From: an uncultured Dysgonomonas sp.
Lineage (GTDB): Bacteria > Bacteroidota > Bacteroidia > Bacteroidales > Dysgonomonadaceae
Length of the DNA stretch: 64,000 nt
Direction: 5' to 3'
Assembly (NCBI RefSeq): GCF_900079725.1
Contig: NZ_LT599032.1
Location: forward strand, 2,014,209 to 2,078,208
How positions within the stretch are numbered: the first letter of the stretch is position 1; every line of letters begins with the position of its first letter. Position numbers and translations under genes: made by a program. The notes below the pieces were generated by a model. The model saw only the letters and a program-made list of their open reading frames with translations, was not told the DNA's origin and made no database searches. This document shows, piece by piece, positions 1-64,000 of this stretch.

Positions 1-155
1 AGACGGTTATCAGGCTGTAAATGAAAATTTGTTTTGGGCAATAATAGTAAACAATCGGTACAGATATGCTCTTCGCCTTCGCTTAATCTTTGATTACAGA
101 CTACACAAAGGTCAGGGAAAAAGAGATTAAGGAAATCACGAAATAAATTCCTCAT
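1..155 (-). CDS. ComF-like phosphoribosyltransferase, N-terminal fragment
   Basis: The gene runs off the left edge of the window, so only the first 51 codons are visible. They carry two CxxC pairs (Cys17/Cys20 and Cys32/Cys35), the zinc-ribbon arrangement that opens ComF/amidophosphoribosyltransferase-like proteins; the phosphoribosyltransferase domain would lie outside the window. ComF relatives are linked to DNA uptake and possibly nucleotide salvage, but their biochemical role is poorly settled. The ATG at 155-153 lies inside the end of recX, a 20-base overlap that implies co-transcription and translational coupling. The family call rests on the zinc ribbon and the position beside recX, so it is moderate. 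Confidence 0.6.
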   Translation of the reverse strand, partial: MRNLFRDFLNLFFPDLCVVCNQRLSEGEEHICTDCLLLLPKTNFHLQPDNR

Positions 156-621
156 AATCACCTCCGAGCAATTTATTCACACATCTGATTGCCAAATCCA
201 TAGAGAATCCACGTCCAAGAGCAAAACGGATTAGTTTTGTCTTTCGTTCATATTCTGTCTTTGCTTTTATCAATTTAGCTTTTATAGCCAGGATATGCAT
301 CAGCTGTTTCTCGAATTCATCGCCGGACAGGTCTTCCAGTATCGGATTGTAAACCGATTCGGGGATATTCCGTTTTCTTAGTTCATAAACGATTTTCGTC
401 TTTCCCCATTTATTGAATTTCAACTTATCATTAATAAAACTCCCTGCAAAACGGGTATCATCAAGATAGCGTTCCTTCTTCAGGCGGTCAAGTATCCGTT
501 TAACGGCTTCGTCCGGTAATTCCCATGCCACAAGCTTCTTACGCACATCGAGCTCGCATCGTTCTGCTTTGGAACAATAAGCTGCTACACGATTGAGGGC
601 TTGAGGTTCGGAAAGTTTCAT
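136..621 (-). CDS. recX: RecX family regulatory protein
   Basis: This 161-residue protein has the size and helical make-up of RecX, a cytoplasmic protein that binds RecA filaments and limits recombinase activity. The N-terminal half contains the family pattern AAYCSKAERCELDVRKKL followed by a second repeat with RYLDDTRFAGSFINDKL; these are the tandem three-helix modules of RecX. The start ATG lies 5 bases downstream of the prmC stop. It is the fourth gene of a minus-strand run (hflX, prmC, recX, comF-like) and its end overlaps the comF-like start. recA is not in this window. The family assignment is firm; the direction of its effect on RecA here is not known. Confidence 0.85.
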   Translation of the reverse strand: MKLSEPQALNRVAAYCSKAERCELDVRKKLVAWELPDEAVKRILDRLKKERYLDDTRFAGSFINDKLKFNKWGKTKIVYELRKRNIPESVYNPILEDLSGDEFEKQLMHILAIKAKLIKAKTEYERKTKLIRFALGRGFSMDLAIRCVNKLLGGDYEEFIS

Positions 622-626
622 TCGGT

Positions 627-1466
627 TTATTGTTTTAGTTTAGCTCTTATCATCCGGTCTTTCTTACTTAAATCCTGAGACAAAGCAACGTCTGTAAAGC
701 CCTTTGTTTCAAGTATTTTTACAGTCTCTGCACCTTTTGCCTGATTAATCTCAAAATAAAGCCTTCCGGCCGGAGTTAATAAATTCAGCGCTATATCTGC
801 TATCCGCTTATAGAACAGGAGCGCATTATTGTCGGGTACAAAGAGAGCCGTATGAGGTTCATATTCCAGTACATTCTGTTCCATTTGCTCCTTTTCACTT
901 TCCAACACGTATGGCGGATTGCTGACAATAATATCATACTTCTTATCGGTGGGATAATCTCCCAGCACATCTACCCTGCCAAACGAAATATCTGTTGAGT
1001 TTGCTTTTGAATTAAGTACAGCCACATCCAATGCTTTATACGAAATATCCCATGCCGAAACCAAAGCCCTGTCCATATTTTTCGCCAAGGCAACGGCAAT
1101 AGCTCCACTACCTGTACCGATATCCAACAGGCTCAACCCTGATTTTTTATTTTCAGAGAGAATAAGCTCTACAAGCTCCTCTGTTTCAGGACGGGGAATA
1201 AGTACATTCCGATTAACAAAAAACGGTAACCCATAGAATTCCGTTTCTTCTATAATATATTGTATCGGTTCATATTGCTTCAGACGGTTCAGGATAACAT
1301 CTATCTGGTCGTGTAATTCAGGTGTAAAAACAGGCGGATCGACACATACTTGCAGATAAGGCTTCTTTGTAATATACTCTATTATAATACGCGTAAATCC
1401 CGAAATTTCACTTTCGGGATAATACGCTTCCAATGATTCTTTTATGTGCGAAACTACCTTACGCAT
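627..1466 (-). CDS. prmC: Peptide chain release factor N5-glutamine methyltransferase
   Basis: PrmC/HemK uses S-adenosylmethionine to methylate the glutamine of the GGQ motif in release factors RF1 and RF2. With the start chosen here the protein has 279 residues, normal for the family. An N-terminal helical domain is followed by the Rossmann methyltransferase domain with the SAM-binding motif DIGTGSG (about residues 115-121) and the diagnostic catalytic NPPY motif (about residues 183-186). I chose the ATG at 1466 because MRKVVSHIKESL resembles the family N-terminus and because it overlaps the end of hflX by 8 bases (ATGCGTAA), a classic coupled arrangement. In-frame ATGs at 1478, 1484 and 1505 would add a hydrophobic leader unlike the family. 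Confidence 0.9.
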   Translation of the reverse strand: MRKVVSHIKESLEAYYPESEISGFTRIIIEYITKKPYLQVCVDPPVFTPELHDQIDVILNRLKQYEPIQYIIEETEFYGLPFFVNRNVLIPRPETEELVELILSENKKSGLSLLDIGTGSGAIAVALAKNMDRALVSAWDISYKALDVAVLNSKANSTDISFGRVDVLGDYPTDKKYDIIVSNPPYVLESEKEQMEQNVLEYEPHTALFVPDNNALLFYKRIADIALNLLTPAGRLYFEINQAKGAETVKILETKGFTDVALSQDLSKKDRMIRAKLKQ

Positions 1467-2685
1467 CGTTAGCTTCATCGTCATACTTCTGAAAAAGAAA
1501 ATCATTATACGGATAGCGCTCTATATGAATAGCTTTTACCCGTTCGTAAACTTTCTTTTTCAATTCATCAATATTGATCTTTTGTTTTGCCGAGATAAAG
1601 ATGCAATCATCGTGCAACTTGTGCATCCACGATTTCTCCAGTTCCTCCAGAGATATATTCTCTTTTGTGGCAGGCGTCAGATCATCCTCATCTTTTGGCG
1701 TGTAGGTAAAAGCATCTACCTTATTAAATACCAGAATAGTAGGTTTCTCTTCCTTGTCTATCTCCAAAAGCGTTTTATTCACCACCTCAATCTGTTCTTC
1801 AAAGTTTGGATGGGAAATATCCACTACATGAACCAGCAAATCCGCTTCACGAACCTCGTCCAGTGTAGATTTGAAAGATTCTACCAAGTGAGTCGGCAAC
1901 TTACGGATAAATCCTACCGTATCCGATAACAGAAACGGAAGATTGTCAATAATCACTTTGCGCACTGTTGTATCCAATGTGGCGAAGAGTTTATTCTCTG
2001 CAAAAACTTCAGACTTACTCAACAGGTTCATCAAGGTAGATTTACCCACATTGGTATATCCCACAAGGGCAACGCGCACCATTTTTCCTCTGTTCTTGCG
2101 CTGAGACGCCATCTGTTTGTCTATATTCTTCAACTCTTCTTTTAGCAAAGCGATCTTGTTGAGAATAATACGGCGGTCGGTTTCCAGCTGGGTTTCCCCT
2201 ACCCCACGCATCATCACACCCCCGCCTCGCTGACGGTCGAGATGAGTCCACATACGGGTAAGCCGGGGCAACAGGTATTGATATTGTGCCAGTTCTACCT
2301 GAGTCTTTGCATAAGCAGTCTGCGCACGCATGGCAAAAATATCCAGGATAAGACTGGTACGGTCCAGTATCTTCACCTGTAACTCCTTTTCTATATTACG
2401 AATCTGCTTTGGAGACAGTTCATCGTCGAAGATTACGAGGTCTATTTCGTTGTCTTCCATATACTGCTTTATCTCTTGCAGCTTTCCGGTTCCCACAAAC
2501 GTGACAGGATTGGAATGTTCCAGTTTCTGAGTAAAGCTTTTCACAGGTATGATGCCTGCCGTCTCAGCAAGGAATGCAAGCTCGTCCAGGTATTCGTTTA
2601 CCTGTTCTTCGGTCTGGTATTGTGTAATAAGGCCAACAAGAACGGCCTCTTTATTTTTTGATTCTGATATGATAAAATCTCTCAT
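1459..2685 (-). CDS. hflX: Ribosome-associated GTPase HflX
   Basis: HflX is a translational GTPase that binds the large ribosomal subunit and can split stalled ribosomes under stress. The 408-residue protein shows an N-terminal HflX domain with the glycine-rich loop RGGGVMMRGVGETQLETDRR (about 152-171), a coiled-coil stretch, then the G domain: G1 GYTNVGKST (209-217), G3 DTVGF (255-259) and G4 NKVD (321-324). All nucleotide-binding motifs are intact. The start lies 23 bases downstream of the GH92 gene stop with no hairpin between, so read-through from that gene is possible. Its end overlaps prmC by 8 bases. Confidence 0.95.
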   Translation of the reverse strand: MRDFIISESKNKEAVLVGLITQYQTEEQVNEYLDELAFLAETAGIIPVKSFTQKLEHSNPVTFVGTGKLQEIKQYMEDNEIDLVIFDDELSPKQIRNIEKELQVKILDRTSLILDIFAMRAQTAYAKTQVELAQYQYLLPRLTRMWTHLDRQRGGGVMMRGVGETQLETDRRIILNKIALLKEELKNIDKQMASQRKNRGKMVRVALVGYTNVGKSTLMNLLSKSEVFAENKLFATLDTTVRKVIIDNLPFLLSDTVGFIRKLPTHLVESFKSTLDEVREADLLVHVVDISHPNFEEQIEVVNKTLLEIDKEEKPTILVFNKVDAFTYTPKDEDDLTPATKENISLEELEKSWMHKLHDDCIFISAKQKINIDELKKKVYERVKAIHIERYPYNDFLFQKYDDEANDA

Positions 2686-2708
2686 ATAAATTTCTTCTGT
2701 ATTAATTT

Positions 2709-4736
2709 TTAATACTCCAGTTCCAGAGTACCGCCTTTGACAATGTCATTGTGGCTGATTCTGAGATCCGGTATAATATTCCCGTTAAATGTCGCTTGTC
2801 TGATTATATCCGCAGGCGATTTACGATTCTTTACTCTGATGTTCAATTTTTTACCATTATCCAGATGGATAACTACCGAGTCATAGAACGGTGATGTGAT
2901 TTCGTACCAGGGCTCCCCTATTACGAGAGGGAAAAGACCAATAGATGAAAATACATACCATGCACTCATTGTTCCATCATCTTCATCCATCTCGGGCATA
3001 AACCCTTTAGGTTCAACCTTAAACGGCTTGCCATAATATGGAACGGGATATTCGGCATTTCCCCCATAAAGATGGTTCAGGTCTTCTTTTATTATCCGTC
3101 GGACAGCTTTCTGAGACTTTGCATATTGCCCTAATCTATTGAAGATATAAGGAGTATGTATCCCGACTTCATTACCCTGATTGAATAGGTTATTAGCAAA
3201 GAAATAATCGAGCTGTCCTTCTAGTTTTTCTTTGCCTCCTACACTCTCTATCATTTCATCCAGATACTGTGGCAGTGCCCAGCGGTATTGCCAGCGTGTT
3301 CCCTGATATAGACCGCTATTGCGCATTTTCATATAAGAATCGTCAATGTCTTTAAATTCCTTATTCCATGTCTGTATAAATGTATTTTTTGCTTTTTCGT
3401 TATAATATTCTGCATCATCAGTCCTCCCCAATATTTCGGCTATCTGTGCCATTGCCCACCAGTCAATACAACTTTCGAGGGTTTGATCGGGACGATTGGC
3501 CGGAAGATTATCCATTTCCTTTTTTATGCCGCTATATGCTTCTTCCAAATGAATATTGGGTACACCTTTCTTGTAAGCATCCAATAAGACTGCGATTGTA
3601 TGCTCGGTACGTACAGTCGGCGTTGATTCAAATTTCGTCGCCCAATCCTTTTTTCCATAAACATAGAGCTTACATAAAGAGTTTGCAATATCATGCATCG
3701 ACTTCGCATCCAGCAATGTTATTAAGGGAAATTTTGTACGGTATGTATCCCACATAGACCACGAACTGTAATACGTAAAATCTTCTTTCGGGTATATATT
3801 GCCATCGGTACCTAAGAATTTATTATCCCACGAAGTAGTGTTAGCCGGGCTAAGGAATGTCCGGTAAATAGAAGTATAGAACAAGGTCTTATCCTCAGTA
3901 CTCCCACCCTTCACACCCACTCGCGACAAGATATCTTCCCATTTATCGGCAGCCTGTTTCTTTGCTTTATCAAAAGTGAGCTTACCTGCTATGACATTTT
4001 CTTCTTTTGCAGTGGTAATATCTATCGGCGATATGGCAATTCGCAGTTCTACAGGTTTGCCGTCTGTGTTCTTGAATAGTAATTCAGTATCATATTCACT
4101 TTCTGAGATTAAGCTAAATGCCTTGTTAGTGGTTAAATAAAAATAGAGTTTAAACGCACCATGATCGCATGTGTTTCCGGCATGAATATAGCCTTCTATC
4201 TCGGTATCAGAAACAACCTCATATTTCGCATCCAATACCTTGGTAAAAGAAGCTCCGACATTCAATGTCAGATTTGCCTCTTTGTCTGATGGATAATAAA
4301 ACCGTTCGAAAGCTATATTGTTAGTTGCTGTGAATTCAGTTTTCACCCCATTATCCAAGACCACGGAATAGTAACCGGGTCTAGCAGTTTCTGTCTCCTT
4401 ATTTATATTCAATCTTTCTTTTTTCAGGGCGGGCCGTACACTTAAGTTTCCACCCGCTCCACTACATCCTATTCCTGAAATACGATTGATAGAGAACCCT
4501 GATATTTTAGTTACATCATAATCATAACCGACATGCGTCCTCGGGTCGGAATCGGGGCAGATACGCACCATACCGTAAGGAACGCACGCGGCAGGATCAA
4601 CCTGACCATTATCCCCTGCTGTTCCGATAAAAAGGTTTACATATTCACTTTTCTTTTGAGCAAGAGTGAAATTGATATTGGCAACAGATATTACCGACAG
4701 AATTACAATCAAATAATAAATCTTTCTTATTTTCAT
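2709..4736 (-). CDS. GH92 family glycosidase (alpha-mannosidase type)
   Basis: A secreted 675-residue protein with a signal peptide ending near residue 26. The first mature segment, with YVNLFIGTAGDNGQVDPAACVPYGM, is the typical GH92 opening and forms the N-terminal beta-sandwich; the rest is the (alpha/alpha)6 barrel. GH92 enzymes are calcium-dependent exo-acting alpha-mannosidases that act outside the cytoplasm. Near residues 584-593 the motif is DEDDGTMSAW, whereas the second GH92 in this window has DEDNGQMSAW, so this copy belongs to a divergent subgroup and its linkage specificity cannot be read off. No SusC/SusD pair is adjacent; hflX follows after 23 bases. The family call is secure, the substrate is not. 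Confidence 0.85.
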   Translation of the reverse strand: MKIRKIYYLIVILSVISVANINFTLAQKKSEYVNLFIGTAGDNGQVDPAACVPYGMVRICPDSDPRTHVGYDYDVTKISGFSINRISGIGCSGAGGNLSVRPALKKERLNINKETETARPGYYSVVLDNGVKTEFTATNNIAFERFYYPSDKEANLTLNVGASFTKVLDAKYEVVSDTEIEGYIHAGNTCDHGAFKLYFYLTTNKAFSLISESEYDTELLFKNTDGKPVELRIAISPIDITTAKEENVIAGKLTFDKAKKQAADKWEDILSRVGVKGGSTEDKTLFYTSIYRTFLSPANTTSWDNKFLGTDGNIYPKEDFTYYSSWSMWDTYRTKFPLITLLDAKSMHDIANSLCKLYVYGKKDWATKFESTPTVRTEHTIAVLLDAYKKGVPNIHLEEAYSGIKKEMDNLPANRPDQTLESCIDWWAMAQIAEILGRTDDAEYYNEKAKNTFIQTWNKEFKDIDDSYMKMRNSGLYQGTRWQYRWALPQYLDEMIESVGGKEKLEGQLDYFFANNLFNQGNEVGIHTPYIFNRLGQYAKSQKAVRRIIKEDLNHLYGGNAEYPVPYYGKPFKVEPKGFMPEMDEDDGTMSAWYVFSSIGLFPLVIGEPWYEITSPFYDSVVIHLDNGKKLNIRVKNRKSPADIIRQATFNGNIIPDLRISHNDIVKGGTLELEY

Positions 4737-4852
4737 AAATCAATGCCTATGGAAATGGAATATAAAAGGTTAAAGATAAAAATATTTTAAGACAAGTACG
4801 GAATCGGGATCAGGATAGTAACCATAATTAATTCCGATTGTATTACCGGAAT

Positions 4853-4882
4853 AAAAAAAGAGCCTGTTTGTAGACAGACTCT
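4853..4882 (-). terminator. Intrinsic terminator after rplS
   Basis: Read on the minus strand, AGAGTCTGT (4882-4874) pairs with ACAGGCTCT (4867-4859) with one G-U pair and a six-base loop, followed directly by a run of seven T. It lies about 40 bases downstream of the rplS stop, the expected place for a rho-independent terminator. Confidence 0.7.
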
Positions 4883-4919
4883 CCTATATCTTTTTCCGCG
4901 CAACCGACAGAATAAAAAA

Positions 4920-5279
4920 TTAAGCTTGCTTTGCAACTCTTTTTTCTTTGATTCTGGCTTTTTTACCTGTAAGACCACGTAGGTAATACAATTTAGCACG
5001 ACGAACTTTACCAATTTTATTTACAGTGATGCTGTCAATAAATGGAGATTCGAGAGGGAAAATTCTTTCTACACCAACGTTATCAGACATCTTGCGAACT
5101 GTGAAACGTTTTTTCTCACCATGTCCTGCAATTTTGATAACTACCCCGCGATACTGCTGAACACGTTCTTTGTTACCCTCTTTAATACGGTAGGCAACGG
5201 TCACTGTATCCCCGCTTTTAAATTTAGGATGCTCTTTTCCTGTAGCAAATGCTTCTTCAGCAACTTTAATTAAATCCAT
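4920..5279 (-). CDS. rplS: 50S ribosomal protein L19
   Basis: L19 is a structural protein at the interface between the 50S and 30S subunits. The 119-residue sequence is full length and shows the family signature in order: [20 protein letters not shown] near residues 21-40, the block [12 protein letters not shown], the [20 protein letters not shown] stretch, and a basic C-terminus ([15 protein letters not shown]). It is transcribed alone: a good promoter lies about 75 bases upstream and a terminator lies about 40 bases downstream. The usual partners rpsP, rimM and trmD are not adjacent, as is common in Bacteroidetes. Confidence 0.98.
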
Positions 5280-5355
5280 GATTATATGATGGTTTTCTTG
5301 TTAATATACGCAATATACACGAGCCTCTCCCGTCAGAGATTACGCAAAGCGGATG

Positions 5356-5386
5356 CAAAGATAAATATATTTTGCAAATATGCAAA
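5356..5386 (-). promoter_or_regulatory. rplS promoter
   Basis: On the minus strand a TTTG (5386-5383) is separated by 19 bases from TATCTTTG (5363-5356), which matches the Bacteroidetes -33/-7 consensus. Transcription should start near 5350, giving an rplS leader of roughly 70 bases. Confidence 0.6.
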
Positions 5387-5521
5387 GGTCTTACTTCCTT
5401 TATTTTAGTATTAAAGAATGAAAATATATCCTCACAGTGTATCAAATTCAGTCTAATAAATGGTCGGATTTAGAATTTTATGAAGAATAAAATCGTATCT
5501 ATTATTCCCTAACGTTCGTAC

Positions 5522-5767
5522 CTATCCCCTATTGTAAAGGTTATCAATGACAGATTCGGCTACAGGGTTATTTATTTCTACACATAATAATCCGTTCCTG
5601 TCCAGAAGACGAACCTTATTTTCCCTCAGCAACCAGCCCAATGCCAAAAATATTATCCTATCCTTATCATGAGTAAAATCACCAATTTCCCGGATCGACA
5701 TTTTCCCTTTTTCTAATAGCAATAAGAAGATATTGCCGGCTTTCATTCCAATATCATTTTTTGTCAT
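5522..5767 (-). CDS. DUF2582-type winged-helix protein
   Basis: An 81-residue cytoplasmic protein. The sequence MTKNDIGMKAGNIFLLLLEKG followed by MSIREIGDF and FLALGWLLRENKV fits the small winged helix-turn-helix family DUF2582, found widely in Bacteroidetes and a few archaea. A single wHTH domain suggests nucleic-acid or protein binding, but no member has a role I can cite. It stands alone between rplS and the cell-wall operon with non-coding flanks of about 240 and 275 bases. I found no clear promoter or terminator. Confidence 0.7.
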   Translation of the reverse strand: MTKNDIGMKAGNIFLLLLEKGKMSIREIGDFTHDKDRIIFLALGWLLRENKVRLLDRNGLLCVEINNPVAESVIDNLYNRG

Positions 5768-5970
5768 GGCATTTATATATTTAAAGGATTAAACATTCGC
5801 AATATATCACACAGGTTATCACAACCTTATACCAAGCAGAAGTTTTTCAAAAGATCGAATTATTTGATTGAGCGGAGATATGGTTATATAAAAGACTGGA
5901 TTAGGGGCATCTGCTATTTAAAAAGGTTTTCTCAAAACTCAATTATCCATTTGTCTCTTTATAAATTTAA

Positions 5971-6006
5971 ACACCTAAATGAGAAGTAATGTTCACATTT
6001 AGGTGT
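5971..6006 (-). terminator. Probable terminator of the cell-wall operon
   Basis: ACACCTAAATG (5971-5981) and CATTTAGGTGT (5996-6006) form a perfect 11-base inverted repeat with a 14-base loop. It lies about 36 bases beyond the stop of the last gene of the minus-strand operon. The minus-strand sequence after the stem is T-rich but broken by A, so efficiency is uncertain. Confidence 0.5.
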
Positions 6007-6042
6007 AAAAAAGACGCAATATCTAAATAGTTCCTATTTTTC

Positions 6043-6759
6043 CTATTTGGTGGAAGGATCAAATATGTATACATTAGCAACACCTCTCGGCGATACTTGC
6101 CACATGGCTTGATAATAATTATTTGCACTTCCATTATTTGCAACGATATATACAATATCTTTCGGCTCATTGTAATATACCACCATATTATCAATTTCAG
6201 GCTCAAACAGGTGCTCATAAACTTTTTTAGGGAAGATAATATTTTTTCCTTTTATTGTTACCGATATAGACTGGTAACGTAATTTAGGAGCAGCCCATCT
6301 TGAAGTCCCTTTAGCTGACTTACCGTTTACTGTATAACCGCCATTATTGCCAAGCTTAACAGAAGTATCTTTTGAGGTTACGTTCGCTACAGCAATATGA
6401 ACCCTTACGTTATCGTTCTTAAAAGAAATTGTTCCATGAGACGACAGCCTTTCCACCTCTACAATGTCATAATCATCTACACGCATCAGTTTAGTTCCCT
6501 GTATATAGCCACTCTTTGTATCCCTCGATGGGAGGTAATAATCTACATATCTCCATGGATCGGTTTCAGGTGTAGGAGGAAACATGTAAAAAACAGAATC
6601 ATTAGGTACAATTGTTGTATTATTCAGGTCTCCCAAACGAGGGCTGAAATCAATCCTCCCCCTGATCGTATCCTGAGCTACAACAAATTGTGCAGATGCA
6701 TTATATGCAAAAGCACTCAAGAAAAATAACATGAGTAAAATTGTGTAAGTTTTTTTCAT
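6043..6759 (-). CDS. Secreted protein of unknown function
   Basis: A 238-residue protein with a signal peptide cleaved near ASAQ (residues 21-24). I do not recognise the family. The mature part is rich in beta-strand-like segments and aromatic residues, with no Cys, no metal-binding cluster and no repeats that I can see. It begins 5 bases after the stop of the VanX-type dipeptidase gene and is the last gene of the four-gene operon, so it is probably expressed with cell-wall enzymes in the periplasm. A role in the envelope is only an inference from context. Confidence 0.7.
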   Translation of the reverse strand: MKKTYTILLMLFFLSAFAYNASAQFVVAQDTIRGRIDFSPRLGDLNNTTIVPNDSVFYMFPPTPETDPWRYVDYYLPSRDTKSGYIQGTKLMRVDDYDIVEVERLSSHGTISFKNDNVRVHIAVANVTSKDTSVKLGNNGGYTVNGKSAKGTSRWAAPKLRYQSISVTIKGKNIIFPKKVYEHLFEPEIDNMVVYYNEPKDIVYIVANNGSANNYYQAMWQVSPRGVANVYIFDPSTK

Positions 6760-6764
6760 AACCG

Positions 6765-7454
6765 CTATTCTATTATGTTGTACAATTGTTTAGCTTCGGT
6801 CAGCGATACAGCATTAAAATGCCACCACTCGCCCCTTATAGTCAGAAAACCCGCTTGTGTCATTACCTTACGCAGCAACTTTCTGTTTTCTACCTGTTGC
6901 CTGGTTAATACCCCCTGTTCTATCAACTCCGTCTCTTTGTTTATTCCGGCAGCACGCCCAAAAAAGTCGAAAGGAGTTCCCATATCCAGCGGTTTACCAT
7001 TTTTGTCGCAGATAGTCAGGTCTACAGCCATTCCGTAGTTATGCAATCCTGTGCGGGTGGGATTCGCCACATAAGCAGCATACTTCGTATTTTGTACTAC
7101 CTTGTACATTTTCTTCTGTACGCTCAATGGGCGGACGGCATCATAAACCAATAGGCTTAAACCGGGATGAAGCGCCTTCAGGTACTTCTGCGCTTTAACC
7201 AATTTGGCTGCCGCAACGGGATGCATATACACATTAAACAAGGTATCGTAAAGAATTGTTTTTGTAAAGTTATCTGTTGTCGCATACTTCAGGTCCGCAC
7301 GGATTGAAGTATCCAACGTGTGAATATTTACAAGTTCTTTTGTCTGTAAATATCTTTCGAGAACGGAAACACTCCTTTGCCCTTGTACGGAAAGCCATAA
7401 CGGGCAAAGAAATAAAAGGAGATATATTATCCTATTCGTCATCCTCCTCTTCAT
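6765..7454 (-). CDS. VanX/DdpX-type D-Ala-D-Ala dipeptidase
   Basis: This is an M15D peptidase, a zinc enzyme that hydrolyses D-alanyl-D-alanine. Counting from the chosen start, the motif GLHNYGMAVDL provides zinc ligands His138 and Asp145, and GEWWHF supplies catalytic Glu209 and ligand His212. The N-terminal signal peptide places it in the periplasm, where the likely job is turnover of peptidoglycan-derived peptides; this need not involve vancomycin resistance, since no vanH or vanA partner is present. The start is uncertain: ATG codons at 7478, 7454 and 7442 are in frame. I prefer 7454 for its basic n-region (MKRRM); 7442 would overlap the previous gene by 11 bases. Confidence 0.85.
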   Translation of the reverse strand: MKRRMTNRIIYLLLFLCPLWLSVQGQRSVSVLERYLQTKELVNIHTLDTSIRADLKYATTDNFTKTILYDTLFNVYMHPVAAAKLVKAQKYLKALHPGLSLLVYDAVRPLSVQKKMYKVVQNTKYAAYVANPTRTGLHNYGMAVDLTICDKNGKPLDMGTPFDFFGRAAGINKETELIEQGVLTRQQVENRKLLRKVMTQAGFLTIRGEWWHFNAVSLTEAKQLYNIIE

Positions 7455-8295
7455 CCTCGTCGAAATCAAATTCCTCATATTCCCGGCTTAGCACCTCATC
7501 TATAACCGCACATACTTTCTCAAACTCAGATGTATCTTTCAGTCTGTCGATAGAGGCATACGCCTCCCGTAAAGCCCGTAACATAACAGTATCATCTTCA
7601 TTCGCTCCCATTTCGGGACTTTCTACAAACCAATGTAATTCGCCTTTAAGATTCTCCTTCACCAGATTATAGAAACTGAGTGCTGCGTCCCGCTCGCCTA
7701 CTTTCTCCTTTATTTGCGCCGATTCAATCATGTCATGCCCCAGCACATTTTTGTAGTTGCTCATAATGGCCAGCGTGATTTTGGAACGCATTACGATTAC
7801 AAAATGCAAGGCATCCGTATCATCTTTCCGGCGATAATAGTAAACAAAACTCATTAATGCTGCCCGCAACGTAGACCCTTCTACCAGAATAGTTTCATCT
7901 ACCCTTCTCATTGGGTATCCGGTCGACTCTTTCTGAATTTGCTCAACCATAGCGGGTATTACATCAAACATTCTGTCAACCAATACAAGACGGGCTTCTT
8001 CGAAGTTCCCGTTTATATCCAAAGCGAAGACCAAGCGTACCAAATCTCTGAAAAGTACATTGTTTCCCTCCTCTATTTTTATAAAGTCATATGTTTCGAA
8101 TGTCTCACTTTTGCCTGTCGATAATAATTCTCTTATTATCATGTCCAATGTATTATCCTCTTCACGGGGTAAAGTAGCCAATAGATCATCAATCTTATTT
8201 TCAATGATTAAGTCCCATATTTCTTTGTCATCGGTTTCGAAAAAAGGTTTTACCTCATCATTCAGCGTCAGTTTGGTCGTCGTCATCAGTGTCAA
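7432..8295 (-). CDS. Conserved hypothetical protein with acidic tail
   Basis: A 287-residue protein without signal peptide or membrane segment. It is predicted to be mostly helical and ends in an almost purely acidic tail (EFDFDEDEEEDDE). I do not recognise a domain. It overlaps the GH3/beta-lactamase gene upstream by up to 38 bases (29 if the ATG at 8286 is used) and its own end overlaps the dipeptidase gene, so the three are very probably translationally coupled. A cytoplasmic accessory role in the same envelope pathway is possible but cannot be shown from sequence. Confidence 0.7.
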   Translation of the reverse strand: MTLMTTTKLTLNDEVKPFFETDDKEIWDLIIENKIDDLLATLPREEDNTLDMIIRELLSTGKSETFETYDFIKIEEGNNVLFRDLVRLVFALDINGNFEEARLVLVDRMFDVIPAMVEQIQKESTGYPMRRVDETILVEGSTLRAALMSFVYYYRRKDDTDALHFVIVMRSKITLAIMSNYKNVLGHDMIESAQIKEKVGERDAALSFYNLVKENLKGELHWFVESPEMGANEDDTVMLRALREAYASIDRLKDTSEFEKVCAVIDEVLSREYEEFDFDEDEEEDDE

Positions 8296-11200
8296 TATTA
8301 GTATTAGTATTTATGTTAGTTGATTCTGTCAGCTCAGACAAACTTCCACCTTTCCTTGTAGCCCTATACATTTCCTCCTGTATGCGTTGGCGGATATTCA
8401 TGTTCATAAGCTGTTTATGTGTACGCTTGTCATTTATTCTGTTAGACAAAAATATGAAAATTAAATCATTATCGGGGTCTATCCAGAAACAAGTTCCTGT
8501 GAATCCCGTATGGCCGTATACACTTGCCGGCGCGCTTGCCGATGTAGGACCGGATTTATTGGTTCGCATTTCCGGCTTATCAAAGCCCAATCCCCGGCGC
8601 GAAGTCGCACTTTTAGTCTTCGTGAAAAGCTGCCAGGTTTTTTCCGACAAATATTCCTCTCCGCCATATTCCCCTTTATTAAGCCACATCTGATATAATT
8701 TAGCCAGATCATTTGCATTGGAAAACAGCCCTGCATTTCCCGAAACACCACCCATAAAAGCAGCTCCCTCATCATGCACATATCCCTGAATTAACTGCTT
8801 ACGAAGAAAATCATCCTGTTCGGTAGGTACAATACGGCCTTTGTCGAATTTCTTGAGAGGGGTATAAGTCGATGTAACAGATCCCAATTTGCTAAAGAAA
8901 TTATCCTGTACAAAAGAATTCAAATCTTCCTTCGACACTTTTTCCACCACTTCTTTCAATAACATAAAATTGAGGCAGCTATACAAATAGGTTTTCCTCG
9001 GCCTTAACTTAGAACTAGCTATAGCCGCTATAATCGTATCGTTATAGGCCTCATTTATAAACAATCCGTCTGCCAGAGGGACAAAACCTGCTTTTTCTGT
9101 TGTGGATACTAAATTAGATTTATATTTATAATCTGTACGCGCCCATGTATTGGAATCGAATAACGCAGAATAAAGGCTCGTGCGGCTCCTGTTAAACAAC
9201 TTTCCGTCATAGCTCGATTTATCAATGGCATCCATATAGTACGGAATGAAAGATGTAAGACCTGTCTCATGCAACAACGCCTGACGAATGGTTATCTGTG
9301 ACTTATCCGTCCCCTTCAGCACAGGCACATAGGTGCTGATCGGCGTACTCAGTTTTATCTTCGATTCGTCATACAACTTCATAATAGCGGGCACTGTAGC
9401 AGTAGCCTTGGTCATAGATGCCAAATCGTAAATATCATCATTTGTCACTTTACGGTTTCCGTTATATTCGAACGAACCGAACGAACGGTTATATATCACG
9501 ATGCCGTCTTTGGCTATCAATACCTGACAACCGGGGTAGGCCTCTGCCTTTATTCCTTCCTGTACTATTGTATCTATTTTATTAAACCGTCCGGAAGAGA
9601 TTCCGGCTGCTTCTGGCATGTCATAACTCAACCTTGTCTTTTTTATATCGATACCTTTCCCTTCTTTAAACAGGCCTTTTACTGTTACAGGTATTTTACC
9701 ATTTACTCTATTGCCCCCAAATATCGCCTGGGCAGTATAATCCTGTGCCAGATCAGAGTTTTCATAAGCAAGGATAACTCCATCGGCAGCTTTGACAGAC
9801 GCAGCATAAGAAGACATACGATAGGGAACAATAAAGAATGCCATAATTGTCTCTTTTCCCTGGCCAACAGACTGAATCGCAGCATTCGAATTCCCCCTGT
9901 TATTATAAACAGACATGATAAGCGTAGTGAATGATGCTAATTTATCTTTCAGCTTTAATAACTCGTCACCATTGGCTACACTAAAACAAGTTACATCCGC
10001 GTATAGCTTCAATGTATTGTGAAAGGTATTATCCGCCCGTTCTCCAATAGAAATAGCGGCAATCTTTCGCTTATCCAGTTCTTTTAGAGGGATGATCTTC
10101 TGATCATCTTTCAATAACGTAACAGCACTCTTGTGCAACTCCCTGTTGATCCATTCGCCATGGGATGTATTCAGATGTTGTAACAGTCCGTTTGTATCTA
10201 TAGGCTTGATATCTTTCACACCCAGAATATATTTATAGGCCAGAACCTTTTTACACTTGACTGCTATTAATTCCTCACTGAGAATTTTATCTTCCACGGC
10301 TTTTTTTACAGACTCATAATCTTTTACAGGGTTCAGCGGCCCTACTAATATATCATTTCCTGCCTGCAATGCCCTTACACAGTAATTTTCTTCGCCGGAA
10401 ACCCCTTTCATCTGTAGCCCGTCGGTAAATATTAGTCCGGAAAAACCGAGTTCATCCTGAAGCAGGCCGGTAACTATCGATTCCGACAAAGAACTCGGCT
10501 GTTTTTTATCGTCCAAAGCCGGAATATTCAGGTGGGCAATCATCATTCCCGAAAGGCCGTTTTGTATATACTCCCTGAACGGCTTAAATTCTACATCTTC
10601 CAGTCGATCTTTGTCATGCGCTATCAATGGTAGCACTTTATGAGAATCGGTGGAGGTATCACCATGTCCCGGAAAATGTTTCGCTACAGCCATCACTCCT
10701 CCGGCCTCTAATCCTTTAGCGTACATTACTCCCAGCCTGGACACATTATCAGGTTCTTCGCCGAATGAACGATTACCTATAACCGGATTTGCCGGATTAC
10801 TGTTCACATCCAATGCAGGGGCGAAATTCACATGGATTCCCATCAGTTTACACTGGCGGGCAACTTCCAGCCCGTAATAATAAAGCAGGGAATCGTTTTG
10901 TATGGCACCCAGCATCATATTCCGTGGGAAACGGATCGTATTGGATAAGCGCATGGATAACCCCCATTCTCCGTCGAGAGAAATCATAAGGGGAACTTTT
11001 GCGCTACCTTGTGCTTGATTGGTCAGTTCCGCCTGATCGACAGGAGTACCTTTCGAAAAGAGGATACCTCCTACATGCTGATCGTTGACCAATGAGAGCA
11101 TCCTTCTTTTGTTAGCATCTGTATTATCGCCTGCTACGACAGGCATAAACAATTGCCCTATACGTTCTTCCGGCGACATTTGATTATATACCGAGTCGAC

Positions 11201-11332
11201 CCATCTGCTCATCTTTACAGAGTCCGCTGTTTTGTAGAGTGTCGGGGTCTTTTTTTTATTTTCGGTGACTGGTCCGAATGAGCAAAAAACTGTAAATGAT
11301 ACAGCCAGTGCTGTTATATATCTGATATTCAT
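8258..11332 (-). CDS. GH3 beta-N-acetylglucosaminidase / beta-lactamase-like serine hydrolase fusion
   Basis: A 1024-residue exported protein with two catalytic modules. Residues about 40-400 form a NagZ-type GH3 domain: KHFPGHGDTSTDSH (218-231) holds the Asp229/His231 acid-base pair, and Asp304 in FTDGLQMKG is the expected nucleophile. A GH3 C-terminal-like region follows to about 555. Residues about 575-985 are a class C beta-lactamase/esterase-like domain with the SxxK motif S639-M-T-K642, a YSCLN motif and HTGFTG in place of KTG. NagZ enzymes remove GlcNAc from muropeptides, and the second domain may be a DD-peptidase or esterase. It leads the operon; the C-terminus is an unusual Asn/Thr/Asp-rich tail encoded where the next gene overlaps. 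Confidence 0.88.
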   Translation of the reverse strand: MNIRYITALAVSFTVFCSFGPVTENKKKTPTLYKTADSVKMSRWVDSVYNQMSPEERIGQLFMPVVAGDNTDANKRRMLSLVNDQHVGGILFSKGTPVDQAELTNQAQGSAKVPLMISLDGEWGLSMRLSNTIRFPRNMMLGAIQNDSLLYYYGLEVARQCKLMGIHVNFAPALDVNSNPANPVIGNRSFGEEPDNVSRLGVMYAKGLEAGGVMAVAKHFPGHGDTSTDSHKVLPLIAHDKDRLEDVEFKPFREYIQNGLSGMMIAHLNIPALDDKKQPSSLSESIVTGLLQDELGFSGLIFTDGLQMKGVSGEENYCVRALQAGNDILVGPLNPVKDYESVKKAVEDKILSEELIAVKCKKVLAYKYILGVKDIKPIDTNGLLQHLNTSHGEWINRELHKSAVTLLKDDQKIIPLKELDKRKIAAISIGERADNTFHNTLKLYADVTCFSVANGDELLKLKDKLASFTTLIMSVYNNRGNSNAAIQSVGQGKETIMAFFIVPYRMSSYAASVKAADGVILAYENSDLAQDYTAQAIFGGNRVNGKIPVTVKGLFKEGKGIDIKKTRLSYDMPEAAGISSGRFNKIDTIVQEGIKAEAYPGCQVLIAKDGIVIYNRSFGSFEYNGNRKVTNDDIYDLASMTKATATVPAIMKLYDESKIKLSTPISTYVPVLKGTDKSQITIRQALLHETGLTSFIPYYMDAIDKSSYDGKLFNRSRTSLYSALFDSNTWARTDYKYKSNLVSTTEKAGFVPLADGLFINEAYNDTIIAAIASSKLRPRKTYLYSCLNFMLLKEVVEKVSKEDLNSFVQDNFFSKLGSVTSTYTPLKKFDKGRIVPTEQDDFLRKQLIQGYVHDEGAAFMGGVSGNAGLFSNANDLAKLYQMWLNKGEYGGEEYLSEKTWQLFTKTKSATSRRGLGFDKPEMRTNKSGPTSASAPASVYGHTGFTGTCFWIDPDNDLIFIFLSNRINDKRTHKQLMNMNIRQRIQEEMYRATRKGGSLSELTESTNINTNTNIDTDDDDQTDAE

Positions 11333-11379
11333 TCTATTTATTGTCTAAGGATATTGTGCAGTTGTCTGCTACCTATATA

Positions 11380-11387
11380 CAAAAATA
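11380..11387 (-). promoter_or_regulatory. Possible -7 element of the cell-wall operon
   Basis: The minus strand reads TATTTTTG, a match to TAnnTTTG, 47 bases before the ATG of the GH3 fusion gene. No TTTG is present at the matching -33 distance, so this is a weak prediction. Confidence 0.35.
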
Positions 11388-11734
11388 TAACGAATATGTT
11401 TTATGGAAAGATTTAACCCCATTAATTAAACATAGATTAACAAGTAGAATATTACCCGGCAACGATTGACAAAGAAAAATTCTAAATCCACATTCAACAG
11501 AAAAAAAGTAACAAAGGTTACACATGTATCAGTGAACAGTCAGCAGTTAATAATGTTGCGCTTGGTTATACTGAAGTGAGATTCATAACTCATTATCTTA
11601 TTTATATTTATTAACTATATTTCGTTAAAACCTGACACATCTGACAGTTTTCCCACTGTCTTTACCTTATTTATTTCACATTAATTAACCATGTCTGATT
11701 AAAAAGTAACAAAGGTAACAGGTTTTGCATTCTT

Positions 11735-11825
11735 CTGTAGGGGCGAATTGAAAATCGGCGGAGCCAAATATTTTCCGCCCGCAGACCTTTTTCTATTTCG
11801 GGCGGAAAATATTCCGTCCCTACAG
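11735..11825. repeat. REP-like nested palindrome
   Basis: An inner perfect inverted repeat of 15 bases, AATATTTTCCGCCCG (11767-11781) and CGGGCGGAAAATATT (11799-11813), sits inside an outer one, CTGTAGGGGCG (11735-11745) and CGTCCCTACAG (11815-11825), with one mismatch. The arrangement and the locally GC-rich arms in an AT-rich spacer resemble REP or MITE-type elements. No transposase gene is adjacent. Confidence 0.55.
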
Positions 11826-12049
11826 CTTTTCCAAAAGGTAACAACCGACAGTCACAGGAGCGTAGCGTATGTAAAGGTTACACTATTTCACTCATTTGCT
11901 AATATGCTAATTTACAAATTTGCTAATTAATTATTTCAAAGAACTATCAGTTGACAGCGAATGGCTAACAGCTTACTATATAGATAAACTTCTTCCAAAA
12001 AAACAAAATCCCGTTTATCCTGATGCATGACTGATTACTAAAAAAATCC

Positions 12050-12057
12050 TATCTTTG
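12050..12057 (+). promoter_or_regulatory. hisS -7 promoter element
   Basis: TATCTTTG matches the Bacteroidetes -7 consensus exactly. Transcription from it would begin near 12063. This decides against the TTG codon at 12055 as the hisS start because that codon lies inside the promoter element. No good -33 TTTG was found. Confidence 0.5.
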
Positions 12058-12093
12058 CAGCTTAATAATATAATGCATATCAACAGTAAAACT

Positions 12094-13458
12094 ATGTCAC
12101 AACCTTCTATCCCGAAAGGAACAAGAGATTTTTCGCCGGAAGAAATGGCGAAACGCAACTATATTTTTAATACTATCCGCGAAGTGTTTAAACTGTATGG
12201 TTTCCGTCAGATAGAAACTCCTGCCATGGAGAACCTGTCTACATTGCTAGGTAAATATGGGGAAGAAGGCGACAAACTACTGTTTAAGATCCTCAACTCA
12301 GGCGATTTCCTGAAAGATATTTCTGATGAAGAACTGTCGGAAAGAAATGTAAACCGTCTTGCAACCAAGCTGAGCGAGAAAGGGCTTCGTTACGATCTCA
12401 CAGTGCCCTTTGCCCGCTATGTGGTTATGCACAGAAACGAGATAACTTTTCCTTTCAGACGTTACCAGATACAACCTGTATGGCGTGCCGACCGGCCCCA
12501 AAAAGGACGTTATCGCGAGTTTTTCCAGTGCGATGCCGATATTATCGGTTCAGATTCGCTTATCAATGAAGTGGAACTGATACAGATCATAGATGAAGTA
12601 TTCAACCGCTTTGGTATCAGGGTATGCATAAAGTTGAACAACCGCAAAATACTATCGGGCATAGCCGAAATTATAGGTGAGTCGGATAAAATTACAGACA
12701 TTACGGTTGCCATAGATAAACTGGACAAAATCGGGCTGGAAAAGGTAAATGAAGAACTGGCTTCGAAAGGCATTCCTCTGAAAGCCATTGAACAGCTTCA
12801 GCCGATTATCTTGCTACAGGGTAGTAATGAAGAAAAACTGGACACACTAAAAACAGTACTTAAAGACTCTGATACAGGAATAAAGGGTGTTGAAGAGCTA
12901 GGCTTTATTCTAGACAGGCTAAAAATTATAGGCATCCGTTCCGAACTGGACTTGGATTTAACCCTTGCCCGCGGATTAAACTATTATACAGGAGCGATTA
13001 TTGAAGTAAAAGCACTGGATGTACAAATGGGAAGCATAACAGGCGGAGGGCGTTACGATAATCTGACCGGAATATTCGGATTACCCGGTGTATCCGGTGT
13101 AGGCTTCTCTTTCGGAGCAGATCGTATCTTCGATGTATTGAACCAATTGGATTTGTATCCGAAAGATTCGATTCAGAATACGCAGGTACTGTTTGTTAAC
13201 TTCGGAGAAAAGGAGGAAACATATATATTACCTATAATCACCAAAATGCGTCAGGCAAATATATCCACCGAAATTTATCCGGAACAGTCAAAAATGAAAA
13301 AACAAATGTCATATGCCGATTCCAATAAGATTCCTTATGTTGCCATTATTGGGGAAAACGAAATGAACGAAGGTAAAATAATGCTCAAAAATATGGCGAC
13401 CGGAGAGCAAAATTTATTGAGCCTAGAGGAATGTATATTAAGTATATCCCGGATATAA
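12094..13458 (+). CDS. hisS: Histidyl-tRNA synthetase
   Basis: This class II synthetase charges tRNA-His with histidine. From the chosen ATG it has 454 residues. Visible motifs include motif 1 ([12 protein letters not shown]), motif 2 ([20 protein letters not shown] with the following [11 protein letters not shown]), the histidine-specific loop [14 protein letters not shown] and motif 3 (GGGRYDNL and [11 protein letters not shown]), followed by a C-terminal anticodon-binding domain from about residue 365. The ATG at 12094 gives [17 protein letters not shown], matching the family N-terminus; an upstream TTG at 12055 falls in the promoter, and the ATG at 12073 would leave almost no leader. It is monocistronic and ends before a clear terminator. 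Confidence 0.96.
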
Positions 13459-13494
13459 GGAAAAGCTGACAATAAAATTATACGATTTAGATAG

Positions 13495-13533
13495 TCATCC
13501 GTATTCTTAAATTAAGAATGCGGATGATTTTGT
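13495..13533 (+). terminator. hisS terminator
   Basis: TCATCCGTATTCTTA (13495-13509) pairs with TAAGAATGCGGATGA (13513-13527), a 15-base stem with a single non-Watson-Crick position, a three-base loop and a following TTTTGTTT. It starts 37 bases after the hisS stop. Confidence 0.75.
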
Positions 13534-13769
13534 TTATCCAAGTATACATCTTTTACCAAGATAAAAAATTCAGTATCAAAACAAAGGGATAAAGGATAAC
13601 AGGCATCCTAGGACAAAACTCCCCAAAAGATTATATATCACTGACAACCAACAATCTGCCAATCTATGACATCACAAATAATATAAAAATTGCCTGAGAT
13701 CACTTCCCTTAGTCAGAACATTCCATATTTATCGATTGTTAAAGAGATAAATACGTTCAAATTACATAT
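13528..13769. other. Intergenic spacer before the AraC regulator
   Basis: Together with the hisS terminator this forms a gap of 311 bases. The rest is AT-rich. I see no reading frame of note, no RNA gene and no exact TAnnTTTG element before the regulator start at 13770. Confidence 0.4.
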
Positions 13770-14633
13770 ATGACTATACCAACTCCTAATATAGAAAAAG
13801 CCTTGACCGAATATGAGAATTCTCAACAGAACTATATTTTACCTTTAGAAAAAGATGATTCATTTAAGGTACATTATATAGATAATGACAAAGAATTTAC
13901 AATAGGTATACCTGGCGAAAACAGCATCATCTTTGTGATGAAAGGCAAAATACTCGTTCAGAAAGACATTTCTGAGCATAAGTTATTCGATGATAATAGT
14001 ATGTTTTTTATATCTAAGGTATTCGGTCCATATAAAAGTATTACTAAAGAAAGTACCATATATATAGAATTAAAGTCTGATAACCTTCTCCCGTTTATCG
14101 ATCAGGTTTTGCTGAATCAGATCGTGTCACTATACGCCCCAGACCCGATAGAGCTCAATAAATTACTCATAAAAAAAACTTTACGCTATTTCTTGTCGGG
14201 AATTATCTATTACAGACGAAATAAGATATTTTCAAAATATGTATATGACATCAAGAAAAAAGAGTTTGTCTTCCTGATGCGTACATTATATGACAAACAG
14301 ACTCTTGCGGCTTTCTTCTCCCCGGTACTACTTAGCCAAAATCATTTCAGGATAGGTGTGCTAACTAATTACACACATAACAGTACGGTGAAAAGCCTGG
14401 CTAAGAACTGCTTTATGACCACCAAAACCTTTACGAGAAAATTTAAGTCTGAATTCGGGACTACTCCTCATAAATGGATTGTGCTTCAGAAAGTGAAAGG
14501 ACTGGAATATTACCTGGCCCATCAAACCGTGTCGATAGACAAAGTCCTGTCTGAATTCCATTTCTCCAACATGGCCGAACTTCTCCAGTTCTGCGACAAA
14601 CACAACCTAAAGACTAAATTATTAAGCAAATAG
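13770..14633 (+). CDS. AraC family transcriptional regulator
   Basis: A 287-residue cytoplasmic DNA-binding protein. The N-terminal part (about 1-110) looks like a cupin-type sensing domain, and the C-terminal ~95 residues form the double helix-turn-helix of the AraC family: SLAKNCFMTTKTFTRKFKSE covers the first HTH, and GTTPHKWIVLQKVKGLEYYL leads into the second (SIDKVLSEFHFSNMAELLQF). The second HTH is degenerate relative to the usual GF.d.syFsR pattern. It lies 269 bases upstream of a fimbrillin gene on the same strand, and the interval holds tandem 12-base repeats, so it probably activates that gene. The inducer is unknown. Confidence 0.82.
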   Translation: MTIPTPNIEKALTEYENSQQNYILPLEKDDSFKVHYIDNDKEFTIGIPGENSIIFVMKGKILVQKDISEHKLFDDNSMFFISKVFGPYKSITKESTIYIELKSDNLLPFIDQVLLNQIVSLYAPDPIELNKLLIKKTLRYFLSGIIYYRRNKIFSKYVYDIKKKEFVFLMRTLYDKQTLAAFFSPVLLSQNHFRIGVLTNYTHNSTVKSLAKNCFMTTKTFTRKFKSEFGTTPHKWIVLQKVKGLEYYLAHQTVSIDKVLSEFHFSNMAELLQFCDKHNLKTKLLSK

Positions 14634-14643
14634 AGATTTTATC

Positions 14644-14676
14644 TTTGTCCCTTTTAATAGATATTTTGTCCCTTTT
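14644..14676 (+). promoter_or_regulatory. Tandem direct repeats, putative AraC-type operator
   Basis: TTTGTCCCTTTT occurs at 14644-14655 and again exactly at 14665-14676. The 21-base period is two helical turns, as expected for two AraC-family subunits binding one DNA face. The pair lies just upstream of the predicted fimbrillin -7 element, where a -33 box is missing. TATCTTTG at 14640-14647 overlaps the first copy and could alternatively be a promoter element. Confidence 0.5.
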
Positions 14677-14701
14677 TCTTATTATGGGGCATAAATATTC
14701 G

Positions 14702-14722
14702 CATTACTTTTGTGCCGTAATG
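14702..14722 (+). promoter_or_regulatory. Fimbrillin promoter -7 element with inverted repeat
   Basis: TACTTTTG (14705-14712) fits TAnnTTTG. It lies within a small perfect inverted repeat CATTAC (14702-14707) and GTAATG (14717-14722). Transcription would start near 14718, leaving a leader of about 185 bases. No TTTG is found at -33, which suggests dependence on an activator. Confidence 0.45.
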
Positions 14723-14902
14723 TAAATGTAAGCGTATTGATTTTTGCGGACAAACTGTAACCCTCTTTACAAATCATAAAAGAGAATATTTTCCGAATCC
14801 GTTTAAAAAGGAACAGAGAAGAACCGGCCATTCATCTCAGGAAATTCATTGTCTCAAAACTCACAAGGAAAATCAAAAAAGTATCTATTAAACCTATTAA
14901 AA

Positions 14903-16039
14903 ATGAATTCAAAAAAACTATTTCTATTTGCAATTATTATTGCACTTTTCACTGTGTCATGCGATAAAATAGAAGAAAGCGATGCACCTGTTGTAGTAGC
15001 AGGCCAAAAAGCTAGCATAAGTTTACAAATTTCAGGAACATCACAAACTAAGGCCTCAGGCAATCCTACTCAAGAAGATAAAGTACTCAAACTAGATGCA
15101 TTTGTTTTTAATGCTGACGGTACACTAGAAGCTATAAAAAGCCTTACAAGCCAAAACAACAGTATAACTAAACTGGACAACATCGCTGTAACCAGCGGGG
15201 CTAAAAAAGTATTCGTTCTGGCAAACTATGCAGGAGATGTATCAGCAATAAAGACTCTTACTGAGTTGCAAAAAATCACATCGGATCTCAAAAATGAAAA
15301 AGAAAACGGACAACTGACAATGTCGACAGATATGATCGAAATCTCTGTTCTTCCGGGCAAGAATTATCTAGGCTACTCTACAAGTCCGTCCGATGGTACT
15401 TCTCTGGAGCCTCACACTTTCGTTCTTAGCAGATTAGCAGCAAGAGTAAAAATAGAAGATATGCAATGGCAAAGCTCTGAATATACATTTGAGGAACCAA
15501 CAGCTTTCATCCTGAATGCAGTGCGAAACTATAATGTTAGCAGTCCTTCATTATCTTCTCTACCTGTTGATTATTACCAGGGATTTTCCGGAAATGGAGA
15601 TTTGTATCCTTCAACAAGCACAATATTGTCTGGCGCAGAGAACTTCTTAACTTCTCCTGCATCTAACAATAACACATACTTCTATCTTTATGAGAATCAA
15701 CCTGTGGATGGCAAGATATACCCTACAATGATCGTATTGAGAGCTAGAGTTAAACAAAGCAACAAATACATCAGTAATGTACCTGGACGTGTCGATGCTA
15801 ACGGCTACACATACTTCCCTGTAATTATAAACTTGGAAGGAACTAACTCTTCTGTATCAGGTGGAGGTTCTAACAGTCACCAATATGTAAAACGAAACAA
15901 TACATATAACATCAAGACTGTTGTAAAAGGTTTAGGAACAAGTAATCCTTTCAGCTCTGAAGCTCCGTCATCATTGAATGTACAGATTACAGTTGCACCC
16001 TGGGCTTTAACTATTTCACAAACCAGAATATTCGAATAA
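14903..16039 (+). CDS. Fimbrillin family (FimA/Mfa1-like) lipoprotein
   Basis: This is a major-subunit-type fimbrial protein of 378 residues. Its signal peptide ends in a lipobox with Cys21 (FTVSCDK), so it is lipidated and exported. The N-terminal domain shows the fimbrillin pattern: SISLQISGTSQTKAS, LDAFVFNADGTLEAI and KKVFVLANYAG. The segment LSRLAARVKI resembles the arginine site at which fimbrillins are cleaved before donor-strand polymerisation. The start at 14903 gives a proper lipoprotein signal; the longer frame from 14849 would add 18 unsuitable residues. No anchor or tip subunit genes follow; the next gene is convergent. It is probably controlled by the AraC regulator just upstream. 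Confidence 0.85.
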   Translation: MNSKKLFLFAIIIALFTVSCDKIEESDAPVVVAGQKASISLQISGTSQTKASGNPTQEDKVLKLDAFVFNADGTLEAIKSLTSQNNSITKLDNIAVTSGAKKVFVLANYAGDVSAIKTLTELQKITSDLKNEKENGQLTMSTDMIEISVLPGKNYLGYSTSPSDGTSLEPHTFVLSRLAARVKIEDMQWQSSEYTFEEPTAFILNAVRNYNVSSPSLSSLPVDYYQGFSGNGDLYPSTSTILSGAENFLTSPASNNNTYFYLYENQPVDGKIYPTMIVLRARVKQSNKYISNVPGRVDANGYTYFPVIINLEGTNSSVSGGGSNSHQYVKRNNTYNIKTVVKGLGTSNPFSSEAPSSLNVQITVAPWALTISQTRIFE

Positions 16040-16058
16040 GATCTCTTTTAATATAAGC

Positions 16059-16096
16059 AAGAGGCTCAATACATCGTTGTATTGAGCCTCTTTTTT
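16059..16096 (+). terminator. Strong intrinsic terminator after the fimbrillin gene
   Basis: AAGAGGCTCAATACA (16059-16073) and TGTATTGAGCCTCTT (16078-16092) form a perfect 15-base stem with a TCGT loop, followed by a T run. It may also stop minus-strand transcripts of the convergent permease operon, though the T tract on that side is poor. Confidence 0.88.
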
Positions 16097-16150
16097 ATAG
16101 CTTAACTCACAATGTTACAGCCTGGTAATATTATTATGAAGGATTCCCGA

Positions 16151-17458
16151 TTATATTTTATTCGAGTATTTTTTAGAATTAAAAAAATAAGTTATCAATC
16201 CCAATATAACATTCATCAATCCGGCTAAACTCTCATAAGTATTATTAAGGAAAGCAAATATAATCATCCAGATAGCCACTATTGCAAATATAATTTGGAA
16301 AAACGGAAAAAACGGGCTCTTATAACCTTCAATAATCTTTCCCCTATTCCGATATCTTAAAATAAATACTCCCACAATAACCAATAAAGAAGAAAAGGTC
16401 AACAAAATGCCACAGTAAATCATTATCTGATTAAATGTTCCGGTAATAATTAATATAGAACTAATAGCGAACTGCAACCATAACGCTTTTACAGGAATTC
16501 CTTTTGAGTTATTTTTAAAATACCGCCATAGATGATGTCTTTCTGATATACTTGCTGTAACTCTGGGCCCAACCCATACCATAGCACTAATACCGGAAAT
16601 AAGCAATAGTGAAATTCCCGTGCTGAACATTTTCGCAAATCCGGGTCCTAGCATATATTCACTGGCAATAGTTCCAATATTCAATTTACCCACTAATTCC
16701 GATAAGGGTACATGACTAAGGAAAGTAATCTGTAGTAACGTATATAAGATTGTAACAATCAAAGTTCCTCCAATCAATGCAATAGGTAGAGATCTCTGAG
16801 GGTTTTTAAATTCTTCAGTTATATATGCAGCAGCATTCCATCCTGAATAAGAATAAGTAACATATATAAATGAAACAGCAAATGTCGCAGATGTAATTTC
16901 ATTCACATACGGCGATTCAAAACTAATCGCACTATTAGGTTCGGTTGGGACTATTACTCCTACCAGTATAATAACCAGAATCAGAAATACCTTAAAAAAA
17001 GTAGTTATATTCTGAAACTTAGAACTTGAATTTAGATTACGACTATGTATTAATGTTATTATTGCAATGAGAGCAATACAGATTATTTGGGGATACCCGG
17101 TTTTGACAGGAAAATATTCAGTAAAAGCTAAAGCGGACAATGCTATGGGAGCAGCAAAACCTACAGTTAACGATATCCACCCGGACAAATATCCTATTAC
17201 AGGATGATATATGCCGGAAAGAAAAGTATACTCACCTCCCGATTTCTTAAAAAAAGTTCCAACCTCGGCATAACTAAATGCTCCACATAATGCCAATATG
17301 CCGCCAAGTATCCATAAGGTAATAATTGAGGCTGTATTTGTTATACTTTCGAGTTGAAACCCGAGACTTGTAAAGGCCCCGGTTCCAATCATATTCGCTA
17401 CAACTAGCGATATACCAGTGTAAGCACTGATCTTAGTTATCTTCTCTTTGTTCATCAA
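16151..17458 (-). CDS. APC family amino acid permease
   Basis: A 435-residue inner-membrane protein with about 12 transmembrane segments. The first helix carries the unwound glycine motif of the APC superfamily (SLVVANMIGTGAFTSLG), and the second segment has GGILALCGAFSYAEVG, typical of amino-acid transporters where the polar face meets the substrate. Substrate cannot be told from sequence. The gene begins 15 bases after the stop of the upstream lipoprotein gene and closes the six-gene operon led by a TonB-dependent receptor. In that context uptake of amino acids released by the operon's protease is the simplest reading. Confidence 0.85.
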   Translation of the reverse strand: MMNKEKITKISAYTGISLVVANMIGTGAFTSLGFQLESITNTASIITLWILGGILALCGAFSYAEVGTFFKKSGGEYTFLSGIYHPVIGYLSGWISLTVGFAAPIALSALAFTEYFPVKTGYPQIICIALIAIITLIHSRNLNSSSKFQNITTFFKVFLILVIILVGVIVPTEPNSAISFESPYVNEITSATFAVSFIYVTYSYSGWNAAAYITEEFKNPQRSLPIALIGGTLIVTILYTLLQITFLSHVPLSELVGKLNIGTIASEYMLGPGFAKMFSTGISLLLISGISAMVWVGPRVTASISERHHLWRYFKNNSKGIPVKALWLQFAISSILIITGTFNQIMIYCGILLTFSSLLVIVGVFILRYRNRGKIIEGYKSPFFPFFQIIFAIVAIWMIIFAFLNNTYESLAGLMNVILGLITYFFNSKKYSNKI

Positions 17459-17473
17459 AAATCAAACGTCTAT

Positions 17474-18331
17474 TTATTTTGATGATCTATGAAAATCCTG
17501 AAGTAATTTGAAAGATTGTACAGTGCTGTCTGCATTCAGATATTTATTACGCAATGTCTTATAATTATCCAGAATATGCACACCTTTATAGTAAATAACC
17601 GAATCGACTTCCGCTGTAGGAACATGGTCTTTGGGATAAGTATAGACAAAGTTCCCCATTTCGGGCATAGAATATGTAGGTATTCTGAATGCGTTTCTTT
17701 CCACAAATTTACCAGTGGATTCAGTTTCCAAAAATGCATTAATAAAGAAGTCTACAGCATAATCGGGATAGCCAAAAAGATAGCCGTATCCTCTCCAACG
17801 CTCAAATTTGTCACTGCATTCAATTGTACTGACAACTACATTAGGATCAGTCCCCGGTACTAATCCAAACTGGCCAAAAAATTCTTCTTTAGCTTTCAAT
17901 AAGCTGTCCAGTGAACTTTTTCTAACAACACTCAATTGCAATATTCTATTTTTCTTCTGAGGGCTTTGATATGGAATAAGCACTAATTGAAGATCAGGGA
18001 TGCTCGATTTGTTTATAGCTTTCACAATCGCGTATAACCGATCCAGATATTTTCCATGAATAGATCTGTCCAATATTTTAGAACTTGAGACCTTTGTACT
18101 ATCATTATTCGCTATCGGATAATTGAATGTAACCAACGAGCTCATTGGCTTTAGATCCCCTAACAATGTAAACAAAGCCTCATTGTCAAGACCAACCTGT
18201 AAAACTGAATCTATAAAATGTTGTTCGTAAGAATCGAAAACTATATTTGCCAATGGCTTTACTCTTTGTGAACTACATCCTACAAATATGGTAACAAGCA
18301 ATGTCAATAAAGATATTGTGATATATTTCAT
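17474..18331 (-). CDS. Lipoprotein of unknown function in the protease operon
   Basis: A 285-residue lipoprotein: the signal peptide ends in FVGCSSQ with Cys19 as the lipidation site. I do not recognise a domain. The C-terminal half contains an aromatic- and glycine-rich block (RGYGYLFGYPDYAVDFFINA) and a segment with an FVYTYP motif. It lies 2 bases after the stop of the C25-like peptidase gene and 15 bases before the permease gene, so it is surely part of this operon. A periplasmic or outer-membrane partner of the peptidase is a reasonable inference, nothing more. Confidence 0.75.
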   Translation of the reverse strand: MKYITISLLTLLVTIFVGCSSQRVKPLANIVFDSYEQHFIDSVLQVGLDNEALFTLLGDLKPMSSLVTFNYPIANNDSTKVSSSKILDRSIHGKYLDRLYAIVKAINKSSIPDLQLVLIPYQSPQKKNRILQLSVVRKSSLDSLLKAKEEFFGQFGLVPGTDPNVVVSTIECSDKFERWRGYGYLFGYPDYAVDFFINAFLETESTGKFVERNAFRIPTYSMPEMGNFVYTYPKDHVPTAEVDSVIYYKGVHILDNYKTLRNKYLNADSTVQSFKLLQDFHRSSK

Positions 18332-18333
18332 TT

Positions 18334-20538
18334 TTATTTAGATTTTAGTCTGTTTATACTTTTAGTTGTTTCATTGATTAAATCGCTGTCTTTTTCAGTA
18401 GACAAAATTTCGTTTAACTTTTTAATAAGATATCCTTTTCTATATGAGTAGTTAAACCATCCCAGTGCTTCTATCGTTACAGAACGGATTGCTTTTTCGT
18501 TCGCAGTATCAGCAGCAATTGACAATAGCGTATCTATACCATCCGATGCGGGCTGGTTACGAAATCTTGTTATATCAAAGATTCTGTTCTTCGCCTTTTC
18601 CTCCGTGTTGGTAATCAATGAAAGGCTACTATTCTTACTTTTCTGTGCAGATTCTATATCTTTCAGCGTTTTGTCCAGCATATCACGGCTGTAAAATGGT
18701 CTTCCTGCAGCTTGTAATTCTAATTCTGCTTTCAGTTTCTCGAGATTGACCATTCTTAGCCCCGATGAAATTTTAAAGTTTATACGTTTTGAAGTATTAT
18801 CGTTCAATATAGCTTTCGCAAGAGATGGAATTAGCTTTTCCGACCCGTTCTTTACAATATATTCTGCTGCGTAACGGCGGGTTAGTTCGTAGCTGTCGGA
18901 CATGGCAGCAGCTAAAACCTCAATAAAATCATCATTGTCTATTCTCGATAATAACTGTAAGGCTTCAAGTCTTACAACCATATCCTGAGATTGGAAATAA
19001 GTCTGTTTCAACAGATCTGAAATGTTTCTGTAATCGTTATCAAAAAGGACACGTAGTGCTATTGTTTGTATATCTGCATCTGCTTCCGATAATGCTTCCT
19101 TCCAGTATGCGATATCATTCTTATGGATTGTAAGCGCTTCATTGATATTCAAATTCGAATTCAGATTCTTCGCAAAATGATACGTTGGATCTCCGATGAT
19201 ATGTGTTTCAAGAAAATGGACATATTTCCCCCATAATCCGATGCGAATACCACTGTTTAGTAAGCCTAAAAATTCATCAGGCCATTTATCCTGAATAGTA
19301 TTTACTGTATTTCCTTGTGTAACGATGGTTTTACCACTATTAAATAAATATGCGCCGGCAATGTATTCATCCTCATAGAACGACCCGTTGTAGCAGGCAT
19401 CAAACATCACAAAACGTGCATTAGGTGTTATTTTATAAATATCCCTTACCAGAATATCCAGAGAATCATTCAATATGGAATCCTGGGCAAGTATTGCCGG
19501 ATCAAATGCCTCCTCGCACCAAGACCGGGGAACATCTAACGATTTCATATAATACTCAATTGTCTCTTCTTTATCCTTTCCTTTTTTTACAGCTCCGGAG
19601 ATTTTACTTCGTAGATACAGTTTTATGTTTTCTTTAGATGTATTTACATCGCTTCCCTCTTTATATCCGTTTATATACTGATAATCATTCGATCCATGAT
19701 GATGAAATAACATTACATCTAAATCAGGGCGTTGAACCTCATTCAGCCAATAAGCTTTCATTGGCCAATAAGAATCGAACTCCATGAATTTCACAAAATT
19801 ATTTGCAGCAAATAAATTAGGGAATTGCTCCTTTAGTGCAAGTTGCTCTCCGGACCATGCTACTCTCGACTCTGAATTGTATCCATGTCCTCGTGCTACA
19901 GTCAGATTATCGATAATATTACTTTTTTCAGAAGAACGTATATCTACTACTTTTTGTAGATAGGCTCGCAACTGGCTGTATTTATCCGTTTTACCGTTTT
20001 CAAGAGGTTTTATTCGTGCTGAATAAATATTAGAAGAAAGTACTTGTTCCGAGTCTGCCCGAAGTGAGTAATAAAAGTATAAAGGTTTTATCGAATCTTG
20101 TTTTAGATAATCGAATTTTAAATCAAAATCATCGTAAAACCTGTCAGAAGGCACACTCGACTGTTGCCAGTTTCGTTTCTGGTCCATTTTGAATGCTGAG
20201 GTTAAATGCTGGGCATCGCGTAGCATCGCAATTGGAATATCTCCAACCAGAACAGTACCCTCCAGTGGTGCTTTTTTATCATTATATAGTTTGATTAATA
20301 TCTCGCGTATCTCATCAGGCTTGGTCCATGTATGAGATATTATATATGTACCTAATCCATCATTCTCGATGATCTTCTTATATTCGTCTACTTCTTTTTT
20401 AGCTTCTGCATAGCTTTTACTATCAATTATTATTGCAAAAGTTGTCTTCGTATTAATTGATGGCTTCACAATGCTTTGCCCGCATACTATGCTGGATAAT
20501 AGCAAACTAATGGCCAATAACAAATAAGTTTTTTTCAT
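18334..20538 (-). CDS. Gingipain/C25-like cysteine peptidase with C-terminal HEAT repeats
   Basis: A 734-residue exported protein (signal peptide about 1-20). The core resembles peptidase family C25 of clan CD. A strand TFAIIIDS near residue 33 is followed by GTVLVGDIPIAML (94-106) and SDRFYDDFD (131-139). The expected catalytic His lies in the hydrophobic-HG motif LFHHHGS (His281-Gly282), and the Cys in FVMFDACYNG (Cys382). THIIGDPTYHF (445-455) matches the late LGDP block of gingipains. From about 470 to the end there are helical HEAT-like repeats (for example LLSRIDNDDFIEVLAAAM). No type IX C-terminal secretion domain is evident. A perfect hairpin precedes the gene. Activity and target are unknown. 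Confidence 0.72.
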   Translation of the reverse strand: MKKTYLLLAISLLLSSIVCGQSIVKPSINTKTTFAIIIDSKSYAEAKKEVDEYKKIIENDGLGTYIISHTWTKPDEIREILIKLYNDKKAPLEGTVLVGDIPIAMLRDAQHLTSAFKMDQKRNWQQSSVPSDRFYDDFDLKFDYLKQDSIKPLYFYYSLRADSEQVLSSNIYSARIKPLENGKTDKYSQLRAYLQKVVDIRSSEKSNIIDNLTVARGHGYNSESRVAWSGEQLALKEQFPNLFAANNFVKFMEFDSYWPMKAYWLNEVQRPDLDVMLFHHHGSNDYQYINGYKEGSDVNTSKENIKLYLRSKISGAVKKGKDKEETIEYYMKSLDVPRSWCEEAFDPAILAQDSILNDSLDILVRDIYKITPNARFVMFDACYNGSFYEDEYIAGAYLFNSGKTIVTQGNTVNTIQDKWPDEFLGLLNSGIRIGLWGKYVHFLETHIIGDPTYHFAKNLNSNLNINEALTIHKNDIAYWKEALSEADADIQTIALRVLFDNDYRNISDLLKQTYFQSQDMVVRLEALQLLSRIDNDDFIEVLAAAMSDSYELTRRYAAEYIVKNGSEKLIPSLAKAILNDNTSKRINFKISSGLRMVNLEKLKAELELQAAGRPFYSRDMLDKTLKDIESAQKSKNSSLSLITNTEEKAKNRIFDITRFRNQPASDGIDTLLSIAADTANEKAIRSVTIEALGWFNYSYRKGYLIKKLNEILSTEKDSDLINETTKSINRLKSK

Positions 20539-20571
20539 CTCTATTTTAGTTTTTTTGATCTTTATAAATGA

Positions 20572-20609
20572 AGTAAAGGAAATGAAGTGATTTCTTCATT
20601 TCCTTTACT
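20572..20609 (-). other. Perfect intra-operon hairpin
   Basis: AGTAAAGGAAATGAAG (20572-20587) and CTTCATTTCCTTTACT (20594-20609) form a perfect 16-base stem with a six-base loop. It lies in the 78-base gap between the DUF6850 barrel gene and the peptidase gene, 7 bases after the barrel stop. No T run follows on the minus strand, so it looks more like an mRNA stabiliser, processing site or partial attenuator than a full terminator. Confidence 0.7.
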
Positions 20610-20616
20610 GAATTAT

Positions 20617-22170
20617 TTAGAAATTACATCCTATTGATATTTGTAATCGATTTCGATTACCAAACTCATAAGAAGTAGCTTTCGTATATCTAAATTCAGC
20701 CTTAGCAAACAAATTGGCGAGCATATCTCCTTTTATCTTTTGTGAATATGTTAGATTTGCGCCCAAGGAATAAAAGTTGGAATTAAGATAATCTGTATCA
20801 GTCTGTTCAAATTGGGTAACAACTATATATTCAGGATGGCTGCCATTGTAACTGTATCCTCCCGACAGATTGTTATTATAACTATAGTCAGCACCCAGTA
20901 ACACTCTTCTCTTTAATACATCATCTGAAAGAATAAAATTCTTTTTTATTCTGAATTGAACAATAAGATTTTCGGCATTTTTTTCAGATCGCGGAGTAAG
21001 ATAGACATCTTCTTTGTTTGTATATTTCACTCCAATTCCGAATTTCCAATTATATTCCAAGTCTCGGTCAATTGTAAAATCATAATCGAGCGATGCTTGT
21101 TGAAGCTTATACTTTGAGCGTATATCTTTATATATAGTTATATATCCACTCTGATTCTCAGTATTATCATATTGTGTTATAGCTTCAATTCCGTCTATTT
21201 TCTTATCTGCATAATTCAGGGTTAAATAGTGAGTGGTTTTATTGAGCCGTTTATTCAATTGCAACTTACCACTCCATATTTTACTCTTGACTGTTGCATT
21301 TTGTTCAGGCGATGTAAATGATATTTTTACATCCTCTACTTTATAATTATAATTTGATGAAAATAGCAAATTGAAGAATCCCTGATAATTATACTGAAAT
21401 CCTCCCCCAACGCCATTTCCCTCATAATTTGTTGTGCGCCCGGATCCCAGTCCCCTGGTAGCTGTCCCCAATCCATACAAAGCATAGTAGTTCTGATCTA
21501 CATAGACATTCACATTGGACATATTCGACTCTTCCTTTAATGTTTGGAAATCAAAATTTGCACCTACGTGATGGTTATTATTGATAGAGTATACAACTCC
21601 CGGTTTCACCTGTAATATATAGAAGTAGTTTTCGGTGCGAATATCCCGTTGCTTGGCTCCACTAGCTGCATTGTAGCTACCTTCTAGCCCCAGGGACAAT
21701 CTATTCCATATTTTAGGTGTCACCACTTTAAATTGTAAATCGTAGATCTGATTGTTCCACTTACTCATATTAGTATCTGCAACCATATATGGCATATCGC
21801 GGTACGGATCAATAATAGAAGCATTAAATAGGGCATCTTTAATATTAGAACGAGTATAGTTAAACTTACCCCAAGCATATACATTTCCCACAAATACAGC
21901 TCCTTCAACATCAAACTTGAGATCATTGATTTTCTCTCCTGTTTGTGGACGATGGAAACCACCCGAATGAGAATCGTATGAGAATTTTACCTCCGCGTAA
22001 TCTATCGGTTTATCCAGTAACAAACCGGCGGCATTATTTGTATACATCCATTGGCTTCTATCCTTGAATGTTTCAAATGCAGCAGGAGTGTTTATTTTAT
22101 CTTGTCCGTACGCAACCATTGAGAATGCAAATAGGATAATTGCCGAAACAAGTTGTTTAATATTCTTCAT
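20617..22170 (-). CDS. DUF6850-type outer membrane beta-barrel protein
   Basis: A 517-residue exported protein with signal peptide cleaved after AYG (about residue 22). Most of the length is alternating hydrophobic/aromatic strands typical of an outer-membrane barrel, ending in LQISIGCNF with a terminal Phe as the barrel-assembly signal. Early residues RSQWMYTNNAAGLLLDKPIDYAEV and the order TonB receptor, DUF4876 lipoprotein, barrel fit the DUF6850 family. No function is established that I can cite. The start lies 25 bases after the DUF4876 gene. It may form a second pore or surface partner of the receptor. Confidence 0.75.
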   Translation of the reverse strand: MKNIKQLVSAIILFAFSMVAYGQDKINTPAAFETFKDRSQWMYTNNAAGLLLDKPIDYAEVKFSYDSHSGGFHRPQTGEKINDLKFDVEGAVFVGNVYAWGKFNYTRSNIKDALFNASIIDPYRDMPYMVADTNMSKWNNQIYDLQFKVVTPKIWNRLSLGLEGSYNAASGAKQRDIRTENYFYILQVKPGVVYSINNNHHVGANFDFQTLKEESNMSNVNVYVDQNYYALYGLGTATRGLGSGRTTNYEGNGVGGGFQYNYQGFFNLLFSSNYNYKVEDVKISFTSPEQNATVKSKIWSGKLQLNKRLNKTTHYLTLNYADKKIDGIEAITQYDNTENQSGYITIYKDIRSKYKLQQASLDYDFTIDRDLEYNWKFGIGVKYTNKEDVYLTPRSEKNAENLIVQFRIKKNFILSDDVLKRRVLLGADYSYNNNLSGGYSYNGSHPEYIVVTQFEQTDTDYLNSNFYSLGANLTYSQKIKGDMLANLFAKAEFRYTKATSYEFGNRNRLQISIGCNF

Positions 22171-22195
22171 CTTTTTCTTTTTTAATCTTCAATCT

Positions 22196-23446
22196 TTATT
22201 TATTGGTCAACGTATGATTCCAACTTGGCATCTTTGATCCATAACGTCTGAATTCAGGAACCACTCCTCTATCGAAGTCCTCTGTACTATTATTGAGGTC
22301 TTGCAAAATAGGTGTCCCATCTTTATGCTCTCCTATTTTTTTACGAGCCACTCCCTGTGAATTATACGTAGCCCCAACATATGTCATACCTTTGTCTAGC
22401 GCTGCCGGAACACGTTTAGCTGTCAACATACTCTCATTATGTCCTGCTTCTACTGCATCTATAACATAGGTTATCGGAATTTTGGCATACAATTTGGTCG
22501 CCGTGACAGATAAATCCTTGGTTCGCATAGACAGATCATTTACAGGGTCGTAAACATCCCCCGCAAGAGGTTTAAAAATAACGTATGCTCCTCCAAAGAC
22601 AGATGTCAAATATTGAGGTAAACTTCCTTTTGTCTCTAATCCGTCATAGAATACATGCGTCATATCTATGGCTGGCTGATCCGGATAATTCGCGTTATCC
22701 ATATTGAACTCAAATTCAGAGGAAAATCCATTTATCGGGGAGTTCGGATTATACTGAGGCAGCTGGTGGTTAGCAGCAAACTGAGAAATAACACACGATT
22801 CTCCCGGTGCCAGAGGGTAATCTGTCCCATTTCCGGGAAATTTCCATACACGTTCTGCATACACATATCTATCTCCATCTTCTTCCGGCCATAGAGGAAG
22901 TTTTGTTGTAGCTGTAAGTGGGGCTAAATTGGCAAAGTGGACTCCATCGAGATATATTATCTGATCTTCAGAGTTGTTATATATTTCGTAAAATTGATTT
23001 CTAAAATAGAAATTTGCAGTACCTGCATAGAATATTTCCTTAAACATCAAATCATTCTTACGCAATCCATTTACAGTTATATCTATCGTAGCTCCGTCTT
23101 CAACAACCGGGAAGTTTACTTTATTTCCATTCAATAAATAAGTATCATGGGAATCATCGATAAACTCTCCGCTTACGTCAATCTGATAAATGCCCGGAAT
23201 AACTTTCAATTGCGTTATTGAACTTTCATTAAGTTCGGAGGTATAGACAGTACCGTATTTTACATTTTTAAATGTAATAGTAAAACCTTCGTATGAAGTT
23301 ACTCCGGGAACTAAGGACTGTACACTAATCTTCACATCTATTTCGCTAACTTCCCCTGCATCGGATGCTTCTTCAAAAGAATTGCATGCCATAAATAAAA
23401 GCGAGCTAAATAACAGGATATATGCTAGTATGTTTTTTGTTTTCAT
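22196..23446 (-). CDS. DUF4876 lipoprotein, TonB-receptor partner
   Basis: A 416-residue lipoprotein with Cys21 in the lipobox LLFMAC. After an N-terminal carboxypeptidase-regulatory-like beta-sandwich (about 35-135; VEDGATIDITVNGLRKNDL), the protein continues with the segment FKEIFYAGTANFYFRNQFYEIYNNS, the hallmark of DUF4876, which resembles a lamin-tail-like beta fold. Such proteins occur beside TonB-dependent receptors in Bacteroidetes and are probably surface lipoproteins that bind the ligand. Its ATG lies 26 bases after the receptor stop. The family call is fairly firm; ligand unknown. Confidence 0.8.
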   Translation of the reverse strand: MKTKNILAYILLFSSLLFMACNSFEEASDAGEVSEIDVKISVQSLVPGVTSYEGFTITFKNVKYGTVYTSELNESSITQLKVIPGIYQIDVSGEFIDDSHDTYLLNGNKVNFPVVEDGATIDITVNGLRKNDLMFKEIFYAGTANFYFRNQFYEIYNNSEDQIIYLDGVHFANLAPLTATTKLPLWPEEDGDRYVYAERVWKFPGNGTDYPLAPGESCVISQFAANHQLPQYNPNSPINGFSSEFEFNMDNANYPDQPAIDMTHVFYDGLETKGSLPQYLTSVFGGAYVIFKPLAGDVYDPVNDLSMRTKDLSVTATKLYAKIPITYVIDAVEAGHNESMLTAKRVPAALDKGMTYVGATYNSQGVARKKIGEHKDGTPILQDLNNSTEDFDRGVVPEFRRYGSKMPSWNHTLTNK

Positions 23447-23472
23447 CTTCTTATTACTGGTTTATATTACTT

Positions 23473-26343
23473 TTACAATGTTAGAGATAGTTCCATACCA
23501 AAAAAGAACTGTTGCTGTTGTTTCCTATTCCTGTAAGTACTAGGTTCCCGGTTAGATCTAATTTTGTAATAAGTTCGAAACATATTATTGGCAAAGAATG
23601 AGACCCGCATATAATTGCCTAATTCCTTCGTTACATTTATATTAAATGTATATGCAGGAGGATAATTCTCTCTGATATAGTATTTATCATTAACCTGTCG
23701 GATTAATGGCTTAAATTCAGCTTCATCTTTCCTACCCGGATCAAAATCATATACTAATCCATCATTCTTCGATATATATTTTACGGGAATAGAGTCGTTT
23801 CCGTAATTGTACCATTGCGATTCGTTCCAGATAGCCTGCGCTGTCAGAGTAACTACAAAACCTATTTCAGGAATATTGTGCGTGGCTCTCAATGTAGTAG
23901 TAAATCGCTGGTAGTTATTCTTTTCCATTCCTTTCTCATACAATGCTATATGAGTCCGGTTTTTCTCACCCGTTCCGCTATTACCATCAAAAAAGGTATA
24001 ATCGCTCGAATAACTTTGATTCCTGATCCACATACCATTTATAGAAAATGCAGTCCTGATAGCATCAAAACGTCCCAAGTTCAGATCAAATTCAACTCCT
24101 TTAGCTTTAGATTGTATATTATTAGTCGGTGTATAATATTTTGCTAAAACAGGTAAGGCCTCTGTTTGTACAATCTCGTCATTAATCCTTTGGTAAGCAT
24201 AATAGGTGACCGGTTTGAAACTATTTATTGTTGGAGACATGGAGTAACCATCTTGTAGTCTGTCAATGAAGCCGGTTACTGATAAGGTAGCTTGCTTTAT
24301 ATTTAAGTCAAAACCGACCTCAGCTTTTTTACTTTTAGCTATTTTCAGGTTTTTATTCTGCGTATCGAATACGCGCGTAGTTGTAATATATAATCTTTCA
24401 CTTTCAGGGATAGCCTCATTGCTTAACTCATCCATATTTACATATTCAAAATATGCTAATTCGGGATATAGAAACAGGGTGCTCGGGGCTTTTGCTGTTA
24501 CCCCATATCCTCCCCGGATAGAGAGTTTTTGAGGAATTATTTCGAAAGAAGCATTTACCCGGGGAGAGAAAACTTCTTTTACTACCGATATTTTATCATA
24601 TCTGAGTCCTCCGGTTATCTGAAGTTTGTGGTTTCCAAAGCTGTATCTAAAATTTTCTTCGGCAAATAAGCCTAATTGTTTAACATAGGGAATATCTTTA
24701 TAACTTCTTGGTCGGAAAGAGGCATTTGGAGCACTTAGATTCCTATAAGGAGGCTCTGTCTGGCTAAAAGTTTTACCAGCTCCTTCATTTCCGTCAGTTT
24801 TGAAATCAGCCCCGACTAAGATAGTATGGTTTGTATTTCCCAATCGCTTAAAGAGAGTACCCATCAGTTTAGCAAACACATTCACTTCTTTTCCTTCTAT
24901 ATCATATCTACCCTCATAACTAGCAGGCAGTTGTACTGCATATAAATTAGCATCGGCATTACTGAAGTTTGTAATTTTATTACCATTATTGTCAAAAATA
25001 TCGACTCCGGGTCTGTTAGACAAAACAGTTCCGTCATTTGTCGTCATCGAATAGGGAGATGTCGCATTTGTATACAATTGGGACATATAACTCTTTTTGG
25101 ATGTATAAGAGGCAGATACAACATATCGTATATTCGACAACCAAGGGGTAGCGATCCGTAAGATACCATTCGTATTAAGGGTCCCGCCAATGTTATCTCC
25201 TTTTTGATGCAACTTGGTTATTTCATCGTCGGGATTCTGCCTTCTTCTATCAGCACCATAAACAAAATCAATTGATGTATTTGTAAACAATCTATCAAAG
25301 AACCGATTAGAATAAAGAACTTTAATATTACTACGTTCGTAAGTTTGATATGATTCTGTAGGATCATTGGTGTTATGCGCATAATCTCCACTTACATTTA
25401 ATGCACCTTTATTACCTCCCAGATTGAATCCTGATGCAGCAGAAAATTGATAAACATTTGAATTGGTCTTGGCTGCAACTCGTAGAGGTTGATAACCTGC
25501 TTTTGAATTTATAATAACAGCACCGGAGGTGAGGTCGCCATATTGTACAGAAGGAATACCCCTTATGATCTCTACCGATTCTATATTATCAGTAGAAATC
25601 AGCCGTAGATCCGTTCCGCCGGTTGGAGGACTACCACCGGCTAAAGTTGTTGTTGCTCCGGCTACAGAAGGACTCATTAACTGCAAATTAGCATTATTAG
25701 AGATAGGTGAGCCATCTTTGATAATAGATAAACCAAAAGTATTCATCATAGAAACTCCCAAGTTATCGGCCGAGACTTCTCTAATTTTAATCTGCTTAGC
25801 ATTTGTCAGATCAGGATTAGATGTCAGACCTCCCGGCAGTAATGATGCAATATCTGATAAGTTAGTTGCCTGAAGGTGATCAATCGCGTTACGGGATATG
25901 AAAGATGCTGTAGATTGTCCGGCTTTGTTATTAGTGGCAGTAACAACTACTGTCGATAATCTGAAGTTCTCTTTTTTCAATGTAAATGATAATGAAATAT
26001 CTTTATTGACGTCGAGCAATGTGTCAATCTCGAGCATACCTACGTACTTGGCTCTAAATCTTACTTTTCCGGAAGGAATATTCTGCATGGCAAAATATCC
26101 ATCCTCATTAGTTACTGTCCCCATCGCATATTCAGGAATAGAAACCGTTACATATTCCATCCCTACCAATTTTTTTTGGTCACTTTCCTCGAGAATTTTT
26201 CCGGAAATACTATATTTCGGACTTTGAGCATTAGCAAAAGATATGCAAGAGAAAAAGAGGAAGAGAATGGAAGCTATGATTTTGAATGGAGAGTTTAATT
26301 TAATCCAAATATTTTGGATATTCTTAATCTTTATCTTATTCAT
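23473..26343 (-). CDS. TonB-dependent outer membrane receptor with carboxypeptidase-regulatory-like domain
   Basis: A 956-residue outer-membrane transporter and first gene of the six-gene operon. Signal peptide to about 39, then a CarboxypepD_reg-like beta-sandwich (about 44-130), the plug domain (STVVVTATNN onward, with VEIIRGIPSVQYGDLTSGAV marking its end near 290) and a 22-stranded barrel closing with FFGMELSLTL. It is not a SusC: no SusD gene is next to it, and its partners are DUF4876 and DUF6850 proteins. The substrate should be something too large for porins; the downstream protease and permease hint at peptide or protein, though metal or cofactor complexes are also possible. Confidence 0.92.
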   Translation of the reverse strand: MNKIKIKNIQNIWIKLNSPFKIIASILFLFFSCISFANAQSPKYSISGKILEESDQKKLVGMEYVTVSIPEYAMGTVTNEDGYFAMQNIPSGKVRFRAKYVGMLEIDTLLDVNKDISLSFTLKKENFRLSTVVVTATNNKAGQSTASFISRNAIDHLQATNLSDIASLLPGGLTSNPDLTNAKQIKIREVSADNLGVSMMNTFGLSIIKDGSPISNNANLQLMSPSVAGATTTLAGGSPPTGGTDLRLISTDNIESVEIIRGIPSVQYGDLTSGAVIINSKAGYQPLRVAAKTNSNVYQFSAASGFNLGGNKGALNVSGDYAHNTNDPTESYQTYERSNIKVLYSNRFFDRLFTNTSIDFVYGADRRRQNPDDEITKLHQKGDNIGGTLNTNGILRIATPWLSNIRYVVSASYTSKKSYMSQLYTNATSPYSMTTNDGTVLSNRPGVDIFDNNGNKITNFSNADANLYAVQLPASYEGRYDIEGKEVNVFAKLMGTLFKRLGNTNHTILVGADFKTDGNEGAGKTFSQTEPPYRNLSAPNASFRPRSYKDIPYVKQLGLFAEENFRYSFGNHKLQITGGLRYDKISVVKEVFSPRVNASFEIIPQKLSIRGGYGVTAKAPSTLFLYPELAYFEYVNMDELSNEAIPESERLYITTTRVFDTQNKNLKIAKSKKAEVGFDLNIKQATLSVTGFIDRLQDGYSMSPTINSFKPVTYYAYQRINDEIVQTEALPVLAKYYTPTNNIQSKAKGVEFDLNLGRFDAIRTAFSINGMWIRNQSYSSDYTFFDGNSGTGEKNRTHIALYEKGMEKNNYQRFTTTLRATHNIPEIGFVVTLTAQAIWNESQWYNYGNDSIPVKYISKNDGLVYDFDPGRKDEAEFKPLIRQVNDKYYIRENYPPAYTFNINVTKELGNYMRVSFFANNMFRTYYKIRSNREPSTYRNRKQQQQFFFGMELSLTL

Positions 26344-26631
26344 TTTTTTATTGTTATTTTCACAAAAATTAAAACACCATGCAAAATTCGTTCTTTCTTT
26401 TATCTATATAAATACCTAGAAATTGCGATTTATAATATAAAATATCATTATTTATAGCTATTCGACCGATAGCATTTTTACTATTTAACATAAAATGAAA
26501 AGAAAAATCAGAAAAAAGAAATGAAAAAAGACAAAGATTGTAAGAATCATCTTGTAAAATAAATCTTTTGAGAAAACATTGTATTCCCTAAATATATAAC
26601 TTCGTATAGTAATATTTAAAAAACAAAACTG
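26344..26631. other. Divergent intergenic region
   Basis: This 288-base, very AT-rich interval must hold promoters for the receptor operon (minus) and the DUF1304 gene (plus). I see TATAACTTCG just before the plus-strand gene, a weak -7 candidate, and no exact consensus on the minus strand. No palindrome suggestive of a Fur-type site was recognised. Confidence 0.35.
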
Positions 26632-26997
26632 ATGGAAATATTATCTAAAATATTAATAGGGTTTGTCGCTCTTGAACATATCTATATCCTTTGGCTTGAA
26701 ATGTTTGCATGGACAACAAAAGGGCGCAAGACATTCAAAAGTATACCGGATGAATTATTCGAGAAGACTAAAGGTTTAGCAGCAAATCAAGGTTTGTACA
26801 ATGGCTTTTTGGCTGCCGGACTTATCTGGGCTCTGTTGATCGAGAATCCCGGTTGGAGCCAAAATATAGCATTATTCTTTCTTAGCTGTGTAGCTATTGC
26901 AGGCATTTATGGAGCGATCTCTGCTCAAAAATCAATTTTCTTCAAGCAAGCCTTGCCTGCTCTGATCGCAATTGTTGTTTTATTATTGAAATGTTGA
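26632..26997 (+). CDS. DUF1304 small membrane protein
   Basis: A 121-residue inner-membrane protein with about four transmembrane helices. The N-terminal block ALEHIYILWLEMFAW and the later LAANQGLYNGFLAAGLIW are hallmarks of DUF1304. The family is widespread and functionally uncharacterised; members often sit near redox or stress genes. Here it precedes a glutathione peroxidase gene by 98 bases on the same strand, with no terminator between that I can identify. Confidence 0.85.
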   Translation: MEILSKILIGFVALEHIYILWLEMFAWTTKGRKTFKSIPDELFEKTKGLAANQGLYNGFLAAGLIWALLIENPGWSQNIALFFLSCVAIAGIYGAISAQKSIFFKQALPALIAIVVLLLKC

Positions 26998-27095
26998 AAG
27001 TTTATGCATGAAACGAGTAAAGGATATTTCAATAAAAATCACCACAGTCTAATCTAAAATCGTTTGAGATTGTTGTATATGGTAAAACAAGTATT

Positions 27096-27575
27096 ATGAG
27101 TATATATGATTTTACCGTAAAGGATAGCAAAGGCAATGATATTCCGTTATCCAACTATAAAGGAAAGGTGCTACTTATTGTTAATACCGCTACAGCATGT
27201 GGCTTCACCCCACAATATAAAGATTTACAGGATCTATACCTTAAATACAAGGATAAGGGCTTTGAAATATTGGATTTTCCGTGCAATCAGTTTGGGAAGC
27301 AGGCTCCCGGAACAAATGATGAAATTACCTCCTTTTGCGAAATGAAGTATAAAACGACATTTACCACATTTGGTAAGATTGAGGTAAACGGAGATAATGC
27401 CGATCCTCTTTATAAATACCTGAAGCAAAATAGCAAAGGCATCCTAGGGGATTCTATAAAATGGAACTTTACTAAGTTCCTGATCGACAGAGAAGGAAAT
27501 GTCATCGATCGCTATGCTCCGATAACTAATCCGTCAAAGATTGCCGGGACTATCGAAAAACTCTTAGCAAAATAA
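27096..27575 (+). CDS. Glutathione peroxidase family thiol peroxidase
   Basis: A 159-residue cytoplasmic peroxidase that reduces hydrogen and organic peroxides. The peroxidatic residue is Cys35 in [12 protein letters not shown], so it is a cysteine and not a selenocysteine enzyme. The partners Gln65 (FPCNQFG) and Trp123/Asn124 (KWNFTKF) complete the tetrad. Cys81 in [11 protein letters not shown] is placed like the resolving cysteine of thioredoxin-dependent members, so thioredoxin is the more likely reductant. The gene ends 3 bases before the pyrimidine-dimer glycosylase gene, implying an operon. Confidence 0.93.
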
Positions 27576-27578
27576 TAC

Positions 27579-28010
27579 ATGCGGTTATGGTCTTTACATC
27601 CTCAGTATCTTGACTCGGCAGGGCTTAATGCCTGCTGGCGTGAAGGGTTATTGGCTAAGAATGTACTCTTGGGCAATACAAAGGGATATACGAATCATCC
27701 TCAGCTGATTCGTTTTAAGAATAGCCCTGATCCGAATTTTTACATCGATGCTTTCCTTACCGAAGTATACAAAGAAGCTATGAGAAGGAATTTTTCATAC
27801 AGTAAAGAAAAGATTCGTATGATTGAGAATTTTTCTCCCATCCCTGTAACTAAAGGGCAATTGGAATATGAATACGAGCATCTGAGGCGAAAACTTCAAA
27901 AACGAAGTCTGGAGCTTTTAGAGAAGTTACCTGCATTGACTGAGTTAAAACCGCATCCTTTATTTGAAACAATAGAAGGAGAAGTTGAGCATTGGGAGAT
28001 CATAACATAA
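27579..28010 (+). CDS. Pyrimidine dimer DNA glycosylase / endonuclease V family protein
   Basis: A 143-residue protein whose N-terminus (MRLWSLHPQYLDSAGLNACW, then REGLLAKNVLLG) matches bacterial relatives of T4 endonuclease V, a base-excision enzyme that removes UV-induced pyrimidine dimers and nicks the abasic site. The catalytic amine in this family is the N-terminal amino group after removal of Met, which here would expose Arg2, so whether the classic mechanism applies is unclear. A conserved basic block near NHPQLIRFKNS is consistent with DNA binding. It follows the peroxidase by 3 bases and its end overlaps the longest possible frame of the tspO-like gene. Confidence 0.8.
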   Translation: MRLWSLHPQYLDSAGLNACWREGLLAKNVLLGNTKGYTNHPQLIRFKNSPDPNFYIDAFLTEVYKEAMRRNFSYSKEKIRMIENFSPIPVTKGQLEYEYEHLRRKLQKRSLELLEKLPALTELKPHPLFETIEGEVEHWEIIT

Positions 28011-28036
28011 CAGTAATAACAAGAATTAATATTCAT

Positions 28037-28501
28037 ATGAGAAAAATTTTATACATATCACTTCCTGTAATTATCTGTTTCTTTGTCGGATTCACAGCCA
28101 GTTATTTTCAGACGGAATCTATACAGACATGGTATCCGACATTGAATAAACCGGAAATAACTCCGCCCAATATAGCTTTTCCTATTGCTTGGAGTATAAT
28201 ATACCTATGTATTGGCATTTCTATTGGGCTGATATTGAACTCAAAAGAAAGGAACAAGAAATTTCTCACCTCATTATTTGCGGTTCAGTTGTTCCTTAAT
28301 TTTACATGGAGCATTTCATTCTTCTATCTGCAAAATCCTCTTTTAGGTTTTATCAATATTATCTTGTTGGATCTGGCTGTTTTATACTACGCTTTCAAAT
28401 GTTATCCTGTGCAGAAGGTGAGTGGAATATTGTTTATTCCTTATATTCTTTGGTTGTCCTTAGCAACATACCTGAATGCTTATATCGTGATATACAACTA
28501 A
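28037..28501 (+). CDS. TspO/MBR family membrane protein
   Basis: A 154-residue inner-membrane protein with five predicted helices, the architecture of TspO, the tryptophan-rich sensory or translocator protein that binds porphyrins and responds to light and oxidative stress. Conserved features include TWYPTLNKPEITPPNIAFPI followed by AWSIIYLCIGIS in the loop 1/helix 2 region, and FTWSISFFYLQNP in helix 3. The chosen ATG at 28037 begins directly with the first helix; an earlier ATG at 27992 would overlap the previous gene and add 15 polar residues. It is the last gene of the small stress cassette. Confidence 0.87.
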   Translation: MRKILYISLPVIICFFVGFTASYFQTESIQTWYPTLNKPEITPPNIAFPIAWSIIYLCIGISIGLILNSKERNKKFLTSLFAVQLFLNFTWSISFFYLQNPLLGFINIILLDLAVLYYAFKCYPVQKVSGILFIPYILWLSLATYLNAYIVIYN

Positions 28502-28638
28502 CGGAGATCAATCCGCCTATAAAGTCTCTTTAATAGAAACTAAGCAATTATTAGATTTTTCACATCTGATATTTATGGCTGAGTACTTTTTCTTTTCACC
28601 CAATATCCGAGGCGATTTTCATCAATATAGAGGAATAA

Positions 28639-29637
28639 TTAATCAAGTTTTTTTATTGCAGGAGGGTGTAATGTTATTGTTTCGATCATCTGATATTTAG
28701 AATCAGTTATTTGATCGAATAATAGCATTAAGGCTTTTTCACACATAATATCGAGAGGTTGCTCTATCGCGAAAAGACTAATATAAGAGAATTTACACTC
28801 TTCGAATAAATCGATACTGGCATATTTCAATTTTTCTAAGACCTTACGGGATTTCAACGATACCAAGGACTGCCTCCCTGTTTTACTCGTAGCGAAGAAT
28901 ATAGAATCAATACTGTTTTCCAATAAAATATCCAGTGCATTATCTATATTTTGTTCAAAATCATCTAAGCCCACAAACTGTACAAGATCGTCAGCAGTTT
29001 TTATTCCATATTTGCTTAAAGCTTCTTTATATCCCTCATATCGTGAAATTACATTTGTAAAATTCTTGTTATGACCGATTAAACCAATTTTGCGGCATCC
29101 TTCATTTATCAAACGTTCAACCAATAAATAGCCAGCTTTAAAGTTATCCATCATTACAGTATTTAATGGAACTTGCTCGGTTTCTCGGTCTATCACTACC
29201 AGAGGCATTTTATTTTCTGCCAATTTTGTTAAAGCTGCAGCAGCTCCCATAGGAGGGACGACAATCATACCATCAACAGATTTGCCGATAAAGACATCAC
29301 ACAATTTTTCAAATTTTTCATCTGATTCGTCCGAACTGGCAAAAATTACCTGATATTTCTCTCTTGTCGCTATATTTTCTATATGACGAGCCATTTTAGA
29401 AAAAAATGGATTTGATATATCAGCGACAATCAGCCCAATCGTTTTTGTCTTCCTTGTACGCAAACTCCGGGCGGCCATATTAGGCGTATAATTCAATGCT
29501 TTAGCCGTATCCCTCACCTTTTCTGCCAGCTCTTTACTTATACGCACCTCTCTTTCTTTTCCATTCAATACAAATGAGACTGTTGAAGGTGATATATTTA
29601 AAATTTCAGCTATTTGTTTAATTGATGCACGAGCCAT
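28639..29637 (-). CDS. LacI family transcriptional regulator
   Basis: A 332-residue repressor-type protein. The N-terminal HTH (ASIKQIAEILNISPSTVSFV) and hinge (NYTPNMAARSLRTRKT) are typical; the remainder is a periplasmic-binding-protein-like sugar-sensing domain beginning at TIGLIVADISNPFFSKMARH. It is transcribed away from PUL A with 360 bases between the start codons. A perfect 14-base palindrome of LacI type lies inside the PUL A promoter, so this protein is the obvious candidate repressor of that locus, relieved by a sugar or sugar acid derived from the target glycan. Inducer identity is unknown. Confidence 0.93.
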   Translation of the reverse strand: MARASIKQIAEILNISPSTVSFVLNGKEREVRISKELAEKVRDTAKALNYTPNMAARSLRTRKTKTIGLIVADISNPFFSKMARHIENIATREKYQVIFASSDESDEKFEKLCDVFIGKSVDGMIVVPPMGAAAALTKLAENKMPLVVIDRETEQVPLNTVMMDNFKAGYLLVERLINEGCRKIGLIGHNKNFTNVISRYEGYKEALSKYGIKTADDLVQFVGLDDFEQNIDNALDILLENSIDSIFFATSKTGRQSLVSLKSRKVLEKLKYASIDLFEECKFSYISLFAIEQPLDIMCEKALMLLFDQITDSKYQMIETITLHPPAIKKLD

Positions 29638-29678
29638 GTTTTTGCTTTGTTTTATCGATTTAGCAGTTGAACAACGGT

Positions 29679-29686
29679 CAAAGATA
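29679..29686 (-). promoter_or_regulatory. -7 element of the lacI-type gene
   Basis: The minus strand reads TATCTTTG, a match to TAnnTTTG, 41 bases ahead of the repressor ATG. No TTTG occurs at the expected -33 spacing. Confidence 0.4.
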
Positions 29687-29919
29687 AAAATATTTTGTGT
29701 AAAAATAGGTTGTTATCCGCGGCAAACAAAGTATAATACATATTTACTATCTTCTATAATAGAATAATGTAGAAATATGCCGAATATTTTTATGCTATAA
29801 TGATTTAGCCAACCTTATTTAAACTAAAGTGCACAAAAAACTACTATTATGATTATATTTCGAAGCAAATATTCTTCATTATACCCATATAACATAACAA
29901 TGTTAAAAACAAAAAATAA
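29687..29919. other. Central part of the lacI / PUL A divergent spacer
   Basis: The spacer between the two start codons is 360 bases. Outside the promoter and operator elements listed separately, it is AT-rich and I see no reading frame or further palindrome resembling the operator. Confidence 0.4.
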
Positions 29920-29951
29920 TTTGGCTAAAACGTTTTAGTTTTATATGTTTG
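29920..29951 (+). promoter_or_regulatory. PUL A promoter with embedded LacI-type operator
   Basis: TTTG (29920-29923) and TATGTTTG (29944-29951) form a -33/-7 pair with a 20-base spacer. Within the spacer lies the perfect palindrome CTAAAACGTTTTAG (29925-29938), which has the central CG and AT-rich arms common to LacI-family operators. A bound repressor would cover the promoter. Transcription should start near 29957, about 40 bases before the first ATG of the locus. Confidence 0.7.
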
Positions 29952-29997
29952 TATTAAAATCTTAATATAACTAATACCTAAAGCTAAGTCTAACAAC

Positions 29998-31974
29998 ATG
30001 AAAAACATTCAAAAATATAGATTTTCGAGGCACAATTTCTTTATAGTGTTTTTATTTTGGATGTATTCGGGTTCAATTATCGGGCAAGAAAACATCCGCG
30101 TAAAATACAACAATCCCGACCTGTCTGTCGACATGGGAGGTGGCCTATGGGGAACTCCGATCCCTGTTGATTACGATGGGGACGGCGTAATGGATATAAT
30201 AATTTCTTGCCCGGACACTCCATTCCGCGGGTTATATTTCTTTAAGAATATAGGTACCGCTGACAATCCTTTTTTTGATGCTCCACAGCAGATATCCACA
30301 GAGGCTTATGGCAATACACAGGCATCGTATGTCAACGGAAAGCTTTATGTAATGAATCCTGCAAAACTATATAGTGATTTCAAAAATAATTTGATGAATA
30401 ATCCTCAAAAAATAAAATATGATATATATCCTGGCCATGATATGCAAAAAGCAAGGAGTAATATGTGGTCTATGGTCGATTTTGATGGTGACGGGGATCT
30501 AGACATTGTTACAGGAATAGACACCTGGTCTGAATATGGATGGGACAATGCCTACAGTAAAGAAGGAGTCTGGCTGAATGGCCCATTACGAGGGTATATG
30601 TATCTACTTGAGAACAAAGATGGTGAATACTTGAATAGGGGACGAATTATGGCTGGTGATATCCCGTTGGAAACATATGGTGCACCAGGTGCTAATGTAG
30701 CTGATTTCGATGGAGATGGTGATCTGGATATCATTTGCGGTGAATTTTTGGATAAGTTGACATGGTTCAGAAACTCTGGAACAAGAAAGAACCCTAAATA
30801 CGAAAAAGGACAAATATTGCTGGATAACAAGGGTGACACTATGCGGCTGCACACACAAATGATAGTTCCTGTAGCTGTCGATTTCAATAATGATGGCCAT
30901 ATTGATTTAATAGTCGGAGATGAAGACGGACGGATTGCTTATATAAAAAACACAGGCAAAGTAAAAAACAAAATGCCGATATTTTGCCCGCCTGTTTATT
31001 TTAAACAGAAAGCATACTATTTAAAGTTTGGAGCATTAGTATCCCCATTTAGCGCCGATTGGGATGGAGATGGACTTGAAGACCTAATTTGCGGTAACTC
31101 AGCAGGGAATATTGCCTTTATCAAAAATTTAGGAGGTAAAGATATCCCTAAATGGGATGCTCCTGTTTTATTGAAATCAAGAGGAAAAGAAATCCGTTTG
31201 ATGGCTGGGAATAATGGATCGATACAAGGTCCGGCTGAAGCTAAATGGGGGTATACAACACTATCTGTTGCTGATTGGGATAATGATGGCAAGCCCGATA
31301 TTATCGTTAATTCTATATTCGGTGAAATCATATGGTACAAGAATAACGGAGATTTACTTAATCTGGAAGGGCCTTACCCTGTTCTGGTAGATTGGGATAC
31401 GACAAGCATACCAAAACCTGTGTGGAACTGGTGGAATCCAAACCCCAATACATTGGTTACCCAATGGAGAACTACACCTGTGGCTATCGATTGGAATAAA
31501 GATGGCTTAGTAGACCTGATAGTTCTCGATCAGGAAGGATACTTGTCTTACTACGAACGATTCGACAAAAACGGAGTTTTATATTTAAAGCCCGGCAAGA
31601 GAATCTTTTACATGGAAGATGTTTCTGAATATGATCCCAATAACAAGATGGTAGGGAAGAATACTTTTCATCTAAGGCTTAACGCATTGGATGCCGGTCG
31701 TTCAGGCAGACGCAAATTATGCTTGACCGATTGGAACAATGATGGCCGTCTCGATATTATTGTAAATAGCAAAAATGTTTGTTTGTTCGAAAACATCCGA
31801 CAAGTTGGCGATACTGCATATTTTGTAAACAAGGGCGACCTATCCGACTACAAACTTGCAGGCCACGATACAAGTCCAACTCCCGTAGACTGGGATAAAG
31901 ACGGGATTTTCGATATTCTTGTTGGCGGCGAAGATGGACATTTCTATATAATTAAGAACACATTAAAAAAATAA
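29998..31974 (+). CDS. FG-GAP/VCBS repeat secreted protein
   Basis: A 658-residue exported protein, first gene of PUL A. It carries nine DxDxDGxxD-type calcium-binding loops spread over the length (for example VDFDGDGDLDIVTG, ADFDGDGDLDIICGE, ADWDNDGKPDIIVNS and VDWDKDGIFDILVGG), the pattern of a beta-propeller of FG-GAP/VCBS repeats similar to integrin alpha heads. Several proteins with this fold bind or cleave polysaccharides, but no catalytic residues can be assigned here. The signal peptide is near the N-terminus (cleavage around SIIGQEN). It ends 6 bases before the aldolase gene. Likely a surface or periplasmic glycan-handling protein. Confidence 0.8.
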   Translation: MKNIQKYRFSRHNFFIVFLFWMYSGSIIGQENIRVKYNNPDLSVDMGGGLWGTPIPVDYDGDGVMDIIISCPDTPFRGLYFFKNIGTADNPFFDAPQQISTEAYGNTQASYVNGKLYVMNPAKLYSDFKNNLMNNPQKIKYDIYPGHDMQKARSNMWSMVDFDGDGDLDIVTGIDTWSEYGWDNAYSKEGVWLNGPLRGYMYLLENKDGEYLNRGRIMAGDIPLETYGAPGANVADFDGDGDLDIICGEFLDKLTWFRNSGTRKNPKYEKGQILLDNKGDTMRLHTQMIVPVAVDFNNDGHIDLIVGDEDGRIAYIKNTGKVKNKMPIFCPPVYFKQKAYYLKFGALVSPFSADWDGDGLEDLICGNSAGNIAFIKNLGGKDIPKWDAPVLLKSRGKEIRLMAGNNGSIQGPAEAKWGYTTLSVADWDNDGKPDIIVNSIFGEIIWYKNNGDLLNLEGPYPVLVDWDTTSIPKPVWNWWNPNPNTLVTQWRTTPVAIDWNKDGLVDLIVLDQEGYLSYYERFDKNGVLYLKPGKRIFYMEDVSEYDPNNKMVGKNTFHLRLNALDAGRSGRRKLCLTDWNNDGRLDIIVNSKNVCLFENIRQVGDTAYFVNKGDLSDYKLAGHDTSPTPVDWDKDGIFDILVGGEDGHFYIIKNTLKK

Positions 31975-31980
31975 ATTATT

Positions 31981-32883
31981 ATGCAAACCACTTATCATGG
32001 AATTATTCCGCCACTGGTAACCCCTCTGCTCGACAATGATACACTAGACATCAATGGTCTTGAGAAGTTGATAGAGCATGTAATAGCCGGAGGGGTACAT
32101 GGACTCTTTATTTTAGGCACAACAGGCGAAGCTCAAAGTTTAAGCTTTGATTTACGGGCTAAAATGATAAAAGAAACTGTTCGCATATTGAGGCATCGTT
32201 TACCATTGCTGGTAGGAATTTCTGACACGTCAATTTCCGATAGCATCAGCCTGTCTCACATTGCGAAACAGGCTGGTGCAGAAGCTGTAGTATCGGCCCC
32301 TCCTTATTATTATGCCACCGGGCAGCCGGAGTTGGGTGAATTTTATGAAGCACTTGTAGAGCAATTACCTCTGCCTGTTTTCTTATACAATATGCCTATA
32401 CATACCAAGGTTTCTTTTGCCCCATCTACTGTAAAACAGATAGCACAAAATCCCAAAGTAGTAGGATTCAAGGACAGTTCTGCCAACGGGGCATATTTTC
32501 AGGCAGTAATGTACGAAATGCGTGGACACAAGGATTTTTCAATATTTGTTGGACCCGAAGAAATGACAGCAGAAGCCGTACTATCCGGAGCAAGCGGAGG
32601 GGTTAACGGAGGAGCAAATATATTCCCTGAACTTTACGTAAGGTTATACAATGCTGCTTCCAGAAAAGATCTGGATGAAGTGAAGAAATTGCAGGAAATA
32701 GTGATGCAAATCAGCTCGATTATTTATACACAAGGTGCGTTTGGCTCCAGTTATCTTAAAGGAGTAAAATGTGCGTTATCCGTATTAGGCATTTGCAACG
32801 ATTACCTCGCCCCTCCTTTCAACAGATTTGGAATAGAACACCGTGCAAAGATAGAGCAGGGATTGCATGAAATTGCAATCTGA
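31981..32883 (+). CDS. DapA/NanA family class I aldolase
   Basis: A 300-residue cytoplasmic protein of the dihydrodipicolinate synthase/N-acetylneuraminate lyase superfamily. The pyruvate-binding motif GTTGE (46-50), Tyr136 in FLYNMP and the Schiff-base lysine Lys164 in VVGFKDSS are all present. The superfamily includes DapA, sialic acid lyase and 2-keto-3-deoxy-sugar-acid aldolases; the position inside a carbohydrate locus between exported proteins argues for cleavage of a sugar acid and against lysine synthesis. A sialidase-like gene follows 268 bases later, but no NanM, NanE or GlcNAc-handling genes are present, so sialic acid is not established. Confidence 0.85.
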   Translation: MQTTYHGIIPPLVTPLLDNDTLDINGLEKLIEHVIAGGVHGLFILGTTGEAQSLSFDLRAKMIKETVRILRHRLPLLVGISDTSISDSISLSHIAKQAGAEAVVSAPPYYYATGQPELGEFYEALVEQLPLPVFLYNMPIHTKVSFAPSTVKQIAQNPKVVGFKDSSANGAYFQAVMYEMRGHKDFSIFVGPEEMTAEAVLSGASGGVNGGANIFPELYVRLYNAASRKDLDEVKKLQEIVMQISSIIYTQGAFGSSYLKGVKCALSVLGICNDYLAPPFNRFGIEHRAKIEQGLHEIAI

Positions 32884-33151
32884 CAAATCTAATATATAAA
32901 ATACTATGAAAAAGATAATCTTGAGGAGACAAATATTTTCCCCATATAATTGAGTCTCTTGAATATCTTTTGAAATTACAACAAAAAAATGTTCATTAGT
33001 TCGCTTATTTCTAGATTATTCTGTCATTTAAAATCAGAGTAACCAATTGTTTTTCAATATAGAATATTAGTGAAGATGAGCATATCGAAACCGACTGATT
33101 TTTTAGCCGGATGGGCTTTGTATATATAAATTATAAACAAAATATACATAT

Positions 33152-34795
33152 ATGCGACCAAGAATATTTGGATTATTAGGACTGATTATCATTTTATTAT
33201 CGGTATGTTCCGGCACAAATAATAAATATGGTTTATTAGATAAAGATGACTTTTATTTATCTGATACACTTTCCTGTGAAATAAAAACAATTCTTTGGTA
33301 TTCAGCAAATGCAGATACAACTATTATTGTAGACATATACAGGTCAGGAGAGATAAATGAGGATGTCCATGTAAATATAAGCATCAATCCTGATTCCTCA
33401 GATAGAAAGATTGAGAATGCAAGATTGGATGCGAAACCAAATATATTCAAATATTCTGCCCTGCTTGCCTCTGATTACTATAGGTTGCCGGGATCATATC
33501 TGTTTAAGAAGGGAGAACAAAAATGTTCGATAGCACTTCTTGTTAAAAAAAATGCGTTATTAAATAATTGGGATGGAGCATTAGAAAGTTATATTTTGCC
33601 GGTTACCCTCTCCCCATCTAGTCCATACGCCAATATCAAATCTTCAACAGCAATGGTTGTTTTCAGCAGAATGAAAGCGCCCGGAACGGTTATTGCTCAT
33701 ATTCCGGCTAGCGAAAAAAAGTTTATTGGATCACCGAGTATTTGCATCATGCCCAATGGCAACTATATAGCATCTCATGATGAGAATACTGTTGTAAATC
33801 CAACAACCAATAACATTACGCATGTGTACAGATCTGAGGACAAAGGCAAGACCTGGGCTTATATGTCGAAAATAACCGGGCAATTTTGGTCTTCCGTATT
33901 TGTTTATCAGGGCGATTTATATATACATGGGCCTGATAAGGTCGCCGGCAAACTAGTCATCCGTAAATCTACTGATTACGGGAAAACATGGACAAACCCC
34001 GATAAGGATACCAATGGTCTTCTTCTGGAAAGACGTATCAGTGGAGCACCTACTCCGGTTATTTTTCATAAAGAACGGATATGGAGGGCAATAGAGGATG
34101 CTTCTTTCTCTGGTAATAATTCGGAAGGGAAATGGCGATATCAGGCAATGATGACTTCAGCTCCTATGGGTTCAGACTTATTAGACGCCTCTAATTGGAC
34201 TACTTCAAATACTTTGCAATATGACAGCACATATTTAGATGGAAAATTCGGAGGTTGGCTCGAAGGAAATGCGGTTGCCGGACCTGATGGAAAACTGCAT
34301 AATATCCTTAGAGTGGAAGTCCCTGTTGGTTGTTATCAATACGCCGCATTGGTCTCAATATCTGATGACGGAAAAACAGCCTCATTCGACCCACATACCG
34401 GATTTTTCAGGATGGCAGGAGGAGCCAGCAAATTTACAATCAGGTATGATGAACTAAGTAAGAAATATTATACTCTCACTAATTACAACTATGAAGAATA
34501 TACTGATATAAGACCTACCAGAATAAGAAATGTACTCGTATTGATGAGTTCTGATAACATCCGTAACTGGAAAATCAACAGAATATTACTCAGACATTCG
34601 GATGTAAGGAATGTCGGATTTCAATACGTCGACTGGCAGTTCGATGGTGAAGATATCATTTTTACTTCACGAACGTCATATCCCGATGAATTTGGGGGAG
34701 CGATGAACTACCACAATGCAAACTACCTTACATTTCACCGCATTTTCAGATTCAGAGACACAAAAGAGACCGATCTCAATCGGAATACTACTTAA
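33152..34795 (+). CDS. DUF1735 / sialidase-like propeller lipoprotein
   Basis: A 547-residue lipoprotein (Cys19 in the lipobox LLSVC). Residues about 35-175 are a DUF1735 (BT_3987-like N-terminal) domain, similar in sequence to the free-standing protein at 44704-45270: both have a DTT(I/V)(I/V)V-x(2)-YRSG block and a DYYRLP/NYYTIP block. The remainder is a sialidase-like beta-propeller with Asp boxes at 228-235 (SEDKGKTW) and 273-280 (STDYGKTW). I could not identify a complete arginine triad, so true sialidase activity is unproven. It is probably displayed on the cell surface. The 268-base gap upstream may hold a second promoter. Confidence 0.78.
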   Translation: MRPRIFGLLGLIIILLSVCSGTNNKYGLLDKDDFYLSDTLSCEIKTILWYSANADTTIIVDIYRSGEINEDVHVNISINPDSSDRKIENARLDAKPNIFKYSALLASDYYRLPGSYLFKKGEQKCSIALLVKKNALLNNWDGALESYILPVTLSPSSPYANIKSSTAMVVFSRMKAPGTVIAHIPASEKKFIGSPSICIMPNGNYIASHDENTVVNPTTNNITHVYRSEDKGKTWAYMSKITGQFWSSVFVYQGDLYIHGPDKVAGKLVIRKSTDYGKTWTNPDKDTNGLLLERRISGAPTPVIFHKERIWRAIEDASFSGNNSEGKWRYQAMMTSAPMGSDLLDASNWTTSNTLQYDSTYLDGKFGGWLEGNAVAGPDGKLHNILRVEVPVGCYQYAALVSISDDGKTASFDPHTGFFRMAGGASKFTIRYDELSKKYYTLTNYNYEEYTDIRPTRIRNVLVLMSSDNIRNWKINRILLRHSDVRNVGFQYVDWQFDGEDIIFTSRTSYPDEFGGAMNYHNANYLTFHRIFRFRDTKETDLNRNTT

Positions 34796-34812
34796 ACACT
34801 AAATATATAATT

Positions 34813-34971
34813 ATGGAAAAGAAAACTCATTTAAAACTTTGCGATGAAGACGGATCATTATTCCCAGAAAAAGATAATGGTTTTGGAGCAACGGTAAACA
34901 ACACAAATGCATTGCCGGAAACACTGAGAAACTACCATTACAGTATCTCGAAACAAAAAGAGAGTCTGTAG
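34813..34971 (+). CDS. Small ORF upstream of susC, possibly frameshifted
   Basis: A 52-codon frame beginning ATGGAAAAG, 15 bases after the sialidase-like gene; the product is MEKKTHLKLCDEDGSLFPEK and 32 more residues. I do not recognise it. Near 34930 a second frame becomes protein-like (LETKRESVATPSVRYDF, then MKNYFYEKYN) and continues past the start of the susC gene, so this may be a decayed or frameshifted gene of roughly 90 residues. It may equally be leader sequence with no protein product. Confidence 0.3.
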   Translation: MEKKTHLKLCDEDGSLFPEKDNGFGATVNNTNALPETLRNYHYSISKQKESL

Positions 34972-35013
34972 CTACACCTTCTGTAAGATACGATTTTATG
35001 AAGAACTATTTCT

Positions 35014-38000
35014 ATGAAAAATACAACAAAAAACAAAAGAAAACAAACCCGTATCAAAGTCTATTTGATATGGATGATAGTATTGGGCGGAGTATTTCTA
35101 GCGACTGATTTGCCGGCTCAGAACAAAAAAAGTCCGAATATCCAACAGGACAATAAACATAAGATTTCGGGAATTATAAAGGATTCTGAAGGTATTCCTC
35201 TGATTGGTGTTGCCGTAGTAGAGAAAGGCAATCTTAAAAATGGTACCGTAACCGATATAGAAGGAAAATTTGATCTTATTATTTCCGGAGGTGGAACTAT
35301 TATCTGCTCATACGTAGGCTACAAAACACAAGAAATCATAGTCGAAAGCCCGATTCTGGATATTGTTATGGCTGATAATGTAGAGACACTTGCCGATGTC
35401 GTGGTAGTAGGGCATGGTATACAGAAAAAGGAAAGTATCACTGCGGCTCTTACTACTGTTGCGACAAATGAATTGATAAAATCTCCGGTAAGCAATGTCA
35501 GCAATGCATTGGCAGGTAGAGTACCGGGATTGACGATGATTCAGAAAAGCGGAGAACCAGGCAAAGACCAGTCTACAATGCGGATAAGAGGTATTGGAAC
35601 ATTATCGGATCAATTGAGCTCTCCTCTGATTATTATAGATGGAGTAGAAAGGGAATCTATGGATGCTATAGACATGAACGAAATAGAAAGCATAAGTGTG
35701 CTGAAAGACGCCTCTGCAACAGCCGTATATGGGGTAAGAGGAGCCAACGGGGTAATCATCATAAGTACCAAAACAGGAGGAGAATCGAAACCGGTAGTCA
35801 GTTTTAGTTCCAATGTAGGGATACAGCAATTGGCCAATTCTCCGGCTTTTCTCAGCAATAGTAATTATGCAAGGCTAAAAGATGAGGGACTTGAAAATGA
35901 TGGCATGGATAAAGTGTTCACCGATATGTATGACAAGTTTGATGGAAGTGACCCTATATTTTTTCCAACAAGGGATCTTTACAGCACTTTTATAAAAAAA
36001 ACATCACTCAGGCATCAGCACAATGTAAACATAACAGGGGGTACAAAGATGGTTAAATACTTTGTTTCGCTGGGTTATATGAGTCAGGAAGGGCAATATA
36101 ACACGGAGGGTATTGAAAATCTCAATATTGGTTTTGACCCGAATCCGCTCTACGAGAGGTATAACGTTAGGGCAAATGTAGATTTGGATATAACCAAAGA
36201 TTTGAGCATAAGTGTAAAGCTGGGAAATCAGTTATCATACGCAAATTATCCCAATCAAGATACAGAAAGCTTATTCCTTTCTTTTCTGCAAACTACCCAG
36301 CTGTCGGGTGGTGGAATTTATGATGGAAAACTCGTAAGTGGCTATTTAAACGACCCTATGGGAAGTTTTCTTCCCTCAAGGACATCTTCTCCTGCTTTGT
36401 TCCTGTTGCAAAACGGCGCAAATAAACAGAAATCGAACACTTTGAACCTAAATATCGGGGCAAAGTATAAATTAGATAAATTGACTAAAGGCCTGTCCAT
36501 CAGGGCAATGTTTGCATATGATAATTACTATACTAAATCGGAAACAAGAAGTAAGGAAATTGACCGATATAGTGTATATAAAGATCCTGAGACAAATGAA
36601 AATAGATTAATACAGACTCATTTTGCTGGAGAATTTACAAACTATAATGTAGGGACTACAAATAACAGGATAGATTATTTTGAAGCTGCAATAGATTATG
36701 ACCGAGCCTTTGGTTTATTTAAGGTAACTGGCCTTTTCCTATACAATCAACGGAAAAGACGGAACCCTACTCTTTTATATAATGTACCCGAAGGACTCCA
36801 AGGCCTGGTAGGACGCGCCACAGTATCGTATGCAAATAAGTACCTCGCCGAATTCAATATCGGTTATAATGGTTCTGAAAACTTTCCCGAAGGGAAGCGT
36901 TTCGGAGTATTTCCTGCATATTCGTTAGGATGGGTACCTACAGAAGAGGCTTTCTTCCCTAAGAACGAAATTATCAATTATATAAAAATAAGGGGATCAT
37001 ACGGGGAAGTCGGGAATGATAAGATAGGAGGCAGCAGATTCCTTTACTTGCCATCTGTCTATTCATACACCTCAGCTCCGACCTACAATTTTGGGACTTA
37101 CATGGTAGATCAACTACAATACTCTGGTGCAGTAGAGGGTAAGCTGGGAAATCCGAATGTGACGTGGGAAAAGGCTGTCAAAAAAAATATAGGGGCAGAT
37201 ATACGCTTATTCTCCGAAAACCTGACTATCAATGGGGATTTGTTTAAAGAAGACCGTGACAATATATTGATAAACAGAGCTACTATCCCTACTATAGTAG
37301 GAGTGACCTCCCTTCCTGCTATAAATATGGGAAAAGTAACAAATCACGGGTACGAACTCAGCGTCCGTTGGGATGGTAAAGTTAGAGACTTCACATATTA
37401 TATAGGAGCCAATTATGCTTACGCCAAGAACAAAATATTGTTTAAAGATGAGGCTAACGCCCTGTATCCATGGATGATGCAAACCGGATTTTCGGTAGGA
37501 CAACTCAAAGGCTATAAAACTTCAGGTTTATATAACTATTATTACGAAACCGAAAGTCGCCCATATAACAGCTTCTATGGGAATAAAGTACAGCAGGGTG
37601 ATATAAAATATATAGATATCGATGGCGATGGTATTATCGACCAAAATGATGTAGTACCAATAGGATACAGCACATACCCAGAAATCAACTATGGGATAAC
37701 ACTAGGAGCCCAATGGAAAAACTTTGATATATTCATTCTTTTCCAAGGTGCTTCACATAATGCCCTTATGCAAACAAGTTCCATTGGATGGGCTTTCGAT
37801 AATCAATGGCGGCAGACCCTCAACGAACATCTGAACAGGTGGAATCAGGAACGTTTCGATAACGGGGAGAAGATAACGATGCCAAGGTTAAGCAGCGACG
37901 GATCTCAAAGCCCCAATAGTGTTACTTCCGACTATTGGTTGCATAATGCAGACTATCTAAGATTGAAGAATATAGAAATTGGATATTCTTTTCCTTCTAA

Positions 38001-38172
38001 ATGGATATCAAAAATGGGTATATCAAGCTTCAGAGCCTACGTAAATGGAAACAACGTCTTTACTTTCACTAAACTTAAAAATTTCGACCCTGAATATTCG
38101 GGGTCAACATCAAGAGGAGAAACATATCCATTGATCAAGGTATTCAATTTTGGAATTAATCTTAAATTTTGA
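35014..38172 (+). CDS. SusC/RagA family TonB-linked outer membrane protein (pair 1)
   Basis: A 1052-residue outer-membrane transporter that imports oligosaccharides together with its SusD lid. A signal peptide (cleavage near LPAQN) is followed by a carboxypeptidase-like domain (KISGIIKDSEGIPLIGVAVV), the TonB box/plug start (LADVVVVGHGIQKKESI), the SusC plug signature (ISVLKDASATAVYGVRGANG) and the barrel ending in NFGINLKF. Length is normal. The partner susD starts 4 bases after the stop. This is the first of two tandem SusC/SusD pairs in PUL A. Confidence 0.96.
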   Translation: MKNTTKNKRKQTRIKVYLIWMIVLGGVFLATDLPAQNKKSPNIQQDNKHKISGIIKDSEGIPLIGVAVVEKGNLKNGTVTDIEGKFDLIISGGGTIICSYVGYKTQEIIVESPILDIVMADNVETLADVVVVGHGIQKKESITAALTTVATNELIKSPVSNVSNALAGRVPGLTMIQKSGEPGKDQSTMRIRGIGTLSDQLSSPLIIIDGVERESMDAIDMNEIESISVLKDASATAVYGVRGANGVIIISTKTGGESKPVVSFSSNVGIQQLANSPAFLSNSNYARLKDEGLENDGMDKVFTDMYDKFDGSDPIFFPTRDLYSTFIKKTSLRHQHNVNITGGTKMVKYFVSLGYMSQEGQYNTEGIENLNIGFDPNPLYERYNVRANVDLDITKDLSISVKLGNQLSYANYPNQDTESLFLSFLQTTQLSGGGIYDGKLVSGYLNDPMGSFLPSRTSSPALFLLQNGANKQKSNTLNLNIGAKYKLDKLTKGLSIRAMFAYDNYYTKSETRSKEIDRYSVYKDPETNENRLIQTHFAGEFTNYNVGTTNNRIDYFEAAIDYDRAFGLFKVTGLFLYNQRKRRNPTLLYNVPEGLQGLVGRATVSYANKYLAEFNIGYNGSENFPEGKRFGVFPAYSLGWVPTEEAFFPKNEIINYIKIRGSYGEVGNDKIGGSRFLYLPSVYSYTSAPTYNFGTYMVDQLQYSGAVEGKLGNPNVTWEKAVKKNIGADIRLFSENLTINGDLFKEDRDNILINRATIPTIVGVTSLPAINMGKVTNHGYELSVRWDGKVRDFTYYIGANYAYAKNKILFKDEANALYPWMMQTGFSVGQLKGYKTSGLYNYYYETESRPYNSFYGNKVQQGDIKYIDIDGDGIIDQNDVVPIGYSTYPEINYGITLGAQWKNFDIFILFQGASHNALMQTSSIGWAFDNQWRQTLNEHLNRWNQERFDNGEKITMPRLSSDGSQSPNSVTSDYWLHNADYLRLKNIEIGYSFPSKWISKMGISSFRAYVNGNNVFTFTKLKNFDPEYSGSTSRGETYPLIKVFNFGINLKF

Positions 38173-38176
38173 AGAT

Positions 38177-39967
38177 ATGAATAAGATAATAAAACATATA
38201 AGTATAACAACTGCCACAATTCTTACCTTATCACTTCTGTTTGTCAGGTGTGGCGACTTTCTGGAAATGCCGCTCGTTTCATCAGCCGTAAACCAGGACA
38301 CGATATTCTCGTCAAGGGCTAAAGCTGAAATGTTCCTGTGGGACACATATCAGCAGATAATGCCTTTCGGGCTACCTCTCTACAAATCAACAAACAATGA
38401 TAATTACGATCAGATTGACAGATGTATAAGGGCAAATCTGACAGATGAATGTAATCAGTCGATAGGGGCATGTCCTGCCACAGAAATGAATAATGTAGGT
38501 TACACAGCAGCCGGTTCTCAGACCACACCAAGCCGATATTCTGAAACCAAAATGATAAAGTGCTATAGCGGAATAAGGAAAGCCTGGACTTTTATTGAAA
38601 ATGTAGATAGAGTACCAGATATACCACAGGAAGAAAAAGAAAGGATGAAAGCAGAATGTAAAACTTTAATAGCACTGAGATACTTTACATTGGTAAGAAC
38701 TTTTGGTGGAGTCCCTCTGGTGAAAAGAGTATTAAGTCCCGAAGATGATTTAATGATAGGACGTAGTTCTTTCGATGAATGTGTAAATTATATTGTATCC
38801 CTATGTGAAGAAGCTGAGCTTATACTTCCCGACCAGTATCCGACTCAATGGCGCGGACGTGTAACTAAAGGCGCAGCACTCTCTGTTAAAGCACGGACAT
38901 TATTATACGCCGCAAGTCCACTGTTTAATACTCAGAACCCTGTATTGAACTATGGAAATCCGGAACATAATAAATATCTCTGTTACATGAATTACGATGT
39001 TACCCGATGGGAAAAAGCATATAAGGCCAATCTGGCCGTGATCGACTGGGCCACATCCAAAGGGGGCATAAGCCTGATAAATACGGGAAATCCGTTTGAT
39101 GACTATGGAACTGCTACATCAGTACCCGATAATACCGAAATTATATTAGCCAATAAGACTTCTACATTGGGGCATTCCAATACCGGAGGCTTCACAACAT
39201 ATTACTTACCGAATCTAGGCGCGTTCAACAAAGGAAGTTCAATCATGGTGAATGCTCTATATCAGTTTTACAAAGCTGATGGAACAGAGCAATCATGGCC
39301 TGCAGTAGGGGAAGAAAAACCATTTAGCGAATATACTGAAAAAATGGCGCAAATGGAGCCACGCTTTAAAGCAATAGGCTGGATTTATGGGGAAAAGCCG
39401 GCCATGTGCCCTGACAGGTATGCCGGATGGAACTATGTTATCACCGGAGCCAATTCGGGAGATATACAAGGATGCGCAGTGATGATGAAGTTTACATATA
39501 AATTCAGTGGGTCTAATGACCAGCCGTTTCCCATATTCCGATTATCCGAATTTTATTTAAACTGTGCAGAAGCCATCAATGAATACTCAGCTAATAATCC
39601 GATAGCATATGAGATGTTGAACCAAATAAGGAGACGTGCAGGCCTGCCTGCCATTTCATCTTCAGATTCGAGATATAATACCCAGAATAAATTGGGCGAA
39701 CTGATAAAGAGAGAGAGATTCATTGAGCTTTTTGGTGAAGACCACAGAATATATGATGTAAGGAGGTGGCGAATAGCGGATACTCCCGGTATAATTGGCG
39801 GTAATATGCTCGGCTTTGTATTGAAACAAAATACAACGAAAACCGATTATTTGACCTATACCACCAAGAATTTTGAGAACAGGTATTGGAACGACAAGAT
39901 GTTTTATCATCCGTTCCCACAACTGGAAGTTAATAAAGGATATCTGGTTCAGAACCCCGGATATTAA
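38177..39967 (+). CDS. SusD/RagB family nutrient-binding lipoprotein (pair 1)
   Basis: A 596-residue surface lipoprotein that caps SusC and binds glycan. The TPR-like helical N-terminal region includes ALRYFTLVRTFGGVPLVKRV, typical of SusD, and the C-terminal part has RRRAGLPAI, LIKRERFIELFGEDHRIYDV and the terminal Asn-Pro-Gly-Tyr (QNPGY). The presumed lipidated residue is Cys25 in LFVRCGD; arginine directly before the cysteine is unusual for a lipobox. The ATG at 38177 is preferred because it starts 4 bases after susC and gives a normal signal; the longer frame from 38150 would overlap susC. Confidence 0.95.
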   Translation: MNKIIKHISITTATILTLSLLFVRCGDFLEMPLVSSAVNQDTIFSSRAKAEMFLWDTYQQIMPFGLPLYKSTNNDNYDQIDRCIRANLTDECNQSIGACPATEMNNVGYTAAGSQTTPSRYSETKMIKCYSGIRKAWTFIENVDRVPDIPQEEKERMKAECKTLIALRYFTLVRTFGGVPLVKRVLSPEDDLMIGRSSFDECVNYIVSLCEEAELILPDQYPTQWRGRVTKGAALSVKARTLLYAASPLFNTQNPVLNYGNPEHNKYLCYMNYDVTRWEKAYKANLAVIDWATSKGGISLINTGNPFDDYGTATSVPDNTEIILANKTSTLGHSNTGGFTTYYLPNLGAFNKGSSIMVNALYQFYKADGTEQSWPAVGEEKPFSEYTEKMAQMEPRFKAIGWIYGEKPAMCPDRYAGWNYVITGANSGDIQGCAVMMKFTYKFSGSNDQPFPIFRLSEFYLNCAEAINEYSANNPIAYEMLNQIRRRAGLPAISSSDSRYNTQNKLGELIKRERFIELFGEDHRIYDVRRWRIADTPGIIGGNMLGFVLKQNTTKTDYLTYTTKNFENRYWNDKMFYHPFPQLEVNKGYLVQNPGY

Positions 39968-39994
39968 TATAGAAACCAGACAATTAAATGAATT

Positions 39995-42900
39995 ATGATG
40001 AAACACACAAAATATAAAATTCTGCTCGCAAGCTTGCTATCCATTATTACAATAATCGGAGCTAATGCACAATCGATAAGTGGAATCATAAAGAATCCGA
40101 AAGGAGAAGCTGTTCCTAATGCCATTGTAAAACTGGATGGTCTGGAAGTGACAAGAACTGACGAAATGGGTGAATTTCAAGGAGTGGATATTACATCGAA
40201 GCAGACATTAAGTATTGAGCATGATTTGTTCCAGAAAAAAGCGATTGATGTGAACCTTGTTCCCAACATAATAATCTTGACTCCTCTTAGCCATAAACAG
40301 GGCATTCAGATAGGGTATGGCGAAATAGAACAGATGAAGTCCACACAGGCTACGTCGGCAGTATCAGGAGAAAACCTGAAAGGATTTTCTACATTCACGT
40401 TAGGCAACAGGCTGTCGGGAAAAATAGCCGGACTAACTATTGTAAGAAACGGGAACGAGCCCGCCAGCGACATTCCGGATATGTTTATTCGAGGTACAAG
40501 TACTTACAACTCGAACAATATTTTAGTCATGGTAGACGGTTTTGAAGCCACGATAAATAACTTATTACCCGAAGAGATTGAGTCTGTGACAGTGCTGAAA
40601 GATGCAGCTGCATTGGCTATTTACGGAATGAGAGGCGCTAATGGCGTTCTTCTGATAACAACCAAACGGGGAGTAAATAGCAGAGTGCAAGTAAAATTAG
40701 ACACCAAGCTAGGCTTCTCCAGCCCTGCCAGAAGGATGAAGTTTACAGACTCCTATACTTATGCATCTCTTTATAATGAAGCGATAAGCAACGACATAGG
40801 CTATTGGTCTCCTATATATAGTAAGGATGATTTGGAGTTATACAAAAACAACTCAGACTCTTATTTTCATCCTAATGTGAGCTGGTATGATGAGGTCATG
40901 CGTTCTTCGGTTCCATATACAGAGAATACGCTTTCCTTTACCGGCGGAAACAATTTTGCCAAATATTATGTGATGCTAGGATATGTGAGTTTTGATAAAC
41001 TATATGGAAAGAATAGTAAGGCCAAAGCAGACGAACTCAAGAATATGAGTGAAACCTCCCGTTTCAATTTCAGGACCAATATAGACCTGAATATCAATAG
41101 CTTTTGGAGCGCATCCGTGAGTATAGGAGGAAATATAATAGAAAACTCCAAGCCAAACCATAGCAATATGTCCGACTTACTTGCTTCCACTCCGCCCAAT
41201 GCTTTCCCTATAAAAAACATGGGAGGAACCTGGGCGGCGAATAATATACATACTGAAAATCCTCTGGGAACATTGTATGAGTCGGGCAAATTATCTAATC
41301 ATGATGTAAATGTACAGACTGGCATTACTCTAAATCAGAATTTGGATAAATTAATCAAAGGCCTCAAATTATTCGAGTCTGTATCATTCGTGAGTTGGAC
41401 AAGAAAAAACTATGACAGAAAAAGAGATTATGAAAGATACCAGATGAATAAAAGTGCGGATGGGACAATTTCGACAGAAAAAGTAGCTGGAACCAATACC
41501 GACTACCAGATAGATGAAAATACCAGGGAACAATCGTTACGCACGGCATACAATCTGGGAGCGAGCTATAGCACTAAATTCAATTCGGTGCACGAGGTAT
41601 CAGGCTTATTAGGTTTTACGTATAGTAATTACGAGATAGAAGGTAATAATGCACCATATCGGAATACAGGGCTTTACGGACGATTCGGTTATTCGTTCGA
41701 TAATCGTATACTGAGTGAGTTTTCATTTGCTTATAATGGGTCCGAAAATCTGCCTCCAAACAAACGGTTCGGATTTTTCCCGGCCGTTTCGCTTGGTTGG
41801 ATTGTTTCGAATGAAAACTTTGCAAAAAAGATAAATTTTCTCAATTATATGAAGATCAGAACTTCTGCCGGCATTGTAGGAAACAGTCATTTCGGAATTT
41901 CCCGGTTTGCATACCAAACCTACTATGCCAATATGCAAGACAAGTTTAATATTGGTTCTTCAGCCAATGTTTCTCTAAACGGACTACAAGAAGGCCGTAT
42001 CGGAAACTCAGATATTACCTGGGAAAAGAATTATAAATATGATTTGGGTGTTGACCTAAGGCTGTTCGACAAACTGGATGTATCAGCTGACGTTTTCTAT
42101 GAAAAAAGGACTGGAATTTTGTCTACATATGCCTCTACAACCCCAAGTACTATTGGAGCCATACTGCCGTACGAAAACATAGGAAAGGTTTCAAATAAAG
42201 GGTTTGAACTCACTCTAGAGTATAGCGATAATCTAGGGAAAGTAGATTATTATATCGGAGGAAATATATCTTACGCTAAAAATAAGATAGACTATCAGGC
42301 TGAAGTAACCCAACCCGAATCGTATTTGTACAGGACAGGAAAATCAGCAAACCAATTTTTTGGATTAGAGGCGATAGGTTTATTCCAGTCTTATGACGAA
42401 ATAAATAACCCGAATACGCCGGTACAATTATTTTCGCCGGTACAACCGGGTGATATCAGGTATAAGGACCAAAACGGAGACGGATATGTGGACGAAAATG
42501 ATATGATAGCAATAGGAAAACCTACTATCCCGGAAATAAATTATGGTTTCTATCTGGGAGCAGCTTATAAAGGTCTGGATATTAAAGCAGATTTGTATGG
42601 ACAAGCGAATCGTAGTATTATGCTTTCAGGAAATCATGTGTGGGCATTTTACAACAATGGGCAAGTACCGGAAATAGCAACCGAAAGATGGGCTTATTAT
42701 CCTGAACAAGGTATTGATACGCGTACAAAAGCAAAATATCCTCGTCTATCGACAGCAAACAATGACAATAATTACCAAAGTTCAACCTTTTGGCAACGGA
42801 ACGGATCTTTCCTCAGATTACAAAATCTTGAGCTTGGTTACACTCTCCCCGAAAAGGTATGCCGTAAAGCTTACCTGAATAAAATACGACTTTATGTACA

Positions 42901-43009
42901 GGCTTCAAATTTGCTGACAATTTCATCAATCTCAGATTATGATCCTGAAATCGTATATGGTTATCCTATCACAAAATCGTATAGTGTAGGATTAAGTATC
43001 CAATTTTAA
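39995..43009 (+). CDS. SusC/RagA family TonB-linked outer membrane protein (pair 2)
   Basis: A 1004-residue SusC-type transporter, 27 bases after the first susD. Signal peptide ends near GANAQ, then a short carboxypeptidase-like domain (SISGIIKNPKGEAVPNAIVK), a degenerate TonB-box region (KQGIQIGYGEIEQ, without the usual VVVGYG), the plug signature VTVLKDAAALAIYGMRGANG and the barrel ending YSVGLSIQF. It is clearly a paralogue of the first SusC (compare LPPNKRFGFFPAVSLGWI with FPEGKRFGVFPAYSLGWV) but diverged. ATG codons at 39995 and 39998 are both possible starts. Confidence 0.95.
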   Translation: MMKHTKYKILLASLLSIITIIGANAQSISGIIKNPKGEAVPNAIVKLDGLEVTRTDEMGEFQGVDITSKQTLSIEHDLFQKKAIDVNLVPNIIILTPLSHKQGIQIGYGEIEQMKSTQATSAVSGENLKGFSTFTLGNRLSGKIAGLTIVRNGNEPASDIPDMFIRGTSTYNSNNILVMVDGFEATINNLLPEEIESVTVLKDAAALAIYGMRGANGVLLITTKRGVNSRVQVKLDTKLGFSSPARRMKFTDSYTYASLYNEAISNDIGYWSPIYSKDDLELYKNNSDSYFHPNVSWYDEVMRSSVPYTENTLSFTGGNNFAKYYVMLGYVSFDKLYGKNSKAKADELKNMSETSRFNFRTNIDLNINSFWSASVSIGGNIIENSKPNHSNMSDLLASTPPNAFPIKNMGGTWAANNIHTENPLGTLYESGKLSNHDVNVQTGITLNQNLDKLIKGLKLFESVSFVSWTRKNYDRKRDYERYQMNKSADGTISTEKVAGTNTDYQIDENTREQSLRTAYNLGASYSTKFNSVHEVSGLLGFTYSNYEIEGNNAPYRNTGLYGRFGYSFDNRILSEFSFAYNGSENLPPNKRFGFFPAVSLGWIVSNENFAKKINFLNYMKIRTSAGIVGNSHFGISRFAYQTYYANMQDKFNIGSSANVSLNGLQEGRIGNSDITWEKNYKYDLGVDLRLFDKLDVSADVFYEKRTGILSTYASTTPSTIGAILPYENIGKVSNKGFELTLEYSDNLGKVDYYIGGNISYAKNKIDYQAEVTQPESYLYRTGKSANQFFGLEAIGLFQSYDEINNPNTPVQLFSPVQPGDIRYKDQNGDGYVDENDMIAIGKPTIPEINYGFYLGAAYKGLDIKADLYGQANRSIMLSGNHVWAFYNNGQVPEIATERWAYYPEQGIDTRTKAKYPRLSTANNDNNYQSSTFWQRNGSFLRLQNLELGYTLPEKVCRKAYLNKIRLYVQASNLLTISSISDYDPEIVYGYPITKSYSVGLSIQF

Positions 43010-43022
43010 CATTCTTACTACT

Positions 43023-44696
43023 ATGAATAAAGTAATAAAATTATCATACCTATTTATCGTGCTGTTGTGTACAGGATGTGACAGCTTGTTAGATAACGAT
43101 TTGGAAACAGAACTAAAGCCCGAGCAAGTTTATGTGAATTATGACCGGATGAGAAGTGTAGCCAATGGGGCATATACTTATCTGGATATACCTGCCGGAT
43201 TCTATCATATGGGAGGTTCATTACGTGCAACTACAACCGACGAAGCAGTAGAGGCATCATATAACACCCAGGTTCAAAAATTCAATCTAGGTATATGGAA
43301 CAAGTTCTCTAATCCTGATGACGTATACAACCAATGCTATGAAGCTATAAGGCAATGTAACATGTTTTTGGAAAACTCTACCGATTACAAATCTATTCTT
43401 GCTACCGATACTGTTACAGCTACAGGTAAGGCCAATTACCAGAAATACTGTGACGATATAAATTGGTATCGTCATGAAACCCGCTTTCTCAGGGCATTCT
43501 ATCATTTCGAATTGGTAAAAAGATATGGTGGCATTCCTCTGGTAAAGAAAGTACTAAATAGTAAAGATAACTCAAAGATACCTCGCAGTACTTTTAGCGA
43601 GTGTGTCAATTATATCACAGAAGAATTGGATGACATAAAAAATAACGTTGTTGAAGACTGGTTGTCCATAAACTCGGCAGAACGGCAGGGACGGGTCACA
43701 AAAGGAGCAGTTTTGGCTCTTAAAAGCCGGATTTTATTATATGCTGCCAGCCTGCAAAACAATCCGGAAAAAAACCGTGAGAAATGGATTATTGCCGCCG
43801 AAGCTGCCCGCGAGATTATCGACATGGACAAATATTCATTGTATAGCAATTATCAGAATCTATTTTTAGCTCCACAGTCATACAATTGCTCTGAAATAAT
43901 AATGTATTATCGGTATACAAATTCTAACACCCTCGAAAAGGCAAATTACCCTATCGGTACGCCCGGAGGGAAAAGCGGAGTTTCTCCAAGTCAGAATCTG
44001 GTTGATGCTTATGAACATCTTTCCGGTTGGGACGAAAAATCGCCTTATCAGAATATAGACCCAAGATTAGGCATGACAATCGTTTTGAACAATACCTCAT
44101 GGAATGGGCGTACAATAGAAAGTTACATTGGAGGAAAGGACGGAATGGATCAAAAAAATGCATCGCCAACAGGCTATTATTTAAAAAAGTTTTTGAGCCC
44201 TAATCTCGACTTGGCAGGCAGTCCGGAGGGAGTTTCCATGAAAGCATGGATATTATTCAGATATGGGGAAGTTCTTTTAAATTATGCTGAAGCTATGAAT
44301 GAAGCATATGGCCCTGCAACTGTTCCTCCAAACTATAAATATTCCGCATTGCAGGCTATCAATATCTTGAGGAAAAGAACGGGAGTGGCTTTGCCTGAAC
44401 TGACGATAACAGACAAAGATTCTTTCAGGGAAGCAATCTACAGAGAAAGAAGGGTTGAGCTGGCTTTTGAAGATCACCGCATGTGGGATTTACGCCGTTG
44501 GAACAAGGGCAGTACATTAGGAGATGAGATAAAAGGTGTAGAAATAATAAAAGATACTGATTGCAATGAGTTCAATTATGAATACATCACAGTCCAGAAA
44601 CGGATTTATGACAACTCTAAAATGAATTTGTATCCGATACCACAAAGCGAGATTAATAAATATCCAGATATACTAAAACAAAATCCTAATTGGTAA
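43023..44696 (+). CDS. SusD/RagB family nutrient-binding lipoprotein (pair 2)
   Basis: A 557-residue SusD-type lipoprotein with a good lipobox (LLCTGC, Cys19) followed by DSLLDNDLETE, an acidic stretch typical of surface export signals in Bacteroidetes. Family blocks include ETRFLRAFYHFELVKRYGGI, the later ILRKRTGVALPEL, IYRERRVELAFEDHRMWDL, and a terminal KQNPNW. It begins 13 bases after the second susC and is followed after 7 bases by the DUF1735 lipoprotein gene. It should form the lid of the second transporter. Confidence 0.95.
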   Translation: MNKVIKLSYLFIVLLCTGCDSLLDNDLETELKPEQVYVNYDRMRSVANGAYTYLDIPAGFYHMGGSLRATTTDEAVEASYNTQVQKFNLGIWNKFSNPDDVYNQCYEAIRQCNMFLENSTDYKSILATDTVTATGKANYQKYCDDINWYRHETRFLRAFYHFELVKRYGGIPLVKKVLNSKDNSKIPRSTFSECVNYITEELDDIKNNVVEDWLSINSAERQGRVTKGAVLALKSRILLYAASLQNNPEKNREKWIIAAEAAREIIDMDKYSLYSNYQNLFLAPQSYNCSEIIMYYRYTNSNTLEKANYPIGTPGGKSGVSPSQNLVDAYEHLSGWDEKSPYQNIDPRLGMTIVLNNTSWNGRTIESYIGGKDGMDQKNASPTGYYLKKFLSPNLDLAGSPEGVSMKAWILFRYGEVLLNYAEAMNEAYGPATVPPNYKYSALQAINILRKRTGVALPELTITDKDSFREAIYRERRVELAFEDHRMWDLRRWNKGSTLGDEIKGVEIIKDTDCNEFNYEYITVQKRIYDNSKMNLYPIPQSEINKYPDILKQNPNW

Positions 44697-44703
44697 ACAG
44701 ATT

Positions 44704-45270
44704 ATGAAAACAACAATCAACTTTTTTAAGATAGGAATGATTGCTCTGATCGCTTTATTGTCTACATCTTGTGACGACATAGATAGCGAAAAAGAGTGGG
44801 GAAATGCACTATTGTATATTTCTCAGTCAACGATACAGTCGGGAGGTACAAATTGTAATTATACTGTTGTTGTCAAAAATATAGCGTCTGACACAACAGT
44901 TGTTGTAGGAGTGTACCGTAGCGGGTTACAGGAATTGAAGGCGGTAGAAGTTAATCTAAGCATCGATAATGATTCTCTGACACAAGCAATTGCCAGAAGT
45001 AGTGACCCTGCAGCATCTAGTGATTTTAATATTTATAAAACAGCAAAACTACTGCCTGCGAACTATTACACCATACCCGAAAAGATATCTATAAAAAATG
45101 GAAACCGGGAGGGATACGCTGACATAATATTAAACAGAAAGGCTCTATATGCCGATCCTTTCTTTGTTGCGGGTAATAGATATATATTACCATTGCGGAT
45201 AAGTAACCCTACACGGTATGAGCTAAATTCTAAATTGAGCCTCACAATGTTCATTTTCGAACCATTCTGA
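44704..45270 (+). CDS. DUF1735 lipoprotein, probable surface glycan-binding protein
   Basis: A 188-residue lipoprotein with Cys23 in the lipobox (LLSTSCDDID), followed by acidic residues as in surface lipoproteins. Nearly the whole mature protein is one DUF1735 immunoglobulin-like domain, similar to the N-terminal domain of the sialidase-like protein at 33152-34795. Such proteins commonly follow susD and act as surface glycan-binding or platform proteins. The usual second C-terminal binding module is absent, so this is a short version. It lies 7 bases after the susD gene. Confidence 0.82.
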   Translation: MKTTINFFKIGMIALIALLSTSCDDIDSEKEWGNALLYISQSTIQSGGTNCNYTVVVKNIASDTTVVVGVYRSGLQELKAVEVNLSIDNDSLTQAIARSSDPAASSDFNIYKTAKLLPANYYTIPEKISIKNGNREGYADIILNRKALYADPFFVAGNRYILPLRISNPTRYELNSKLSLTMFIFEPF

Positions 45271-45351
45271 GTAAATGGGGGTAGGCAAATAGAATGTTTA
45301 TGAAACAGTTAGTAAAAAAGGAAGTTAACTAAACATGATAACATATAAAAT

Positions 45352-47442
45352 ATGAAAAATTTAAAAAAAGTATTATTAATCTTTACACTATTGGGCAGTT
45401 CTCTCTTTACTTCATACTCCCAAACTGTGCCTAATATAGGTGCTGAAATCTGGATAGAGCCCGGGCAAACGAAAGAGCAGATCTATGATTGGTTTCGACT
45501 GATGGATGAAAATAAAATGTATTCAGCCAGATTATTTGTTATGTGGAATTATATCGAAACCCAACCTGGTACTTTTGATTTTTCGTTATACGACTGGGCT
45601 TTCGATGCAGCCAATAAATATGGAGTTAAAATAGAAGCTACTTTGTGCGCTATACATGGCCCTGTATTTTATAATCAGAAATTTCATGGTCGTCCACAGT
45701 ATAACGAACTGTTCGATTCTGAATATATAAAAGAAAAAGCCGCAGTATTTATAGAGAAAACGGTCAACAGATATAAAGCAGATAAAGCATTAGGCTATTG
45801 GTGGATATTGAACGAACCCAGAAGTTTTTTGCCGGATTCGGAATTAGCAACAAAACGGTTACAAGAATGGGCGAAGAACAAATACAAAAACATAGAAGAA
45901 GTTAATAATCAATGGATTGAAAGCTACAAAGATTTCTCGGATATAAAATTCGACCCTTTATGGACAAAAGGTTCTTATTTCTATTGGCCTGTTCCAGCCA
46001 TCGACTGGTATCTGTTTCATCGCGATTTCCTTACAGAAAATCTGAAATGGATAGCCGATGAGGTTCGGAAGCATGACAAAAGCACCCCATTAACCACCAA
46101 TCCGGCCGGAGTATTCGAATATGCACATTTATACGATTTTCCCAAACACAGGGAAATATTCAATGTACTGGGAGCGTCTATGCATGCAGCGTGGCAACTG
46201 AGAAGCCTGCAAAGGGAACAATACGCATATGCAGTCGCCGGTATATCTGAAATATTGCGAGGATCGAATATGGATGGTGAGTTTTGGATGAGCGAATTGC
46301 AGGGAGGAAATAATATTTGGAGTGGGAGGAGTCCTATGTGTCCCGACCCTAAAGATTTGTCCCAATGGATATGGACAGGTGTAGGATCAGGGGCTAAGAA
46401 GATCATTTATTGGTCATTAAATTATAGAAGGCAAGGTATCGAATCCGGAGAGTGGGGACTATTAGGTTTTCGTAACGAACCTACCGAGAGATCTGTTGAA
46501 ACGAAGAACCTTAACTCTGCAATGATTGACAATCAGGACTTCCTTAAAAATGCAAAACCTTTGAAAAACAAAATATCGCTCATACTTAGCCCCGAATCGA
46601 TGCGTGTACTTTTACACATAAACAGTTTCAATGCCGGAGCTAGAGGTCTGGATGCCCATGGGCATATGCGCAGTTTGCTGATGTGGTTTATTGCATTGCA
46701 GGAAAAAGGATATCAGATAGATATTCGTCACCTGAGGGACTATGAGTGGGACTCGGAAGAAGTGGGTAGGGTTGCAATACTATCTAATATTGTTGCTGTT
46801 CCAAATGAAATGGTACCGAAACTAGAGAAATTTGTGAACGATGGTAATTATTTGATAGCTGAGGGTTTAACCGGTTTTTTTGACGAATATGAAACCAATA
46901 CATTCCAAACAGGATTCCCTCTCGAAAACCTTTTAGGAGGGAGAATGATAGATATCCCTTATAGGAATGACAAAACAATCTCCTTTAAGTTTAACGGTAT
47001 CGATATTCCGGGTTATGTATTCCAGCCGATACTTCAGCCATTGACCGGAGTTTCAGCAGGCGAAATGAATGGTTCGGTGTTTGCCATAAACAATAAAACA
47101 GGGAAGGGTAAAACTCTTTGGTTGCCCGCGGTGGTCAGCATGGGGGCGTATCCAAACAATACAGAACCTTTATCATTAGTAGCCAATAGCTTATTAGAAG
47201 AATACCTGCAGAAACAACCATTTTACTTTCAAGAATACACAAAAGGAGGTTTGCTTAGAATATTAAAAAATGGCAATAGTTATCTGACGGTAGTAACAAA
47301 TAACAGGCAGTCTGATATTGCTCTTACCTTAGTGAATCAGACTAATCTGAAACCTCAGGTGATATATGGGAATGAAACCTCCTATTTAAATGGGAAGCTA
47401 TCTCTGAAAGACCGTGAAACGATTGTTATTTTATGGAAGTAA
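45352..47442 (+). CDS. GH42-like beta-galactosidase family enzyme
   Basis: A 696-residue exported glycosidase (signal peptide ends near SYSQ). The catalytic TIM barrel spans about residues 30-400: YWWILNEP holds the acid/base Glu155 and EFWMSELQGG the nucleophile Glu315, both in the correct strands for GH42. A trimerisation/glutamine-amidotransferase-like domain (about 405-620) and a C-terminal beta domain follow. GH42 acts on beta-galactosides, while related clan A enzymes accept arabinosides or other sugars, so the exact linkage is uncertain. Export is notable because many GH42 enzymes are cytoplasmic. It follows the DUF1735 gene by 81 bases. Confidence 0.85.
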   Translation: MKNLKKVLLIFTLLGSSLFTSYSQTVPNIGAEIWIEPGQTKEQIYDWFRLMDENKMYSARLFVMWNYIETQPGTFDFSLYDWAFDAANKYGVKIEATLCAIHGPVFYNQKFHGRPQYNELFDSEYIKEKAAVFIEKTVNRYKADKALGYWWILNEPRSFLPDSELATKRLQEWAKNKYKNIEEVNNQWIESYKDFSDIKFDPLWTKGSYFYWPVPAIDWYLFHRDFLTENLKWIADEVRKHDKSTPLTTNPAGVFEYAHLYDFPKHREIFNVLGASMHAAWQLRSLQREQYAYAVAGISEILRGSNMDGEFWMSELQGGNNIWSGRSPMCPDPKDLSQWIWTGVGSGAKKIIYWSLNYRRQGIESGEWGLLGFRNEPTERSVETKNLNSAMIDNQDFLKNAKPLKNKISLILSPESMRVLLHINSFNAGARGLDAHGHMRSLLMWFIALQEKGYQIDIRHLRDYEWDSEEVGRVAILSNIVAVPNEMVPKLEKFVNDGNYLIAEGLTGFFDEYETNTFQTGFPLENLLGGRMIDIPYRNDKTISFKFNGIDIPGYVFQPILQPLTGVSAGEMNGSVFAINNKTGKGKTLWLPAVVSMGAYPNNTEPLSLVANSLLEEYLQKQPFYFQEYTKGGLLRILKNGNSYLTVVTNNRQSDIALTLVNQTNLKPQVIYGNETSYLNGKLSLKDRETIVILWK

Positions 47443-47458
47443 TGATTAAGAGAAAAAA

Positions 47459-48709
47459 ATGATGATAAAATTACAGCAGAAACGATCCTACCCATGGCTG
47501 GTAGTAAGTATGTTATGGGTAGTAGCCTTGCTAAACTATCTGGACAGGCAGATGCTCTCTACCATGCGTCCATTTATGGTAGAAGATATTGCCGAGTTGG
47601 TTTCTGCAACCAATTTCGGGCGCTTGATGGCAATCTTTCTCTGGATATATGCTTTGATGAGTCCTATCTCAGGGATGATAGCTGACCGGATGAATCGTAA
47701 ATGGCTGATAGTAATAAGTTTGTTTGTCTGGTCTGGTGTAACTATGGCTATGGGGTTTACTCACGATATGAACCACCTCTATATCCTGCGGGCCATCATG
47801 GGGATAAGCGAAGCTTTCTATGTTCCGGCAGGACTATCACTCATTGCAGATTATCATCAGGGTAAGACACGGTCTCTAGCTATTGGTGTTCACACATCAG
47901 GTATTTATCTTGGACAGGCTTTAGGTGGTTTTGGTGCAACTCTGGCCAGTATCACTTCATGGCATTTCACATTCCATACATTTGGAATTATAGGTATGAT
48001 ATACAGTATTGTCCTGATTTTGTTCCTCCGCGAAAAGAAAACATATCAAGTGAATACAACAGAAAAAAAGACATTCAGAATGGAATTATCGGCAGCTTTT
48101 AAAGGGTTGAGTATGTTATTCAGTAATATTGCATTCTGGGTTATCCTATTTTATTTCTCCGCCCCTAGTTTACCTGGATGGGCTACAAAAAACTGGCTTC
48201 CGACCTTATTTAGTGAATCATTGAATATGGATATGGCGCAGGCCGGACCATTATCCACCATGACTATGGCCTTGGCTTCGTTGGTAGGCGTTTTATTAGG
48301 TGGATATATTTCAGACAAATGGGTTGCTAAACACCTGAAAGGGCGTATATACACAGGTGCAATTGGTTTAGCTTTGACTTTGCCTGCGTTATTGCTGATA
48401 GGATATGGAAGCGGTTTGTTTGTAATTGTTACAGGAGCTATTATGTTTGGTCTTGGCTTCGGTATATTTGATGTTAACAACATGCCTATTCTTTGCCAGT
48501 TTGTCCCATCACGTTATCGGGCTACAGGCTATGGTTTACTTAATCTAGCTGGAATATCGGCAGGGGCTGTCATTACCAATGAATTGGGTAAGGCTTTGGA
48601 TGCAGGATATATGAGTCTGGTATTTTGTATTATGATAGTAGCCGTTGCGTTAGCATTGTTGTTACAGCTAACAGTTCTACGGCCTAAAACAATAGATATG
48701 AAAGATTAA
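47459..48709 (+). CDS. MFS transporter, sugar/sugar-acid type
   Basis: A 416-residue inner-membrane carrier with 12 transmembrane helices. VVALLNYLDRQMLSTMRPFM in helix 1 and the loop 2-3 motif (GMIADRMNRKW) place it in the major facilitator superfamily, close in style to hexuronate and other organic-anion symporters. It begins 16 bases after the GH42-like gene stop and is the last gene of PUL A, followed by a hairpin terminator. Together with the DapA-type aldolase it suggests uptake of a sugar acid or small oligosaccharide from the periplasm. Substrate is an inference. Confidence 0.88.
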   Translation: MMIKLQQKRSYPWLVVSMLWVVALLNYLDRQMLSTMRPFMVEDIAELVSATNFGRLMAIFLWIYALMSPISGMIADRMNRKWLIVISLFVWSGVTMAMGFTHDMNHLYILRAIMGISEAFYVPAGLSLIADYHQGKTRSLAIGVHTSGIYLGQALGGFGATLASITSWHFTFHTFGIIGMIYSIVLILFLREKKTYQVNTTEKKTFRMELSAAFKGLSMLFSNIAFWVILFYFSAPSLPGWATKNWLPTLFSESLNMDMAQAGPLSTMTMALASLVGVLLGGYISDKWVAKHLKGRIYTGAIGLALTLPALLLIGYGSGLFVIVTGAIMFGLGFGIFDVNNMPILCQFVPSRYRATGYGLLNLAGISAGAVITNELGKALDAGYMSLVFCIMIVAVALALLLQLTVLRPKTIDMKD

Positions 48710-48733
48710 ATAAATGGAGATAGATTCGTAGTA

Positions 48734-48762
48734 AAAGGGAGGGCGATGCCCTCCCTTTATTC
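48734..48762 (+). terminator. Terminator at the end of PUL A
   Basis: AAAGGGAGGGC (48734-48744) and GCCCTCCCTTT (48748-48758) form a perfect, GC-rich 11-base stem with a three-base loop, 24 bases past the MFS gene stop. The flanks are T-rich on both strands, so it may also block minus-strand read-through from PUL B. Confidence 0.78.
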
Positions 48763-49035
48763 ATTAATCTCAATTATGTATAATATAATTGAAAAGTATA
48801 CATCTGTTAGGTAAAATCTATTAGTGCTTCTAATAAGGCCATGTATTTTACTAATAAATATTCACATTATAAATTCCTTTGTATATTGAACACTAACACA
48901 GAGGTTAAAATGATAACAATGGTAGAAAAACAAGCAATTATACACATGTACTCTACCGCGCATCACAGTAAACTAATCATAATAAAACAGTTATAAACAT
49001 CAGCCTGGATATATAAGAGTTTTCCTTCCAGATGT
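48763..49035. other. Convergent spacer between PUL A and PUL B
   Basis: With the terminator this makes a gap of 326 bases. It contains no reading frame of note. Near the PUL B end, AAACATC-AGCC-TGGA and TCCAGATGTTT (about 48997-49037) form a bulged inverted repeat followed by a T-rich minus strand, a weak candidate for the PUL B terminator. Confidence 0.4.
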
Positions 49036-50478
49036 TTATTTTAATCTTTGAGGCTTAATTTCTTGTTTTTCCATTTTATAAGGCAACTTCCATACGTTAC
49101 CTTTACTATCTCCAAAGTATAGTTCCGATATACTCAATTTATCGGTATCTCCATCTCCCCAGAAATACATAAATGGATCTATTCCATTTACTACTTTTCT
49201 TATATAATTATTGTTTCTCTTACTGCTTCTTGTTACCTGTTTTTTCTTTTTCCATGTTTTGCCTTTGTCTTTGCTTTCCCACATAACTACTTCTCCGCCA
49301 GCGCCCCATTTTTGAGGGCCTTCTTCGGATGGAATCACCGCAAGCCATCTTTTTTCATCAATCCAAAGACTGCCTGTATCATAATTATTGTTGGATGTCG
49401 TAATATGTTTGTTTATCCACTCTTTACCATTCCAACGAATGGTAGACCACTGCCTTGGTCCATTATCCGGTCCGGGCTCGGGACCTTTCCCTGAAAGATA
49501 AAGAGCTACAGGAAACCCATTTTCGTCAAATGACATGTCTTTTATATATACATTTTCACCTTTACTAAAAAACTCTTTCACCATAGTAGCATTACTAACT
49601 TCAGTGATAGGTAAATTCAGAGGAGTATTCTCTACCGTTGTCCATGTATTACCAAAATCGGTAGTTTGCATATAATAAATATTAGTTCTACGATTTCCAA
49701 CTCCATCAGGATGCCAATTATAGAAGAACCCTACCTTATCACCATCCTGTCCGCTGATTTGATAATGTCCTGCGTATTTGTCTGTCTTGCGCTTTATTGC
49801 TACCAATTGTTTATCTTGCGTCCATTTCATACCCTCCTTATCGCTTGTATTAAAATACAATAGCCTTGCTCCATGATATTTTGTAAAAAGATGAAGAAAG
49901 CCTTTGTCCTTTATATATTTCGGTTGAGGATACGTCATTTCGTCTTCACTGATAAGATCAAATTTATCGACAGAATAAGGCACCGAACTTCTATATTTAT
50001 AACCCGGACGTTCTACCCCACGACCGCTGACAAAAACCCAAATATATCCTTTGGGGTCTAAGGCAATAGATGGATTATCATGGGGATCGTATACTCCCCC
50101 TTTATCATGAACTACTGTTGGCCTCGATACCGTTTTCGTCTTATGATCGAAACATGCTGCCATGCACAATAAGTAATTTCCATAATCTTTAGCGGTGTGT
50201 TTTTTCTCAGCGATATCCGCATTTGATGATCTACCTTCGGCGATTCCACCATAAACGAAAAATGTTTTATCCACTTCGGGTGCATAAATAGCCAACGGTA
50301 TATGTTTGGCAGTGTATGTCCCTAATCCTCCCGAATATTTATCTCCATACTTTGAATACTGTCCGAGGGTAAACCATGCGCCCTTAAATCCATCTATCTT
50401 AGTGTTACTCATGGATTCCTGCGCATTTATCTCAACAGTTAAGAAGAGGATACTTAGAATTAAAAATATCTTTTTCAT
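49036..50478 (-). CDS. BNR-4 repeat propeller protein
   Basis: A 480-residue exported protein (signal peptide ends near INAQ). The sequence GFKGAWFTLGQYSKYGDKYS followed by GGLGTYTAKH near the N-terminus and the later TTDFGNTW and SKDKGKTW Asp-box-like repeats fit the BNR-4 propeller family found in polysaccharide utilisation loci. Related propellers include polysaccharide lyases and glycosidases, but I cannot identify catalytic residues. It is the last gene of PUL B, 19 bases after the alpha/alpha-toroid-like gene, and is likely periplasmic. Confidence 0.78.
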   Translation of the reverse strand: MKKIFLILSILFLTVEINAQESMSNTKIDGFKGAWFTLGQYSKYGDKYSGGLGTYTAKHIPLAIYAPEVDKTFFVYGGIAEGRSSNADIAEKKHTAKDYGNYLLCMAACFDHKTKTVSRPTVVHDKGGVYDPHDNPSIALDPKGYIWVFVSGRGVERPGYKYRSSVPYSVDKFDLISEDEMTYPQPKYIKDKGFLHLFTKYHGARLLYFNTSDKEGMKWTQDKQLVAIKRKTDKYAGHYQISGQDGDKVGFFYNWHPDGVGNRRTNIYYMQTTDFGNTWTTVENTPLNLPITEVSNATMVKEFFSKGENVYIKDMSFDENGFPVALYLSGKGPEPGPDNGPRQWSTIRWNGKEWINKHITTSNNNYDTGSLWIDEKRWLAVIPSEEGPQKWGAGGEVVMWESKDKGKTWKKKKQVTRSSKRNNNYIRKVVNGIDPFMYFWGDGDTDKLSISELYFGDSKGNVWKLPYKMEKQEIKPQRLK

Positions 50479-50497
50479 ATCTCGTTTTATTATAATC

Positions 50498-53035
50498 TCA
50501 AATATTTATTTTTATGATTTGTATACCCCAAGCTTCAATTTCTTCAATGTTTGTTCTTTTCTTAACTTTTAAGCCTTTTTGTTTTGCTACAGAGGGATTG
50601 ATACTCCATTTTACATTATTCACCTTTTGCTGTTGGTTAAGTAAAACAAGATAGAATGATTCTGTATTTTCCGCCTTCATGAAAAAATAATCTATATTTG
50701 GATTATCCACTTCCAGTAAATCGGGATATAATAACAAAGAGACTTTTTCATCGTTGAATGTCCCTTTCTCGAAACCAACAGGTTGGTGAGGACCTACTTT
50801 AGGAGACACGTATCCTCTAGGAAAAGAAATAGTATTCCCCGATCTAATTTCAGCTTCTGCTACCAGATAATCCGTAATCCAGCCCACTTGCCACCAAGCA
50901 TGATGGGGAAATACGCCCGGCCCTTCATCAAAACGTTTCCAATAATATGATGCTACATTATTTCCTTTATTCACAAAAGCATCCCGGCCTATCGCGGCGG
51001 CTCTCGCCATATCCAGAAAAATAGCTTCTTTCGTCAATTGATATATTCTAACAAACATACCCGCGTGGCTAGACAACAATATGGGACCATGATTGACAGC
51101 AGAACCGATAGTACCGCCATGTTCGAATCCGAGCCCTACTTGCGAAAGTTGCCAATCTTGTACCTGTTTTCCCTTAAATATTTTCATTTCCGAACTAGGT
51201 GTAGGATATGTATAGATAGATGTTGTGTATATTTTTGCCGTTTCTATCGCTGCGTCCAGATAAGTTTGTTCGGGTACTATTTCATACAAATCTAACAATG
51301 CTTGTGCGCTTTGTGCAGTGGCAAAGTCGTTTACAAACCTAACGTCCCCACATACACCTGTAAAAGAACCATTTGCCACAGCATTTTTCACATACCAATC
51401 TGCGCCTTTTACCGCTGCATCGAGATACTTTTTATCTTTTAGCATTTTGTAAGCAACAAACATTCCGTAAAACGTAGGTCTATAATCTTGTAAATCTTTA
51501 TATATTACTTCATGCGTATCTTTGTCAAAGGCTAAAGGCCAGCTTCCATCTTCTCGTTGCCAAGATATTAATCGCTCAGCTCCATCTTTCAATTTTTCTA
51601 ATAATACACTGTCATTGGGTTCGTACAATAAAATGTTCGCAATATCTATAAGTGTATAATAAGTCAGCCCGATAGGCTCGTAATGATTCCCCCATTCTTC
51701 TATGAATTTTTTCTTCTTCATCAAATAGTACTGCCCTTTAGCTGCTCCATGAAAGAAACCATCATTTTCATCCTGCTGAGCAATCTTAAAATTGCGTAAA
51801 TATGGAAGTCTTGCTGTTTTTATTTTCTCATCATCAGTAATAGAAGCCAGCATCCACGCAGCAGCAATATCCGAATTTTTAATAGCATCATTTTCAGCTT
51901 CCGATACTGCACTCATGTATAATTGAGCTCCTATTTTAAGATTATTATAATCTGCAGTATTCCAGAAAGAAGTCTTATCGTCGGTCAGATATTTTCTCAT
52001 GGATAAAATGCGATCAGTCAAAGATTTCGTAGATTCCTTGAGTGCTACTGATTGGTTGAAATCATAGATATTGTATACTGCATGTTTGTAAACATCGAAC
52101 CAATCGGACTGTTTGAGAGTAAACCTATATGCAAAGTTTATTGTATCGCCCTTTGTTTTTTGAGAACCTTCTTCCCCTAAAATCGGATGGTAAGCGGTGG
52201 GAGTCAGTTTTGATTTTTTATTCATATGCGACAAAGCTATTTTCCATATTTTATTATGTATTTCTTTGTCTTCGACATATCTTTCACTCACATGTTCGGG
52301 ATTTACAATTACAGCCAAGGTATTTCCTGTCTTATTAGTAATAGCAGACATAGGAGATGTAATAGTACTTTCCCTGCATAGCACTGGAAATTCCGGTAAT
52401 CCTTGTGCATACACATAGCTTAGATCGAAGTCTTCGTTTATTTTGTTGCCCTGAAAAAAACCGGGAACTACCCCCCATTCCAGCATATCTCTATCTATAT
52501 TACCCAACGAAACCGATGCAAGTGAAAAATATCCGTCTTTGTAAGCAACAAATGAAGTTTTTACACAGATATCATGGGAATAATTCTCATCAAACATATA
52601 AGTGATCAATACCTTACCTATTTCCAACTCCTTGCTAAAAACAGCCGAATTATCGGATAAAGTTTCCAGCTCAGGATAAAAAGAATAGGGTTTGCCTGCT
52701 CTGTTCATTGGAACTTCGGATATTGCCCGCTTATATTTATCTATAACATATTTGAAATCTTCAGGAAAACTAGCCGTATCTCCATTTTGTTGTACCACCG
52801 TCAAAGCAGTATCGGTTGGTTTTGTTTCCGAAAATAAGATTGTAATTTCTCCATCCGGGTTCCCCCATGATTTCCAAACATCCTGATTCTTATTTTTGAC
52901 AGAAGAAATGATCCATCCATCCGATGTTTCTTTCCATTCTATTTTTATCTCTCCATTTGTCAATTCTGCTTTTCGGCTACATGCAAGAGTTAAAATGGGA
53001 AAAATAAATATGATTAAAATCTTAAATAATTTCAT
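50498..53035 (-). CDS. Lipoprotein with alpha/alpha-toroid-like domain, probable glycan-active enzyme
   Basis: An 845-residue lipoprotein (Cys19 in LTLACS). The N-terminal third looks like a beta-sandwich; residues about 340-710 show repeated helical pairs with signatures of (alpha/alpha)6 barrels (DGAERLISWQREDGSWPLAF, LQDYRPTFYGMFVAYKMLK, DFATAQSAQALLDLYEI); a beta domain closes the protein. This layout occurs in several glycoside hydrolase and polysaccharide lyase families and in uronyl epimerases, but I cannot assign a family or active site. It lies 25 bases after the GH2 gene in PUL B. Function beyond carbohydrate processing is unknown. Confidence 0.72.
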   Translation of the reverse strand: MKLFKILIIFIFPILTLACSRKAELTNGEIKIEWKETSDGWIISSVKNKNQDVWKSWGNPDGEITILFSETKPTDTALTVVQQNGDTASFPEDFKYVIDKYKRAISEVPMNRAGKPYSFYPELETLSDNSAVFSKELEIGKVLITYMFDENYSHDICVKTSFVAYKDGYFSLASVSLGNIDRDMLEWGVVPGFFQGNKINEDFDLSYVYAQGLPEFPVLCRESTITSPMSAITNKTGNTLAVIVNPEHVSERYVEDKEIHNKIWKIALSHMNKKSKLTPTAYHPILGEEGSQKTKGDTINFAYRFTLKQSDWFDVYKHAVYNIYDFNQSVALKESTKSLTDRILSMRKYLTDDKTSFWNTADYNNLKIGAQLYMSAVSEAENDAIKNSDIAAAWMLASITDDEKIKTARLPYLRNFKIAQQDENDGFFHGAAKGQYYLMKKKKFIEEWGNHYEPIGLTYYTLIDIANILLYEPNDSVLLEKLKDGAERLISWQREDGSWPLAFDKDTHEVIYKDLQDYRPTFYGMFVAYKMLKDKKYLDAAVKGADWYVKNAVANGSFTGVCGDVRFVNDFATAQSAQALLDLYEIVPEQTYLDAAIETAKIYTTSIYTYPTPSSEMKIFKGKQVQDWQLSQVGLGFEHGGTIGSAVNHGPILLSSHAGMFVRIYQLTKEAIFLDMARAAAIGRDAFVNKGNNVASYYWKRFDEGPGVFPHHAWWQVGWITDYLVAEAEIRSGNTISFPRGYVSPKVGPHQPVGFEKGTFNDEKVSLLLYPDLLEVDNPNIDYFFMKAENTESFYLVLLNQQQKVNNVKWSINPSVAKQKGLKVKKRTNIEEIEAWGIQIIKINI

Positions 53036-53060
53036 ATTATTCTATTTTATTAGTTTAATC

Positions 53061-56189
<3,129 letters not shown>

Positions 56190-56213
56190 TTAAATGTGAA
56201 AAATAAAGATTAG

Positions 56214-56255
56214 AAACAGATTCAGCACTTAATTATTTAAGCACTAAATCTGTTT
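56214..56255 (-). other. Hairpin between susD and the GH2 gene (attenuator candidate)
   Basis: A 19-base inverted repeat with a four-base loop begins 15 bases after the susD stop. Its arms (56214-56232 and 56237-56255) differ at three positions, and in the minus-strand RNA all three become G-U pairs, so the transcript can form a continuous stem. Only a broken T tract follows. A partial terminator that lowers expression of the downstream enzymes relative to susCD is likely. Confidence 0.65.
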
Positions 56256-56270
56256 TCTATTTTTAAGAAA

Positions 56271-57959
56271 CTAATAACCAGGGTTTTGTTTTATATTATC
56301 ATTAATAAGAATTTCTTTTGATGGGATTGGCCATAAGTACTGACGATTAGCATCAAATTTACGTTCTACGAGTAATTTAATTTTTTGATTCTGATATAAT
56401 GACGAAAAATCAGTAATCCCATCCTCATCTATTTTAGGAGTTTCGGAGAAAAACCATAATCCCTCATCTACCACATCACTTTTCAAATTAGCAGGATCTA
56501 ACAATCCATATATTGGCAAGTTTAAAACTTTTTCAGCCAGTTTCCAGCGAATAATATCCATATATCTGAGTCCTTCGAAAGCAAATTCCATTCGTCTTTC
56601 TAATCTTACAATCTTTCTCAATTTTGTGGCATCTGTTGTAGCGACAGATGGATATGCTGTGGTTTGAGTTCTTTCTACTCCGTAAGCTCTGGCTCTGATA
56701 TCATTAATAGCATTTAACACTGTTTGATCTATTTCACCCAGCTCTATTTTGGCTTCAGCATACATCAACAAGACATCTGCATATCGCATGACGATCTCAT
56801 TCTTGTCGGCTTTGTGCCCATTCTGATTCCATGTATCGTCTACCCATTTTTTCCACACCAAACCGTTATATGATGCATACTGGGCAACTGCTCTATTGTC
56901 AGTGTTTTTTATTTGTGCTCCTGTATTGTAATTTAATACCGTAAGAGCATCTGGATGAGGGTTATATTCAATACCCACATGTCTCGTTTTAAATTCAACA
57001 ATCGTTTTTGTACATCTTGGATCTCTATTTAAGAATGGTTCTCTAGGATTGAATAAAGGTGATTCGTCAATAGGTTTCCCGTCGGTACATAAAAAAGCAC
57101 AAAGCAAATCCCACGATGGAACGTATTGCCCCCATCCTCCGGCAGTACGTGGAGTGAAAGCTTGTGTACCGATATAAATACTTTGTTCTATGGAACGAGG
57201 CCGGGTGAGAATAAATTCTTTGTTGCTTTTTGTTGAACTTAAAAAGATTTCAGTAAAATCATTATGAAGAGAGTAAACCCCTAAATCGATACATTTTTTT
57301 GCAGCATCGGCAGCTATGGCGTAGTCGCCTACATAAAGAGCTGCTCTCGCCTTGAAAGCATAAGCTACTCCTTTACTGTTTGCCCTTATTTCTCCTTCTA
57401 TCTCTTTATCAAGTACTGCAATTGCATTATCAAAATCTTCATATACATATCGCATCACCTCTTTTTTATCTGTTCTGCCGATTTTAAAAGCTTCACTAAT
57501 TGAAGGAATAGTATGTGAAACATATACTACATCTCCATAATGAGCCACAAGCGAAGCATGCTGTATTGCTTTGACTAACTTTGCTTCAGCTTCCAATTTT
57601 TTGACCAAGTCAGCAGGCACTCCAAGCTCTCGTGCTTTATCTAAATTGGCCAATAGTTCATTTGCTCTTCCTATTGCCGCATATTTATTAGTCCATGTAG
57701 TAGTAGGGATTGATGACAATCCGTCGATTGTCCCTCCTGTAATATTATTTACCTCGTTTCTATTTGTCCAGTCATCGGTGTACGAATCATCATCGAGCGA
57801 CCAATAAGCAATGTTGTACAAACTACGGACAGACATCATTAGCTCTTCTTCGGTTGTATACCAGTTCTCACTCGAACCCTCGGATAGTGGATTCAAATCC
57901 ATATCATAACAAGACGTAAGCAATAATGTTATAAATATATATATAATCGTTCTTTTCAT
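56271..57959 (-). CDS. SusD/RagB family nutrient-binding lipoprotein (PUL B)
   Basis: A 562-residue SusD-type lipoprotein. The lipobox LLLTSC gives Cys17, followed by YDMDLNPLSEGS. Helical TPR-like blocks (FKARAALYVGDYAIAADAAK), the C-terminal signature KIVRLERRMEFAFEGLRYMD, and the final KQNPGY are typical. It starts 12 bases after the susC stop and should form the lid on that transporter. The long interdomain region carries no obvious insert. Confidence 0.95.
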   Translation of the reverse strand: MKRTIIYIFITLLLTSCYDMDLNPLSEGSSENWYTTEEELMMSVRSLYNIAYWSLDDDSYTDDWTNRNEVNNITGGTIDGLSSIPTTTWTNKYAAIGRANELLANLDKARELGVPADLVKKLEAEAKLVKAIQHASLVAHYGDVVYVSHTIPSISEAFKIGRTDKKEVMRYVYEDFDNAIAVLDKEIEGEIRANSKGVAYAFKARAALYVGDYAIAADAAKKCIDLGVYSLHNDFTEIFLSSTKSNKEFILTRPRSIEQSIYIGTQAFTPRTAGGWGQYVPSWDLLCAFLCTDGKPIDESPLFNPREPFLNRDPRCTKTIVEFKTRHVGIEYNPHPDALTVLNYNTGAQIKNTDNRAVAQYASYNGLVWKKWVDDTWNQNGHKADKNEIVMRYADVLLMYAEAKIELGEIDQTVLNAINDIRARAYGVERTQTTAYPSVATTDATKLRKIVRLERRMEFAFEGLRYMDIIRWKLAEKVLNLPIYGLLDPANLKSDVVDEGLWFFSETPKIDEDGITDFSSLYQNQKIKLLVERKFDANRQYLWPIPSKEILINDNIKQNPGY

Positions 57960-57971
57960 TTTCGTTCTTTT

Positions 57972-60900
57972 TTAAAAGTTAACAGATGCTCCAAAAATAA
58001 ATGAAGTTGTTATAGGTTGGGAACCTCCTGCAGTTTCCGGATCCCATCCTTTAGGGTAATTATCAATAGAGAACAAATCATTTATCGCTGTATATAATCG
58101 TATATTTTGTACCTTGAGAGTGTTTTGCAACCACGGCAATTGTAGTGTATAGCCTACTGTGATATTTTTCAATCTCAGATATCTCCCATTGAACATCCAA
58201 AAATCTGATGTCGCATAGTTATTAGTAGCTCCGGAATATGTCAAGCGAGGATATTTTGCATGTACATTTTCTTCTGCCGGGTTATAATGACTCCAATATC
58301 CGCTTTCTATGACATCTGTGATGTTACCTCTATTCTCAATCAAAGGTTGTACCATATATGTACTCATTATTGAGTTTTTCTTCCCCACACCTTGTATTGT
58401 CAAGGAAAAGTCAATATTTCTATACCCCAGAGAGAAATTAGCTCCATATAGATATCTTGGTAAAGAACCTCCTAGCAAGGTCCTGTCATATTCCGGAGAA
58501 ATAACTCCGTCAGGCACTCCGTTCGGTCCGCTTATGTCTTTATACTTGATGTCGCCGGGTTTTACTTGTTTATTTAAGACGGGAGAATTATCTACCTCTT
58601 CTTGTGTTTGAAAAATTCCATCTGATAGATATCCATACCATTCGTCAAACTCACTTCCTTGTTTTTTAATCTTGCTTCCCAAAAATTCAGTACCGCCCAA
58701 TTCTCCCATCTTTGACCTGAAATCGGACAGGTTCGCCGATAATGAGTAAAACCAGTCTTTCCCAATCTGATCACTCCAACCTACTTCGATTTCGAAACCT
58801 TTAGTACTCATTTTTCCGGCATTTACATCCGGATTTGTAGAGAATCCCATATACCGTGGGATCTCCAAGGCTAAAAGCATATCTTCTGTCGATTTATCAA
58901 AATAGTCGGCACTCAGTCTGAGCCTGTTATTAAATAAATAGGTATCGATCCCGATGTTCCATGATTTTGTTGTTTCCCAGGAAATATCACTTACAGCATA
59001 TTTATTCTGTGATGCGGTTTGTTGAGGTACAACATTATCTCCATTAATAAATAACACATTACTAAAAGATATTGCAGCTTGATATGGATAATTGCTCCCA
59101 ATACGCTCATTCCCTAAAGTACCCCACGAGCCTCGGAGTTTGAGAAATGAAAGTATATTATTCTCCGGGAAAAAAGATTCTTCACTAATTACCCAACCTG
59201 CTGAGACAGAAGGAAAAACACCCCATCTATGATCTTTATGGAAACGGGAAGAACCATCTCTTCTTACATTTGCCTGAAGTAAATACCTGTTTTTGAAATT
59301 ATACATTATTCGTCCGAAGAAAGACTGATAGGCTGTTTCGTATGCATTCCCCGAATTGGAAAGTTCGGTAAGAGGGCCGATATCCAAATATGGATACTCT
59401 AAGACGTATTGATTACGGCCTGCATACAAATTCTCGTTAAATGTTTTATAGCCTTCATATCCAGCCATAAAATCGAAATTATGGTCGCTGAAAGATTTGC
59501 TATATGTTGCAATTAATTGAGAAAGCAAGCGATAGGAGTCGTTCCGGTTTTCTTCTAATCTGGAATTATCAAAAGATGCATTATAACCTATAAATAAATT
59601 GGGATCTTTGGCATCATAAAGTTTTACCTTCTTTTTGAACATCTTGCTTTTACTGTTATTATAAGTAGGAGAAAAAACAGCCGAAAGTTTAAATCCTTCA
59701 AATGGGGTAAAATCTAATGAGGCTTTCCCTAAAAAGTGATTGTGAGTATTTGTTGTTGTTCCTCCTTCTTTGCTAGCAGCATAAATATTACTTTTTCCAC
59801 GTCCGTTTCCATACCTTCCATCACTCCATACCCCTGCCTGTACAGCAGTAGCCAGATTAATCTGAGGAAATGGATCGGCAACAGGAGATAGATTTTTCTG
59901 ATTCCTGAAGTTTATATCCAATCCTACCGAAAGATATTCGTTTATTTTTATATCATTATTTACACGAAGAGTATATCTTTCAATATTCTTGTTAGCATAC
60001 ATTCCTTCTACTTTGTCATAACCAAAAGAAGCTTTTGTTCTCAATTTATTAGTTCCTCCCATTAAACTTACCAAATGACTTACACGAGGTGCCGTTTTGT
60101 CCAACACTAGATCGTACCAGTCTGTAATCGGATACAAGTCTGCATCTTCTGCATGGAGAGCATAATAATTTTCAATAAGTTCTTGAGCATAGGTTGGGTA
60201 TTCATTTTTTCCATTTCCTGCATCATTCCATCTCAACTCGTTTTCCATTTGCATAAAACGTGTAGCTGAAACAAATTTAGGTGTCCTTGCCAATTTCTCC
60301 AATCCATATTCAAATGAATAATTTAGCTCAAACTTGTCCGATGTTCCACGTTTGGTAGTAATCAGTATTACGCCCGATGCTGCTCTAGAACCATATATGG
60401 ATGCAGAGGCTGCGTCTTTCAGCACGGATATATTTTCCACATCATTAGGATTGATATAATCAATATTGTCAACCGGTACGCCATCTACTATATAAAGAGG
60501 GTTGCTGTCACCAATAGTAGTTATCCCTCTTATTCTGATAGTACTACCACCTCCGGGTGCGCCATTATTACGAGTAACCATCACTCCGGGAATAGCCCCT
60601 TGCAAAGCTGTAGATAATTGCATAACCTTTCTGTCTGAAACAATATTTCCCGATATTGCACCTACAGCACCGGTCAGGTCTTTTTTCTTGACAGTGCCAT
60701 ACCCCACAACAACAACCTCATCCAAATCCTTCGTGTTCTCATGTAGTATGATTGGATATGAATTTGCTCTGTCAACAACAAATTCCTGAGTAATATAGCC
60801 CAAATAGCTTATAATTACAATTGAGCCTTCAGAAACAGTTAGTTTAAATAATCCATCAGCATCCGTTAGAGTACTATTCATAGAATTATTTTTTTCTATA

Positions 60901-61112
60901 ACTGTGGCTCCCGGTAAAGGGAGTTCATCAGTATCATATACTGAACCCGAAATCTCCTTTTTTGTAGCTTGTTCCGAATCCTTTGTTTCACCATATACAG
61001 GTGTTCCTGTAACCATTTGCATAATCAGACACAAGGAAAATAACAGAGCTTTATTTAAAGCTTTCCTATGCCATGTGTCCGAATTGAGTAATTTGATAAA
61101 GATTTTTTTCAT
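57972..61112 (-). CDS. SusC/RagA family TonB-linked outer membrane protein (PUL B)
   Basis: A 1046-residue SusC transporter with a long N-terminal signal region (cleavage near PVYGET), a carboxypeptidase-like domain (EISGSVYDTDELPLPGATVI), a canonical TonB box region (LDEVVVVGYGTVKKKDLTGA), the plug signature ISVLKDAASASIYGSRAASG and a barrel ending in IFGASVNF. It follows the GH92 gene by 28 bases. It is more canonical than the two SusC proteins of PUL A and groups apart from them in its plug sequence. Confidence 0.96.
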   Translation of the reverse strand: MKKIFIKLLNSDTWHRKALNKALLFSLCLIMQMVTGTPVYGETKDSEQATKKEISGSVYDTDELPLPGATVIEKNNSMNSTLTDADGLFKLTVSEGSIVIISYLGYITQEFVVDRANSYPIILHENTKDLDEVVVVGYGTVKKKDLTGAVGAISGNIVSDRKVMQLSTALQGAIPGVMVTRNNGAPGGGSTIRIRGITTIGDSNPLYIVDGVPVDNIDYINPNDVENISVLKDAASASIYGSRAASGVILITTKRGTSDKFELNYSFEYGLEKLARTPKFVSATRFMQMENELRWNDAGNGKNEYPTYAQELIENYYALHAEDADLYPITDWYDLVLDKTAPRVSHLVSLMGGTNKLRTKASFGYDKVEGMYANKNIERYTLRVNNDIKINEYLSVGLDINFRNQKNLSPVADPFPQINLATAVQAGVWSDGRYGNGRGKSNIYAASKEGGTTTNTHNHFLGKASLDFTPFEGFKLSAVFSPTYNNSKSKMFKKKVKLYDAKDPNLFIGYNASFDNSRLEENRNDSYRLLSQLIATYSKSFSDHNFDFMAGYEGYKTFNENLYAGRNQYVLEYPYLDIGPLTELSNSGNAYETAYQSFFGRIMYNFKNRYLLQANVRRDGSSRFHKDHRWGVFPSVSAGWVISEESFFPENNILSFLKLRGSWGTLGNERIGSNYPYQAAISFSNVLFINGDNVVPQQTASQNKYAVSDISWETTKSWNIGIDTYLFNNRLRLSADYFDKSTEDMLLALEIPRYMGFSTNPDVNAGKMSTKGFEIEVGWSDQIGKDWFYSLSANLSDFRSKMGELGGTEFLGSKIKKQGSEFDEWYGYLSDGIFQTQEEVDNSPVLNKQVKPGDIKYKDISGPNGVPDGVISPEYDRTLLGGSLPRYLYGANFSLGYRNIDFSLTIQGVGKKNSIMSTYMVQPLIENRGNITDVIESGYWSHYNPAEENVHAKYPRLTYSGATNNYATSDFWMFNGRYLRLKNITVGYTLQLPWLQNTLKVQNIRLYTAINDLFSIDNYPKGWDPETAGGSQPITTSFIFGASVNF

Positions 61113-61140
61113 GGTCTAAATATTAAAAAAGGTTATACAA

Positions 61141-63441
61141 CTAATTTTTCATTTGTTTCGTTTGCGAAAAAGGGTAAGCGTCAGGCTGTGTACCTCTTTC
61201 CTGGTTCTCTTTGTCACTCATCTCAAAATCAATAACTACTCCTTTGGATAAAGAAGAAAAAGAAATGTAGTTTTTAGAATGTTCTTTCTTATCGATTGAT
61301 ATAGAGTTGACATATATATTCTGCTTTGAATTTTTGGGTGCATTTACGACTACTTTATTACCATTGGCCAATGTTAGTTCTGAGTACTGAAACAGCGGAC
61401 TGCCAAAAACATATTCATTTGCCGTAGGGCATAAAGGATAGAACCCTAATGCCGAGAATACATACCAAGCCGACATTTGCCCATTGTCCTCATCGCCGCA
61501 ATAACCATCAGGTGTCGCTTGATATAGCCTGTCCATAACCATGCGAACCCAATATTGTGTTTTCCATGGTGCTCCATAGTTATACATATATATCATATGG
61601 TGCATGGGCTCGTTAAGGTGTGCATATTGTCCCATTTCTGCATTCTGCATTTCACGTATCAAATGAATAATACCTCTTTTGTAATATGAGATATCGTAGG
61701 TTTGAGGTTGAGAAAATACAGAATCCATCTTTTCTATAAAGTCCTGATTGCTTCCCATCAAGTTTGATAAGCCGATAGGATCATGAGGTACAAACCATGT
61801 ATATTGCCAGCTGTTGCCTTCAGTAAAATGATCGCCCCAACGGTATGGGTCAAAATTCTTTTGAAATATACCCTGACTATCTTTCGGGCGCATCAACTTT
61901 GTTTCTTGATCAAATAGATTACGGTAATTAAAACTTCTATTGTAGAATATGTTAATCTGCTCATCAGGTTTGTTTAACATTTTGCTCAACTCGTAAATAC
62001 AAAAATCATTATAAGCATACTCCAGCGTGCGCGAAACATTTTGGTTTATTCCTGTATCAAATGGAATAAAGCCCATAGAGTTATACTCTTTTGCTCCTAG
62101 CCGTCCCAACGAACTTATTTTTTCATTGCTTTCTCTAGTATTTTTCATAATTGCTTCATACAACAGGTCAATATCAACATTGGTGATACCTTTCATATAT
62201 GCATCTGCAATTATTGAAGAAGAGTGAGAGCCAATCATACAATCTCTGTGTCCCGGGCTTATCCATTCGGGTAACCATCCGCTCTGTTGGTAGATGTTGG
62301 TCATACTGTGCAATACTTCTTCTACAATCTGAGGATATAGTAAGTTCATAAAAGGGAATTGTGCTCTGAACGTATCCCAGAAGCCATTGTCTGCATACAT
62401 GTAGCCTTCATGAACCTTCCCTGTATAGGGGCTGTAGTGTACGACCTTACCCTCGCTATCTATTTCATAGAATTTTCTGGGAAATATTAGCATTCGGTAA
62501 AGACATGAGTAAAATGTCTTATATTGATCATCGGTACCTCCCGAGACTTTGACTTTTGACAATTCTCTGTTCCAGATATTATAGGCTTTCTCTTTCGTTT
62601 CATCAAAACCAGCATTTCCTATTTCTTTCAGGTTTATATTGGCCTGCTCAAAACTTATATAAGATGAAGAGACTTTCACATTTAATTTTTCGCCTTCTTT
62701 CATTTCAAAATGCAGTATAGTACCTACATGGTTATCTTCAATTTCTAATTTGTTATCATACAAGGTATCTTTACTCCATACAGCTCCATCTCTTAGGGGT
62801 TTGTCAAACTCCATTACAAAATAATTTTTGAAGTTACTTGGAGCCCCTCCGCTTTTTGTACTCGAATAACCTATAATTTTTTTATCGTCCTTTAGTATCT
62901 TGACATATGATCCCTTATTGAAAGCATCTACAACCAAAAACGCACTGTCAGGATGAGTATATGATATGCGAAAACAGGCAGCGCGCTCTGTTGGCGTTAC
63001 CTCAACATGGGCCTGATGATCTGCCAGATACACAGAGTAATAATGAGGTTTTGCGATCTCTGTCTTATGCGAGTACCAACTCTTTCTTTTTTCTTGAACA
63101 AACTGTTGTTTATTGCTAACCGGCATTAGGGAAAACTGCCCATAATCGCCAATCCAGAGACTAGCTTGATGAGTTTGACGGATACCATATAAGTAATTGT
63201 TCTGGTATGCATACTGAAAATTGTCCCCCACTTTACCTGTATGCGCAGACCAATTGTGCATGGCAAAAGGCATACATACAGCCGGGTACGTATTGCCTGC
63301 CGAAAGTTCCATTTTAGACATTGTACCCACCAACGTGTTGACGTAGTCTACCGGATTAATCTGTTGCGCATATGCGAGATGTGGCATAATCAATAGAAAT
63401 AAAAGAATTCTTCTCATCATTTTTATTCTTGTTTTAGACAT
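61141..63441 (-). CDS. GH92 family alpha-mannosidase
   Basis: A 766-residue exported GH92 enzyme (signal peptide ends near AYAQQ). The opening PVDYVNTLVGTMSKMELSAG and the substrate-site block RQTHQASLWIGDYGQFSLMP are in the N-terminal sandwich; the barrel contains GYMYADNGFWDTFRAQFPFM and the calcium/catalytic segment GDEDNGQMSAWYVFSALGFY (649-668), which fits the family consensus. GH92 enzymes are calcium-dependent exo-alpha-mannosidases. It lies 7 bases after the partial gene at the window edge and 28 bases before susC, so it is within PUL B. ATG codons at 63420 and 63417 are alternative starts. Confidence 0.93.
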   Translation of the reverse strand: MSKTRIKMMRRILLFLLIMPHLAYAQQINPVDYVNTLVGTMSKMELSAGNTYPAVCMPFAMHNWSAHTGKVGDNFQYAYQNNYLYGIRQTHQASLWIGDYGQFSLMPVSNKQQFVQEKRKSWYSHKTEIAKPHYYSVYLADHQAHVEVTPTERAACFRISYTHPDSAFLVVDAFNKGSYVKILKDDKKIIGYSSTKSGGAPSNFKNYFVMEFDKPLRDGAVWSKDTLYDNKLEIEDNHVGTILHFEMKEGEKLNVKVSSSYISFEQANINLKEIGNAGFDETKEKAYNIWNRELSKVKVSGGTDDQYKTFYSCLYRMLIFPRKFYEIDSEGKVVHYSPYTGKVHEGYMYADNGFWDTFRAQFPFMNLLYPQIVEEVLHSMTNIYQQSGWLPEWISPGHRDCMIGSHSSSIIADAYMKGITNVDIDLLYEAIMKNTRESNEKISSLGRLGAKEYNSMGFIPFDTGINQNVSRTLEYAYNDFCIYELSKMLNKPDEQINIFYNRSFNYRNLFDQETKLMRPKDSQGIFQKNFDPYRWGDHFTEGNSWQYTWFVPHDPIGLSNLMGSNQDFIEKMDSVFSQPQTYDISYYKRGIIHLIREMQNAEMGQYAHLNEPMHHMIYMYNYGAPWKTQYWVRMVMDRLYQATPDGYCGDEDNGQMSAWYVFSALGFYPLCPTANEYVFGSPLFQYSELTLANGNKVVVNAPKNSKQNIYVNSISIDKKEHSKNYISFSSLSKGVVIDFEMSDKENQERGTQPDAYPFSQTKQMKN

Positions 63442-63448
63442 TCTATAT

Positions 63449-64000
63449 CTAGTTGATAGTTATATAATATACACTTACCGGAATATTGATTTGAGGATTA
63501 TCCAACTCGATAGTGATAGAACTAGTTTTTATTTTTTCTCCCAATTTGATAACATTGATAGTCTGATAGTTTTCTATTTTTTCGTAAATAATATTTCCTG
63601 TCTGATCTTTTATCCTGTAGTTCTGTACACAAAAAGGGATTATATTTTCAGGATGCCCCATTTGCACAGATTCCAGAGCATGGTCATAGTCTGTATCGAA
63701 ATAGAGGGTTATGCTATTTATTTCTTTCTCCGACTCCCACAATACACTCATACACACTTCTTTATCCGAAATATCAGAAGCCCATGCATTAGGTTGGTTT
63801 GTCGGTCTGATCAGCCCTTCCAATAAATTTTCTTTTCCAAAAGTTTTCAATGCCGGTACAATCTTCATAGCAATATTATGCCCTTGGGGACGCCTATCCG
63901 GACACCAGAATTCAAAAGATTCTATTCCTGAATCGGGAGGAGCAATTTGTGCACCGTTATTATTCACTGCATAATTAAATTTATTGAAGACAGAGACAAT
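63449..64000 (-). CDS. C-terminal part of an exported or glycan-related protein, 5' end outside the window
   Basis: The frame stays open to the right edge, so at least 183 residues are seen and the start is missing; the GTG at 63967 is internal, not a start. The visible part has a strand-rich segment (ITLYFDTDYDHALESVQMGH and then VQNYRIKDQTGNIIYEKIEN) that resembles a discoidin or galactose-binding-like sandwich, as found at the end of FAD-dependent oxidoreductases and other enzymes next to GH92 genes. The name of the whole protein cannot be decided here. It ends 7 bases before the GH92 gene and belongs to the same operon. Confidence 0.6.
   Translation of the reverse strand: MVSVFNKFNYAVNNNGAQIAPPDSGIESFEFWCPDRRPQGHNIAMKIVPALKTFGKENLLEGLIRPTNQPNAWASDISDKEVCMSVLWESEKEINSITLYFDTDYDHALESVQMGHPENIIPFCVQNYRIKDQTGNIIYEKIENYQTINVIKLGEKIKTSSITIELDNPQINIPVSVYYITIN

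Follow-up and report, generated by a model that had tools for sequence, protein, structure and literature searches.

Introduction

The FusA-FusC system of Pectobacterium and the YddB-PqqL system of E. coli contain periplasmic, iron-dependent proteases (PMC6793856). Fus-type clusters have been described in Proteobacteria, and other proteases have been mentioned beside some FusA homologues (PMC6793856). The operon described here, from an uncultured Dysgonomonas sp., is similar to these systems in that a protease gene is adjacent to a gene for a TonB-dependent receptor (TBDR). The proteases themselves are different. FusC and PqqL belong to the M16 metalloproteases, whereas the protease considered here is a candidate cysteine protease with a gingipain fold and HEAT repeats, often present in two to four diverged copies. 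The receptor in this operon is also accompanied by DUF4876 and DUF6850 partners.

Another point of comparison is the gingipains (C25) and Hmu proteins of Porphyromonas gingivalis. The predicted protease fold is common to both sides (VIA Z about 30), and the His/Cys pair is conserved. In contrast to the gingipains, the peptidase of our operon has a HEAT tail instead of a recognized secretion tail and is probably periplasmic. Two loci of Bacteroides thetaiotaomicron (BT1933-39 and BT3625-33) and one of P. gingivalis (PG1019-22) combine TBDR and DUF4876 genes, are induced by iron depletion and, in the case of BT1933-39, also include a HEAT gene; our comparison is based on the published description of these loci, which names no permease of this kind in the part used here (PMC10434189). 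The ZigA-HutT system for zinc-histidine uptake in Acinetobacter pairs a zinc chaperone with an amino-acid permease, as do two relatives of our operon (L150 and L142), but it has neither a trio of the present kind nor a protease, and the likeness is drawn from the published description of HutT (PMC8456098). The COG0523/ZigA gene of the ZigA zinc-starvation cluster was absent from our operon. Finally, the operon differs from SusC/SusD-type polysaccharide utilization loci, since no SusD/RagB match was found in any of its six genes with Pfam.

Results

Organization of the operon

The window (i.e., the whole 64,000-nucleotide stretch of contig NZ_LT599032.1 that was analyzed) contains six open reading frames on the minus strand between positions 16151 and 26343, separated by gaps of 26, 25, 78, 2, and 15 bases, exactly as in the preliminary description. 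The first gene (23473 to 26343) codes for a 956-aa TBDR with CarbopepD_reg_2 and Plug domains, and it is followed by genes for a DUF4876 lipoprotein whose lipid cysteine is followed by acidic residues (22196 to 23446) and a DUF6850 protein that is predicted to be an outer-membrane beta-barrel (20617 to 22170; Pfam E value of 1.6e-119). Next are the genes for the peptidase (18334 to 20538), a 285-aa lipoprotein from an unnamed family (17474 to 18331), and an APC-superfamily amino-acid permease of the L-type (LAT) branch that matched AA_permease_2 in Pfam (16151 to 17458).

The hairpin previously placed before the peptidase gene proved to be real; it has a 16-bp stem at positions 20572 to 20609 of the minus strand, in the 78-base gap. 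As a terminator it was a weak candidate, since the stem was strong (fold z of -6.25) but lacked a clear U-tract. The corresponding gap between the DUF6850 and peptidase genes was 32 bases in relative L155 and 45 bases in L157, and the two genes overlapped in L156. A 15-bp hairpin located 3' of the permease gene (16059 to 16092) is the probable end of the transcript.

Conservation of the gene set

We looked at 79 loci picked by similarity to the peptidase, a set that includes near-duplicates. The TBDR, DUF4876, and DUF6850 genes (the trio) were consecutive in 72 of the 79 loci. As for the other seven, L010, L024, L050, L065, and L079 lacked trio genes in the DNA examined, and L009 and L059 contained trio genes that failed on spacing. 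The peptidase gene was located directly after the DUF6850 gene (gap of -250 to 450) in 62/79 loci, and the six-gene order was found again in relatives. Among 149 genomes sampled at the level of the order, including that of the window, 24 had DUF6850 and six had the peptidase. In all six, the two genes shared a contig, being about 0.1 kb apart in five and 3.4 kb apart in one; one extra peptidase copy was found at the end of another contig. The peptidase, lipoprotein, and permease genes adjoin the receptor set in relatives, in line with the earlier proposal of a single system, and the six-gene unit is real. In L047, the six genes were followed by an ABC-TM-DUF4857 cassette, and the same cassette followed the peptidase gene in L050.

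The receptor and its partners

When the receptor profile was compared to PDB sequences, Cir, siderophore, and FepA-type receptors led the matches, and 17 of the 25 nearest solved relatives were siderophore/colicin-I-type or B12 receptors. FusA was not among the 25 PDB sequences matched (E values up to 1e-3), and the receptor searched as a single sequence matched nothing in PDB. The DUF4876 lipoprotein has a solved relative, 4Q1Z (E value of 1.2e-156). A regular expression detected a lipobox-like motif in 61/76 DUF4876 homologues, and 59 of these 61 carried at least one acidic residue at positions +2 to +8, so this lipoprotein is probably surface-exposed. For DUF4876, the Lamin Tail Domain was matched in 12/24 cases. 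The DUF6850 profile yielded nothing meaningful in PDB, and single DUF6850 relatives gave weak FadL/Toluene_X and OMP_b-brl matches.

The peptidase

The AF2 model of the peptidase (pLDDT of 94.2) placed a gingipain fold at about residues 29 to 460 and C-terminal HEAT repeats at about residues 465 to 734. In structure comparisons, the model had VIA Z values of 30.0 and 29.8 to RgpB and 29.0 to Kgp; the best alignment (4ief_B, Z of 30.0) covered 294 residues with an rmsd of 2.7. The next family was separase, with a Z of 16. Identity to the gingipains in the structural alignment was about 14 percent. The earlier label "C25-like" therefore held at the level of predicted structure but not at the level of Pfam: the window protein matched neither Peptidase_C25 nor M16, only HEAT_2 was recognized, and Peptidase_C25 was matched weakly in 3/49 relatives (best E value of 3.7e-4). 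Likewise, a profile of the catalytic domain alone found no chain in PDB, and the matches of the full peptidase profile were for the most part HEAT-type repeat proteins, with no gingipain among them.

The putative catalytic residues were highly conserved. His281 was kept in 146/146 sequences and Cys382 in 145/146 by alignment column, with the Cys of the remaining sequence shifted by the alignment; this count excluded the window's own copy (L001) as well as three ORFs that are 1419, 1445, and 360 aa long. We regard the pair as a putative counterpart of the gingipain residues and the window protein as a gingipain-fold candidate cysteine peptidase. The N-termini of 60 peptidases judged by eye were mostly Sec-type, a lipobox-like N-terminus was detected by regular expression in 8/149, and Pfam recognized no secretion tail in the window peptidase. 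A Sec-type N-terminus together with the lack of a recognized tail suggested that the peptidase is probably in the periplasm rather than on the surface.

Two to four peptidase copies were present in 38/79 loci. In a tree that left out ten near-duplicate or own loci, the copies of triple arrays grouped by their position in the array, and they carried position-specific residues. One cluster (#4) considered as a divergent peptidase was rejected; it was BNR/YCF48-like by eye, and a relative in L099 gave a match to PSII_BNR as well as one to a type 9 secretion tail.

The 285-aa lipoprotein, the permease, and zinc genes

The 285-aa lipoprotein matched no Pfam family, and its predicted model, made with eight sequences, was unreliable (pLDDT of 49.2). 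The nearest solved chains of the permease were b(0,+)AT1, xCT, y+LAT, and a bacterial transporter. Relatives of the lipoprotein gene had COG0523/ZigA-like genes, the trio, MerC, ZIP, CDF, or FeoAB genes as neighbors. The COG0523 motif was found in 8/20 lipoprotein contexts without the peptidase versus 2/79 peptidase loci (Fisher p of 2.6e-5, for loci that are related and partly selected). The 20 contexts were in part chosen for the absence of an adjacent peptidase. The phylum sample supplied 18 genomes with a lipoprotein relative besides our own, and wide flanks were examined for 15 of them, that is, for all but G482, G517, and G628; four family-sample loci without an adjacent peptidase were within the set of 20, and five peptidase-bearing loci were taken separately.

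In L150, two COG0523 genes precede the TBDR, DUF4876, DUF6850, lipoprotein, and permease genes on one strand, and no peptidase gene is present. L151 has one COG0523 gene and no permease, and L142 has the trio, the lipoprotein, and the permease without the peptidase and together with COG0523. L139 has additional MerC, ZIP, and CDF genes. In an NCBIfam scan of five COG0523 proteins, ZigA was the best match for four, with 482 to 568 bits against a cut-off of 600; the 482-bit match came from a gene cut by the end of the examined stretch. The link to COG0523 was restricted to contexts without the peptidase: no COG0523 gene was found in the window, in those seven of the 79 loci that carry the lipoprotein, or in L155 to L159, and the genome of the window had no clear COG0523 gene (one cobW match, E value of 1.3e-4). 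In L149, the lipoprotein gene adjoins FeoAB, so zinc is only one candidate metal.

A shared upstream palindrome

A palindrome, AATACC-N8-GGTATT, was found upstream of the receptor gene in 18/65 promoters with at least 10 of 12 matching positions, compared to an expected 1.25; the motif was derived from part of the counted data, since L006 is among the 65 promoters, with L155 and L157 outside. Enrichment was observed only with a spacer of 8. The window copy, AATCGC-N8-GGTATT (26411 to 26430, minus strand, 87 bases before the receptor gene), is degenerate and scored 10/12. The palindrome scored below 10/12 in L150 and L151, two loci that begin with COG0523 genes instead of the receptor gene. A classical Fur box was not enriched in the 65 promoters (mean best match of 11.5 of 19 versus 11.3 in shuffles).

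The palindrome was also found at other genes in genomes of the same genus. It was located between metQ and metN in one genome (L163), before PLP enzymes of Cys/Met metabolism in two (L169 and L174), and downstream of an adjoining cystathionine-synthase-like gene in L171. TA preceded GGTATT in 9/18 receptor promoters and in none of L163, L169, L171, and L174; because these inner bases differ, the regulator at the Cys/Met sites may be a different one. By eye, palindromes of the same type were seen before other TBDR genes (L166 and L161), one with a His-rich neighbor, and before a second DUF4876-like pair (L186); this check covered seven of ten further stretches in one set.

Published expression of related loci

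In the portion of the published data used here, iron depletion by chelation raised the expression of related operons, namely 3.5- to 7.4-fold for BT1933-39 (HEAT, DUF4876, and TBDR genes), 36.7- to 128-fold for the DUF4857-bearing BT3625-33, and 20.8- to 214.5-fold for PG1019-22, alongside hmu genes (PMC10434189). Based on annotation and the Bacteroides xylanisolvens locus L042, the HEAT protein of BT1933-39 appears to correspond to our peptidase. The agent of iron depletion named in that portion is dipyridyl, which is not iron-specific. Literature searches found nothing on BT1934, BT1935, or BT1937, nothing linking four of the five subjects C25, HEAT repeat, TonB-dependent uptake, periplasmic protease, and iron, and nothing joining COG0523, Bacteroidetes, TonB-dependent uptake, and zinc; a search for "protease-associated import" in a bacteroid context yielded no title on a gingipain-type system.

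Discussion

We tentatively favor a role for the operon in metal acquisition, the metal being zinc or iron and possibly differing between members, with an imported polypeptide cut in the periplasm; we place this reading somewhat short of even likelihood. Gene order, conservation, fold, the invariant dyad, the shared palindrome, and the association of relatives with metal genes are results of the analysis, and the induction of related operons under iron chelation is published. Localization, polypeptide uptake, proteolysis, and the role of the permease we infer as follows. The receptor, the surface DUF4876 lipoprotein, and the DUF6850 barrel would import the metal either on a polypeptide or as a chelate, and the periplasmic peptidase would cleave the polypeptide and free the metal. 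The 285-aa lipoprotein may be an accessory of metal handling, and the permease may import the amino acids set free by cleavage or a complex of the metal with an amino acid. A metal role is favored because sister operons lacking the peptidase keep the same five genes behind COG0523 genes and because related operons respond to iron chelation; it is weakened, and an amino-acid role strengthened, by the selection of contexts and by the palindromes at Cys/Met genes. As for the metal, we rate zinc no lower than iron or heme. A narrower version, possible but doubtful, is an independent Bacteroidota counterpart of Fus in which the trio imports intact metalloproteins or metallopeptides (perhaps with zinc), one to four specialized gingipain-fold HEAT proteases digest them in the periplasm, and an operator is shared.

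The preliminary description had preferred peptide nutrition and raised metal release from a protein as the alternative, and the COG0523 contexts, the receptor relatives, and the iron-chelation response now give the alternative the better support. In the nutritional scheme, which would make the operon the equivalent of a polysaccharide utilization locus for peptides, a protein or peptide captured by the receptor is cleaved by the protease, and the permease imports methionine, cysteine, or other amino acids. The presence of a protease and an L-type permease in one operon is consistent with this scheme, and sulfur amino acids are a serious rival because the palindrome also precedes methionine/cysteine genes (L163, L169, and L174, with L171 downstream), although its inner bases differ there. 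We nevertheless consider the scheme unlikely, since the trio, lipoprotein, and permease persist without the peptidase where COG0523 is present (L142 and L150), SusD/RagB is missing from the six genes, the receptor is related mainly to receptors of the siderophore and B12 types, and iron chelation induces related operons. It is weakened but alive.

Slightly less likely is heme or iron release as in P. gingivalis, where the protease would attack hemoproteins, the receptor would import heme or iron, and zinc would play no part in the peptidase-bearing versions. The induction of PG1019-22 with hmu genes and of BT1933-39 argues for it, in the published data used here, as do the DUF4857 ABC genes after the peptidase in L047 and L050 and the lack of a COG0523 gene beside the peptidase-lipoprotein pair in the loci examined. 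In addition, a hemin comparison lists the DUF4876 gene with HmuY among the genes whose change was strongly negative; the direction of that comparison is our reading. On the other hand, a Sec-type peptidase with no recognized secretion tail is probably not on the surface, and ZigA-like, ZIP, CDF, and MerC genes adjoin relatives of the lipoprotein. It also seemed conceivable that the peptidase is a maturation or quality-control enzyme of an outer-membrane complex. PorU, a gingipain-fold protein, serves type 9 secretion in such a way, and the shared fold class and strict linkage to the trio would fit. We regard this as very improbable, given that most DUF6850 genomes lack the peptidase (24/149 versus 6/149) and that the presence of as many as four diverged copies in a locus fits substrate degradation better.

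If metal acquisition is the correct reading, protease-associated uptake would extend beyond M16 proteases and Proteobacteria, and DUF4876, DUF6850, and the gingipain-fold HEAT family of gut, oral, and environmental Bacteroidota would gain a function. The iron-responsive loci BT1933-39 and PG1019-22 would also be explained. If the operon is a counterpart of Fus, the gingipain fold would serve metal piracy within the cell envelope. The regulator bound to the shared palindrome would name the nutrient.

Organization of the operon and its linkage in relatives

ORF calling confirmed the strand, order, and gaps that the preliminary description had given for the six genes (minus strand, positions 26343 to 16151). 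Pfam searches of the six products identified TonB-dependent receptor (TBDR) domains, DUF4876, DUF6850, HEAT_2, and AA_permease_2; zero Pfam families matched the 285-aa lipoprotein. The nearest branch of the permease was L-type. In the window's genome, searches for the peptidase and for DUF4876 each gave a single match (E up to 1e-3). On the plus strand (13770-16039), genes for an AraC-type regulator and a FimA-type fimbrillin ended next to the operon on its permease side.

Linkage was examined in 79 peptidase-bearing loci (designated by L-numbers), which were related and partly duplicated, so we treat the counts as descriptive and take the Fisher value for COG0523 (zinc-chaperone-type) genes as no more than a guide. 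By record title, the host genomes were from Bacteroidota, were of Ignavibacteria type or, in one case, were a Neomarinimicrobiota bin. The TBDR, DUF4876, and DUF6850 genes (the trio) were consecutive on one strand in 72 of the 79 loci, and DUF6850 was directly followed by the peptidase gene in 62. The lipoprotein (7/79) and permease (5/79) were both rarer than the trio, and the permease was found only in peptidase loci that had the lipoprotein. The six genes had been proposed to form a single system, and the window's order did recur in L006, L011, L047, and L056. It was also present in L157 with a second lipoprotein copy, genome G153 carried the first five genes in L155 and the permease gene in L088, and the lipoprotein and permease genes preceded the receptor gene in L009. 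Among 149 genomes sampled from the order, 24 had DUF6850 and 6 had the peptidase; in all six, DUF6850 was on the contig of a peptidase.

We also took 20 DUF6850 stretches from the 18 genomes of the order sample in which no peptidase was detected. An ABC-DUF4857 cassette was found in 12 of the 20 (the Pfam check covered only the L099 copy), and it was on the opposite side in L103 and L110. The cassette was also located 3' of the six genes in L047 and 3' of the peptidase gene in L050. In L108 (9511-16751), M16 and S46 peptidase genes were downstream of the trio, and no gingipain-fold peptidase was found there.

The peptidase and its copies

The structure model of the peptidase was confident (pLDDT 94.2). 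Residues 29-460 resembled RgpB and Kgp (Z 29-30, rmsd 2.7-2.9), the separase match was far lower (Z about 16), and residues 465-734 resembled HEAT-type solenoids. In the 146 peptidase sequences compared, His281 never varied and Cys382 was kept at its column in 145, with the remaining one explained by an alignment shift. Because most of the N-termini inspected were Sec-type, and because Pfam found no secretion tail in the window peptidase, the enzyme is probably periplasmic.

The 79 loci carried one (41 loci), two (9), three (27), or four (2) peptidase copies. In a FastTree phylogeny that included 18 triple arrays and had local support only, first copies of the arrays grouped together, as did second copies, and third copies grouped with the window peptidase and many of the peptidases from single-copy loci. 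Nearly fixed residues set the three positions apart in 24 triple loci: residue 280, adjoining the conserved His, was E/E/H by copy position; residue 386, near the Cys in sequence, was D/S/S; and residue 108 was K/N/D. These residues fit a possible division of labor among the copies. In L068 (2433-6692) and L073 (10001-14338), the peptidase ORFs were roughly twice the usual length (1419 and 1445 aa) and looked like fusions of two peptidases.

BNR/YCF48-like proteins were encoded near the receptor or peptidase in L096, L097, L099, L104, and L142 and in the Ignavibacteria-type loci L052, L057, L060, L065, L067, L071, and L078. The L099 copy had a type 9 secretion tail (Pfam), and these proteins are possible surface partners.

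A palindrome upstream of the receptor gene

The palindrome AATACC-N8-GGTATT scored at least 10 of 12 upstream of the receptor in 18/65 promoters (1.25 expected from shuffles) and at least 11 in 11/65 (0.1 expected), and the half-sites at other spacers (2 to 12) occurred in at most 4 promoters each. It was found in 12/47 promoters of peptidase loci and 6/18 promoters of loci without the peptidase. It was perfect in L006, L155, and L157, which are from the window's genus, and the promoter scan placed a degenerate copy at 26411-26430 of the window.

Across nine genomes, there were 27 exact sites versus 5 for the backwards-read pattern; the two genomes of L047 and L046 had no exact site. Five of the 27 were the operons themselves, and at least five were within long ORFs by our own calls (L162, L164, L167, L172, and L181). 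L180 is the Segatella operon and L176 the B. ihuae operon. In same-genus genomes, the palindrome preceded a TBDR gene with a His-rich neighbor (L161 and L166), SusC-type genes (L160 and, by eye, L187), Cys/Met PLP enzyme genes (L169 and L174), and genes for a 306-311-aa protein without a name (L170, L173, and L171). It was also located between metQ and metN (L163, 397-2685), and the L171 site adjoined a cystathionine-synthase-like gene on its downstream side. The L163, L169, L174, and L171 sites are possibly a methionine/cysteine operator in Dysgonomonas-type genomes. The inner bases of the Cys/Met palindromes differed, so the regulator may differ between sites. In L182 and L183, the palindrome preceded ORFs that by eye resembled succinate dehydrogenase and a TBDR. 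In genome G158, it was at the start of a second receptor gene and a DUF4876-like lipoprotein gene, as judged by eye (L186, 1-4002).

Metal genes beside lipoprotein relatives

Lipoprotein relatives were found in 2/149 order, 9/101 family, and 19/395 phylum genomes (thresholds of 1e-10, 1e-10, and 0.001), with the window's own genome in each count. We took 20 wider lipoprotein contexts and left out those already known beside a peptidase; the profiles found no peptidase in the 20, partly owing to this choice. The full trio was present in 10 of them (profiles, over 60 bits), and L137, beyond those ten, had DUF6850 at the contig end.

The COG0523 motif was found in eight contexts (L135, L139, L142, L143, L144, L147, L150, and L151). 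When five of the proteins were scanned against NCBIfam, ZigA was the best match for four (482-568 bits, cutoff 600) and the fifth was from another branch. In L150, from the window's family, two COG0523 genes preceded the trio, lipoprotein, and permease genes; in L151, one preceded the trio and lipoprotein genes, without a permease gene. Genome G196 had both versions, one with the peptidase (L158) and one with COG0523 (L151). L139 carried MerC, ZIP, CDF, and ABC genes besides COG0523. In L115 (1465-3081), a single ORF joined a lipoprotein relative and a HAD domain of the class B acid phosphatase type, and broken lipoprotein gene copies were seen in L114/L134 and L090/L093/L152.

Candidate nutrients and a model for import

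Three readings of the nutrient were considered. Zinc was suggested by the lipoprotein neighbors in peptidase-less operons. No COG0523 gene was seen at peptidase-lipoprotein loci, which ties zinc to the sister operons and not directly to the window operon. These loci count against the zinc link, as do L149 (6397-11680), where a fused FeoAB gene adjoined the lipoprotein gene and ORFs on the opposite side looked transposase-like by eye, and the contexts L148, L152, and L153, in which neither the trio nor COG0523 was found. Iron was suggested by published expression of related loci. Under dipyridyl, one study reports increases of 20.8- to 214.5-fold for P. gingivalis PG1019-22, 3.5- to 7.4-fold for BT1933-39 (HEAT, DUF4876, and TBDR), and 36.7- to 128-fold for BT3625-33 (DUF4857, DUF4876, and TBDR) (PMC10434189). 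Other P. gingivalis reports give strongly negative changes for a DUF4876 gene and HmuY in a comparison involving hemin (PMC10470040), describe covariation of the PG_1019 lipoprotein with HmuY and flavodoxin (PMC12119571), and list PG_1019 and PG_1020 as up with hmuY in a PG_0686-related comparison (PMC10101095). Sulfur amino acids were suggested by the shared palindrome.

In our model, the trio would import a metal-bearing polypeptide or chelate, for which Fus/PqqL, a system with M16 proteases, is a precedent (PMC6793856). The permease was present without the peptidase in L150 and L142, which argues against a role restricted to proteolysis products, and in Acinetobacter ZigA is described as acting together with histidine uptake (PMC8456098). 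The peptidase, where present, would free the metal from the imported polypeptide, and the permease would take up the products or a metal-amino-acid complex.
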